In this document: positions 1 through 49,040 of the stretch, piece by piece
How positions within the stretch are numbered: the stretch's first letter is position 1
Layout of the letters: every line of letters starts with the position of its first letter
The notes under the pieces: generated by a model
The model's database searches: none
What the model was told of the DNA's origin: nothing
Seen by the model: only the letters and a program-made list of their open reading frames with translations
Program-made: the position numbers and the translations under genes
Assembly: GCA_021802545.1 (NCBI GenBank)
Contig: JAJZRS010000023.1
Span: 1 to 49,040, forward strand
DNA from: Pseudomonadota bacterium
GTDB lineage: Bacteria > Pseudomonadota > Gammaproteobacteria > Burkholderiales > JABEVD01
Reading direction: 5' to 3'
DNA length: 49,040 nt

Positions 1-2
1 AA

Positions 3-290
3 TCAATGACGATATCGGCCGATCTCACCCATGATCAGGCAATGCAGCTTGCCGCGCGCGGCAACTGCATCTCTTGCCACAGGATGGACGACAGGCTGGC
101 AGGCCCTGCCTGGAGGGAAGTCGGCGTCCGGTACGGGAGCGACCCCAAGGCTGCGCTCCTGATCGCCTCCCACATCAAATCGGGCGGCACATTCGGCTGG
201 AACATGGGCTACATGCCCATGCGGGGCGGCAGCAAGCTTTCGGATCAGGAGATCGATGCGCTTGCGAAATACATCGCGACGCTTCGCTAG
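3..290 (+). CDS. c-type cytochrome, class I, 5' partial
   Basis: Small monohaem cytochrome c of the periplasm, an electron carrier or the haem domain of an oxidase or dehydrogenase partner. A CISCH haem-binding motif lies near the visible N-terminus, and GYMPMRGG supplies candidate axial methionines. The C-terminal LSDQEIDALAKYIATLR is the typical final helix of class I cytochromes c. The frame is open to the window edge. An internal ATG at 6 would leave no signal peptide, which a periplasmic cytochrome needs, so the real start is probably upstream. The redox partner cannot be told from what is visible. A second cytochrome gene lies at 2695-3170 on the other strand. Confidence 0.85.
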   Translation, partial: SMTISADLTHDQAMQLAARGNCISCHRMDDRLAGPAWREVGVRYGSDPKAALLIASHIKSGGTFGWNMGYMPMRGGSKLSDQEIDALAKYIATLR

Positions 291-318
291 CCGTCGCGTC
301 AATGCGCCTGAACTCTGA

Positions 319-349
319 TTGACAATGAATCTTCATTTTTCCGTCAAAT
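319..349 (+). promoter_or_regulatory. Possible sigma70 promoter of the GGDEF-EAL gene
   Basis: A perfect -35 TTGACA at 319-324 is followed by TCAAAT at 344-349, which matches four of six -10 positions. The 19-base spacer is longer than the ideal 17. It lies in the only gap between the cytochrome and the coding start at 409. The call rests mainly on the -35 element. Confidence 0.35.
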
Positions 350-408
350 AAGCGTAATCGGGCATTGATAGACTTTTCTTCCCTGAGTTGATGGGCGAGG
401 AACGATCA

Positions 409-2547
409 ATGTCTTCAGAAAACCCTGATTTGCTGATCCCGTTCAGCCAACCGGGAAGCCTGTTGGCTAACCGCAATGTGACCGCGGAACACCTGATGAT
501 GCGCGTCAAACCAGTGCATCCTGAAACCAAGAATAGCGATATTCTTGCGCTTTTCCGGTCCAATCATCATTTCTCCAGCATTCCGGTTGTTCAGGACAGC
601 AAGCCCGTCGGGCTCGTCAACCGCTACTACTTCATTGACCGCATGGCACGCCCTTTACAGCGCGAGCTGCTTGGCAACAGGCCATGCAGCCATGTCATGC
701 ACAACGAACCGATGCTGATCGACAAGGATACAACGATCCACGAACTGAGCTATTTGCTTGCCGAAGGAGAAAGCCGCAACTTTGTCGATGGATTTATCGT
801 CACTGAAGCCGGGTATTACCTGGGGATTGTCACCGGACAGGATCTGCTGCGGGCCATCAATCAGATGCAAATCGAGGACTTCCGGATTTCGGCAACTGCC
901 TTCGAGTCGCGCGAAGGCATGCTGATCACGGATGTCAACGGCATCATCATACGAGTGAACCGCGCTTTTACAGATATTACCGGCTATGCTCCTGAAGAAA
1001 TTGTCGGCAAGAAACCCAGTATGCTGAGCTCCGGAAGGCACGATGCGGATTTCTATAGGACCATGTGGGCAAGCATCAATGAGACCGGAAGCTGGGAGGG
1101 TGAAATATGGAACAAGCGCAAGAATGCGGAGGTCTATCCAGAACACCTGATCATCACTGCTGTGAAGGATCCGGATGGCAGGGTCACGAACTACGTCGCT
1201 TGCCTCAGCGACATCACATCGAACAAAGCTGCTGAAATCGAGATCAGGAATCTAGCCTTCTACGATCCCCTCACCAATCTTCCCAACAGGAGACTTTTGC
1301 TTGACCGTCTCAACCAGGCATCGGCTTCCAGTGCGCGTAGTGGAAAAGAGGGGGCGCTGCTCTTCATCGATCTGGACAACTTCAAGACGCTCAACGACAG
1401 CCTCGGTCACGACATGGGGGATCTGCTCCTGAAACAGGTGGCACAGCGCGTCTCATCCTGTGTCAGGGAAAGTGATACCGTGGCCCGTTTCGGCGGGGAT
1501 GAGTTCGTGGTGCTGCTCGAAGATCTGAGCGAAGTGGCTAGCGAAGCGGCATCAGATGCAAAAATGGTCGGCGAGAAAATTCTCTCCACGGTGACGGCAC
1601 CTTATCAACTACTTGAACATAAATACCACTGCACTTCGAGCATTGGCGTGGCACTATTCAGCGACCACAAGCTGATGATCGAGGAGATACTGAAGCATGC
1701 CGATATCGCCATGTACCATGCGAAGAAGGAAGGACGCAATACACTGCGGTTCTTCGATCCTGAGATGCAGCAAGCCGTCAATGCAAAGGCAGCACTGGAG
1801 AGCGAGTTGCACAGAGCATTGGAGGACGAGCAGTTCAGGTTGTTTTATCAAGTTCAGGTGGCTGAGTCGGGAAAACCTGTCGGAGCGGAGGTTCTGATCC
1901 GCTGGATCCACCCCGAGCAGGGACTAATTTCCCCGGCTAAATTCCTACCTATGCTGGAGGAAACGGAGCTAATCCATTCGGTCGGGCTTTGGGTGATCGA
2001 AGCGGCTTGTGAACAGTTGAAAAAATGGGAGAACGACGAGACGACGCGCCATCTTGTCTTGGCCGTGAATCTCAGTGCCAAGCAGTTCCGTCAGGTCGAT
2101 TTCGTGGATAACGTGGAGGCCATCGTCAAGCGTCATGCGATTGATCCGAGGTTGCTCAAGCTCGAACTGACCGAGAGTCTCCTGCTGAAGAATGTCGAGG
2201 AAACCATAACGACCATGAACGCATTGCGGGGTATCGGCGTCCGCTTTTCGCTCGACGATTTCGGAACGGGTTATTCTTCGCTGCAATATTTGAAGAGGCT
2301 GCCGCTTGACCAGCTCAAGATCGACCAGTCCTTTGTGCGCGACATCGTTGTCGACAACAACGATAGGACCATCGTGCGCACCATCATCGCCATGGCGCAA
2401 AATCTGAATCTGGACGTCATCGCAGAAGGCGTGGAGGTACCGGAGCAGCAGGCGTTTCTTCAGGAAAGCGGCTGCATGCACTTCCAGGGGTTCTTGTTCG
2501 GAAAACCCATGCCGATCGACCAGTTCGAGGTGATGCTCGGAGGATGA
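409..2547 (+). CDS. CBS-PAS-GGDEF-EAL cyclic-di-GMP signalling protein
   Basis: Cytoplasmic 712-residue protein predicted to make and/or degrade cyclic di-GMP in response to a ligand. No membrane segment is seen. Order: paired CBS domains (about 24-152), PAS (about 163-272), GGDEF (about 282-450) and EAL (about 465-710). The GGDEF motif is intact at 362-366. An RESD product-inhibition site sits five residues before it, at 353-356. The EAL motif reads EVL at 494-496. DDFGTGYS (616-623), LKID and AEGVE are kept, so phosphodiesterase activity remains plausible. I chose ATG 409 because GAGGA lies seven bases upstream; TTG 388 and ATG 391 lack a good ribosome site. CBS domains usually bind adenine nucleotides, suggesting energy-state input, but the ligand is unknown. 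Confidence 0.93.
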   Translation: MSSENPDLLIPFSQPGSLLANRNVTAEHLMMRVKPVHPETKNSDILALFRSNHHFSSIPVVQDSKPVGLVNRYYFIDRMARPLQRELLGNRPCSHVMHNEPMLIDKDTTIHELSYLLAEGESRNFVDGFIVTEAGYYLGIVTGQDLLRAINQMQIEDFRISATAFESREGMLITDVNGIIIRVNRAFTDITGYAPEEIVGKKPSMLSSGRHDADFYRTMWASINETGSWEGEIWNKRKNAEVYPEHLIITAVKDPDGRVTNYVACLSDITSNKAAEIEIRNLAFYDPLTNLPNRRLLLDRLNQASASSARSGKEGALLFIDLDNFKTLNDSLGHDMGDLLLKQVAQRVSSCVRESDTVARFGGDEFVVLLEDLSEVASEAASDAKMVGEKILSTVTAPYQLLEHKYHCTSSIGVALFSDHKLMIEEILKHADIAMYHAKKEGRNTLRFFDPEMQQAVNAKAALESELHRALEDEQFRLFYQVQVAESGKPVGAEVLIRWIHPEQGLISPAKFLPMLEETELIHSVGLWVIEAACEQLKKWENDETTRHLVLAVNLSAKQFRQVDFVDNVEAIVKRHAIDPRLLKLELTESLLLKNVEETITTMNALRGIGVRFSLDDFGTGYSSLQYLKRLPLDQLKIDQSFVRDIVVDNNDRTIVRTIIAMAQNLNLDVIAEGVEVPEQQAFLQESGCMHFQGFLFGKPMPIDQFEVMLGG

Positions 2548-2694
2548 GTAACTGTCGGCGCGAAGATGGTTCACATCCCGTCCCGTAAGTCGCAGATGCA
2601 TGTTCCCTCTAGGAACACGATTGATGAATGATCAGCATGACGAATGCCATTCAGGGACCTATAGTTCGCGCTCCATGAATCTGAACTCAGATAT

Positions 2695-3170
2695 TCAGTG
2701 CGATTGAGGCGGCCCGGGAATGGTCGCATGAGGCATGGGAGCATCCATGCCAGGAGGGATGAAATCCGGAGACTGTGTGCCAGGTGTACCCAGCGATTTG
2801 ATGAAGTTATAAATTGCCCGTAGGTCATCTTCCTTCATGGCATTCAGGTCAAACCAGGGCATGGGTGGACGACGTTTCAAGGTTTTGGCCTTTTGGATCC
2901 ACTGATCCACGGTTAGGTCTTTTACGAAAAGACGAAGATTTCTTGGATAGGTCGTGCCCCTGGGGCCGCTCCAGCCAAAGGTGCTCCCCTTGAGCCACTC
3001 GCTGACCGGAACCTTTCCATCCGATTGTATAAACCCTTCGGTATGGCAATCGTTGCAGCCCCCAATCGTAAACAGATATTTCCCCTGGGCGATCATCAAA
3101 TTATCCGGATTTTTGCCCATGTCTGCGAGCAAGCGCACAACATCAGAATCGAAATCAACAGCTTGTTCAT
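2695..3170 (-). pseudogene. c-type cytochrome, frameshifted after its signal peptide
   Basis: Periplasmic monohaem cytochrome gene that appears broken by one base. An ATG at 3170, preceded by AGGGA, encodes a good signal peptide (MNKLLISILMLCACSQTWA) but that frame stops after KIRII. The mature domain, with haem motif CNDCH, PPMPW as likely Met ligand region and a C-terminal helix ending in FIKSLG, continues in another frame. One extra A in the five-base run at 3110-3114 would join them as ...TWA-KNPDNLM. The downstream frame has its own ATG at 3138, but starting there gives no export signal. This is either a recent mutation or a homopolymer sequencing error. The mature domain itself looks intact, which favours an error or a very recent change. 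Confidence 0.7.
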
Positions 3171-3364
3171 TACTTTCCCTTTGCGTTGAACTGCGCTCAA
3201 GGCCGAGTTTTTTTGGGGTTTTTCCCAGGAAAATGGCATAATTGTTACATTTTCGAGCCCTGCCAGCGTCCCAAGCGTGTGTCCGAACAAAAACGCGCTG
3301 GGTTCGCGCCTCAAATAGGACGTTTGAGCCAGATATCTATCATGCGGATCCGATCGAGTAGAAC

Positions 3365-4750
3365 ATGACCAACGAGGAATTGGAACAGCCGCTCCAGCGA
3401 GCGGTCGAGGAATGGCGGGAAATAAGCGGCGAGATCTCAGACGAGCTGCGCGTTGCGATTGCTCGCCTGATCGATCGCCACAAGGAGGCGCTCGCCGACC
3501 ATTTCTACGAGACCATGCTTGGCGATCCTGACGCCGCTCCCTTCCTGGGTCACGCGCTGATCAACGAAAGGCTGCGCTTTTCATTGCAGAATTGGCTTTC
3601 CGGCATTTTTCAGGCGGATGGCGGCGCGGATCTCACGGAAGCGGTCGCCATGCAGAAGAAGATCGGCTTCGTCCATGCGCGCATCCATGTGCCCATTCAT
3701 GTCGTCATGCGCGGCGCGAGAGTGCTCAAGCGCGATATCGCCTCTCGTCTCATCGAAGACGGACTTTCGTCCGATGCGGTCGCGAAGGCGATGGCATACT
3801 GCGGCGACTTGATCGATCTGGCGATGGAAATCGCAAGTTCGGCCTATGTGGCGGGAACGGCGCGAAACGTGCGGACGGACGAGGCCTACAAGCTGTTCTC
3901 CCTGAGCCAGAACATCTCGGTCGAACGCGAGCGTCAGCGCGCAGCGCTGCTGGAATGGGGACACCAGCTCCTGTTCGCGCTTTACGGCGGAAAGCGGGAA
4001 GCCATGGTGCCGATCGGCACTTCCGCATTCGGCCTCTGGCTGCACCACAAGGCCAACGTCGTGTTCGAGGGCGCGCCTGAAATCCTGCGCATCCAGTCGT
4101 CCATGAACAGAATCGATTTCGATCTGATCCAGAAGCTCGGACAGGCCGAGGGGACGGAAATGGCTGAAGGCGTGAGCGAGATCGAGCGCGCTCTGCTCGA
4201 AATCAAGTATCTGCTCACCACCTTGTTCGACCGCTATCTCGAAATCGAGAATGCAAGGGACGTGCTCACCCGGCTCCTCAACAGGCGCTTTCTGCCGTCC
4301 ATTCTTGCCCGCGAGATCGCGATCGCGAACCAGAGGAAATCGAACTTCGCCGTTCTCCTCGTCGACATCGACCGCTTCAAGGAAATCAACGACAATTACG
4401 GCCACGATGCAGGCGACATGGTGCTCCAGCAGTCCGCGGACCTGATACTGGGATTGGTGCGCTCGGGCGATTTCATCTTCAGGTACGGCGGCGAAGAGAT
4501 CCTGATCGTGCTCGTCGAAGTGACCCCGAAGGCTGCGCTCAATGTCGCTGAAACGATACGTCACCGCTTCGCCCACACCCCTTTCAAGGTGGAAAGCGAG
4601 AAAACGATTCCGGTCACGGTCAGCATCGGGGTCGCCTCCTTCGACGGGCATCCCGATTACGACCACCTCATTTCGCTCGCCGACGATGCGCTGTACAGGG
4701 CCAAGAACGGCGGCCGCAACCGCTGCGAGGCGAGCTTCACGGAGGAATGA
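3365..4750 (+). CDS. dosC: Globin-coupled diguanylate cyclase, DosC-like
   Basis: Haem-based oxygen sensor that makes cyclic di-GMP from two GTP. At 461 residues it matches E. coli DosC (YddV, 460) along its length. The globin domain (about 10-160) has the proximal histidine H104 in FVHARIHVP and a distal Y48 in HFYET, equivalent to DosC H98 and Y43. A middle domain (about 175-295) is followed by a GGDEF domain with signature GGEEI (375-379). An RSGD inhibitory site is at 366-369. The shared stretch LTRLLNRRFLP is DosC-like. The fifth signature residue is I rather than F; the two acidic residues needed for catalysis are present. Its stop overlaps the start of tpm, so the two are probably translated together. 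No dosP-like phosphodiesterase is adjacent. Confidence 0.92.
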   Translation: MTNEELEQPLQRAVEEWREISGEISDELRVAIARLIDRHKEALADHFYETMLGDPDAAPFLGHALINERLRFSLQNWLSGIFQADGGADLTEAVAMQKKIGFVHARIHVPIHVVMRGARVLKRDIASRLIEDGLSSDAVAKAMAYCGDLIDLAMEIASSAYVAGTARNVRTDEAYKLFSLSQNISVERERQRAALLEWGHQLLFALYGGKREAMVPIGTSAFGLWLHHKANVVFEGAPEILRIQSSMNRIDFDLIQKLGQAEGTEMAEGVSEIERALLEIKYLLTTLFDRYLEIENARDVLTRLLNRRFLPSILAREIAIANQRKSNFAVLLVDIDRFKEINDNYGHDAGDMVLQQSADLILGLVRSGDFIFRYGGEEILIVLVEVTPKAALNVAETIRHRFAHTPFKVESEKTIPVTVSIGVASFDGHPDYDHLISLADDALYRAKNGGRNRCEASFTEE

Positions 4751-5409
4751 TGGAAAAGGATTTCTGGCTCGAGCGCTGGGAGAAGGAGGAGATCGGCTTT
4801 CACCAGGGCGACTTCAATGAGCATATGCGGCGCTACTGGGAGGCGCCCATGGGGTGCGAGGTGTTCGTTCCACTATGCGGCAAGAGCCTCGACATGCTCT
4901 GGCTGCGCGATCGGGGGCACAAGGTGCTCGGGGTGGAGCTGAGCGAGATCGCGATACGCAGTTTCTTCGAGGAAAACGGCATGGAGCCGGTCAAAACCGC
5001 GAGGGGGAAGTTCGAATCCTGGGAGGCGGGAAACATCACCCTGCTGTGCGGGGACTTCTTCGATCTCGAACCCTGCGATCTGGAAAAAACAAAAGCCGTC
5101 TACGACCGCGCATCTCTGGTCGCGCTGCCGATTGAGATGAGAAAAAGCTATGCGGAGCATCTGGCTGAAATCCTTCAGCCGGGAACCGGGACGCTGCTGA
5201 TCACGTTCGATTATCCCGCCCATGAAATGCAGGGGCCGCCGTTTGCCGTGTCGATCGGCGAAGTCCGCGCGTTGTACGATGGCTGCGCAGAAGTGGTTCT
5301 GCTCGAAGCATACGATGCGCTGGCCGCCAACCCGAGATTCGTCAAGCGCGGCCTCACTGGGCTTCACGAGAACATCTTCCGCCTGACCATGCGCTCTTCC
5401 CGTTCCTGA
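4750..5409 (+). CDS. tpm: Thiopurine S-methyltransferase family protein
   Basis: Cytosolic SAM-dependent methyltransferase of the TPMT family, known in bacteria for methylating thiopurines and selenium or tellurium oxyanion products. Diagnostic features are the N-terminal DFWLERWEKEEIGFHQ, the SAM-site VPLCGKSLDM, GVELSEIAI and YDRASLVALP. The length of 219 residues is normal. Two ATGs occur in tandem at 4747 and 4750. The GGAGG at 4741-4745 is better spaced for 4750. Either way the start overlaps the dosC stop, so expression is tied to the oxygen-sensing cyclase gene. The natural substrate cannot be told from sequence. Confidence 0.9.
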   Translation: MEKDFWLERWEKEEIGFHQGDFNEHMRRYWEAPMGCEVFVPLCGKSLDMLWLRDRGHKVLGVELSEIAIRSFFEENGMEPVKTARGKFESWEAGNITLLCGDFFDLEPCDLEKTKAVYDRASLVALPIEMRKSYAEHLAEILQPGTGTLLITFDYPAHEMQGPPFAVSIGEVRALYDGCAEVVLLEAYDALAANPRFVKRGLTGLHENIFRLTMRSSRS

Positions 5410-5453
5410 GCCGACTGGTTAGAATTGAAGTATCTTTCATCCGAAAAAGAATC

Positions 5454-6062
5454 ATGACCGGCAACCTGTATATCGTGTCCGCGCCTTCCGGCGCGGGAAA
5501 AACCAGCCTGGTGAAGGCGCTGCTCGAGGCCGATCCTGCAGTCCATCTTTCGATTTCCTTCACGACCAGAAACCCGCGCCCGGGAGAAGTAGACGGGCGG
5601 GACTATTTTTTCGTGCAGAAGGAAGCCTTCCTTGAAATGGAAAAGAATGGAGAGTTCCTGGAGAGCGCGCATGTGCACGGCAACCATTACGGCACGTCGA
5701 AGCAATGGATAGAAGATGAACGGGAAAAGGGGAACGACATCCTGCTCGAAATCGACTGGCAGGGCGCAGCCCAGGTGAGGAAGCTGGTGCAGGAGGCGGT
5801 GGGCATCTTCATTCTTCCGCCTTCGATAGAGGCATTGAGGCAGCGGCTCACCGGGCGCGGCCAGGACAGCATGGACGTGATCGAGCGTCGCGTTTCCGCT
5901 GCACGCGAAGAGATGGCGCATGTGCGGGAATTCGATTATGTTATCATTAACGACAACATGGAGGAGGCGAAGCGCGATCTTGCCAGCGTCGTCAGGTCCG
6001 AGAGACTGAAGCTTGCAAGGCAGCTCGCCGCCCACAAGGAATTGATAGAAGCGCTTATTTGA
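5454..6062 (+). CDS. gmk: Guanylate kinase
   Basis: Phosphorylates GMP to GDP with ATP, feeding GTP and cyclic-di-GMP synthesis in the cytosol. The P-loop is [10 protein letters not shown] at about 8-17. The GMP-binding region has [17 protein letters not shown], and the lid has RLTGRGQD. The length of 202 residues is standard. A 44-base gap separates it from tpm and holds a TAGAAT at 5420-5425 that could be a -10 element, without a clear -35. It is followed by rpoZ and spoT in the common proteobacterial order gmk-rpoZ-spoT. Confidence 0.97.
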
Positions 6063-6072
6063 AGGAAGAAAC

Positions 6073-6279
6073 ATGGCACGCATCACCATCGACGATTGTC
6101 TCGAAAACATCTCCAACCGTTTCGAACTTACCCTGGCCGCCACGATTCGCGCGAGGCAGATCGCCAACGGGGCGAATCCCATGGTGGAGCCCAATCGCGA
6201 CAAGCCCACGGTGATCGCCCTGCGCGAAGTCGCAGCAGGCAAGGTCGGACTCGAGCTCCTCAACAAGGGGCAGGCGTAG
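6073..6279 (+). CDS. rpoZ: DNA-directed RNA polymerase omega subunit
   Basis: Omega subunit (68 residues), which helps assemble RNA polymerase and forms part of ppGpp binding site 1 with beta-prime in proteobacteria. The N-terminal [19 protein letters not shown] is the family signature, and the core helix [11 protein letters not shown] is present. A strong GAAGGAAG precedes the ATG. It lies ten bases after gmk and four bases before the spoT start, so the three genes form one operon. Confidence 0.97.
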
Positions 6280-6283
6280 GCAC

Positions 6284-8386
6284 TTGCCGGACGATGAGCA
6301 TAACATCCGGGAATTCACCGGCTACCTGAAGCCGGAGGACATCCTTCAGGTCGAAGCCGCCTTCCGCTTCAGCGAAGCGGCGCACCAGGGGCAATTCCGC
6401 ATCTCTGGCGACCCCTACATTTCCCATCCGCTTGCCGTGGCCAGGATCCTGGCCGAATGGCGGCTCGACGCCCAGACACTGATTGCGGCGCTCCTTCACG
6501 ACGTGATGGAGGATACCGAGGTCAGCAAGGAGCAGCTCGCGCATCTTTTCGGTCAGCCCGTAGCCGATCTCGTGGATGGAGTCAGCAAGCTCGACAAGAT
6601 CGAGTTCCAGACGCAGGAAGATGCGCAGGCCGAGAATTTCAGGAAAATGCTGCTCGCCATGGCGAGCGACGTGCGCGTCATCCTGATCAAGCTCGCGGAC
6701 AGGCTGCACAACATGCGTACCCTGGACGCGATGTATCCGGCGAAAAGGAAGCGTATCTCCCGGGAGACGCTTGAAATCTATGCGCAGATCGCCAACCGGA
6801 TGGGGCTCAACAGCATCTATCAGGAGCTCGAGGACCTTTCCTTCAAGCACCTTTATCCCTTCAGGTACAAGATCTTCAGCAAGGCGATCAAGGCGGCAAG
6901 GGGAAACAGGCGCGAGGTGGTCGGCAAGATCCTGGACAGCATCGTGCAGCGCCTCAAGGAGGCCGGGATCGATGCGCAGACGACCGGGCGGGAAAAGCAT
7001 CTTTACAGCATTTACAGGAAGATGCTTGAAAAGAAGCTGAGTTTCTCGGAAGTTCAGGACATTTACGGCTTCAGGGTGGTGGTGAAGGACATTCCGACAT
7101 GCTATTACGCGCTCGGCGCCCTGCATGGCCTCTACAAGCCGATTCCTGGGAAATTCAAGGACTACATCGCGCTGCCCAAATCGAACGGCTACCAGTCGCT
7201 GCATACCTCGCTTTTCGGCCCCTACGGCACGCCCATAGAGATCCAGATCAGGACCACGGAGATGCACAAGATCGCCGAGGCCGGCGTTGCTTCCCACTGG
7301 CTGTACAAGAGTTCGGAAGCCAACCTGAGCGAAATGCAGAGGAAGACCCATCAATGGCTGCAAAGCCTGCTCGAGTCCCTGGGAGAGAGCGCGGACTCAG
7401 TCGAATTCCTCGAGCATCTCAAGGTCGACCTTTTCCCGGACGAGATCTACGTGTTCACGCCCAAGGGCAAGATTCTCGTCCTGCCCAAGGGGGCGACGCC
7501 GGTCGATTTCGCCTACAGCGTGCACACCGACATCGGCAGCCGCTGCCTGTCCGTCCGGATCAACGGCGAACTCAAGCCCTTGAGAACCCAGCTCAGGAAC
7601 GGCGATACGGTCGAGATCCTCACTGCGCCCTATGCCAAGCCTAATCCTGCATGGCTCGAATACGTGATCACGGGCAAGGCGAGAACGCATATCCGCCATT
7701 ATCTCAAGACGATGCAGTACGAACAGTCCGCCCAGCTCGGCGAGAAGCTGCTCAACCAGGCCATGGCCGCGCTGAAGATCCCTCCCGATTCGATCGACGA
7801 GGGAAAATGGGAAAGACTGATCAGGGCGACAGGATCGAAATCGAGGCAGGACATCCTCACGGACATCGGGCTGGGAAGAAGGCTGGGCATCGTCGTGGCG
7901 AAAAGGCTGGCCGAGGGCGAAATCGCCTCCCCGGAGGAAAAGCCTGTGCCGCTCGTGATCAGGGGCTCGGAAGGCATGGCGGTCGAATTCGCCAAGTGCT
8001 GCAGCCCGATTCCGGGAGACCCCATCATCGGATTCATCAAGAAGGGACAGGGGCTCATCATCCATACCCATGACTGCCCGCTCGTGCGCAGAAGCCGCGT
8101 CGATCCGGCCAAATGCCTGGACGTCGAATGGGCGAACGAGATCGGCAGGCAGTTCGAAGTCGGCATCAGGCTCGAAGTCAGGAACCAGCGCGGCGTGCTC
8201 GCCAGCATTGCGGCCGAGATCGCGGGGGCGGGCTCCAACATCGAGAACATCAGCATGGAAGGGGAGGGGAGCTATACCACCATCAACTTCACCCTTCAGG
8301 TCAACAACAGGATGCATCTCGCCCAGGTGATGCGCGCATTGCGCAAGATCCCGGACGTCGTGAAGATCAGCCGGGTGAAAGCCTGA
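6284..8386 (+). CDS. spoT: Bifunctional (p)ppGpp synthetase/hydrolase SpoT/RelA
   Basis: Makes and degrades the stringent-response alarmone. It has 700 residues against 702 for E. coli SpoT. The HD hydrolase domain has HDVMEDT at 72-78, with H72 and D73 placed as in SpoT, so hydrolase activity is expected. The synthetase domain contains YGFRVVV, PGKFKDYIALPKSNGYQS and the HTSLFG region. KFKD resembles the RxKD form of bifunctional enzymes. A TGS domain (DEIYVFTPKG) and a C-terminal ACT domain (IRLEVRNQRGVLASIAAEI) follow. No in-frame ATG exists near the N-terminus, so TTG 6284 is taken, four bases after rpoZ. The 3' end overlaps the convergent MFS gene by 20 bases. Confidence 0.95.
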   Translation: MPDDEHNIREFTGYLKPEDILQVEAAFRFSEAAHQGQFRISGDPYISHPLAVARILAEWRLDAQTLIAALLHDVMEDTEVSKEQLAHLFGQPVADLVDGVSKLDKIEFQTQEDAQAENFRKMLLAMASDVRVILIKLADRLHNMRTLDAMYPAKRKRISRETLEIYAQIANRMGLNSIYQELEDLSFKHLYPFRYKIFSKAIKAARGNRREVVGKILDSIVQRLKEAGIDAQTTGREKHLYSIYRKMLEKKLSFSEVQDIYGFRVVVKDIPTCYYALGALHGLYKPIPGKFKDYIALPKSNGYQSLHTSLFGPYGTPIEIQIRTTEMHKIAEAGVASHWLYKSSEANLSEMQRKTHQWLQSLLESLGESADSVEFLEHLKVDLFPDEIYVFTPKGKILVLPKGATPVDFAYSVHTDIGSRCLSVRINGELKPLRTQLRNGDTVEILTAPYAKPNPAWLEYVITGKARTHIRHYLKTMQYEQSAQLGEKLLNQAMAALKIPPDSIDEGKWERLIRATGSKSRQDILTDIGLGRRLGIVVAKRLAEGEIASPEEKPVPLVIRGSEGMAVEFAKCCSPIPGDPIIGFIKKGQGLIIHTHDCPLVRRSRVDPAKCLDVEWANEIGRQFEVGIRLEVRNQRGVLASIAAEIAGAGSNIENISMEGEGSYTTINFTLQVNNRMHLAQVMRALRKIPDVVKISRVKA

Positions 8387-9512
8387 ATTTCCAGAGCAGG
8401 ATCATGAGGCCCGCCAGGGCGAACAGCGATGCGAGGCCGAAAGCGGGCTGAGGCCCGAGCATCTGCCATGCATAGCCTCCGCCAAGCGCGCCCATCGTCC
8501 CGCCGACGCCATAGGCGAGGCTGGTGTAGAAGGACTGGCCTTTCGCCTGGTGTTTCCCCTTGAAGAAGTGATGAACGGCAGCCATTGCTGCGGCATGATG
8601 CGCACCGAAGGTTGCCGCATGCAGGACCTGGGCCATCACGATCAGAAAAAGAGAGTCGACATACCAGCCGATCAGGGCGAACCTCAGCACCGCGCAGGAG
8701 AGGCTGAAGGCCAGGATCGATTTCAGGGTGAAATGCCGCATGATTTTCGGCATCATGAAGAACACGCCGATTTCGCAGATCACGCCGAGCCCCCAAAGCC
8801 ATCCCACGCTGCTTTTCAGGTAGCCGTGGGAGACGAGATAGATCGAAAAGAAGGTGTAGTAGGGGCCGTGCGCCGCCGCCATCAGGAGGCATGAGGAAAA
8901 GAGCGCGAGCACTTCGCTTCTCTTCAATATCGATTTCACAGGCACCGAATCCGTCTCATGCGAAAGAGGTGCCGCTTCGGGAACGATCCAGGAAAAGAAC
9001 AGGATGCCGAGCAGAAAGCCGAGCACGGCCAGCAGGATGAAATGGATGGGGGCGTGATCGAGAATCTGTCCGAGACCCACCACGGCGAGAATGAAGCCTA
9101 GCGAGCCCCACGACCTGATCTGTCCGTATCTGTCTATCCGCCCTTCGAGATGGCTCAGCGTCGTCGCCTCGACGAGCGGCAGGCAGGCGCTCCAGAAAAA
9201 GCTCATCAGCATCATGACGGCGAGGAGCCATGAAAACTGCTTGCCGAAGAATACGCCGACATAGGCCGTGACGCTCAAGAGCGCAGCCATCCTCACGATG
9301 GGTATCCTTTTTCCCGTCCTGTCGGCCTGCCACCCCCAAAGAGTGGGCGAGAAGATGCGCATGACCTGCAGCATCGACATCAGCACGCCTATCTGGAATG
9401 CGCTGAAATCGAGCGACTTGAGATAGAGGCTCCAGTAGGGGGTGAAGGCGCCGAGAAAGGAAAAATAGGAAAAATAGAAGCCGGAAAGCGGCCAGTAGGG
9501 AAGCTTCTTCAG
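8367..9512 (-). CDS. MFS transporter, HcaT-like, probable CTG start
   Basis: Inner-membrane major facilitator with about 12 membrane segments, 381 residues with the start proposed here. The first in-frame ATG (9386) would remove the first helix. The upstream frame is open and encodes an obvious first segment ([20 protein letters not shown]) typical of the HcaT/LacY-like MFS_1 group. No ATG, GTG or TTG exists in that extension. A CTG at 9512-9510 overlaps the aroC stop as CTGA and has AGGG seven bases before it. [10 protein letters not shown] is the family motif between helices 2 and 3. The substrate is unknown; nearby aroC does not prove an aromatic substrate. The gene is probably co-transcribed with aroC. 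Confidence 0.85.
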
Positions 9513-10612
9513 TCCTTCACCCTGCCGGAAATCTTCGGCGTCGAACAGGAGACATCCATGTTCTGCGCCCTGTGCCTCAAGGCATGGTCGATCAGCACCA
9601 GCGCGAGCATGGCTTCCGCGATCGGCGTGGCCCGTATGCCGACGCAGGGGTCATGCCTGCCGTGCGTCTCGACATGGGTGTCCGCGCCGGCCTTGTCGAT
9701 GCTGCGCCGCTCCAGCCTGATGCTGGAAGTGGGCTTGACGGCGATGCGCGCTACGATGTCCTGCCCGGTCGAAATGCCGCCCAGTACGCCGCCCGCATGG
9801 TTGCTGAGAAATCCTTGGGAGGTGAGCTCGTCGCCGTGCTCCGTGCCCTTCTGGGAAACGCAGCGGAAGCCGTCCCCGATCTCGACGCCCTTGACCGCAT
9901 TGATGCTCATCAACGCATAGGCGATTTCTGCGTCCAGCCTGTCGAATACGGGCTCTCCCCATCCGACCTGCATGTTTTCCGCGATCACCGTGATCTCAGC
10001 ACCGACGGAATCCCCCGATTTCCTCAGGGAATCCATGTATTCTTCGAGCTTGCCGACGATGCCAGGATCGGGCGAAAAGAACGGATTCTCGTCGACCGAG
10101 GCCCATCCCTTGAAGGGGATTTCGATGGAGCCCAGCCTGGAAAGATAGCCTCGAACGGTAACGCCGTAGCGCAGATTGAGCCATTTCTTTGCGATCGCGC
10201 CTGCTGCCACCCGCGCCGCAGTTTCCCTCGCAGAAGATCTTCCGCCCCCCCTGTGGTCCCTGATGCCGTATTTCTGCCAGTAGGTGTAGTCGGCATGCCC
10301 CGGCCTGAAGGTCTCCACCAGGTTGCCGTAGTCGCGGCTCCTCTGGTCCTCGTTCCTGATGAGGAGCCCGATCGGCGTGCCCGTCGTCTTGCCTTCGAAA
10401 GTGCCCGAAAGGATTTCGACCGTGTCGGACTCGCGCCTTTGCGTCACGTGCCTGGAAGTGCCGGGCTTTCTCCTGTCCAGGTCCTTCTGGATGTCTGCTT
10501 CGCAAAGATCCATGCCGGGCGGGCAGCCGTCCACGACGCAGCCGATGGCGGGGCCATGACTTTCGCCGAAAGAGGTGACGCGAAATAGAATACCCAGGCT
10601 GTTTCCGGACAT
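9509..10612 (-). CDS. aroC: Chorismate synthase
   Basis: Last step of the shikimate pathway: 5-enolpyruvylshikimate-3-phosphate to chorismate, needing reduced FMN. Signatures present are [20 protein letters not shown] at the N-terminus, [14 protein letters not shown]-like substrate loops and the [18 protein letters not shown] segment. I chose ATG 10612 (MSGNSLG), giving 367 residues and matching the family N-terminus. The ATG eight codons upstream lacks a ribosome site, whereas 10612 has GGAAAAG. A TATGAT at 10645-10640 could serve as the -10 element. The downstream MFS gene overlaps its stop codon. Confidence 0.96.
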
Positions 10613-10697
10613 GGCTTTTCCGTTGAAAATGGCCATTTTATCATATTGCGGTATGGCATAGGCTCGGCTACCATTTCGCTTGTCGCAAGGAGCTCAG

Positions 10698-11396
10698 ATG
10701 AAACCGGTTGCCATTTTTCGCCACGCCAGGACAGAGGGCGCTGGCTTTCTTTCCGATTATTTCGATGAATCGGGCATTGCCTGGCAGCTTTTCAGGCTGG
10801 ACGAGAAGGAATCCGTGCCCGGGTCCGCATCCGCCTTTTCTGGACTCGTTTTCATGGGCGGGCCGATGAGCGTCAATGACGATCTTCCATGGATACCGCT
10901 CGTACTCGACCTGATCAGGGATGCGGTAGCTAAGGATATTCCCGTGCTCGGCCACTGCCTCGGCGGCCAGTTGATGGCGAAAGCCATGGGCGCCAAGGTC
11001 GGCAGGAACGAGGTGAAGGAAATCGGATGGGGCAGGGTCGATGTCATCGATCAGCAGGACATATGGTTCGGCGGCATGGATTCCTTCACGGCCTTCCATT
11101 GGCATGGGGAAACCTTCGACATACCCGAAGGCGCAATAAAGCTGCTTTCCAGCCGATGGTGCGGCAATCAGGCCTTTTCGGTCGGCCCCCATCTCGCATT
11201 GCAATGCCATGTCGAAATGAATGGCGAGATGGTGAGGCAATGGTGCGAGACGGGGGAAGCGGAAATTCTCGAACATCTGGGGCAGAGCGTGCAAAGCGCG
11301 GGCGAGATGCAGGAAGCCCTGGAAGACAGGATAGAAGAGCTCAACGGAATCGCCAGGAAAATCTACGGCGCTTGGGTTTCGAACCTCGTCACTTGA
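10698..11396 (+). CDS. Class I glutamine amidotransferase family protein
   Basis: Stand-alone GATase1 domain (232 residues) that would release ammonia from glutamine, or hydrolyse a gamma-glutamyl compound. The nucleophile elbow is GHCLGGQ. The histidine-glutamate partners are in LQCHVEM, a variant of the usual QxHPE. FHWHGETFDIP is typical of the GuaA-like and PuuD-like subgroup. AAGGAG five bases before ATG 10698 fixes the start. It is divergent from aroC, and its last eight bases overlap the PilZ gene. No synthetase partner is adjacent, so the acceptor is unknown. Confidence 0.88.
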   Translation: MKPVAIFRHARTEGAGFLSDYFDESGIAWQLFRLDEKESVPGSASAFSGLVFMGGPMSVNDDLPWIPLVLDLIRDAVAKDIPVLGHCLGGQLMAKAMGAKVGRNEVKEIGWGRVDVIDQQDIWFGGMDSFTAFHWHGETFDIPEGAIKLLSSRWCGNQAFSVGPHLALQCHVEMNGEMVRQWCETGEAEILEHLGQSVQSAGEMQEALEDRIEELNGIARKIYGAWVSNLVT

Positions 11397-11748
11397 ACTC
11401 GTTGTTCATCGCGGCGAGATGCATCAGCTTCTTGGTCAGTATGTTGGCGACCTTATCTTCGATATGGGTGAATTCCAGGCCTATCCTGAAGCCGGCCTTG
11501 CCCTGGAGGATGCAGTAGACAACGCGCGCGTGCATCGATATGTCCTGACCTTTCGGGAAAAGGCTGCTCGGGGGTAGTGAAATCGTGACGGTGGCCTTGA
11601 TCGACTCGGGGATGGCAACCTCGCTGTGAAAGCTCGCGCCTGACTGGGAGACGTCGACCGTCCTCGAATTGCAGCTGGCTTCGGGCGACGTGAACCTGAT
11701 TTTCCATTTAACGGCAAAGCGTTCGGAAAGACGATGATCGCGGCTCAA
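11389..11748 (-). CDS. PilZ domain protein, likely c-di-GMP receptor
   Basis: Single PilZ domain of 119 residues in the cytosol. Both cyclic-di-GMP-binding motifs are present: RLSER near residues 6-10 (RxxxR) and DVSQSG (DxSxxG). A C-terminal GFRIGLEFTHIE strand completes the barrel. It is a likely effector for the cyclases encoded at 409-4750, acting on motility, exopolysaccharide or an enzyme partner. It overlaps the DJ-1 family gene by four bases at its start and the convergent amidotransferase gene by eight at its end. It is the last gene of the rpsT-arg strand block. Confidence 0.88.
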   Translation of the reverse strand: MSRDHRLSERFAVKWKIRFTSPEASCNSRTVDVSQSGASFHSEVAIPESIKATVTISLPPSSLFPKGQDISMHARVVYCILQGKAGFRIGLEFTHIEDKVANILTKKLMHLAAMNNEFK

Positions 11749-12281
11749 GACCTCACCAGCGCTTTCTCGACAGCGATGCGCTTGTTTTCGCCTGCCAGGA
11801 TTTCGACGAGTTGAAGGGCAAAATCCATCGCCGTTCCCGGGCTGCGGGAAGTGACGATGGCGCCGTCGGCAAGCACGGGAACGCCGGCATTCGCTACGCC
11901 CATTTTTTCGAGCGTGCCGGGAAAGGCGGTCGCCCTTTTGCCTTCCAAAAGTCCCGCTTTTGCCAACACGGTGGGCGCTGCGCAGATCGCTGCGACATGC
12001 CGGCCATTTGATTCCATTTTCCTGAGCAGGGAAAGAATGCGGTCGTCATCCAGCAGATGCCGGGTGCCTGCGCCGCCGGGCAGGACGACCATGTCGTATT
12101 CGGATTGCAATGCCGTGTCGAGATCGGTGTCCGGAATCAGGACGACGCCGCGGCTCGCTCTGACAGGCCCTTTTTCCAGGCCTGCGCTGACCACATCGAT
12201 CTCTGCCCGCCTCAGAATGTCGATTATTGTGACCGATTCGATCTCTTCGCAGTCCTGCGCGAGCGGCACAAGAACCTTCAT
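11745..12281 (-). CDS. yajL: DJ-1/PfpI family protein, YajL-like
   Basis: Cytosolic protein of 178 residues in the DJ-1/ThiJ superfamily. Members are linked to oxidative and carbonyl stress; whether they are true deglycases is disputed. The conserved acid is in CEEIES. The nucleophile cysteine is in AAICAAP. VVLPGGAGT and SRSPGTAMDFAL are family hallmarks shared with E. coli YajL. It starts one base after yajQ and overlaps the PilZ gene by four, so it is surely co-transcribed. Confidence 0.9.
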   Translation of the reverse strand: MKVLVPLAQDCEEIESVTIIDILRRAEIDVVSAGLEKGPVRASRGVVLIPDTDLDTALQSEYDMVVLPGGAGTRHLLDDDRILSLLRKMESNGRHVAAICAAPTVLAKAGLLEGKRATAFPGTLEKMGVANAGVPVLADGAIVTSRSPGTAMDFALQLVEILAGENKRIAVEKALVRS

Positions 12282-12282
12282 T

Positions 12283-12771
12283 TCAATCCCTGAAGTTCTG
12301 GTACTGAAGCGGAAAATCGGAAATCGATTTCTTCACCAGGGCGATCGCAGCCTGGAGGTCGTCCCGCTTGGCGCCGGAGACGCGCACGGCGTCTCCCTGT
12401 ATGCTCGCCTGGATCTTCATCTTGCTTTCCTTCAGGAGCTTCACGATTTTCTTGGCAAGATCGGCCTCTATCCCGACCTTCACCGTTGACGAACGCTTCA
12501 CCTTGTTGCCGCTGACCTTTTCGATTTTCTCGGATACGTCCATGCAGCGGATGTCGACGCCGCGCTTGGAAAGCTTGCCGTTCAGGATGTCCTGCACCTG
12601 ATCGAGCTGGAATTCGTTGTCGGCAAACACGGTGAGATCGAGTTCAGCCTGCTCGACCCTCGCATCCGACCCCTTGAAGTCGAAGCGCGTTCCGACCTCC
12701 TTGTTGGTCTGGTCGACCGCATTCTTCACTTCCGTCTTGTCGACTTCCGATACGATGTCGAATGAAGGCAT
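12283..12771 (-). CDS. yajQ: YajQ family nucleotide-binding protein
   Basis: Small cytosolic protein (162 residues) with two ferredoxin-like domains. Some family members bind cyclic di-GMP and others bind nucleotides or nucleic acid. The N-terminal [20 protein letters not shown] and the central TRFDFKG are diagnostic, as is the C-terminal [15 protein letters not shown]. It sits between ppnP (seven bases) and yajL (one base). With the PilZ gene two places downstream, it gives this operon two candidate c-di-GMP receptors. Binding of c-di-GMP here is inferred from the family, not seen. Confidence 0.95.
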
Positions 12772-12778
12772 GGTGTTT

Positions 12779-13087
12779 TTATCCGAAGTGGCAGATGTAG
12801 TCCAGCGGTTCCTTCGTTTCGATGTCGAAGGAGCTGTTTGCCGGAACTGAAAAGGATTCGCCGGCTTTGCAGTCCTGCCAGTCTCCGTCAGCGATTTTCA
12901 CCCGGCAGGATCCAGCGTGGATTTCCATGATTTCCGGGGACGACGTCTTGAAGGTGAGGGTCGAAGGCAGAATCACGCCCACGGTCTTTTTCGTGCCGTC
13001 GGGAAAAAGCAGCGTATGGCTCACGCATTTCCCGTCGAAAAACACATTCGATTTCTTGATGACGCTGATGTTGTCGAACTGACTCAT
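12779..13087 (-). CDS. ppnP: Pyrimidine/purine nucleoside phosphorylase
   Basis: Small cupin-fold enzyme (102 residues; formerly DUF1255) that phosphorolyses many nucleosides to base and ribose-1-phosphate. The [19 protein letters not shown] segment, [10 protein letters not shown] and the ending DYICHFG match the family. The ATG at 13087 overlaps the argG stop (ATGA). No link between this salvage reaction and arginine synthesis is known to me, so its place may reflect compaction of the genome. Confidence 0.93.
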
Positions 13088-14310
13088 GACTTGTTCCTCA
13101 GATTGGCTGCGATCCTGAGCCGCAGGGCATTGAGCTTGATGAAGCCCGCGGCATCTTTCTGGTCGTATGCGCCCTTGTCGTCCTCGAAGGTGGCGATCGA
13201 AGGGTCGAAGAGCGAATCGGTTTTCGAATCTCTGCCGCAGACGATGACGTTGCCCTTGTAGAGCTTTAGCCTCACCCAGCCGTTCACGCTCGATTGGGAC
13301 GCATCGATCATCTTCTGCAGCATTTCCCGCTCGGGGCTCCACCAGTAGCCGTTGTAGATCAGGCTCGCGTATTTCGGCATGAGCTCGTCCTTGAGGTGCG
13401 CGACTTCCCGGTCGAGCGTGATCGATTCGATGGCGCGGTGCGCTTTGAGCATGATGGTGCCGCCCGGCGTCTCGTAGCATCCCCTGGACTTCATGCCGAC
13501 ATAGCGGTTTTCGACCAGATCCAGCCTGCCGATGCCGTGCTTCCCGCCCAGCCGGTTGAGTTCGAACAGCACGGATGCCGGGGACATTTCCTTGCCGTTG
13601 ATCGAGACGATGTCTCCCTTGCAGAATCCCAGTTCGATGTATTCGGGAAAATCGGGGGCAGCCTCGGGGGAGACCGTCCAGCGCCACATCGATTCCTCGG
13701 CTTCCCTCGAGGGATCCTCCAGATGCCTTCCCTCGTAGGAAATGTGCAGCAGGTTCGCATCCATGGAATAGGGGGAGCCGCCTTCCCGATGCTTCATTTC
13801 GATGGGTATGCCGTGCTTTTCAGCATAGGCGAGCAGCTTCTCGCGGCTCAACAGGTCCCACTCCCGCCACGGGGCGATGATCTTGATGCCGGGCTTCAAT
13901 GCATAGGCGCCGAGCTCGAAGCGCACCTGGTCGTTTCCTTTGCCGGTCGCGCCGTGGCTTACTGCATCAGCCCCGGTGAGGTTGGCGATCTCGATCAGCC
14001 TTTTCGCGATCAGGGGTCTTGCGATGCTGGTGCCGAGCAGATATTCGCCTTCGTAGACCGTGTTCGCCCTGAACATGGGAAAGACGAAGTCCCGGACGAA
14101 TTCCTCGCGCAGATCGTCGATGAAGATCGAATCGGGCTTGATGCCGAATTTCAATGCTTTTTGCCTGGCGGGCTCGAGCTCTTCACCCTGTCCCAGGTCT
14201 GCGGTGAACGTGACGACTTCGCATCCGTAGGTGTCCTGCAGCCATTTCAGGATCACAGAAGTGTCCAGTCCTCCGGAATAGGCGAGGACGACTTTCTTGA
14301 TTTCAGACAT
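13084..14310 (-). CDS. argG: Argininosuccinate synthase
   Basis: Condenses citrulline and aspartate with ATP to argininosuccinate. The pyrophosphatase-type P-loop [11 protein letters not shown] is at the N-terminus. [21 protein letters not shown] and YEGRHLEDP are conserved active-site blocks. The length of 408 residues is typical of the type I enzyme. It is ten bases after argF and overlaps ppnP by four, forming the third enzyme gene of an argD-argF-argG run. argH is not in this window. Confidence 0.97.
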
Positions 14311-14320
14311 GTTTTTTCTT

Positions 14321-15241
14321 TCAGCTGTTGATTCTGCCGAGCAGCAGGTATTCGATGAGCGCTTTTTGCGTATGCAGCCTGTTCTCGGCTTCGTCCCATA
14401 CCACGCTTTGCGGGCCGTCGATCACTTCGGCCTCGACTTCCTGGCCGCGGTGCACGGGCAGGCAATGCATGAAAAGGGCGTCCGACTTGGCGAACGACAT
14501 CATTTCCCTGTCCACCCTGAAGTCCGCGAAATCCTGGGTTCTTTCCTCGGTTTCGTCTTCGTATCCCATGCTGGTCCACACGTCGGTGGTGACGAGGTCG
14601 GCGTCTTTCGCCGCGTCAAGCGGGTCATCGAAGCATTCGAGATGCATCGATTCATAGCTCTCGCCGCGCTCGGGTTCCACCTCGTACCCCGGCGGGGTGG
14701 AGACATGCAGGTTGAAGTCGAGGATCTTGGCGGCCTGCAACCAGGTATTGCACACATTGTTGCTGTCGCCTATCCATGCGACCGTCTTGCCCTTGATCGA
14801 TCCCCTGTGCTCGATGTAGGTGAAGATGTCCGCGAGGATCTGGCAGGGATGGTATTCGTCCGTGAGGCCGTTGATGACCGGCACCTTGGAATGCGCCGCG
14901 AAGCGCTCGATGATCTCATGCTCGAACGTTCTGATCATGACGATGTCGACCATTCTCGAAATGACTTCTGCGACATCTTCGATCGGCTCACCCCGCCCCA
15001 ACTGGGTATCCCTGGAATTCAGATAGAGCGCTGATCCGCCGAACTGGTTCATGCCCGCCTCGAAAGAAACGCGGGTTCTCGTCGAGTTCTTCTCGAAGAT
15101 CATGGCGAGCGTACGTGCGCGCAGCGGCTGGTATAGATCGCGCTTCGCATGCCTTGACTTCAGCAGCTTCGAGCGCTGGAAAAGATATTCAAACTCAGAA
15201 AGCTCTAAGTCCTTGAACTGCAGAAAATGCTTAGGCTTCAT
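14321..15241 (-). CDS. argF: Ornithine carbamoyltransferase
   Basis: Transfers the carbamoyl group to ornithine to give citrulline. The carbamoyl-phosphate motif is STRTR within [15 protein letters not shown]. The ornithine-binding [11 protein letters not shown] and the HPCQILAD region (seen as [11 protein letters not shown]) are intact. The length of 306 residues fits the anabolic trimeric enzyme. It lies 24 bases after argD and 10 before argG in the arginine operon. Confidence 0.97.
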
Positions 15242-15265
15242 AATTGTGGATTGACCGGCTTGCCG

Positions 15266-16441
15266 TCAATTTCCCCTCAAAAAATCGATGATCAGAGCGG
15301 ATACCTGATCCACCATTTGTTTTGCTTCTTCTTCTTTCATGACCAGCGCAGGAAGGAGTCTGACCACTTTTTCCGCGGTGACGTTGACGAGTATCCCCTG
15401 TTCCAGCCCCATCGCGGTCAGCTCGAGGCAAGGCCTGTCGAGCTCGATGCCGATCATGAGCCCCTGTCCGCGGATCTGGACGACGCCTTGCACGCCGGAC
15501 AAGCTTTTCGAGAAACCCGACTTGATCGCTTCCCCAAGCATGGCTGCATGTTCGAGCAGCCCTTGTTCCTCGATTATAGCCAAAGTCGCGAGCGCTGCGG
15601 AACAGGCGAGCGGGTTGCCGCCGAATGTCGAGCCATGGTTGCCGGGTTTGAAGATTTCGGCAGCTGTTCCCTTGGCCAGGCAAGCGCCGATGGGCACGCC
15701 GGAGCCCAGGCCCTTGGCGAGCGTCATGACGTCCGGCATGGCTTCCCCATGCTGGAAAGCGAACCATTTTCCGCTTCTTCCCGTTCCGCACTGGACTTCG
15801 TCGAGCATCAGCAGCCAGCCGTGCTGGTCGCAGATCTTTCTGAGCTTGGCAAGATAATCCGCTTCGGGCACCTGAACGCCGCCTTCGCCCTGGTAGGGTT
15901 CGACGAGCACTGCGACGACGTTCTTGTTGTGGGCGGCCACCTGTTCGACTGCCGCGATATCGTCATAGGGGACGCGCGCGAATCCGGCAAGCAGCGGCTC
16001 GAATCCGGCCTGCACCTTCCTGTTTCCCGTCGCCGAAAGGGTCGCCATGGTTCTGCCGTGGAATGATTTTTCCATCACGATGATGGTCGGGATCTCGATG
16101 CCCTTGCCATGGCCATAGAGCCTGGCGAGCTTGATCGCAGCCTCGTTGGCCTCCGCCCCGGAATTGCAGAAGAACACGTTGTCCATGCCGGAAAGTTCGC
16201 AAAGCCTGTTTGCGAGCCTGTCCTGCTGCTCGATTTCGTAGAGGTTGGAGGTGTGGATGAGCTTTGCGGCCTGCTCGGAAATGGCGCGCACGAGGCCGGG
16301 GTGGGCATGCCCCAGGCCGTTGACGGCGACGCCGGATACGGCGTCGAGGTAGCGGCGCCCCGCCTTGTCCCAGAGCCAGACGCCATCCCCGCGTTCGAAA
16401 CTGACGGGGAGGCGCTTATAAGTGTTCATCAAGTGAGACAT
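15266..16441 (-). CDS. argD: Acetylornithine aminotransferase
   Basis: PLP-dependent class III aminotransferase that makes N-acetylornithine, and may act in lysine synthesis as in other bacteria. Length is 391 residues with ATG 16441, which is preceded by GGATGGA. An upstream TTG at 16471 would add ten unlikely residues. The PLP lysine is in TLAKGLGSGVPIGA, and LMLDEVQCGTGR carries the cofactor-ring aspartate. The 89-base gap to rpsT holds an inverted repeat that could terminate rpsT transcription or attenuate read-through into the arginine genes. Confidence 0.94.
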   Translation of the reverse strand: MSHLMNTYKRLPVSFERGDGVWLWDKAGRRYLDAVSGVAVNGLGHAHPGLVRAISEQAAKLIHTSNLYEIEQQDRLANRLCELSGMDNVFFCNSGAEANEAAIKLARLYGHGKGIEIPTIIVMEKSFHGRTMATLSATGNRKVQAGFEPLLAGFARVPYDDIAAVEQVAAHNKNVVAVLVEPYQGEGGVQVPEADYLAKLRKICDQHGWLLMLDEVQCGTGRSGKWFAFQHGEAMPDVMTLAKGLGSGVPIGACLAKGTAAEIFKPGNHGSTFGGNPLACSAALATLAIIEEQGLLEHAAMLGEAIKSGFSKSLSGVQGVVQIRGQGLMIGIELDRPCLELTAMGLEQGILVNVTAEKVVRLLPALVMKEEEAKQMVDQVSALIIDFLRGN

Positions 16442-16462
16442 CTGTCCATCCGAAATAGAAAT

Positions 16463-16479
16463 CGGCGGCAATGCCGCCG
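16463..16479 (-). terminator. Inverted repeat between rpsT and argD
   Basis: Perfect 17-base inverted repeat (CGGCGGCA-A-TGCCGCCG). On the minus strand it is followed by ATTTCTATTTC. As RNA it would form a GC-rich stem of seven pairs with a three-base loop, placed 51 bases after the rpsT stop and 21 before the argD ATG. The T-rich tail is interrupted, so termination is probably partial if it occurs. Confidence 0.45.
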
Positions 16480-16530
16480 AACATATTTATCCGAAACGGG
16501 GCGGTGTCATCCCCTTCAGAGTTGTCTAGC

Positions 16531-16794
16531 TCAGGCCATCGCCTTGATGGCTGCAGAAAGCCTGCTCTTGTGGCGAGACGCTTTGTTCTTGTGAATGATC
16601 TTCTTGTCGGCGATGGAATCCACTGTGCTGACGGATTCCTGGAACACGCTTTGCGCTGCGGACTTGTCGCCGGCTGCGATCGCCTTCTTCACCTTCTTGA
16701 TGGCGGTGCGAAGCTCGGAACGCAGGCTGGCATTGTGCAGGCGTTGCTTGTCTGATTGTCTGGCGCGCTTCCTGGCTTGTGCGCTGTTGGCCAT
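16531..16794 (-). CDS. rpsT: 30S ribosomal protein S20
   Basis: Primary 16S rRNA-binding ribosomal protein of 87 residues, rich in Lys, Arg and Ala. The start [20 protein letters not shown] and the end [13 protein letters not shown] are diagnostic. A strong GAGGAG lies before the ATG. It has its own near-consensus promoter in the gap to murJ, as expected for a highly expressed gene. It is followed by a hairpin and then argD. Confidence 0.98.
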
Positions 16795-16826
16795 GTGTAC
16801 TCCTCGGAAACTGGGTAAAATCAGAA

Positions 16827-16855
16827 ATCATACGTTTATTCGCTTACTTTGGCAA
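16827..16855 (-). promoter_or_regulatory. rpsT promoter
   Basis: On the minus strand, TTGCCA (16855-16850) and TATGAT (16832-16827) are separated by exactly 17 bases, each matching five of six consensus positions. Transcription would start near 16820, leaving a leader of about 25 bases with GAGGAG before the rpsT ATG. It overlaps the leader side of murJ, which is divergent. Confidence 0.7.
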
Positions 16856-16862
16856 GACAAAA

Positions 16863-16868
16863 TATAAT
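16863..16868 (+). promoter_or_regulatory. -10 element for murJ
   Basis: A perfect TATAAT 27 bases before the murJ ATG, within the divergent rpsT-murJ gap. The best -35 with normal spacing (TTCGCT at 16839-16844) is poor, so this may be a modest promoter or rely on an activator. Confidence 0.4.
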
Positions 16869-16895
16869 GGCCGAATCGCATAAGCCTGGTCAGAC

Positions 16896-18431
16896 ATGAA
16901 CCTGTTGAAAGCGCTCGCAGCCACGAGCAGCATGACACTTCTTTCCCGCATCATGGGTTTTCTGAGGGAGATGATCATCGCCGGCATCTTCGGCGCGGGT
17001 CTCGCCACCGATGCCTTTTTCGTCGCCTTCAAGATCCCCAATCTGTTGAGAAGGCTTTTCGCGGAAGGCGCATTTTCCCAGGGATTCGTTCCGGTCCTGG
17101 CTGAATACAAGGCGAGACGGGGGGAGGAGGAGACGAGGCTGCTCGTTGACCATGTTTCGGCCCTGCTCGCGATCACCCTGTTCGTCGTCACGCTGGTCGG
17201 CATCATTGCCGCACCTTGGGTCATTTATGCAAGCGCCCCCGGGTTTTCCGAAAATCCAGACAAATTCAGCCTTACGGTATCGCTCTTGAGGATCACCTTC
17301 CCCTACATCTTCTTCATCTCTCTGGTCTCCCTTGCAGGCGGTATCCTCAATACCTACAGCAAATTCTCTGTTCCCGCATTCACGCCGGTTCTGCTCAACG
17401 CCTCCTTCATAGTCTGCGCGCTTTTTCTGTCGCCCTATGTGCACCCGCCCGTGCTTGCGCTCGCCTGGGCGGTTTTTCTGGGCGGGATTCTTCAGCTCCT
17501 TTTTCAGGTGCCTTTCCTGCTGAAAATCAGGATGCTGCCGAGATTCAGGCTGAACATGAAGGACCCCGGGGTATGGCGCATATTGAAATTGATGGGTTCC
17601 GCGGTGTTCGGCGTGTCGATCAGCCAGGTGAGCCTCCTGATCAACACCATATTCGCGTCCCTGCTTGTCACGGGAAGCGTTTCCTGGCTCTATTACGCGG
17701 ACAGGCTGATGGAGTTTCCCGCAGGCATGCTTGGGGTGGCACTCGGCACCATCCTGCTCCCCAGCCTCGCCAAGCATCATGCCGAAAAAAGCCACGACGA
17801 CTATGCGAAGCTTCTCGATTGGGGCCTGAGGTTCACTTTCCTGCTCACCCTGCCCGCGGCGCTCGCGCTCGCCCTGCTCTCCATCCCGCTGGTTTCCACC
17901 TTGTTCATGCACGGCGCTTTCAACGTCCACGACCTGTTCATGACCAGGCAGGCCGTGCTGGCCTACAGCGTGGGCTTGCTCGGGCTGATTCTCGTCAAGG
18001 TGCTCGCGCCCGGTTTCTACGCCAGGCAGGACATCAAGACGCCGGTCAGGATCGCGATCATGACGCTCATACTCACCCAGTGCATGAATCTCGCCTTCAT
18101 CGGCTGGCTCAAGCATGCCGGGCTCGCGCTCGCGATCGGGCTCGGCTCCTGCTTCAATGCGCTGCAGTTATACAGGAAACTCGTCAAATCCGGTATCTAT
18201 TCGCCTGAGCCTGGATGGGGAATTTTTCTTGCCAGGATCGTGTTTGCGCTCTCAATCATGGGAATCGTGCTGTGGTTGGGCATGGGCAGCATCGATTTCT
18301 GGCTGAAAAGTCCGGTGTCCATGCGCGCATTGCGGCTTGTCCTGATCGTGATCGTGGGCGCTTCGGTCTATTTTGCAGCGCTGAGAATCGCCGGGATCAG
18401 GCTCGCCGATTTCGCCAAGCGCGGCGCCTGA
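16896..18431 (+). CDS. murJ: Lipid II flippase MurJ (MviN)
   Basis: Inner-membrane protein of the MOP superfamily that flips the peptidoglycan precursor lipid II. It has 511 residues with about 14 predicted membrane segments. The N-terminal block [20 protein letters not shown] and the following [20 protein letters not shown] are the family signature, including the conserved arginines near the substrate cavity. [13 protein letters not shown] is also typical. It begins a plus-strand run that continues with the FmdB and DUF502 genes. Confidence 0.97.
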
Positions 18432-18465
18432 TGAGGTATAATGCTATTTTTGTCCGGAGTTTGAC

Positions 18466-18687
18466 ATGCCTATTTACGAATACAGGTGCGCTTCCTGCGG
18501 ATTCACCAAGGACTGCATGCAGAAAATGAGCGATCCGCCGCTCTCCACCTGCCCCGAGTGCGGCAAGGAAACCTTTTCCAAACAGCTCTCCGCCCCGGGC
18601 TTCCAGCTCAAGGGCAGCGGCTGGTACGCGACCGATTTCAAGAAGAGCGAAACCAAAGCCGAGCCCAAGAAGGAAGAAGCGGCCTGA
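18466..18687 (+). CDS. FmdB family zinc ribbon protein
   Basis: Small cytosolic protein of 73 residues. The first 45 form a zinc ribbon with CASC (8-11) and CPEC (29-32), the FmdB/CxxC_CxxC_SSSS type, starting MPIYEYRCASCG. The tail is charged and rich in Lys, Glu and Ala. The function is not well established; FmdB was named as a putative regulator of a formamidase operon. It lies just before a DUF502 gene with which it overlaps as TGATG, an arrangement common in betaproteobacteria upstream of aspS. Confidence 0.92.
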   Translation: MPIYEYRCASCGFTKDCMQKMSDPPLSTCPECGKETFSKQLSAPGFQLKGSGWYATDFKKSETKAEPKKEEAA

Positions 18688-19283
18688 TGAAGCGCTATCT
18701 CGTCACAGGACTCCTGATCTGGGTGCCGCTCGGCATCACCATATGGGTGCTGCGCTTGCTTATCGGGACCATGGACGAAACGTTGCTGCTGCTTCCAAAG
18801 CACCTGCAGCCGGAAGCGATCTTCGGCTTCTACATTCCGGGCTTCGGCGTCATCCTGACCCTGCTCGTGGTGTTCCTCACCGGGCTCTTCACCACCAACA
18901 TCATCGGGCAAAGGCTCTTGATGTTCTGGGAGGGGCTGCTTTCCAGGATCCCGGTGGTCAAGTCGATCTATTACAGCGTCAAGCAGGTTTCCGACACGCT
19001 CTTTTCCAGCAACGGCGAAGCGTTCAGGAAAGCGCTCCTCGTCCAGTATCCGAGGGAGGGATCGTGGACGGTCGCCTTTCTCACCGGGCAGCCCGGGGGA
19101 GACGTCGCCAACCACCTGAAGGGCGATTACGTCAGCGTCTATGTCCCGACCACCCCCAATCCGACTTCCGGCTTCTTCCTCATCATGCCGAGGAAGGACG
19201 TCATTGAACTCGACATGAGCGTAGACGATGCGCTCAAGTACATCATCTCCATCGGGGTCGTTCCCCCCGCCGAAAAAGACTGA
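18687..19283 (+). CDS. DUF502 family membrane protein
   Basis: Inner-membrane protein of unknown function, 198 residues. It has two N-terminal membrane segments (about 5-27 and 50-75) and a soluble domain containing [19 protein letters not shown] and [20 protein letters not shown], both characteristic of DUF502. ATG 18687 overlaps the FmdB gene stop. It is followed 14 bases later by aspS. I cannot assign a role; the conserved position beside aspS suggests only co-expression. Confidence 0.92.
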
Positions 19284-19297
19284 AATTTCTCCTCATC

Positions 19298-21058
19298 ATG
19301 CGTACAGATTATTGCGGCAACATCGATATTAGGCATTTGGACAGCACCGTCACGCTTTGCGGCTGGGTGCACAGGCGTCGCGACCACGGCGGCGTGATTT
19401 TCATCGACCTCAGGGACAGGGAAGGGCTGGTTCAGGCCGTTTTCGCGCCTGAAAAGGCGGAAACCTTCGCTCTGGCCGAAAAGGCGAGGAGCGAATATGT
19501 GCTCAAGATCTCAGGGCGCGTGAGGAGAAGGCCCGAAGGCACAATCAATCCCAATCTGAAAAGCGGCGAGATCGAAATCGACGTGGATCATCTCGAGATC
19601 CTCAATCCTTCACTCCCGCCGCCTTTTTTGCTCGAAGACGAGAATCTGAGCGAGACGGTGAGGCTCACTCACCGCGTGCTCGATCTCAGGCGCCCGCAGA
19701 TGCAGGCGAACCTGAAATTGCGCTACAAGGTCGCGATGTCGATCAGGAAATACCTGGACGAGAAGGGCTTCATCGACATCGAAACGCCGATGCTCACCAA
19801 GTCGACGCCTGAAGGCGCGCGGGACTATCTCGTGCCGAGCCGCGTCCATTCGGGCCACTTCTTCGCGCTTCCCCAGTCTCCGCAGCTCTTCAAGCAGATG
19901 CTCATGGTGGCGGGATTCGATCGATATTACCAGATCACCAAGTGCTTCAGGGACGAGGACCTCAGGGCGGACAGGCAGCCCGAATTCACCCAGGTCGATA
20001 TCGAGACCTCCTTCCTCACCGAAAACGAGATCATGGATCTCATGGAGGAGATGATCAGGGCGCTCTTCAAGCAGACCATGGACATCGATCTTCCGAACCC
20101 GTTTCCCAGGATGACGCATGAAGTTGCGATGGGCAAATACGGTTCGGACAAGCCCGACCTCAGGGTGAAGCTCGAATTCACCGAGCTCACCGATCTCATG
20201 AAGCAGGTCGAATTCAAGGTGTTCCGCTCCGCGGCCGACATGGAAGGCGGGCGGGTGGCCGCATTGAGGATTCCCGGCGGAGCAGAGCTTTCCAGGAAGG
20301 ATATCGACGACTACACGACTTTCGTCGGCATCTACGGCGCGAAGGGACTCGCCTACATCAAGGTCAACGAAGACGGGCTGCAGTCACCCATCCTGAAATT
20401 CCTGCCCGAGGAAGTCGTCTCGAGCATCATCGAGAAGACCGGCGCCGTTCCCGGCGATCTGATCTTTTTCGGCGCTGACAAGGCCAAGGTCGTCAACGAC
20501 GCGCTCGGGGCCTTGCGGGTCAAGATCGGCCACGAGAGAGGCATACTCGAGACTGGCTGGAAGCCGCTCTGGGTCGTCGATTTCCCCATGTTCGAATATG
20601 ACGAGGAGGAGAAGCGCTGGGTCGCGCTGCATCATCCCTTCACTTCTCCCAAGGACGGCCACGAAAACCTGCTCGAATCGAACCCGGGCGCTGCGCTTTC
20701 CAAGGCCTATGACATGGTGTTGAACGGCTGGGAAATCGGCGGTGGTTCGGTGAGGATACATCGCGAGGAAGTGCAGTCCAAGGTCTTTGGCGCGCTCAAC
20801 ATCGAGCCGGACGAAGCGAAGGAGAAATTCGGCTTTCTGCTCGAAGCATTGCAGTACGGCGCGCCGCCCCACGGCGGCATCGCATTCGGGCTCGACCGCG
20901 TGGTGACCATGATGGCCGGCGCCGAATCGATACGCGACGTGATCGCCTTCCCCAAGACGCAGCGCGCCCAGTGTCTCCTGACCCAGGCGCCTTCAATGGT
21001 CGAAGAGAAGCAGCTCAAGGAACTCCACATCCGTTTGCGCGAGACGGCCAAGTCCTGA
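19298..21058 (+). CDS. aspS: Aspartyl-tRNA synthetase
   Basis: Class II synthetase (586 residues, bacterial type) that charges tRNA-Asp. The N-terminal OB-fold anticodon domain has [20 protein letters not shown]. The catalytic core shows motif 2 [18 protein letters not shown] and motif 3 [17 protein letters not shown] insertion domain lies between them. Whether it also charges tRNA-Asn cannot be decided here. Its stop overlaps the VOC protein start. Confidence 0.98.
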
Positions 21059-21408
21059 TGCGCATTCTGCATGCTTCCTTCCTGGTCTCCAACCTGGAAG
21101 CGTCGCATCGCTTCTATACTCAGGCGCTCGGGCTGGATGCCGTCGAACGCCCTGATCTGGGCTTCCCGGGCGTCTGGTACGGGCTGGAAGGCGGCCAGCA
21201 GATCCATCTCATGCAGCTGCCCGGCGCGGGGGGAGGATCCGGCCATGGAGGACGCGACAGGCATGTCGCCTTCTCGGTCGAGAACATCGATGCGCTCGTC
21301 CTGCGCCTCGAAAAAATGGGCGTTTCCCATACTGCCAGCCGTTCGGGGAGACGCGCTGTCTTCTGCCGAGATCCGGACGGCAACGCGCTCGAATTCGTCC
21401 AATCATGA
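21058..21408 (+). CDS. VOC family (glyoxalase-like) protein
   Basis: Single vicinal-oxygen-chelate domain, 116 residues, cytosolic. HASFLVSNLEASHRFYTQALGL and the ending RDPDGNALEFVQS are typical beta-alpha-beta modules. Likely metal ligands are H5, a central His in DRHVAFSV and a C-terminal Glu in ALEF. Such proteins range from glyoxalases to dioxygenases and resistance proteins, so the reaction is unknown. It overlaps aspS by one base and the transporter downstream by four. Confidence 0.88.
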   Translation: MRILHASFLVSNLEASHRFYTQALGLDAVERPDLGFPGVWYGLEGGQQIHLMQLPGAGGGSGHGGRDRHVAFSVENIDALVLRLEKMGVSHTASRSGRRAVFCRDPDGNALEFVQS

Positions 21409-22298
21409 AGCCGCTCGCGTCCCTCTTCCTGCTCGCCCTCATCTGGGGATACAACTGGGTGGTGATGAAATCCGCCTTGCCTTTTGTCGGCCCGTTCCAG
21501 TTCGCCGCGATGCGCACCTTTTTCGCAGCGCTCCTCATGCTCTTCATGCTCGTTCTCTTGGGAAAACCCCTCAGACCTTCTCATCTCGGCAGGACTTCGC
21601 TGATCGGCCTGCTCCAGACGAGCGGCTTCACCGGCCTCATCGTGCTTGCGCTGGTCACAGGCGGCGCGGGAAAAGTCGCCGTCCTCTGCTATACCATGCC
21701 TTTCTGGGTGATGCTGCTCGCCTGGCCGCTGCTGGGCGAAAAAATCAAGGGGCTGCAGTGGGCCGTGGTCGCTGCTTCCTGCGCAGGCCTCCTGTTCATT
21801 CTGGAACCATGGAACCTTCAGGGAAGCATTCTGAGCGACATGCTGGCGATTGCAGGCGGCGTGTGCTGGGCGTTTTCCGTGATCGCCGCGAAGAAGCTGC
21901 ACAAGGATGCGCCAGAAATGGATCTCTTGTCCTTCACCACCTGGCAGATGCTGATCGGCTCGATCCCGCTCGTTGCGGCCGCGCTTCTGATGCCTGCAAA
22001 GCCCATCGTCTGGACCCATTACCTTTGGGGCGCCGTGCTGTACAACGTGGTGGCAGGCAATGCGCTCGCCTGGCTGCTTTGGCTCTATGCCCTGAAGAAC
22101 CTGAAGGCTGGCACGGCCAGCATGGTGTCCCTGCTCGCGCCGGTGATCGGCGTGCTTTGTGCATGGCTGCAGCTCGGGGAAGTGCCCAGCCCTTCTGAAG
22201 GAGCAGGCATGGCCCTGATCGGCTTGGCCCTCAGCCTGATCGCCTATCTCGGGATGCGCAGGCATGAAGCGCCTGATCCGGCGATTGCGCAGGAATGA
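21405..22298 (+). CDS. EamA/DMT family transporter
   Basis: Inner-membrane drug/metabolite transporter of 297 residues with ten predicted helices in two EamA repeats. Typical features are FLLALIWGYNWVVMKSALP at the N-terminus and the second repeat ending LAPVIGVLCAWLQLGEVPS. Family members export amino acids or small metabolites; the substrate is not evident. Overlaps of four bases at both ends tie it to the VOC and DUF2147 genes. Confidence 0.92.
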   Translation: MKPLASLFLLALIWGYNWVVMKSALPFVGPFQFAAMRTFFAALLMLFMLVLLGKPLRPSHLGRTSLIGLLQTSGFTGLIVLALVTGGAGKVAVLCYTMPFWVMLLAWPLLGEKIKGLQWAVVAASCAGLLFILEPWNLQGSILSDMLAIAGGVCWAFSVIAAKKLHKDAPEMDLLSFTTWQMLIGSIPLVAAALLMPAKPIVWTHYLWGAVLYNVVAGNALAWLLWLYALKNLKAGTASMVSLLAPVIGVLCAWLQLGEVPSPSEGAGMALIGLALSLIAYLGMRRHEAPDPAIAQE

Positions 22299-22726
22299 AG
22301 CGCCTCTTCTTTGCCGTTCTTCTGCTTTTTTCATGCGGTGCGCATGCTTCCCCGGAAGGGCTCTGGCGCGTCATCGGCGACAAGAGCGGCGTACCCGAGG
22401 CGCTGGTTAGGATCAGCGTCCATGACGGCGTTTACGAGGGAAAAATCGTCAAGGTGTTTCCCCGTCCGGGAATCGATCCCGATGCGCTTTGCGAGAGTTG
22501 CCCAGGGGAATTGAAAAACAGGCCTGTCGCAGGGCTCACCATCCTGACCGGCATGCGGCAAGAAGGGGACGAATACAAGGGCGGCGAAATCCTCGACCCC
22601 GATTCGGGTGAAACCTACCATTGCAGCATGAATCTCTCCGGGGAAGGCAGCAGGCTCCTGCTGCGCGGCTACGTCCTGATCCCGCTTTTCGGACGCACTG
22701 AAACCTGGATCAGGGAAGCGCCCTGA
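22295..22726 (+). CDS. DUF2147 family periplasmic protein
   Basis: Exported protein of 143 residues. The signal peptide ends at SCGAHA, before SPEGLWRV. The mature part follows the DUF2147 pattern: GLWRVIGDKSGVPEALVRI, a middle CESCPGE with two cysteines, and IPLFGRTETW near the end. The function of the family is unknown. The two close cysteines could form a disulphide or bind a metal; this is inference. The last 17 bases overlap the convergent TPR gene. Confidence 0.88.
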   Translation: MKRLFFAVLLLFSCGAHASPEGLWRVIGDKSGVPEALVRISVHDGVYEGKIVKVFPRPGIDPDALCESCPGELKNRPVAGLTILTGMRQEGDEYKGGEILDPDSGETYHCSMNLSGEGSRLLLRGYVLIPLFGRTETWIREAP

Positions 22727-24026
22727 GGGCTTCGCGCACTTCCAAAATCAGGCTTTCCCAGCCGTCTTTCTGCCTGAAGAGACGCAGGCTGGGATACCAT
22801 GGGGAATCCGTCCCATCCTTCAGCCAGCGCCAGTCCGTCTTGAATTCGGGAAGCAATACCCAGCAGGGTATGCCCAATGATCCTGCGAGATGGACGATGG
22901 CCGTGTCGACCGAGATGACGAGGTCGAGCTGGGATAAAATCGCAGCGCTGTCCGCGAAATCCACTATTTCGCCTCCCAGGTGGACGAGGGGAAGCGGGGA
23001 GAACTCGGCCTCCCTTTCGCCTTCGCCCTTCTGCAGGCTGTAGAAGGAAATGCCATCGATCTCCCAAAGCGGGGCGAGCATGGAAAGTGAGGCAAGCGAA
23101 CGGCATTCGTCGTTCTCATGCTGCGGGTTTCCCTTCCAGACCAGGCCGATCTTTTTCTTTCCCGTGATTCTGCCTCTCCATTTCTCAATCCTTTCTTGAA
23201 GCGGGAAAAGATAGGGGGCTGAATCGATCTGTGTTCCGAAATGGCCCGGCAGAGCAAGCGGCATCGTCCAGAAATCGAAAGGCTCTTTCGGCACCCCTGC
23301 CGATGCGGGGCGGACTTCGTCCACGCCTTCAAGCGTTTCCAGGAGCGGCAGGAGCGGTTCCCTGCAGACCAGGACTATTCTTGATGCGCCAGCCTTTTTC
23401 AGTTTCGGCACATAGCGGCTGAACTGGATTTCGTCGCCCAGGCCGAGCTCGGGCCAGATCAGGAAGGATTTTCCTTTGGCGGATTCGCCCTGCCATCTCC
23501 TGAAGGGAAGATCGGGTACGTTGATCGAATTTTGATGGCGCGCCTCGAGATTGGGCCAGCCTTCCTCGAATCGGCCTTGCCTCAGCAGGAGATAGGCATA
23601 ATTGAATCTCGTATGCGGGTTGTCTGGGGAAAGCGCCAATGCCCGCCTGAAGCATGCTTCTGCTTCGGCTTCGCGCTTCAGGCAGGCAAGCAGCACGGCG
23701 TAGTTCGAGAACGTGGCAGGAAGCGGATTCAGCGCAAGCGACAGTTTGTAGCACGCCTCGGCTTCGAAAAAGCGTTTCGTTTCGGCGAGAAGATCGGCAA
23801 GGTTGGATAAGGCTTCCGGCGTGGGGCGGATGGCGATCGAAATCCTGAGCGCGGCTTCTGCGCGGGCAAGCATGCCTTTTTTCTGGAGCAGCATGCCGAG
23901 ATTGGCATGGGCCTCGCAAAAATCGGGTTTCTGCTCGATGGCCCGTTCGAAGCGCTCGATCGCAACATCGATGTCTAGACCGATGAGACGGCATCCTTCA
24001 TTGAAAAGCTCATCCGAGCTTTTCAC
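22710..24026 (-). CDS. TPR repeat protein with glycosyltransferase-like domain
   Basis: Cytosolic protein of 438 residues. The first 165 or so hold four TPR units (for example [20 protein letters not shown] and [20 protein letters not shown]). The rest resembles the GT-B fold of heptosyltransferase-like and O-GlcNAc transferase-like proteins, with [30 protein letters not shown] and [20 protein letters not shown]. The predicted role is transfer of a sugar to a protein or glycan, acceptor unknown. GTG start at 24026 lies inside the end of valS, with a 17-base overlap. Confidence 0.88.
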
Positions 24027-26742
24027 GCTGGGCCTTCAGCTTCTCCAGGGTCGATTCGAAATTGGCGAGCCGCTCCTTCTCCTGAGCGACGACCTGGGCG
24101 GGCGCGCGCTCGACGAATCCCGAATTGCCGAGCTTGCCCCTGCATTTTTCGACCTCGACCGAAACCTTCGCGATTTCCTTGTCGAGACGCGTTTTTTCCG
24201 CTTCGACGTCGATCTGGATCTCGAGCATGAGCCTGAATTCGCCTGCGATCGCAACCGGCGCGTCAGCTTCGGGAAGCTCGTCTTTCGCCGAAACCTCGGA
24301 AAGACGCGCCAGCGCCTTGAGGTAGGGCGAGAAGGACTCGATGCTGCCTTTGTCGCCTGCGACGATGAGCGGCACTTTTTCAGCAGGAGAAAGCCCCATC
24401 TCGCTTCTCAGCCTTCTGCATGCCTCGATCATTTCCTTGAGCAGCGCGATCCTGTCCATGGCTGCGGTATCCACGCGATGCCCGTCGGATGTTGGATAGG
24501 GCTGGAGCATGATGGTGTCGCCCTCTTTTCCGGCAAGCGGCGCGATCCTGTGCCAGAGTTCCTCTGTGATGAAGGGGATGATGGGGTGGGCGAGCCTCAA
24601 TGTGGCCTCCAGCACCCGCACCAGCGTCCTTCTGGTTGCGCGCTGAGCGGATTCAGAGCCGTTCAATTGCACCTTGGCGAGTTCCAGATACCAGTCGCAA
24701 TACTCGTCCCATACGAATTCGTAAAGCGCGCGGGCAGCCATGTCGAAGCGGTAGTTCTGGAATGCGTCGTTTATTTCGGCCTCGGCCTGCTGCAGCCTCG
24801 AGACGATCCATCTGTCCGCATCGGAATGCTCGAGCGGAAGATTCGCATCGAGCCCGGTGTCCCGCCCCTCGGTATTCATCAGCACGAAGCGCGTCGCATT
24901 CCAGAGCTTGTTGCAGAAATTGCGGTAGCCTTCGCAGCGGTTGAGATCGAACTTGATGTCTCGCCCGTGGGAAGCGAGGCTTGCGAAGGTGAAGCGCAGC
25001 GCATCCGTGCCGAAGGCCGGGATGCCGTCGGGAAAATGCTTCCTGGTCGTCTTCTCGATCGCTTCCTTCTGCTTCGGGTTCATCAGGTTGCTGGTGCGCT
25101 TTTGCACCAGTTCCTCGAGCGCGATGCCGTCGATGAGGTCGATGGGGTCGATCACGTTCCCCTTCGACTTGCTCATTTTCTGGCCTTCCGAATCCCTGAT
25201 CAGGCCATGCACGTAGACTTCCTTGAACGGCACCTTGCCCGTGAAATGCAGGGTCATCATGACCATGCGCGCCACCCAGAAGAATATGATGTCGAAGCCG
25301 GTCACCAGGGTCGAGGTCGGCAGGAAAAGCTCGAGTTCCGGCGTCTGGTTGGGCCAGCCCAGGGTGGAGAAGGGCCAGAGGGCCGAACTGAACCAGGTGT
25401 CGAGCACGTCCTCGTCCCGGGTGAGCGGCCTGTTGCCCGCCTTTTCCATGGCCTCGTCCAGGCTCCTAGCGACATAGACATTGCCGTCCTCGTCGTACCA
25501 TGCGGGAATCCTGTGTCCCCACCAAAGCTGCCTGGAAATGCACCAGTCCTGGATGTTTTCCAGCCATTGGAAATAGGTGTGCGACCAGTTTTCCGGAACG
25601 AATTTGATTTGTCCCGATTTGACGGCGGCAATCGCGGGTTCGGCCAGTTTCTCCATGGCGACGAACCACTGGTCGGTGAGCATCGGCTCGATCACGGAAT
25701 GCGTCCTGTCGCTTTTCGGGACCATGAGCTTGTGGGGCTTGGCCGCAAGGAGCAGCCCTGCCTGCTCAAGATCTTCGAGTATCCTTTTCCTCGCATCGAA
25801 CCGGTCCATGCCCTGGTATTCGACGGGGGCCATGTCGTTGATTTTTGCATCCAGGCTGAAGATGCAGATCGGCAGCAGGTTATGGCGCAATCCGACCTGG
25901 TAGTCGTTGAAGTCGTGGGCCGGCGTGATCTTCACGCATCCCGAACCGAAGGAAGGATCGACGTAATCGTCCGCGATGATGGGAATGCTGCGCTCGCAAA
26001 GCGGCAGCCTGACCTGCCTGCCGACAAGATGCCTGTAGCGTTCGTCTTCCGGGTGGACCGCGACTGCGGCGTCCCCGAGCAGGGTCTCCGGTCTCGTGGT
26101 TGCGACTTCGAGATATTCGTCGCTCCCTTCGACGGGATAGCGGATGTACCAGAGATTTCCGTCCGTTTCCTCGGAGACCACTTCGAGGTCGGAAACGGCG
26201 GTCTGCAGGACGGGATCCCAGTTGACCAGCCGCTTGCCGCGATAGATCAGCCCGTCTTCAAAAAGCTTGACGAACACTTCGGAGACCGCCTGGGAAAGCC
26301 CTTCGTCCATGGTGAAGCGTTCCCTCGACCAGTCTGCGGATGCGCCGAGGCGTCTCATCTGCCGGGTAATGGTCGACCCGGATTCCTCCTTCCATTTCCA
26401 GACATGCTCGAGGAATTCCTCGCGTCCCATGAGGCGGCGATCGAGTCCTTTTGCTTCGAGCTGGCGCTCGACGACGATCTGGGTCGCGATCCCCGCATGA
26501 TCGGTCCCGGGCTGCCAGAGCGTGGGAGATCCCTTCATCCTGGCATGCCTGATGAGGCAATCCATCAGCGTATCCTGGAAGGCATGACCCATGTGCAGCG
26601 TGCCCGTCACGTTCGGCGGGGGAAGCAGGATGGCATAGGATCCGGCATTGGCATGCCTGGGCTTGAAATAGCCTGATGATTCCCAGAGGGGATACCAGTG
26701 CGATTCTATCTTTTCGGGTTCAAAGCTTTTTGCAAGTTCCAT
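24010..26742 (-). CDS. valS: Valyl-tRNA synthetase
   Basis: Class Ia synthetase of 910 residues charging tRNA-Val with editing. HIGH-type motif LHMGHAF and KMSKSKGN are present, as is the editing domain ([15 protein letters not shown]). A C-terminal coiled coil (about 845-910) is also present. The usual family start is MELAKSFEP at 26742. The frame is open upstream for 84 more codons into a separate small-gene homologue, so the translated protein may be a 994-residue fusion. The ribosome site before 26742 (AGAAAGAAAC) is weak. The TPR gene starts within its last 17 bases. Confidence 0.95.
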
Positions 26743-26994
26743 GTTTCTTTCTGCGGCATCGTTTTTCTGCAGGGCGTCCGTTACGGCCGCCCGAATCGTT
26801 TCCTTCATTTCCTGCTTCAGGCAGGCTACCTGCCGCTCCAGATCCGCCACTCTCATTTCCAGGCCTGCGGAGTCTTCCGGCGGCTTTTCGACGATTTCGG
26901 TCAGCGTGGGGATCGTTTCCCCCTTTGCGCGCCCCCTGTGCTTCATGAAAAGGGCGTCGATTTTCCTGAATGTCTCATCGTCATCCGCCATCAT
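26743..26994 (-). CDS. In-frame N-terminal extension of valS, DUF2486-like small protein
   Basis: Eighty-four codons starting at ATG 26994, overlapping the holC stop as ATGA, with no stop before the valS start. The sequence has an acidic N-terminus, [14 protein letters not shown], and then a predicted coiled coil (about 45-80, [19 protein letters not shown]). Many betaproteobacteria carry a separate short gene with an IPTLT motif (DUF2486-like) between holC and valS. Here its stop is missing, giving a fusion, or a base has been lost or gained near the A-run at about 26763-26767. The function is unknown. The other possible start is the next ATG at 26991. Confidence 0.6.
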
Positions 26995-27407
26995 CCGCCT
27001 TCCAGCTTGTGATGATGGATTTCGTAACCCCTGTCCTTGTAGAAGCGGTAGCGCGCACGCGCCTCTTCTTCCATTCCCTTGTCGACGATTTCGATCAGGC
27101 GGCTGTAGCGGCTGAAAAAGGGAGGCGATGCATGCTGCAGGTTGAACAATACATCGTCGTGATGGAGGATGTCTCCCGATTCGCTGATGACGACCGGGGT
27201 GACGTCCGCAAGCGGGTCGTCCGCCCTGCAATGCGGGATGAAGCCCGTAGGCGGGATGCGCCAGAGCATATCGTCGAGCTTCCTGCTCGTCTCCAGGTCG
27301 GGGCTGAGGATGAGCACCTTGAGTCCCTGGCTGACCGCCTTGGCGCTCAGCTTGCAGGCGGTTTGCAGGCGGTCTTCGGCATGGGTGTAGAAGTCGACCC
27401 GCGTCAT
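26991..27407 (-). CDS. holC: DNA polymerase III chi subunit
   Basis: Clamp-loader accessory subunit (138 residues) that binds SSB and helps hand off primed [22 protein letters not shown] at the N-terminus, [15 protein letters not shown] in the middle and the acidic-basic C-terminal [20 protein letters not shown] match the family. ATG 27407 overlaps the pepA stop, and its own stop overlaps the small ORF before valS. The order pepA-holC-valS is widely conserved in proteobacteria. Confidence 0.95.
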
Positions 27408-28885
27408 GCTCTGTCGGCGCGCTCGATCAGGAAGCGGCACAGCAGCGGCACGGGACGACCGGTGGAACCCTTGTGCCTGCCCGAGCGGTATGCTGTCCCG
27501 GCCACGTCGAGATGAGCCCAGCGGTATTTCTTCGTGAAGCGGGCGAGGAAACAGGCCGCCGTGACGCTGCCGGCCGGCCGGCCGCCGATGTTGCCCATGT
27601 CCGCGAAATTGCTCTTCAGCTGCTCCTGGTATTCGTCCCAGAGCGGCATGCGCCATGCGCGGTCGCGCGCTTTTTCCCCGGCTTCGATGAGTTCGGCTGC
27701 GAGCTTTTCGTCATTGCTGTAGAGGCCTGAGGCGACATGTCCGAGCGCGATCACGCAGGCCCCGGTGAGGGTCGCGACGTCGATCACGGTCTCGGGCTCG
27801 TATTTTTCCGCATAGGTGAGCGCATCGCACAGGATGAGCCTGCCTTCCGCGTCGGTGTTGAGCACTTCGATGGTCTGCCCGGACATGCTGGTGACGATGT
27901 CACCTGGCTTGGTTGCCGAACCGCTGGGCATGTTTTCGCAACTCGGCACGATCGCAACGATGTTGAGCTTGAGCTTCATTTGCGCGGCTGCGCGAATCGT
28001 GCCCAATACGCTCGCGGCCCCGCACATGTCGTACTTCATTTCGTCCATGTCGGCGCCGGGCTTCAGCGAAATACCGCCGGTGTCGAAAGTGATGCCCTTG
28101 CCCACCAGCACGACCGGCTTCTTGCTTTTGGCGGCGCCTTTGTATTCGAGCACGATCAGCTTGGGCGGCTCGACGCTGCCGCGCGTCACCGAAAGGAGTG
28201 AGCCCATGCCGAGTTCCTGCATATCTTCCTTTTCCAGGATGCGCGAATCGAGCTTGTACTCCTTGGCGATGTCGAGCGCCTGGGTAGAAAGATAGGTCGG
28301 CGTGCAGACGTTGCCGGGCAGGTTGCCCAGATCCTTGGCGAGCTTCATCCCCTCTGCAACCGCGATGCCCTGCAGCAGCGCCTCTTCGACGCGCTTTCCC
28401 GACGCATGAAGGTAAATCTTCTTCAGCGCATCCTTCTTCTTTTCAGGCGAGCTCTTCAGCTTGTCGAAATGGTAGAATCCGTCCTTGACGGCGAGCGCCG
28501 CCTGATAGACGTTCCATTCGATGTCGCAATCCTTGACCGGCGTCGAGGTCAGGCAGAAGTATGCGTCCTTCGCGCCCGTTTTTCTGACCGCCTCCAGCGC
28601 TGCATGGATCGCGTCGAGATAGGCTTTTTCCGAGAATTCGGAGGCCTTGCCGAGCCCGACAAGCAGTACGCGTTCGGCGAGCACGCCGGGAACATGGTGA
28701 AGCAGCAGCGTGGAACCTGCTTTGCCTTCCATGTCGCCTTGCTTCAGGATGTCCGAGAGGTAGCCGTTCGAGCATTCGTCGAGCGATTTCGCCAGGTCGG
28801 TGAGCTTGCGCGATTCAAACACCCCGACCACGACGCATCCGGTTTTCTGCTTTTCCGGAAGGGTGGTTTTTATGCTAAATTCCAA
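27404..28885 (-). CDS. pepA: Leucyl aminopeptidase (M17)
   Basis: Two-metal cytosolic aminopeptidase; in E. coli PepA also binds DNA. The M17 signature NTDAEGRL is present, with metal and catalytic blocks [17 protein letters not shown] and [12 protein letters not shown] chose TTG 28885 ([14 protein letters not shown], 493 residues). It has GAGGAG six bases upstream and matches the family N-terminus; the TTG at 28906 would add seven residues with no support. It is divergent from lptF with only 33 bases between starts. Confidence 0.95.
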
Positions 28886-28918
28886 GTTTATCTCCTCAAG
28901 ACCCAACGTTCGGAGTCA

Positions 28919-30031
28919 ATGACAAATTATCCACGGACTGTCGCCAAAAAGTCAAAGAAGCTGTTCGACGAGAGCGTGCAGCGCGAGCTGTCGAGCAATG
29001 CGCTCGCGGTCTTTTCCGTCCTGGTGGGAATCGTTCTCGTCACGCAGCTGAGCCGACTTCTGGGAGAAGCGGCGAGCGGGACGCTCGCGGCCAAGGGGGT
29101 GGTTGTCCTGCTCGGCTTTTCCGCGCTCAATTACCTGCCCGTGCTGCTGTCCCTGACCCTGTTCATCTCGGTACTGCTGGCCTTGACGAGAAGCTACCAG
29201 GACAGCGAAATGACGGTCTGGTTCGTCAGCGGCATCAGTTTGGCGCGATGGATCAGGCCAGTGCTTTCCTTTTCGCTGCCTTTCATCCTGATCATCGCCA
29301 CCCTGAGCTTCAGCCTGACGCCCTGGGCGATCTCGCAGGGAGACAAGTACAGAAAGCAGCTCGAAAGCCGGGAGGAGGTGGCCAACATCGCTCCGGGGGT
29401 ATTCAGGGAGTCCGCGCAGGCGGACCGCATCTATTTCTTCGAGCAGGGGCAGAAGAGTACGGTGAGCAATATTTTCGTCCAGTCGACACGGAACCACGAG
29501 GTGGGGACCATGGTCGCCAGTTCCGGATTCGAGGAAACGAAGGAAAACGGCGACAAATTCCTGGTGCTGCTGGACGGCACGCGCTATGAGGGGAGGGAAG
29601 GGTATCCCGACTACAGGGTCATGCACTTCAAGCGTTATGCCATGCGCATCGAGGTCGCCAAGGTGAAATCCGGACTGCCCGAGGTCAAGGCGCTCCCGAC
29701 CTCTGTCCTTGTTCAGAACAGGACGCCGACCAACATCGCCGAGCTCGGCTGGCGGGTAGGCATGCCCTTGAGCGCGCTGCTTCTCGCCCTGCTTGCGATT
29801 CCGCTGAGCTTTGTGAACCCGCGCGCCGGGAGATCGCTCAACATCGTCATGGCCATACTTATCTATATGATATACAATAACATATTCAGCATGACCAATG
29901 TGTGGGTGATGCGCCAGAAGGTGGGCTTCTTCTTCGGTCTTTTCGGCGTGCATATCGGGATGGCGCTCGTGCTCCTGACGCTTTTCTATTGGCGTCTTTC
30001 CGTCTCGTCCATGTTCAGGTGGAGAAGATGA
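28919..30031 (+). CDS. lptF: LPS export permease LptF
   Basis: Inner-membrane subunit of the LptB2FG transporter that lifts lipopolysaccharide towards LptC. It has 370 residues with six membrane segments, three on each side of a periplasmic jellyroll domain (about 130-270). SVQRELSSNALAVFSVLVGI is the typical start region, and LRSYQDSEMTVWF-like and IPLSFVNPRAGRS segments are conserved. GGAG lies three bases before ATG 28919. It overlaps lptG by four bases, as usual for this pair. Confidence 0.94.
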   Translation: MTNYPRTVAKKSKKLFDESVQRELSSNALAVFSVLVGIVLVTQLSRLLGEAASGTLAAKGVVVLLGFSALNYLPVLLSLTLFISVLLALTRSYQDSEMTVWFVSGISLARWIRPVLSFSLPFILIIATLSFSLTPWAISQGDKYRKQLESREEVANIAPGVFRESAQADRIYFFEQGQKSTVSNIFVQSTRNHEVGTMVASSGFEETKENGDKFLVLLDGTRYEGREGYPDYRVMHFKRYAMRIEVAKVKSGLPEVKALPTSVLVQNRTPTNIAELGWRVGMPLSALLLALLAIPLSFVNPRAGRSLNIVMAILIYMIYNNIFSMTNVWVMRQKVGFFFGLFGVHIGMALVLLTLFYWRLSVSSMFRWRR

Positions 30032-31101
30032 AGGTCATTCAACGCTATCTCGCCAGACAGATTTTTGCGAGCACCTTGCTGGTATTTTCGGCGCTGCTCG
30101 TGCTGTTCACTTTCCTCGATCTCATTCATGAGCTGAACGACATCGGGATAGGCAATTACCATCTGCTCTACGCTTTCGCCTACGTGCTGCTCGGCATTCC
30201 GGGACATGTCTACGAACTGTTTCCCATTGCCGCGTTGATCGGCACCATTTTCGCGCTTTCCCATCTCGGAGCGAATTCGGAGATCACCGTGATGCGCGTC
30301 TCGGGCATGTCGAGCACGGACATGGCCGGATTTCTCTTCAAGATCGGCCTGGTTTTCGTCGCGCTGACCTTCGTTTTCGGCGAAGTGCTGGCGCCCATGA
30401 GCGATGCGGCAGCCCAGAAGCTCAGGCTCAAGGCGACGAAGAGCGTGGTCGCGCAGGCATTCAGGTCGGGGCTATGGGTCAAGGACGAGGCCAGCTTCAT
30501 CAATGTGCGCGAAGTGCTGCCCGATGCAACGCTTATGCACGTGCGGGTGTTCGAATTCGACGCGAGGCACGAGCTCAAGTCGATCAGCTTTGCCAGGGAA
30601 GGCACCTACAAGGGCAACAATCTGTGGATGCTGTCGGGCGTGGTCAGGACGAATTTCGGCAGCGGCGGGGTCACCGTCTCGAGCATTCCGGACTACATGT
30701 GGAAATCGGTGCTGACGCCAGACCTGCTCAGCGTGCTGCTGATTTTTCCAGAGCACATGTCCATCCTGACATTGCACCATTACATCGATCATCTGGTTGA
30801 AAACAGGCAGCAGGCGACGCGCTACCAGATCGCTTTCTGGACGAAGTTCGTCTATCCGTTTGCCGTGCTCGTGATGATGCTGATCGCGCTGCCTTTCGCG
30901 TACCACAGGCGGCGCCAGGGCGGAATCAGCGCCAAGATCGTGACAGGCATCATGATCGGCCTGGTGTTCTACCTGATGAACCAGCTTTCCGCGCGCATCG
31001 GCCTCATCAACGACTGGCCGCCTTTCATGAGCGCAGCCATGCCGACGATGGCCTTCTTTATTTTGGCTGTGGCAACGCTGTGGTGGGTTGAGCGGCGCTA
31101 G
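30028..31101 (+). CDS. lptG: LPS export permease LptG
   Basis: Partner of LptF in the inner-membrane LPS extractor. It has 357 residues and the same six-segment plus periplasmic jellyroll layout. MKVIQRYLARQIFASTLLVF and GANSEITVMRVSGMS are family hallmarks. GAGAAG precedes the ATG. The last 44 bases overlap the convergent DUF3106 gene, the longest tail overlap in the window. Confidence 0.95.
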   Translation: MKVIQRYLARQIFASTLLVFSALLVLFTFLDLIHELNDIGIGNYHLLYAFAYVLLGIPGHVYELFPIAALIGTIFALSHLGANSEITVMRVSGMSSTDMAGFLFKIGLVFVALTFVFGEVLAPMSDAAAQKLRLKATKSVVAQAFRSGLWVKDEASFINVREVLPDATLMHVRVFEFDARHELKSISFAREGTYKGNNLWMLSGVVRTNFGSGGVTVSSIPDYMWKSVLTPDLLSVLLIFPEHMSILTLHHYIDHLVENRQQATRYQIAFWTKFVYPFAVLVMMLIALPFAYHRRRQGGISAKIVTGIMIGLVFYLMNQLSARIGLINDWPPFMSAAMPTMAFFILAVATLWWVERR

Positions 31102-31492
31102 CTGGAAGCGGCCGGCGGCGCTTGGTCCCCTCGAATTGCCTGTATCTCAGCCATTTTTGCCTGACCGCGCGGCGCTCTTCCGGGGGGAGCTTCTTGAGGT
31201 TCCTGAAATTTTGCCTCGCTTGCATGCGCTCTTCGGGCGTGAGCTTGCTCCATTCGGCAAGCCTGGACTGAATACGCTTTTGCTGGATCGGGGAAAGCTG
31301 GGGGAAGCGCCTGGCCACCCCGAGAAGCTTCTTTTTCTGGAATTCGGGGAACTGGTTCCATTGTCCGGCGAGCGGCGCGAGAACGGCGCGCTGCTGCGGA
31401 CTCAGCTGATCCCATTGCGGCATTTTCTGCGCCGCGGCGAGAAGGGGTAAAAGGAGCAGAAGCGAAATTACCGATCTGAACGTTTTAGCCAT
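31058..31492 (-). CDS. DUF3106 family secreted protein with 18-residue repeats
   Basis: Predicted periplasmic protein of 144 residues: a signal peptide or anchor at about 1-21 (SLLLLLPLLAAA), then an all-helical basic body and a Pro-rich tail. Residues 26-115 divide exactly into five 18-residue units: QWDQLSPQQRAVLAPLAG, QWNQFPEFQKKKLLGVAR, RFPQLSPIQQKRIQSRLA, EWSKLTPEERMQARQNFR, NLKKLPPEERRAVRQKWL. The recurring L-S/T-P-E/Q-x-R motif recalls the LTxxQ motifs of periplasmic stress sensors such as CpxP and Spy, though homology is not shown. It overlaps the DUF3619 gene by 25 bases. A periplasmic sensor or chaperone role for the upstream sigma factor system is a hypothesis. Confidence 0.85.
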   Translation of the reverse strand: MAKTFRSVISLLLLLPLLAAAQKMPQWDQLSPQQRAVLAPLAGQWNQFPEFQKKKLLGVARRFPQLSPIQQKRIQSRLAEWSKLTPEERMQARQNFRNLKKLPPEERRAVRQKWLRYRQFEGTKRRRPLPASAAQPTTALPQPK

Positions 31493-31824
31493 GAATCGAA
31501 AAATTTCTGATCAGTGTAGGCGGGGACGGGCAGATCGTCCGAAAGCAGGGCTGCATCGTCATTCGCATCCGGCGCAGGGCTTTCGTTTTTCATCGTGCCC
31601 CAGTAGAGGATGGCGCACAGTCCCAGGATGAGTGCTGCAGTGGGCAGCCAAACGCTGATCCTTGGGTGATGGAAGTGGAACAGGCCGTGCCCCTCGATGG
31701 CAAGTGCATGCGCGCTGTATCGGGAAAGCGCGTTTTTCCGCGCAGCCTGCAGGTCTTCGAGCGTCTTTTCGTCGATTCTTTCGAGCCCTGCATCAAGATA
31801 TGCCTTTATTTTTTCTGAGTTCAC
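31468..31824 (-). CDS. DUF3619 family single-span membrane protein
   Basis: Protein of 118 residues: an N-terminal helical cytoplasmic part (1-55), one membrane helix at about 57-76 (ISVWLPTAALILGLCAILYW) and an acidic periplasmic tail. A histidine cluster, GHGLFHFHH at 45-53, lies just before the membrane. The topology and its position directly after a sigma factor gene (four-base overlap) resemble an anti-sigma factor. No recognised anti-sigma domain is evident, so this is inference. The gene is conserved next to this sigma factor in betaproteobacteria. Confidence 0.85.
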   Translation of the reverse strand: MNSEKIKAYLDAGLERIDEKTLEDLQAARKNALSRYSAHALAIEGHGLFHFHHPRISVWLPTAALILGLCAILYWGTMKNESPAPDANDDAALLSDDLPVPAYTDQKFFDSWLKRSDR

Positions 31825-32375
31825 AATTCAATCCCCTTGGATTTCAGGAATGCTGCGATGGCATGCGTGGCCCTGGAACAATGCGTTTTCACGCTCCCCT
31901 CGGAGCAGCCCATCACCGCCGCCGTTTCGGCGACATCCATCTCTTCCCAATAACGCAGCAGGAAGGCTTGGCGTTGACGCGCGGGCAAAGATTCTATGGC
32001 CTGCTCGATATGCTTGACGACCTGCGAGCGCTCGAGCATTTCCATAGGGCCATCGGCGGGCAGCGTCTCGCGCGTGTCGAGCAATTCGAGGGGATCTGTG
32101 TCTTCTTCGAGGCTGAACGAAGAGAGGATCGTCGTCCAGAGCGTTCTGACCTTCTGTCTGCGGAAATAATCTTTGATCGCATTTTGCAAAATGCGCTGAA
32201 AAAGCATGGGGAATTCTTCGGCAGGCCTGCCGGAATATTTCTCGGCAAGCTTCAGCATCGCATCCTGGACGACGTCTAGCGCGCCATGCTCGTCCCGCAC
32301 CGCGTAAACGGCCTGCTTGAAGGCGCGCCGCTCAATGTTGGACAAGAACAGGGAGAGTTCCTGATAGGTGGCCAG
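31821..32375 (-). CDS. ECF-like sigma-70 family RNA polymerase sigma factor
   Basis: Alternative sigma factor of 184 residues with the proposed start. Region 2 contains ALDVVQDAMLKLAEKY and QRILQNAIKDYFRRQKVR. Region 4 has the helix-turn-helix VAETAAVMGCSEGSVKTHCS. No ATG lies upstream of the conserved ERRAFKQAVYAVRDEHGALD. TTG 32345 would cut the N-terminus. CTG 32375 gives MATYQELSLFLSNIERRAF, like other members of this group, and has AAGGG eight bases before it. Target promoters are unknown. Its own leader is AT-rich, with TAAAAT boxes but no clear -35. It heads a three-gene operon with DUF3619 and DUF3106. Confidence 0.88.
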   Translation of the reverse strand: MATYQELSLFLSNIERRAFKQAVYAVRDEHGALDVVQDAMLKLAEKYSGRPAEEFPMLFQRILQNAIKDYFRRQKVRTLWTTILSSFSLEEDTDPLELLDTRETLPADGPMEMLERSQVVKHIEQAIESLPARQRQAFLLRYWEEMDVAETAAVMGCSEGSVKTHCSRATHAIAAFLKSKGIEL

Positions 32376-32467
32376 CTTTTCAACCCTTGTAGCGTTTCAT
32401 CATTGGACCCATTTTAGCAATTTTTCATTTTAATCAGTGCATTTTTTTCCTAGCGATTCTGTCGGAC

Positions 32468-32496
32468 TTGACCAAAAGCGTGGCAAACGTTACTGT
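32468..32496 (+). promoter_or_regulatory. Probable ilvB operon promoter
   Basis: TTGACC at 32468-32473 (five of six) and TACTGT at 32491-32496 (three of six) are spaced by 17 bases, with the start near 32503 and a leader of about 34 bases. I saw no branched-chain-rich leader peptide or attenuator hairpin in this short leader, so classical attenuation looks unlikely. Confidence 0.45.
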
Positions 32497-32536
32497 TCCA
32501 TGTTCTGCATTCAACAATTTGGCTCAAGGTAATCAT

Positions 32537-34234
32537 ATGGAATTGACAGGCGCGGAAATCGTGCTGCGCTGCCTCCAGGAAGAGGGCGTCGAGCATGTTT
32601 TCGGGTATCCTGGTGGAGCGGTGCTGTTCATCTACGATGAATTTTTCAAGCAGGACAAGGTCAAGCATATCCTGACCCGTCACGAACAGGGGGCGGTGCA
32701 TGCGGCCGACGGCTATTCACGCTCGACCAAGAAGGTTGGCGTGGCTCTGGTGACTTCCGGGCCGGGAGCGACCAACGCGGTGACCGGAATCGCAACCGCG
32801 TACATGGATTCCATTCCGATGGTCATCATCAGCGGGCAGGTACCGACGCCGGCCATCGGGCAGGATGCCTTCCAGGAGGTCGACACGGTGGGCATCACCC
32901 GTCCGTGCGTCAAGCACAATTTCCTGGTGAAGGACGTGAAGGACATCGCGCCGACCATCAAGATGGCCTTCTATCTCGCGAGCACGGGCCGTCCGGGCCC
33001 AGTGCTCGTCGACATCCCGAAGGACATCACGCAGCACAAGACGGAGTTCGTCTATCCTGAATCGGTCAGCCTGCGCTCCTACAACCCGGTGACCAAGGGG
33101 CATCCGGGACAGATCAGGCGCGCGATCCAGCTGATCCTGGAGGCGAAGCGTCCCATGGTCTATGCGGGCGGCGGGGTCACTCTGAGCAATGCGGCCGAGG
33201 AGCTTGCCGAATTCGTGAGGCTGATGGGCTTTCCCTGCACCAATACGCTGATGGGGCTGGGCGGCTACCCGGCGACGGACAATCAGTTTCTGGGCATGCT
33301 GGGCATGCACGGCACCTACGAAGCCAACATGGCGATGCAGGAATGCGACGTATTGATCGCGATCGGCGCGCGTTTCGACGACCGCGTGATCGGCAATCCT
33401 GACCATTTCTTCAGTTCGTCCCGCAAGATCATCCACATCGACATCGACCCGTCTTCGATCTCCAAGCGCGTCAAGGTCGACGTGCCAATCGTCGGAAACG
33501 TCAAGGACGTGCTGCAGGAAATGCTCAAGGCGCTGAATTCGAGCCGGGAGCATGTCGATTCTGCTGCACTGGATGCCTGGTGGAAGCAGATCGAGGAATG
33601 GAGAAGCCGCGACTGCCTGAAATACGACAGGAAGAGCGCGCTGATCAAGCCTCAGATGGTGGTCGAGAAGCTTTTCGAAGTGACCGGGGGGGACGCGTTC
33701 GTCACGTCAGACGTGGGGCAGCACCAGATGTGGGCCGCGCAGTTCTACAAATTCGACAAGCCGAGGCGCTGGATCAATTCGGGCGGGCTCGGCACCATGG
33801 GATTCGGCCTGCCGGCAGCCATGGGCGTGCAGATCGCCAATCCGGGCGCCAAGGTTGCCTGCGTGACGGGCGAGGGGAGCATCCAGATGTGCATCCAGGA
33901 GCTTTCCACATGCAAGCAGTACCATCTGCCCATCAAGGTCATTGCGCTCAACAACCGTTATCTCGGCATGGTGAGGCAATGGCAGGAATTCTTCCACGGC
34001 AACCGCTATTCCGAGTCGTACATGGACGCGCTGCCCGATTTCGTGAAACTGGCCGAGGCCTACGGCCACATCGGCATGCGCATCGAGAAGCCCGAGGACG
34101 TGGAAGGGGCGCTGAAGGAAGCGTTTTCTTTGCAGGACAGGTTCGTCTTCATGGATTTCGTCACCGATCAGACGGAGAACGTCTTTCCCATGGTCCCGGG
34201 CGGCAAGGGGCTCAACGAGATGATCCTGGTTTGA
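32537..34234 (+). CDS. ilvB: Acetolactate synthase large subunit
   Basis: TPP-dependent catalytic subunit (565 residues) forming acetolactate or acetohydroxybutyrate, the first common step for valine, leucine and isoleucine. The start is MELTGAEIVLRCLQEEGVE with AAGG upstream. The catalytic glutamate lies in TRHEQGAVHAADGYSR. The cofactor motif begins GEGSIQMCIQELSTC and closes at ALNN, with Glu in place of the more common Asp. It heads ilvB-ilvN-ilvC, seven bases before ilvN. Confidence 0.97.
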   Translation: MELTGAEIVLRCLQEEGVEHVFGYPGGAVLFIYDEFFKQDKVKHILTRHEQGAVHAADGYSRSTKKVGVALVTSGPGATNAVTGIATAYMDSIPMVIISGQVPTPAIGQDAFQEVDTVGITRPCVKHNFLVKDVKDIAPTIKMAFYLASTGRPGPVLVDIPKDITQHKTEFVYPESVSLRSYNPVTKGHPGQIRRAIQLILEAKRPMVYAGGGVTLSNAAEELAEFVRLMGFPCTNTLMGLGGYPATDNQFLGMLGMHGTYEANMAMQECDVLIAIGARFDDRVIGNPDHFFSSSRKIIHIDIDPSSISKRVKVDVPIVGNVKDVLQEMLKALNSSREHVDSAALDAWWKQIEEWRSRDCLKYDRKSALIKPQMVVEKLFEVTGGDAFVTSDVGQHQMWAAQFYKFDKPRRWINSGGLGTMGFGLPAAMGVQIANPGAKVACVTGEGSIQMCIQELSTCKQYHLPIKVIALNNRYLGMVRQWQEFFHGNRYSESYMDALPDFVKLAEAYGHIGMRIEKPEDVEGALKEAFSLQDRFVFMDFVTDQTENVFPMVPGGKGLNEMILV

Positions 34235-34241
34235 GGTCGAC

Positions 34242-35770
<1,529 letters not shown>

Positions 35771-35774
35771 TTGA

Positions 35775-36419
35775 ATGAAGCGCTATCCCCATCCCATCAT
35801 CGCGAAGGAAGGCTGGCATTATCTTGCGGTGATGGTCGGTTCTTCCATGCTGGTAACCTGGGGCGTCGGATGGGCCTTCGCTTCCCCTTTCTGGATCGCG
35901 AGCCTGTTCGTCCTCCAGTTCTTCAGGGATCCGGGAAGGGCCGTACCAAACAATCCGGATGCGGTATTGTCACCCGCCGACGGCAGGATCGTGGCCGTAG
36001 AAAAGGTGAATGATCCTTATCTCGACCGGGAAGCGGTGAAGGTCAGCGTCTTCATGAACGTCTTCAACGTTCATTCGAACAGGAGCCCGGTCGACGGGGA
36101 AGTGAAGGGGATCTGGTACTTCCCCGGAAAGTTCGTCAATGCCGATCTCGACAAGGCTTCCCTGGAAAACGAGCGGAACGCCGTCTGGATCAGGACGCCT
36201 GACGGAATAGACGTCACGTCCGTGCAGGTCGCGGGGCTCATCGCAAGAAGGATTTTGTGCTACGTGAAGGAGGGCCAGCAGCTGGCACGTGGACAGCGCT
36301 ACGGCTTCATCCGCTTCGGCTCACGGGTCGATGTCTATCTTCCTGCGGACACCCGGATCAAGGTCGGCATCGGCGACAAGGTCTATGCCACGGAATCCAT
36401 CCTCGCCGAACTCAAATGA
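35775..36419 (+). CDS. psd: Phosphatidylserine decarboxylase (short type)
   Basis: Membrane-associated proenzyme (214 residues) that makes phosphatidylethanolamine. It is the short form with N-terminal hydrophobic segments (about 15-48). Conserved blocks are [19 protein letters not shown] and [12 protein letters not shown]. The self-cleavage site is G182-S183 in RFGSRVD, where the serine becomes the pyruvoyl group. Its stop overlaps the pssA start, placing both phosphatidylethanolamine steps together. Confidence 0.95.
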
Positions 36420-37177
36420 ATTCCGAATACCCAGAGTCCGACCTGCTTCCGGTTAAACCCCGCAGGCGCGGCATCTATCTGCTGCCCAATCTGTTCACCA
36501 CGGCAGCGCTTTTCGCCGGATTCTATGCCATCGTCCAGGCGATGAACGGCCATTTCGAGCGCGCCGCCATCGCCATTTTCGTGGCCATGATCTTCGACGG
36601 GCTGGACGGCAGGGTGGCCAGGCTCACCCATACTCAAAGCGCCTTCGGCGCGGAGTACGACAGCCTTTCCGACATGGTCTCCTTCGGGGTCGCGCCTGCG
36701 CTGGTGGTCTACGAATGGGCGCTCAAGGGGCTGGGCAAGCTCGGATGGGTCGCAGCCTTCATTTATTGCGCTGCCGCAGCGATGCGGCTCGCCCGCTTCA
36801 ATACCCAGATGGACGTCGTCGACAAGCGCTACTTCCAGGGCCTGCCCAGCCCTTCTGCTGCAGCCCTGGTGGCGGGACTCGTCTGGCTGATGCTCGATTT
36901 CGAGGTGAAGGGCGGGGACGTCAGATTCATCTCCTGGCTGGTGACGGTTTTCGCCGGGCTCACCATGATCAGCAACATTCCCTTCTACAGCTTCAAGGAT
37001 CTGAATTTCAGGAAGAGCGTGCCTTTCATCGCGCTTTTCTTCTTCCTTCTTGTGTTCGTGCTGCTGACCAGCGCCCCGGCGAAGGTGCTCTTCGCGATAT
37101 TTCTGAGTTATTCCTTCTCGGGCTACGTGCTCTGGTTCTGGAAGCGCAGGAAAGGAGAAAAACATGAAGAAGGATAA
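36416..37177 (+). CDS. pssA: CDP-diacylglycerol-serine O-phosphatidyltransferase
   Basis: Integral membrane enzyme (253 residues) making phosphatidylserine from CDP-diacylglycerol and serine; it supplies Psd. The CDP-alcohol phosphotransferase signature reads [14 protein letters not shown], then G and two spaced aspartates in [10 protein letters not shown]. About seven membrane helices are predicted. ATG 36416 overlaps psd by four bases, and the end overlaps leuA by 14. Confidence 0.95.
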
Positions 37178-38702
37178 GCTGATCATATTCGACACCACCT
37201 TGCGAGACGGCGAGCAGAGTCCGGGCGCTTCGATGACCAAGGAAGAAAAGGTGAGGATCGCAAGGCAACTCGAGAAGATGAAGGTCGACGTGATCGAGGC
37301 GGGCTTTCCTGCTGCAAGTCCCGGGGACTTCGACGCGGTGCATGCGGTCGCTGCAGCCGTCAAGGACAGCACCGTCTGCGGTCTTGCGCGCGCCATCGAG
37401 AACGACATCAGGCGCGCAGGGGATGCCTTGAAACCGGCCAAGTCCGGGCGCATCCACACCTTCATCGCGACCTCCCCCATCCACATGGAAAAGAAGCTCA
37501 GGATGTCTCCCGAACAGGTGCTCGAACAGGCCGTGAAGGCGGTCAAGTGGGCCAGGGAATACACGGACAATGTCGAATTTTCGCCCGAGGATGCAGGGCG
37601 TTCGGATCTCGGCTTCCTGTGCAAGATACTGGAAGCGGTAATCGATGCGGGGGCCACGACCCTCAACATTCCGGATACGGTCGGATACAGCATGCCTGAG
37701 CAGTATGGGACCCTGATCCGGAACCTTAGGGAGAAAATCCCGAATTCGGACAAGGCGATATTTTCCGTGCACTGCCACAACGATCTTGGGCTTGCGGTCG
37801 CGAATTCGTTGTCGGCCGTCATGAACGGCGCGCGCCAGGTCGAATGCACCATCAACGGGCTCGGCGAGCGCGCCGGAAACGCCGCGCTCGAAGAGATCGT
37901 GATGGCGGTGAGGACGAGGCAGGACTATTTTCCCTGCGAGACGGGGATAGACGCGACCCAGATCGTTCAGGCGAGCCGCCTGGTTTCCAGCATCACCGGC
38001 TTCGCGGTGCAGCCCAACAAGGCGATCGTCGGCATCAATGCCTTCGCCCACGAATCGGGCATCCATCAGGACGGCGTCTTGAAGAGCCGCGAGACCTACG
38101 AGATCATGCGAGCGGAAGACGTGGGCTGGACCGCGAACAAGCTGGTGCTCGGCAAGCACTCCGGGCGCAATGCGTTCAGGACGAGGCTGTCGGAACTCGG
38201 CATCGAGCTGGGGTCGGAAGAGGCGTTGAACGCGGCATTCGCACGGTTCAAGGATCTCGCAGACAAGAAGCACGAGATCTTCGACGAAGACATCCAGGCG
38301 ATCGCATCCGACGAGGCTGTCGCATCCGCACCCGAGCATTACAGGCTGCTTTTCCTGAAGGTCTGCTCGGAGACGGGGGAAATTCCGCTCGCCACCGTGA
38401 AGCTCATGGAAGGCGGGGTGGAGCGTGAAGGCAAATCAGACGGAGGCGGGCCGGTTGACGCGGCATTCCGCGCGATCGAATCCATCGCGCAAAGCGGATC
38501 GGAACTGCAGCTCTATTCCGTCAACAACATCACCAGCGGGACAGACGCCCAGGGCGAAGTCACGGTGAGGCTGCACAAGGACGGGCGCATCGTCAACGGC
38601 CAGGGAGCGGACACAGATATCGTCGTGGCTTCCGCCAAGGCCTACATCGGCGCGCTCAACCGCTTGAGAAGCGGTCCGGGCAAGCTCAATCCCCAGCTCT
38701 AG
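37164..38702 (+). CDS. leuA: 2-isopropylmalate synthase
   Basis: First committed step of leucine synthesis, 512 residues. The N-terminal TIM barrel has [30 protein letters not shown] (metal ligands) and [16 protein letters not shown]. The C-terminal part is the leucine-binding regulatory domain. GAGGAG-like GGAGAA precedes the ATG, which lies within pssA. Its final four bases overlap the convergent marR gene. The unit ilvBNC-psd-pssA-leuA is typical of betaproteobacteria. Confidence 0.97.
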
Positions 38703-39109
38703 CGCTTGAAGCGCGCTTCAAGCGTCTCGAGGATCTCCATCGCTGCCGCGAGTTTCTCGACCGGCAGCCCTTCGAGCGCTTTCTCGAAAAAGGACTGCCT
38801 CAGGGGCTGCGCCGCCGCAACCATTCTTGCTCCCTTTGCCGTGAGCTGAACGCGCGTGATCCTGTTGTCCTCGAGCGCGCTCTCGCGCTTCACGATGCCC
38901 TCGATTTCCATCTGCTTCAATTGCCGGGTCAAGAGCCCTGGATCCATGGCAAGCAGGGCGGCGAGATCCTTCTGGGCCGATTCGCCGTTCTCAAAAATTG
39001 CCAGCATGATGCGCCATCTCGGCAGGGGAATGCCGACCGTTGCCTCGAATGCGGCATGCATGGCGCGCCCCGTCTTGCCGACCTGCTGAAGCAGATTTTT
39101 TTCGATCAT
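38699..39109 (-). CDS. MarR family transcriptional regulator
   Basis: Winged-helix repressor of 136 residues. The recognition region is [20 protein letters not shown] and the wing [21 protein letters not shown]. The N-terminal half contains [13 protein letters not shown]. The ATG at 39109 overlaps the stop of the DHA2 efflux gene upstream, so both are made from one message. A palindrome at 40615-40641 in front of that gene is its likely operator, predicting autorepression relieved by a ligand. Confidence 0.92.
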
Positions 39110-40611
39110 GGCTTTTTCCTGGAAAGGCTCATGGGGGGGACGGATTTCGCCACCCACAACGACGCGAAAAGCAGGCCTGCGACGACCCACAGGCTTTCGT
39201 GAACCGCATCGACCAGGATCGCTCTCGCCTGGGCGAGCAGGCCCGCCGCATGCGCATCGAGCGTCGTGAATTTCGCTGCCAGCGCCTTGTTGACCAGTAT
39301 CTGCGGATCTTCCAGCCTGGGATTGCCGATCATGCTCGCGATTCCAGCCGAATAATGATGCGAGACGAGCACGCCGACGAGCGCGGTGCCGATCATGCCG
39401 CCTATCATTCTCGTCGATTGCAGCATCGCCGTTGCGACGCCAAGCTGAGCTCTCGGCGCGCAGGCCTGAACGAAAAGCGTGAGATTGGGCATCAGGAGCC
39501 CGAGCCCGAGGCCGCCCGTCGCCATGCACAGGGCGACAAGCACATGACGGGTCTTGATGTCGACCAGGATCAGAAACAGGACGGACGAGAAGAACAGCAC
39601 GAGGCCGATATGAAGCAACCTGTGCGGGTGTTCTAGGCGGGTCACGATCCTGCCGTTGACGATGCTGCCGACCGTGATGGAAACGGCGAGCGGCGTGATC
39701 AAGAGACCTGCTTGCTTGGCCGACAGCCCGAATCCGCCCTGGAAGAGGAGCGGCGCGTAATAAAGAATGGCGAAAAGCGAAAATCCCATGGTCAAGGAAA
39801 GGACGAAAAGCGGCAGCAAATTCCTTTCGGTGAGCATGGAAAGCGGCAGTACCGGATTCGGGCATTTCATTTCCCATTTGACGAGCAGAATAAGAGAGAC
39901 GGAAGCAAGTCCTGCCAAAAATGCGAGCTCTATAGGCGATTTTCCGAGCGGCAGCCATTCGACGAAGAGCTGCAGGGATCCCAGAAAAAGCGCGGTCAGG
40001 ATCGAGCCTTGCCAGTCGAGCGGGGAAGGGGGCGAATCCGAGTGCCTGATCCTGGGCAGATGACGCCAGACGAAATAGAGGCTCAGGAGCCCCACCGGAA
40101 GATTGACGAAGAACACCGACCGCCATCCCCAGTACTGGGTCAGATAGCCGCCCATGGATGGGCCGACAGCGTTGGCGAGCCCGAATGCTGAGCTGAACAG
40201 CACCTGCCAGCGCAGGCGTTCGCGGGGCTCGGGAAAGAGGTCAGGGACGCTGGCGAAGGCGGTGATGATCAGCATGCCGCCGCCTATGCCCTGCAGTCCC
40301 CTTGCCAGCACCAGCTCGATCATGCTCTGCGCCAGGCCGCAGAGCATGGAGGCCGTGGAGAAGAGGACGATGGCGACTAGCACGAAAGGCTTCCTGCCGT
40401 GCTCGTCGCCGATCTTGCCGAAGATCGGCACGGTGATCACGGAGGTCAGCAGATAGGCCGTCCCGACCCAAGCATAGAATTCGAATCCGTTGAGCTGGGC
40501 TGCGACGGTGGGCAGCGCAGTGCCGATCACCGTCTGGTCGAGCGCCACCATGATGAGCACGAAGCAGAGCCCGAGCATGGCGAGGAGCTTCTGGTTGAAG
40601 GAATATTCCAT
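39106..40611 (-). CDS. DHA2 family multidrug efflux MFS transporter
   Basis: Inner-membrane drug/proton antiporter of the 14-helix EmrB/QacA group, 501 residues with ATG 40611 (MEYSFNQKLL). A TTG at 40641 would add ten residues but lies inside the operator-like palindrome. Motif A reads GKIGDEHGRK, and VALDQTVIGTALPTVAAQL in helix 1 is the DHA2 motif. The extruded compounds cannot be predicted. No membrane-fusion partner (EmrA) is adjacent. Confidence 0.93.
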   Translation of the reverse strand: MEYSFNQKLLAMLGLCFVLIMVALDQTVIGTALPTVAAQLNGFEFYAWVGTAYLLTSVITVPIFGKIGDEHGRKPFVLVAIVLFSTASMLCGLAQSMIELVLARGLQGIGGGMLIITAFASVPDLFPEPRERLRWQVLFSSAFGLANAVGPSMGGYLTQYWGWRSVFFVNLPVGLLSLYFVWRHLPRIRHSDSPPSPLDWQGSILTALFLGSLQLFVEWLPLGKSPIELAFLAGLASVSLILLVKWEMKCPNPVLPLSMLTERNLLPLFVLSLTMGFSLFAILYYAPLLFQGGFGLSAKQAGLLITPLAVSITVGSIVNGRIVTRLEHPHRLLHIGLVLFFSSVLFLILVDIKTRHVLVALCMATGGLGLGLLMPNLTLFVQACAPRAQLGVATAMLQSTRMIGGMIGTALVGVLVSHHYSAGIASMIGNPRLEDPQILVNKALAAKFTTLDAHAAGLLAQARAILVDAVHESLWVVAGLLFASLWVAKSVPPMSLSRKKP

Positions 40612-40614
40612 GGA

Positions 40615-40641
40615 TTGATCGGTCAATAGTTGACTAATCAA
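40615..40641 (-). promoter_or_regulatory. Probable MarR operator
   Basis: Inverted repeat TTGATCGGTCAA-TAG-TTGACTAATCAA: two 12-base arms pairing at 10 of 12 positions, each itself a TTGAnnnnTCAA half-site. It starts four bases before the efflux pump ATG and covers the predicted transcription start, where a bound repressor would block initiation. Confidence 0.7.
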
Positions 40642-40643
40642 TT

Positions 40644-40672
40644 ATCTTACTTGGGGGTTGGTTTGGAGTCAA
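40644..40672 (-). promoter_or_regulatory. Promoter of the efflux pump-marR operon
   Basis: On the minus strand TTGACT (40672-40667, five of six) and TAAGAT (40649-40644, four of six) are exactly 17 bases apart. Transcription would begin near 40637, inside the adjacent palindrome. Confidence 0.65.
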
Positions 40673-40759
40673 CGCTTCTTTCAGACAACCATGCGTGCGG
40701 TAAAGGGGAATTCGGAAAAGGGCAGGCGGGCGAAGCGGGGAATAGCCTGGGTAGCGGTC

Positions 40760-41197
40760 TCAATGCAGCGGCTTGAGAAGCGCCGAAAGCACTCTGGCCG
40801 GGGAAGGAAAGGAGATTTTCGGCATTTCCATTGCATCCAGCGTGTTCTTCGCTGCAAGCCCGAGCTCGGTGTCGCCTTCGACAAGCAGGCGCCTGCTGAA
40901 GAAGAGCGTGTCCGGATCCTCTCTGCGGCTCGCCAGAAGCAGGAAATCCTGCACATCGGCGGAAATGGAAAGATCAGGCGATGCATATGATCCGGCAGGG
41001 GAAAATCCCTTCCTGTCCACCCTGATATTGAGCTCCAGTCCCATGTCCAGTACGTTGATGCGGACGGTTTTCCCGATGAGCGGCGCCATGGAATTCTCCC
41101 TTGCGATGTTTCCCAAAACCAAATCGAGGACCCCGGCGAATGCCAGGGAAGGCGGATAGGCGGGAAGCAGCGAGATGAGCCTGGCCAGCGGTTTCAT
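40760..41197 (-). CDS. ubiT: UbiT, SCP2-domain ubiquinone biosynthesis accessory factor
   Basis: Lipid-binding accessory protein (145 residues) of O2-independent ubiquinone synthesis, equivalent to E. coli YhbT. The SCP2 domain covers most of it (LGNIARENSMAPLIGKTVRI, FSPAGSYASPDLSISADVQD). The ATG at 41197 overlaps the ubiV stop as ATGA. It is third in ubiU-ubiV-ubiT, reading away from an FNR box. It probably presents hydrophobic quinone intermediates to the hydroxylases. Confidence 0.92.
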   Translation of the reverse strand: MKPLARLISLLPAYPPSLAFAGVLDLVLGNIARENSMAPLIGKTVRINVLDMGLELNIRVDRKGFSPAGSYASPDLSISADVQDFLLLASRREDPDTLFFSRRLLVEGDTELGLAAKNTLDAMEMPKISFPSPARVLSALLKPLH

Positions 41198-42078
41198 GTC
41201 ACGCCTTTCATGTATTCCATTCCCGCGCTGCCTTGCCAGTAACCGTTGCAGGTTTCGACGGGAACGAGGTCCGAAATCAACGACGAAGCTTCGCTGCATC
41301 GGATTTTTCCGTCAATGGCCCCCCTGAAGAGCGAAATGGTTTCTTCCATGTGCATCGGCTGGGGACTGATCCTGGCGATGCTGACGCCCAATTTCCTCAT
41401 TTCATCCAGCTCCCCGATCAGGTTGCAGAGACGGTAGGACTGGGTCTGGATGCCGTTCAGAGCGAGGAAAGGCTCGCCTTCCCTCGTCTTCAGCTCAAGC
41501 CCGAAGGGATGATCAAGACAGCTGAAGCGGCAGTCGTCCTTCGGAAGATTGTAATGGCGAGCTGTGAAGCAGCGCGCGGAAAAGGCTAGCGGCAGCCTTC
41601 CATGGACCAATACCTCGGTCTCCAGCGATTCAGGGCGCATTTCCGAGAGTGCCTGCTTCGACATCTCGATCGGAATCACCCAGCGCCTGGCGCCAAGCTC
41701 GACAAGGATCTCGAGGGTTTCCGGACTGTAGGCGTTGAGATGCGGGCCGGCGACGAAGCTTTTTCCGGAGAGCAGCCTGACGGCGCCCATGTCGTTCGCT
41801 TCCAGAGCGAATTCGCCGTTTTCTGCAAGACGCCTCAGCGCCTTCAAATCGGATTCGGATTCGATCAGGGTCTGGGTCGAAAGAACGACTTCCTTTCCCG
41901 CATCGGAAAGGCCTTTAGCTACATCCAGCCAGTCTTCGAAACGGAAGGCATGGCGCCTCGAGCAGACCGCCTCCCCTAGATAGACGATGTCGACGGAAGT
42001 ACCGGCTATCGTTTCGTAGAATTCGAAAAGGGCTTCCCTTGGCCAGTAATAGAGTATCGGGCCCAGAGAGAGCTTCAT
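41194..42078 (-). CDS. ubiV: UbiV, O2-independent ubiquinone hydroxylase subunit
   Basis: U32 peptidase-family protein (294 residues) that with UbiU hydroxylates the quinone ring without oxygen, using prephenate as hydroxyl donor. The four iron-sulphur cysteines are at C39, C170, C183 and C187. The spacing C-x12-C-x3-C in the last three is the same as in E. coli UbiV. The start at ATG 42078 (MKLSLGPILYYWPRE) lies two bases after the ubiU stop. It overlaps ubiT by four bases. Confidence 0.95.
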   Translation of the reverse strand: MKLSLGPILYYWPREALFEFYETIAGTSVDIVYLGEAVCSRRHAFRFEDWLDVAKGLSDAGKEVVLSTQTLIESESDLKALRRLAENGEFALEANDMGAVRLLSGKSFVAGPHLNAYSPETLEILVELGARRWVIPIEMSKQALSEMRPESLETEVLVHGRLPLAFSARCFTARHYNLPKDDCRFSCLDHPFGLELKTREGEPFLALNGIQTQSYRLCNLIGELDEMRKLGVSIARISPQPMHMEETISLFRGAIDGKIRCSEASSLISDLVPVETCNGYWQGSAGMEYMKGVT

Positions 42079-42080
42079 GT

Positions 42081-43073
42081 TCACTTCCATGGGCGATGAT
42101 AGGCACCCAGGGTATGATGCTGCCCCTCGGCGAGCTTGCTGAGCGCGCTCATCCATGCAGGGTCAGATCTTCTTCCCCCGTGGAAGGCGTCAATGGCCGA
42201 GCGCCATGTCTTCGTCACCTGGCCGACATAGGCTGGGCTGCGCTGCCGCCCCTCGATCTTGACGGCTGAGATGCCCATCCTGGCCATTTCCGGAATCAGT
42301 TCGATGGTGTTGAGGCTCGTGGGCTCCTCGATGGCATAATAGGTTTCACCGCCCACTTCGAACCTTCCCTTGCAAAGGGTGGGATAGCCGGCATTTTCTC
42401 CATCCGCATAACAGTCTAGCAGCACGCCGTTCAGCCTGGTTTCGAGGCCATTGGCGGTTTTCTGCCAGCGGACGGCTCTTGCCGGAGAGCAGACGCCTGC
42501 AGTGTTGGGGGATTCTCCCGTCACATAGGAGGAAAGCAGGCAGCGGCCCTCCACCATGACGCACAGTCCTCCGAAACCGAAAAGCTCGATTTCGACCGAC
42601 GTGTTTCCAACCACATTTTCGACCTGCTGCAGCGACAGCACCCTCGGCAATACCGCTCTCTTGATGTCGAAATGCTCGCGATAGAAATTGATGGCCTCGT
42701 AATTGGTGGCCGATCCCTGAACGGAAAGATGGAGGCGAAGTTCGGGATGATTTCTCGAGGCATAACGCATCAATCCCATGTCCGCAAGTATCACCGCATC
42801 CACCCCCGCTTCCGATGCGGAGTCGACCGCCTTGTTCCATTCCGTGAGATTGGTGGCCTGGGGATAGGTGTTGAGGGCGACGAAGATCTTTCTTTTTCTT
42901 GCATGGACGAGACGGGCGGCTTCGATCAGTCCCTGAACGTCGAAGTTGAGCCCGGAAAACGCGCGCGCGTTGGTATTGCCTTTCAGGCCGACATAAACGC
43001 AGTCCGCGCCGTTGTCCAGCGCCGTTTTCAATGCAGGCAGACTGCCCGCGGGGCAAACGAGCTCGAGCGACAT
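42081..43073 (-). CDS. ubiU: UbiU, O2-independent ubiquinone hydroxylase subunit
   Basis: Partner of UbiV, 330 residues (E. coli UbiU has 331). LELVCPAGSLPALKTALDNG is the U32 family start. The four predicted [4Fe-4S] ligands are C171, C178, C195 and C234, each shifted by two from the E. coli positions, so spacing is fully conserved. As first gene of ubiUVT it follows a predicted FNR-dependent promoter, which would turn on the pathway when oxygen is scarce. An oxygen-dependent pathway may exist elsewhere in the genome. Confidence 0.96.
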   Translation of the reverse strand: MSLELVCPAGSLPALKTALDNGADCVYVGLKGNTNARAFSGLNFDVQGLIEAARLVHARKRKIFVALNTYPQATNLTEWNKAVDSASEAGVDAVILADMGLMRYASRNHPELRLHLSVQGSATNYEAINFYREHFDIKRAVLPRVLSLQQVENVVGNTSVEIELFGFGGLCVMVEGRCLLSSYVTGESPNTAGVCSPARAVRWQKTANGLETRLNGVLLDCYADGENAGYPTLCKGRFEVGGETYYAIEEPTSLNTIELIPEMARMGISAVKIEGRQRSPAYVGQVTKTWRSAIDAFHGGRRSDPAWMSALSKLAEGQHHTLGAYHRPWK

Positions 43074-43099
43074 GTCATTCCTATGCTGGTGATCGATCC

Positions 43100-43105
43100 A
43101 TCATA
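43100..43105 (-). promoter_or_regulatory. -10 element of the ubiUVT promoter
   Basis: TATGAT on the minus strand (five of six consensus positions) implies a start near 43093, 20 bases before the ubiU ATG. There is no good -35 hexamer; the FNR box occupies that place, as in class II FNR promoters. Confidence 0.65.
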
Positions 43106-43126
43106 GGGCTCGGCGGAATCGCCGTC

Positions 43127-43140
43127 TTGATGTAAATCAA
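43127..43140 (-). promoter_or_regulatory. FNR box upstream of ubiU
   Basis: TTGATGTAAATCAA matches the FNR/ANR consensus TTGAT-N4-ATCAA at all ten fixed positions. Its centre is about 40.5 bases before the start implied by the TATGAT below, the class II activator position. It lies in the 118-base gap between thyA and ubiU. Confidence 0.82.
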
Positions 43141-43191
43141 GAAATGCTGATATTCCTCGCGGCGATGCGTGGACAGCGACGAAGCAACCGG

Positions 43192-44163
43192 TCAGACCGC
43201 CATGGGCGCGGTGAGCGGGGGATGATGGATGTAGTTGTCCAGGGAGAAGTCGGCCGGCTCGACCAGTTCCAGCCATTGCGGCTCGTATTTTCCGGTATTC
43301 GAATAGTCCGGAATCCGCTCCGAGATGACGAGCTTCGGGGCAGGATATGGCTCGCGCTTCAGCTGCTCATGGAGCATGTCGAGATGGTTCTCGTAGATAT
43401 GCGCGTCCCCGACGAAATAGGTGAACCAGCGCGGCGCATAGCCCGTGAGCCGGCCGATCAGGCTCAGCAATACGGCGCCTTCGGCGATATTGAAGGGCGT
43501 GCCGAGCCCGAAATCGTTGCTCCTGATGTAGAGGCAGAGCGAAATCTCGCGCGTGGCGACATTGGGGATGAACTGGTAGAGCAGGTGGCAGGGCGGCAGG
43601 GCCATTTCGTCGAGCTGCGCGCAGTTCCAGCCGTGAAAGAGGATGCGGCGGTCATATGGATTGTTGACGATGGTGTCGAGGCACTGCCTCAGCTGATCGA
43701 TCGCCTTGTAGAGCAGCATTTTTTCGATGCCCATTTCGGAAAATGTCGCAATTGCCCGGTATCCCCTCGAGAGCGCATCCCCGATCTGCATCGAATTCGA
43801 AGCATCGAGCACCTTGTAGGCCGGCCATTTCCTCCACTGCACCCCGTATATTTCGCCGAGATCGTCGTCCCCGAGCCGGTAGGGATTGGCGAGCCATTGC
43901 GCATTCTCGTTCGCGTTCTGGTCCCAGACCTTGCATCCGAGTTCCCTGAATTCGGCTGCATTGCGGCTTGCTCGGAGGAAGCCGACCATTTCTCCTACTG
44001 CTGCCTTGAAGGCGAGGCGCCTCGTCGTCACTGCGGGAAAACCGTCCTTCAGGTCAAATTTCATCATCGCGCCGGGTATGCTTATGGTGCGGATGCCCGT
44101 CCTGTTTTCCTGCCATGTGCCTGTTTCGAGGATGGTTCTGACGAGATCGAGATACTGCTTCAT
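43192..44163 (-). CDS. thyA: Thymidylate synthase
   Basis: Methylates dUMP to dTMP with methylene-tetrahydrofolate. The catalytic cysteine is in [11 protein letters not shown]. Phosphate-binding arginines are in [10 protein letters not shown] and the N-terminal [13 protein letters not shown]. The substrate region has [15 protein letters not shown]-like sequence and [13 protein letters not shown]. Length is 323 residues, longer than the 264 of E. coli ThyA. The extra is mainly an insert in the middle (about 85-160), as in the longer Bacillus/Lactobacillus type. Start ATG 44163 (MKQYLDLV). A perfect -10 lies 28 bases upstream. Confidence 0.96.
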
Positions 44164-44190
44164 GGATTTTGAGGCCTGTCCGAAAGTGCC

Positions 44191-44198
44191 ATTATAAT
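44191..44198. promoter_or_regulatory. Two-way -10 element between thyA and rnpB
   Basis: ATTATAAT contains a perfect TATAAT on each strand. On the minus strand it would start thyA near 44184, giving a 20-base leader. On the plus strand it would start about 48 bases ahead of rnpB, making a precursor. No strong -35 is seen on either strand. Confidence 0.45.
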
Positions 44199-44241
44199 GC
44201 GGAATAGGCGCCAAAAACCCAAAATCGGGGCGAATCGGTGA

Positions 44242-44247
44242 TAAAAT
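44242..44247 (+). promoter_or_regulatory. -10 element of rnpB
   Basis: TAAAAT (five of six) ends six bases before the mature 5' end of rnpB, so transcription could begin at the mature end as it does in E. coli. The -35 region is poor. Confidence 0.45.
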
Positions 44248-44252
44248 GAATC

Positions 44253-44598
44253 GAAGCTGGCCAGACAGTCGCTGCCCGCAAGGGGAGAGGAAAGTCCGGG
44301 CTCCATAGAGCGGGATGCCGGTTAACTGCCGGAGGCCGCGAGGCCATGGAAAGTGCCACAGAAAACAGACCGCCGATGGCCCGCAAGGGATCAGGCAAGG
44401 GTGAAAAGGTGGGGCAAGAGCCCACCGCGTCCGCGGCAACGGGGACGGCACGGCAAACCCCATCCGGAGCAAGGCCAAATAGGGGAACGATAGCGTGGCT
44501 CGCGCTGTTCCCGGGTAGGCTGCTTGAGCCCTGGGGAGACCCAGGGCCTAGAGGAATGACTGTCCTAGACAGAACCCGGCTTATCGGCCAGCTTCTTC
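44253..44598 (+). ncRNA. rnpB: RNase P RNA, type A
   Basis: Catalytic RNA that trims tRNA 5' leaders with the RnpA protein. Conserved blocks include GAAGCTGGCCAGACAGTCGC at the 5' end and GAGAGGAAAGTCCGGGCTCC. AACCGCCGATGGCCC-like sequence, GGTAGGCTGCTTGAGCC, GAATGACTGTCC and ACAGAACCCGGCTTAT also match. Helix P1 is perfect over ten pairs (44253-44262 with 44586-44595), which fixes the boundaries. The 3' tail runs into the stop codon of the convergent permease, and no intrinsic terminator follows. Confidence 0.97.
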
Positions 44599-46570
44599 AC
44601 ATGTCGAGCTTCATCGGCAGGATCACCATCTGCTGCCCCTGAAGGTGCAGCCGCCTCTGCATCGATTCTGCGGTCTGGTTGTGCAGCCAGCGGGTGAAGA
44701 TGTTGTCGTGCACGAAAATCAGCTTGCTCGCAAAGCAGATGCTCTGGGGATATTCCTGCATGATTTTTTCCGTGATCCTGAAGAGCTCTTCCAGCGGGTC
44801 GGTGCCGTAGGCTTCGAAGGACGCGGCAGCGAGCCCGTGCTGGTTGCAGAAATTCACGAAATAGCGCTGGGAATTCTCGATCTTGTATTTCAGCGTCCTC
44901 AATGCCCCCTCGCCGTCGTAGCTCTGCAGGTCGACTTCGCCCACTGCCACGAAAATGAAATTCCTGAAGTGGCCTGGGAACATCCTGACCACCCAGAGCA
45001 GGGCGTGCATGCCGAGTCCCCGGTTTTTTCCGGACAGGAAAACTGCGGTAGGCAGGGAGGGATCGAGCTTGGGCGGAGGCGTTTCGGGTTCGACAAGCTT
45101 CTGCCCGGAATAGAGCTCGTCGACCTTCCTGAGCTGCATCCTGGTCTCTTCGTAATGCCTGTGGATCAGGAGGAAGATCGCAATCACGATCAGGGTGATC
45201 AGGATGGTCATCCAGCCCCCTTCGGTGAATTTCTCTGCGGTCGTGACCACCAGAATGCCGGCGGTGACGCACAGTCCGACGAAGGAGAGGAGGAAATGGA
45301 CAAGCCACTGCTTTTCGCTGCGCCTGTTGCGCCACCAGTGCAGGCACAGCCCGAAAATGGACATCGAGAAGGTCAGGAACACGTTGATGCTGTAAAGCAC
45401 GACGAGCAGGGAGACTTGGCCTCTTGTCCAGAGCAGGACGAAGAAGGCGGACACCCCCATCAGGAAGATGCCGTTCTGCGTGACGAGCCTGCTCGAAAGC
45501 TGGCCGAATTGCCTGGGCACCCAGGAGTCCGCAGCCATGTTCGCCATGACCATGGGGCCTCCGAGGAAGCCCGTGTTGGCCGCAACGAGCAGCAGGCCAG
45601 CTTCGAAAGCCATGACTGCGGCGAGCTCGACGTGCTGCATGAGCGGGGAGCCCATGTGGAGATGGGAGAAGATCTGCTGGAAGGCGACCGCATTCAGCGT
45701 CTGTCCTTCGACAGGTTGAATGTGCCACAGCAGATAGAGCAGGATGATGCCGCCTGCCGTGAACGAAAGGGAGGCGGCCATGTAGAGCATGGTCCATTTG
45801 CCCGTTTTCACCCTGGGCTCGACCAGCATGTTGACGTTGTTGGAAACCGCCTCGATCCCCGTGTAGGTTCCGCCGCCCAAAGAATAGGCCCTGAGAAAGA
45901 GCGAGGCGATGAACACCCAGCCCAGGTCCCTGCTCATGTCCATGGTTTCGCTGATCGTCTCAGGAATCAGGGTGGGCAGCCGCTCGGCGTGGATCCAGAT
46001 GCCGTAGGAAATGAGGAAGGCATGGGTGAGAAAGAAGCCGAGGAAGATCGGCATCAGGATCTTGATCGATTCCTTCATGCCGCGCAGGTTGAGCAGGATC
46101 AGCATGAACAGGACGAAGATCTCGGACGGAAGCTTTAAATGGCCCATGTGCGCCGGAAACAGGCTGAACAGGGCATCCACGCCGCTCGCGATCGAGATCG
46201 AGATGGTCAGCATGTAGTCGACGATCAGCGCGGAACCCGAGACGAGCCCGGCATAAGGGCCGATCAGCTGGGTCGCGACCTTGTATCCGCCCCCGCCGGA
46301 GGGAAAAAGCTCGATGACCTGGTTGTAGGCGAGAGAAATGATGAAAACGGTGACCGCTGTGACCGCCGCAAGATAAAGGCCGAGGTGGTGATGGACGCCC
46401 AGTGCGAGAAAGGCTTCCTCGGGACCGTAGCAGGAAGAGGAAAGGCCATCCGCGCCCAATCCTATCCATGCGAAGAATGCGATGAGCACGATGTGGCTGC
46501 GGGTGTCCGGATTCAGCGGGTCGCGGCGCGACCCGATCAGTAACCTGCGAACTTTCTCGAACTCGAGCAT
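44597..46570 (-). CDS. APC superfamily permease, KimA (YdaO)-like
   Basis: Inner-membrane transporter of 657 residues: about 12 membrane segments up to residue 470, then a cytoplasmic domain of nearly 190 residues. The N-terminal core LGADGLSSSCYGPEEAFLAL and PSGGGGYKVATQLIGPYAGL resemble APC permeases of the KimA type, high-affinity potassium importers. Other members may carry amino acids, so the substrate is not certain. KimA proteins of Bacillus are inhibited by cyclic di-AMP, which is not expected here. It lies five bases after ppc and ends at the 3' end of rnpB. Confidence 0.85.
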   Translation of the reverse strand: MLEFEKVRRLLIGSRRDPLNPDTRSHIVLIAFFAWIGLGADGLSSSCYGPEEAFLALGVHHHLGLYLAAVTAVTVFIISLAYNQVIELFPSGGGGYKVATQLIGPYAGLVSGSALIVDYMLTISISIASGVDALFSLFPAHMGHLKLPSEIFVLFMLILLNLRGMKESIKILMPIFLGFFLTHAFLISYGIWIHAERLPTLIPETISETMDMSRDLGWVFIASLFLRAYSLGGGTYTGIEAVSNNVNMLVEPRVKTGKWTMLYMAASLSFTAGGIILLYLLWHIQPVEGQTLNAVAFQQIFSHLHMGSPLMQHVELAAVMAFEAGLLLVAANTGFLGGPMVMANMAADSWVPRQFGQLSSRLVTQNGIFLMGVSAFFVLLWTRGQVSLLVVLYSINVFLTFSMSIFGLCLHWWRNRRSEKQWLVHFLLSFVGLCVTAGILVVTTAEKFTEGGWMTILITLIVIAIFLLIHRHYEETRMQLRKVDELYSGQKLVEPETPPPKLDPSLPTAVFLSGKNRGLGMHALLWVVRMFPGHFRNFIFVAVGEVDLQSYDGEGALRTLKYKIENSQRYFVNFCNQHGLAAASFEAYGTDPLEELFRITEKIMQEYPQSICFASKLIFVHDNIFTRWLHNQTAESMQRRLHLQGQQMVILPMKLDM

Positions 46571-46575
46571 GCCGC

Positions 46576-49040
46576 TTACCCGCTGTTTCTGAGTCCTGCT
46601 GCGATGCCGTTGACGGAAAGCAATATGGCCCGTTTCACCTTTTCTTCGCTGTCTCCGGCCCTGAAGCGGCGAAGCAGGTTCACCTGGAGATGGTTCAGGG
46701 GATCGATGTACGGGCTCCTGTTGCGGATGCTGCGCTTCAGCATGGGATTGTCCTGGAGGAGTTCGCTGTTGCCAGTGATCCTGAAGAGCATTTCCACGGT
46801 CTTGTCGTGCTCAAGCGTGATTCTTTCGAAGATGCTCTGGCGCAACGCCTCGTCACCGACGAGCTCGGCATAGCGCGAGGCGATGTTGATGTCCGTCTTG
46901 CCGAGCACCATGTCCATGTTGGACAGCAGCGTCTGGAAGAAAGGCCAGGAAGCATACATCTCGCGCAGCAGTTCGAGGCCCTTGTCGCCTTCCTGTTCGA
47001 GGAAGGATTCGGCGGCCGTGCCGAAACCATACCAGCCGGGCAGCATGATGCGGTTGAGCCCCCAGCTGAACACCCAGGGAATTGCGCGCAGATCCTCGAT
47101 CTTGTCGGATGCGCGCCGGGCTGCAGGGCGGCTGCCGATGTGCAGTTCGGCGATTTCGTTGATCGGCGTCGCTTCCCTGAAGAAACGGATGAAGCCTGGC
47201 GTCTCGTAGACGAGCTTGCGGTAGCTGGAATAGGCATCGAGGCTCAGCGCTTCCATCACCCGGAAATGCTCCGGATTGTGCTGCGGGGTATGATGGATCA
47301 GGGTCGCTTCCATCGTCGCTGCGACGATCCTTTCCAGGTTTCTGCGGCCTATCTCGGGATCGGAATATTTGCTCGCGATCACCTCGCCCTGCTCCGTGAT
47401 GCGGATCTGGCCATTCACGCTGCCCGGCGGCTGGGCCAGGATGGCCTGGTAGCTCGGTCCGCCGCCGCGGCCCACCGTGCCGCCACGGCCATGGAAGAGG
47501 CGCAGCTTGACGTCGTGGCGCTTGAACACCTCGACGAGTTCGACCTCGGCCTTGTAAAGCTCCCAATTGGCGGTCAGGAAGCCGCCGTCCTTGTTGCTGT
47601 CCGAATAGCCGAGCATCACCTCCTGGATTCCGCCACGGCTTTGCAGCAGCTTCATGTAATAGGGGATGGAGAACAGCTTCTCCATGATGGGGCCGCAGCC
47701 GCGCAGATCGTCGATCGTCTCGAAAAGCGGGATGATGTTGACGTGAAGCTCGGGCTTGACGCCGGGCTTCAACAGGCCGCCCTCCTTGAGGAGCAGTGCG
47801 ACTTCCAGCATGTCGCTGACGCTGGCCGTCTTCGAGATGATGTAGTTGGGCAGCGCCTGCCTGCCATAGCGCCTGTGGATGTCGCCCGCGGTATCCAGGA
47901 TGCTGAGCTCGCCCTCGACCTTCTGGCCGTATTCGGCATGGATCGAGCGCAACGGTTTGGCCACGGTGATCTCGTCCAGCAGCCAGGCGCAGCGCTCTTC
48001 CTCGGAAAGTTCAGCATAACCGGGGCGCCCGGCATGCTGGAAAAGCTCGCCCACCGTCTCTTCGTGCACGCCGCTGTGCTGGCGCATGTCGAGCGGCGCA
48101 AGATGGAAGCCGAATACCTCGATGGTCCTGCGCAGCTGGCGCAGCCTGCCGTTCACGACGCGCGCGGAGCCGTGCGAATTCAGGGAATCCGCAAGGATGT
48201 CGAGGTCGCAAAGGAGTTCTGATGCGGCGCCATAGGGCTCGGAGATGCCGACCGGCGCGCGTTCCGCGGCATGATGGTCGAGCTTCTGGGCGGTTGCGGC
48301 CAGCCTCGAATAGATTCTGATCAGGGCGCGGCGATAGGGTTCGTCCACCCTATGGTCGGACTTGTCCGGGGATTCGGTCGCGAGCTTCTCGAGATCGGGG
48401 GTGATGTCGACGAGGCGCACCGACTGGCTCAGTTCCTTGCCAAGCCGATGGATTTCCGCCAGATAGAAATCCAGCGCCATGGTCGACTGGCGCTCGGCCG
48501 CGCGCAATGTCACCTGATGCGTGACGAAGGGGTTTCCGTCCCGGTCGCCGCCGATCCAGCTGCCGATATGCAGGAAGGAGGGAATGGAAAAGCGCTTCTT
48601 GAGCCGCGCCTCCAGGGTGTCCTCGATCTCCGCGTAGAGCGCCGCCACTTCGCGCAGGAAGGTGTATCGGTAAAAGGCGAGGCCGTTCTCGATCTCATCG
48701 GCCACCGTGAGGCGCGCAGAGCGGAGCACCCTCGTTTGCCAGAGGGTCAGAATGACGCGGCGCAGCGCTTCCTCGTTCTGGACCTTCTCCTGGGGGGTGA
48801 GCTGGATGCGATCCCGATTGGTCAAAAGGTCGGCGATCTCGCTTTGCCGATCGAGTATGCTTTTCCGCTGCACTTCGGTGGGGTGAGCTGTCAGCACCGG
48901 GACGATCATGGCATTTTCGAAGAATTCCATGATCTTTCCGCTATCGATCCCGGTATCCATAACCCGGTCCAAGGCGAGCGAAAAGCTGCCCGGCTGGGGC
49001 TTGGAGCCTGCAATTTCGTGCGCGCGGCGGCGCCTGTTGT
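46576..49040 (-). CDS. ppc: Phosphoenolpyruvate carboxylase, 5' partial
   Basis: Carboxylates phosphoenolpyruvate to oxaloacetate to refill the TCA cycle. About 820 residues are visible. The frame stays open to the window edge, reading RRRRAHEIAGSKPQPGSFSL upstream of the first in-frame TTG at 48972, so that TTG is not the start. The catalytic His is in TAHPTEVQRKS. The loop FHGRGGTVGRGGGPSYQAI and GYSDSNKDGG are intact. The C-terminus ends AAGLRNSG, like AAGMRNTG of the family. The permease gene follows after five bases and is likely co-transcribed. Confidence 0.97.
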   Translation of the reverse strand, partial: NRRRRAHEIAGSKPQPGSFSLALDRVMDTGIDSGKIMEFFENAMIVPVLTAHPTEVQRKSILDRQSEIADLLTNRDRIQLTPQEKVQNEEALRRVILTLWQTRVLRSARLTVADEIENGLAFYRYTFLREVAALYAEIEDTLEARLKKRFSIPSFLHIGSWIGGDRDGNPFVTHQVTLRAAERQSTMALDFYLAEIHRLGKELSQSVRLVDITPDLEKLATESPDKSDHRVDEPYRRALIRIYSRLAATAQKLDHHAAERAPVGISEPYGAASELLCDLDILADSLNSHGSARVVNGRLRQLRRTIEVFGFHLAPLDMRQHSGVHEETVGELFQHAGRPGYAELSEEERCAWLLDEITVAKPLRSIHAEYGQKVEGELSILDTAGDIHRRYGRQALPNYIISKTASVSDMLEVALLLKEGGLLKPGVKPELHVNIIPLFETIDDLRGCGPIMEKLFSIPYYMKLLQSRGGIQEVMLGYSDSNKDGGFLTANWELYKAEVELVEVFKRHDVKLRLFHGRGGTVGRGGGPSYQAILAQPPGSVNGQIRITEQGEVIASKYSDPEIGRRNLERIVAATMEATLIHHTPQHNPEHFRVMEALSLDAYSSYRKLVYETPGFIRFFREATPINEIAELHIGSRPAARRASDKIEDLRAIPWVFSWGLNRIMLPGWYGFGTAAESFLEQEGDKGLELLREMYASWPFFQTLLSNMDMVLGKTDINIASRYAELVGDEALRQSIFERITLEHDKTVEMLFRITGNSELLQDNPMLKRSIRNRSPYIDPLNHLQVNLLRRFRAGDSEEKVKRAILLSVNGIAAGLRNSG

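Follow-up and report, generated by a model that had tools for sequence, protein, structure and literature searches.

The question raised by this locus is what an ECF sigma factor could be doing at the head of a minus-strand trio whose other two members, DUF3619 and DUF3106, belong to families of unknown function. The trio very probably represents a three-part envelope-signalling switch, in which the sigma factor is held at the inner membrane by DUF3619, with DUF3106 as a periplasmic partner. In the window (the whole stretch of 49,040 nt that was analysed) the genes are arranged as follows:

31821..32375, minus strand: ECF sigma factor gene, 184 aa from a CTG codon (NF006550, Sigma70_r2, Sigma70_r4)
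31821..31824, no strand assigned: 4-nt overlap of the sigma stop and the DUF3619 start (GTGA; from the sequence)
31468..31824, minus strand: DUF3619 gene (118 aa) for a putative membrane anti-sigma factor (PF12279)
31058..31492, minus strand: DUF3106 gene (144 aa) for an exported helical protein and putative co-regulator (PF11304, predicted model)

DUF3619 and DUF3106 overlap by 25 nt (31468-31492). The order, overlaps and topology given in a preliminary description of the locus are confirmed. Of 231 distinct loci, 229 have identical gene order and strand; the remaining two (L155, L170) lack DUF3106. The 4-nt overlap with an ATG, GTG or TTG start is found in 186/231 loci, the DUF3619 start being taken as the one closest to the sigma stop.

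The first protein is an ECF (group 4) sigma factor. It scores 268.5 bits against NF006550 (cut-off 173), and regions 2 and 4 were matched, which substantiates the earlier assignment as ECF-like; region 3 is absent from the Pfam matches at E ≤ 1.

32151..32324, minus strand: sigma region 2 (PF04542, residues 18-75)
31869..32009, minus strand: sigma region 4 (PF08281, residues 123-169)

The three genes are inherited together. Among 240 genomes of the order, 171 carry all three, 59 carry none and 10 are partial (sigma presence was picked by hand at a best E < 1e-50, giving 176 genomes, equal to the cut-off tally); the frequent separation in relatives that the preliminary description had named as speaking against a common module was not found. 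The partial genomes include one with an assembly gap across sigma (G219), one with a diverged DUF3619-like gene (G012), one with a borderline DUF3619 match (G129, E 0.001) and two where Pfam gives no DUF3619 match and an iterated profile finds it (G009 and G102; L175, L176). Two others are without DUF3106 (G070, G187), and three have a DUF3106 match, with the other two genes absent (G050, G139, G237). Elsewhere in the class, 50 fetched loci were recognised by the DUF3106 profile made here; in 45 of them the genes directly upstream encode a sigma factor and a small membrane protein. All 45 middle proteins have a hydrophobic stretch, and 31 match the DUF3619 profile at E < 1e-3; comparison of profile with profile gives Prob 99 (E 8e-18).

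The middle protein matches PF12279 (DUF3619) with 73.5 bits (cut-off 22.2). Its predicted model (pLDDT 76.6, pTM 0.32), combined with conservation and hydropathy, divides it into three parts:

31696..31818, minus strand: predicted cytoplasmic helices 3-15 and 19-43, with conserved L10, L25, R29 and A32 (model and conservation)
31588..31650, minus strand: predicted membrane span, hydrophobic helix 59-79 (model and hydropathy)
31486..31563, minus strand: conserved, putatively periplasmic tail, residues 88-113 (conservation, 231 loci)

The N side of the most hydrophobic stretch carries the more positive net charge in 229/231 loci. A crude hydropathy cut gives one span in 181 loci, none in 49 and two in one. 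Across the 231 loci the conserved tail residues are D90, L94, P99, A102, D105, F109 and W112. As the preliminary description had stated, no anti-sigma domain is recognisable: the Pfam scan of the window protein shows none at E ≤ 1, and for 75 DUF3619 members none occurs among the best 25 of 34 families. Foldseek with the DUF3619 model returned no match at E ≤ 10, and PDB sequence searches with the DUF3619 and DUF3106 profiles found weak matches at best (lowest E 0.22 and 0.039, respectively). Covariation (mean-field DCA on 229 concatenated gene triples, effective number 187) singled out no sigma-DUF3619 contact: pairs exceeding Z 3 made up a fraction of 0.0108 in the cytoplasmic half, against 0.0090 each in the periplasmic tail and the span region and 0.0079 in DUF3106. 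Covarying pairs at the DUF3619 end and the DUF3106 start probably reflect overlapping DNA.

The third protein matches PF11304 (DUF3106) with 107 bits (cut-off 24.3) over residues 27-126. It is conserved and looks exported, a signal-like hydrophobic stretch preceding DUF3106 in 212/229 loci, and the predicted model is all helical (pLDDT 86.2). Foldseek with this model gave 12 matches at E ≤ 10 and none at 0.001, and the best Z by VIA-align was 3.9. CnrX, CpxP and Spy are not among these weak fold matches, an absence that excludes nothing.

A related operon has been studied in Acinetobacter. According to the 2025 report, AabA, its cytoplasmic fragment and AabB each lower SigAb activity by experiment, the modelled AabA-SigAb contact resembles that of CnrY-CnrH, SigAb responds to copper, and the system is viewed as Acinetobacter-specific (PMC12153292). 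The word "undescribed" in the preliminary description therefore holds only in part, an Acinetobacter relative having already been described there (PMC12153292). Both operons share the order sigma, small membrane protein, DUF3106, as well as gene overlaps and topology, and both the sigma factor and the third protein are kin. The window sigma is 35% identical to SigAb over 175 residues, SigAb being the best among 18 plasmid records with a match. In a quick tree of 66 rows, which includes 13 of the 231 betaproteobacterial loci and from which L282 and L290 are absent, SigAb is nested in the family, set against other ECFs by a branch with SH-aLRT 95; the 57 family rows are joined on their side of this branch by L331, a very long outgroup row, and the remaining eight of nine outgroup rows lie on the opposite side. 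The third protein of the A. baumannii operon is a DUF3106 protein (38.1 bits, cut-off 24.3; profile Prob 91).

The middle proteins are less alike. Neither the RLxxARxxAL motif nor the W-containing tail of DUF3619 is present in AabA, which matches no DUF3619 model; direct comparison gives Prob 11 with DUF3619 and Prob 1 with the gamma profile. A search with AabA over 369 genomes gave a match at E 0.0019 in one of them, G248, which counts only because the gene matched is the middle one of the module; BLASTP of that single pair gives E 1e-9. The G248 protein matches the DUF3619 profile (Prob 87, E 4e-6), with only 14.7 bits against Pfam DUF3619 (cut-off 22.2). AabA may be bridged to DUF3619 through the G248 middle protein. 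Further differences are that the aligned start position of SigAb is not CTG, in contrast to most betaproteobacterial loci, and that neither ilvI nor lptG lies beside its operon in the stretch examined.

Class I anti-sigma factors, such as ChrR, RsiW and RseA, have a cytoplasmic anti-sigma part, in most of them followed by a membrane span. DUF3619 proper differs in having no class I domain, within the limits of the Pfam scans given above. In three of 45 relatives (L315, L319, L322) the N-terminal half of DUF3619 is replaced by an H..C..C domain. L319 matches zf-HC2 with 22.8 bits (cut-off 22.2), L315 scores under the cut-off and L322 has no match. A DUF3619-type tail follows the domain in all three (L315 against A4: Prob 97, E 2e-11). 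The best PDB match of the zinc-finger part is the anti-sigma domain of ChrR, a weak one (E 0.1-0.2). At the level of sequence, a zinc-finger anti-sigma-like domain is swapped for the cytoplasmic half in these three relatives and the periplasmic tail is kept. Restraint of the sigma factor by DUF3619, as proposed in the preliminary description, is supported by this replacement and by the experiments on the kin operon sigAb-aabA-aabB (PMC12153292).

DUF3619 is thus most likely a streamlined membrane anti-sigma factor and DUF3106 its periplasmic partner. We infer the following about contact between sigma and DUF3619, the part played by each helix, the docking of DUF3106 and the signal. DUF3619, as a single-pass anti-sigma factor, would hold the sigma factor inactive at the inner membrane, its N-terminal amphipathic helices facing the cytoplasm and gripping sigma. 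The helix just before the span (RLxxARxxAL) probably acts as the final helix does in classical anti-sigma domains, covering sigma region 2. DUF3106 probably grips the conserved periplasmic tail (LPxxAYxDxGFxxWL), stabilising or switching the anti-sigma factor, and an envelope signal would disrupt this arrangement and free the sigma factor. Stoichiometry is probably fixed in translation, by a weak CTG after a Shine-Dalgarno-like element versus an ATG or GTG anti-sigma start at the sigma stop.

The start of the sigma gene is defined by these elements:

32373..32375, minus strand: CTG start codon (no ATG, GTG or TTG back to the in-frame stop)
32384..32388, minus strand: AAGGG, Shine-Dalgarno-like, 8 nt before CTG (from the sequence)

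By inspection of the window, no in-frame ATG, GTG or TTG was found between the upstream stop and 32375. At the aligned position in 218 betaproteobacterial loci, CTG occurs in 156, ATG in 34, TTG in 16, GTG in 6 and other codons in 6. Since no other upstream start exists and CTG is commonest among relatives, the sigma end at 32375 in the preliminary description, which implied CTG, was accepted. CTG also starts sigma in 15 of 34 loci from outside the betaproteobacterial set, and 128 non-redundant CTG loci show a purine peak at -12 to -9 before the start. As a start-codon control, ilvI was readable in 59 loci: ATG precedes the motif in 51, and no start codon stands there in 8. The ATGATG at 32398-32403 was rejected as sigma start, being in a different frame. 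The anti-sigma gene overlapping the sigma stop starts with ATG or GTG, unlike sigma. Ribosomes would truly initiate at the sigma CTG, and the codon may serve a regulatory purpose; we suggest that the pairing of a weak activator start with a strong coupled repressor start is part of the circuit. In the titles and abstract openings of the best literature matches, no bacterial sigma gene was reported to have a conserved CTG start. CTG is a very unusual start codon, with which most sigma genes of this family set begin.

Upstream of the gene the following element was located:

32411..32419, minus strand: extended -10 element TGCTAAAAT of what is probably the operon's housekeeping promoter (motif enrichment in relatives)

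The motif TGNTANNAT is present at most 250 nt upstream in 109/213 loci versus 8.2 in shuffles and 15 antisense; the window site is the one match in L001, where 0.45 is expected by chance. The strongest upstream motif, GGTCAAG, was rejected as a SigAb-type -35, since anchoring puts the conservation on its other side, and it reads as the -35 (TTGACC) of the divergent ilvI. Autoregulation is a usual mark of such sigma/anti-sigma switches. Unlike SigAb, with its autoregulated promoter, the window holds no GTCAAC - 16..18 - CGTT site within one mismatch, so that autoregulation is unsupported here. The exact SigAb-type promoter occurs in just 4 of 213 betaproteobacterial loci, among them L143 and L147 of the same genus and L032, where it may be due to chance, as the genus neighbour L036 is without it.

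Other explanations of the module could be considered. DUF3619 could bind sigma as a membrane adaptor or activator that presents or stabilises it. Inhibition was measured for AabA, a kin protein, rather than for DUF3619, and in L209 and L239 an intact sigma gene stands with no DUF3619 or DUF3106 after it, so that a lone sigma is not lethal and restraint is not always required. This reading is nevertheless highly unlikely, given the inhibitory effect of AabA, whole or as cytoplasmic fragment, on SigAb (PMC12153292) and the zinc-finger anti-sigma-like domain that relatives have at this position. Still less probable is control of sigma mainly through its weak CTG start, DUF3619 and DUF3106 doing another envelope job beside lptFG. 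The conserved CTG, the housekeeping-type promoter and a convergent lptG-type neighbour in 139/229 loci would fit it; near-perfect co-inheritance and overlap with sigma, in other orders too, and the Acinetobacter experiments (PMC12153292) argue against it.

Metal sensing, in which DUF3106 would bind metal in the manner of CnrX, is an unlikely though more plausible reading. A three-part layout is known from CnrH-CnrY-CnrX. PMC7406223 describes an ECF sigma factor, a single-span anti-sigma factor with a short helical cytoplasmic part and an exported helical protein, and SigAb responds to copper (PMC12153292). The analogy drawn in the preliminary description holds for this layout and does not extend to gene order, which is Y-X-H in the Cupriavidus metallidurans plasmid pMOL28, or to detectable sequence kinship: CnrY and CnrX belong to separate Pfam families (PF17524 and PF13801), and one sequence of each gave Prob 0.5 for CnrY against DUF3619 and 2.7 for CnrX against the DUF3106 profile. 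Among 66 DUF3106 members, weak matches to PF13801 (Metal_resist) occur in 18 (best 3.9e-4) and to LTXXQ in 10 (best 0.002), but in the same scan TetR_C_24 matches 29 (best 2.8e-5), which makes weak helical matches poor evidence; the window protein has no PF13801 match at E ≤ 1.

No mention of DUF3619 or DUF3106 was found in the literature searched, most subscription journals and the 2021 ECF reclassification lying outside the search. If the anti-sigma reading is true, these two families would share a role, that of an anti-sigma pair, in Betaproteobacteria and many other Gammaproteobacteria (in the GTDB sense), and the SigAb system, published as Acinetobacter-specific (PMC12153292), would become a single branch of a family that is widespread and has domain-swap evidence of its own.

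The conserved CTG offers a rare instance of a regulator retaining a non-canonical start codon, and one open to direct testing. It is possible, if somewhat doubtful, that sigma is kept by selection at the weakest NTG start and the anti-sigma gene at a strong, translation-coupled one in most betaproteobacterial carriers and some from other orders, so that the repressor always outnumbers sigma and relaxed start discrimination raises sigma. The sigma regulon would then be wired to the fidelity of translation initiation, a case comparable to the AUU start of infC, and a shortage of initiation factor 3, for example, would raise sigma.

All three genes of the module, in which a membrane protein (DUF3619) is proposed to be the anti-sigma factor, were recovered at 31058–32375 by gene calls and family profiles. 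The overlapping three-gene module of the preliminary description is thus real and was well read:

31821–32375, minus strand: ECF sigma factor gene
31468–31824, minus strand: DUF3619 gene, overlapping the sigma gene
31058–31492, minus strand: DUF3106 gene, overlapping the DUF3619 gene

The module is flanked by a divergent acetolactate synthase gene (NF005409, 1078.8 bits) and a convergent lptG (TIGR04408, 381.3 bits). A search of the genome returned one DUF3619 match.

The co-occurrence survey proposed in that description was carried out by searching one set of 240 Burkholderiales genomes with each family. DUF3619 was detected in 175 genomes (174 above cut-off), DUF3106 in 177, and the sigma family model NF006550 scored above cut-off in 176. 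All three families were present in 171 genomes and none in 59; ten had a partial set, at least four of which (G219, G012, G009, G102) represent no real loss of DUF3619 or sigma. Sigma and DUF3619 share a strand in 259 of 264 loci, which yielded 231 distinct pairs (L058, L171, L209, L229 and L239 were excluded from the pair set). DUF3106 follows in the same order and strand in 229 of the 231, and in 186 the sigma stop and the DUF3619 start share exactly 4 nt. Among these 229 complete loci, ORF clusters named after one member or after the window occur upstream (ilvI type, at least 158), downstream (lptG type, at least 139) and directly downstream (RDD type, at least 131); the counts are lower bounds, since many loci are short. 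Two loci (L155, L170) lack DUF3106 and carry, as judged by eye, an ABC-transporter-like ORF after DUF3619. In L209 and L239 sigma is intact, DUF3619 and DUF3106 are both absent and an RDD-like ORF directly follows sigma; this is a natural simultaneous loss of both presumed regulators.

The sigma gene begins with an unusual codon:

32373–32375, minus strand: CTG start codon of the sigma gene

Anchoring at the Met of MATDKELSDFL succeeded for 218 of the 231 betaproteobacterial loci and failed for 13; the aligned codon was CTG in 156 of the 218, ATG in 34, TTG in 16, GTG in 6 and another in 6. No leucine codon other than CTG occurs at this position, whereas all six leucine codons appear in the leucine columns six and ten codons downstream. 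In 81 CTG loci an in-frame stop lies upstream with no ATG, GTG or TTG in between; most of the others could also be read from a canonical codon further upstream. Shine-Dalgarno matches of at least 4 nt are suitably placed in 105 of the 156 (internal CTG codons, 27% of 1820; upstream positions, 16% of 19457) and in 5 of the 34 ATG loci. The 128 non-redundant CTG loci show a purine peak at −12 to −9. For DUF3619 on these same transcripts, the in-frame codons at −4 (196 cases) comprise 165 ATG and 27 GTG, but no CTG. Given this codon conservation, Shine-Dalgarno support and contrast with the DUF3619 start, CTG is most likely a real and old start codon. It is present in 30 of 43 coded families (exclusive in 26), and a FastTree of sigma implies no fewer than 12 switches between CTG and another codon. 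Outside the order, 34 loci could be anchored and 11 could not; 15 of the 34 have CTG at the aligned codon, 1 has TTG, and the remaining 18 have no start codon at that place and must begin elsewhere. At the −4 position CTG occurs in 2 of these 45 loci less one, counted regardless of frame. The CTG start may serve to hold sigma below its repressor.

Two upstream elements were located:

32411–32419, minus strand: extended −10 element TGCTAAAAT
32468–32495, plus strand: probable ilvI promoter of housekeeping type (TTGACC, 16 nt, TTACTG)

Of 213 loci, 109 carry the extended −10 element (TGnTAnnAT) in sense orientation no more than 250 nt upstream, against 8.2 in shuffles and 15 antisense, and basal expression of the module therefore looks housekeeping-driven. 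Two generic ECF-type promoter patterns were not enriched upstream of sigma in the 213 loci; the exact SigAb-type promoter occurs in 4 and in none of 20 shuffled sets. The −35 of the ilvI promoter is conserved in many loci and can pass for a sigma-gene motif.

Across 185 genomes of the class, 49 have a DUF3106 match (47 above cut-off); the genome of the window is among the 49. Of 54 loci fetched outside the order (an Acinetobacter baumannii record counted in, the window's own excluded), 4 lack DUF3106 by an in-house profile, 5 lack a same-strand sigma, and 45 have sigma and a middle protein directly upstream of DUF3106. All 45 middle proteins contain a hydrophobic 15-residue stretch; the in-house DUF3619 profile matches 31 of them at E<1e-3 and misses 11, and the other 3 have an H..C..C motif. 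Profile against profile, 15 gamma middle proteins aligned with DUF3619 (Prob 99, E 8e-18), by which this set is homologous to DUF3619; 14 match PF12279 at E<=1 (best 2.6e-7). In five genomes (G252, G284, G286, G404, G424) a second DUF3106 match directly adjoins the first, which suggests a repeated domain in some proteins of this family.

The three H..C..C middle proteins (L315, L319, L322) bear an N-terminal domain of zinc-finger anti-sigma type and end in the family's periplasmic DL(D/E)FYxWLA tail. Against zf-HC2 (cut-off 22.2), L319 scores above (22.8), L315 below (18.1) and L322 gave no match. A PDB search with their profile returned only two ChrR anti-sigma chains at E<=1 (E 0.16–0.18), and ChrR was the top row for L319 alone (E 0.10). 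The alignment of L315 to the gamma DUF3619 profile (Prob 97, E 2e-11) begins at the pre-membrane helix and reaches the tail. The best evidence available from sequence is this swap: since a zinc-finger anti-sigma-like domain occupies its place in relatives, the N-terminal half of DUF3619 would do the same job. The last helix of class I anti-sigma domains is described as contacting sigma region 2 (PMC7406223), and we infer a correspondence with the pre-membrane helix RLxxARxxAL, as the swap suggests. One genome (G321) holds two module copies (L276 and L315), whose middle proteins are of DUF3619 type in one and of zinc-finger type in the other.

The best plasmid-record match of the window sigma was an A. 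baumannii sigma (34.5% identity, E 6e-24); the Acinetobacter records H1, H3 and H4 of that collection span 3.7–4.1 million bases and look like chromosomes. One A. baumannii locus reads sigma, 106 aa protein, DUF3106, and agrees with sigAb-aabA-aabB in gene order, overlaps, sizes and topology, features by which, rather than by locus tag, the two were equated. As described in PMC12153292, SigAb activity is lowered in Acinetobacter by overexpressed AabA, AabB or both, and in E. coli by AabA with AabB, by AabB alone or by the cytoplasmic domain of AabA on its own; in the published model, AabA contacts SigAb in a way similar to CnrY and CnrH. SigAb is termed Acinetobacter-specific there, in a comparison described as spanning gamma-proteobacterial orders. 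In a sigma tree built by a quick method (13 beta loci included; L282 and L290 left out), a branch marked 95* has 57 family rows on one side, along with a single outgroup row of great length, and 8 of 9 outgroup rows on the other. Judged by sequence, SigAb nests within the wider sigma, middle protein and DUF3106 family. Direct comparison of AabA with DUF3619 gave no match, AabA being too diverged. The G248 middle protein matches AabA at its end and DUF3619 at its start, and by these matches joins the two. In the AabA search the G248 module reached E 0.0019 for one genome with 369 searched, and one other genome 0.0096; weak alone, without its gene context, the match is credible because the gene it hits occupies the middle place in a module.

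The DUF3619 model (75 sequences; pLDDT 76.6, pTM 0.32) has helices at 3–15 and 19–43, a membrane helix at 59–79 and short helices beyond; the DUF3106 model is all helical (66 sequences; pLDDT 86.2, pTM 0.63). Fold searches with both gave no confident match to a solved fold. DUF3619 is conserved at L10, L25, R29 and A32 in its cytoplasmic half and at D90, L94, P99, A102, D105, F109 and W112 in its tail. As a fraction of pairs above Z 3, covariation of sigma was only slightly higher for this cytoplasmic half (0.0108) than for parts not expected to touch it (0.0079–0.0090) and does not discriminate. For DUF3106 the values were 0.0127 with the DUF3619 tail, 0.0118 with the span region and 0.0077 with the cytoplasmic half, part of this coupling arising because the genes overlap.

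The module is a new branch of a kind so far known from one genus. A clearer case than its own sequence could give can be made for an anti-sigma function, in which binding and inhibition of sigma are predicted, and the conserved CTG start is an unexpected feature of the module.
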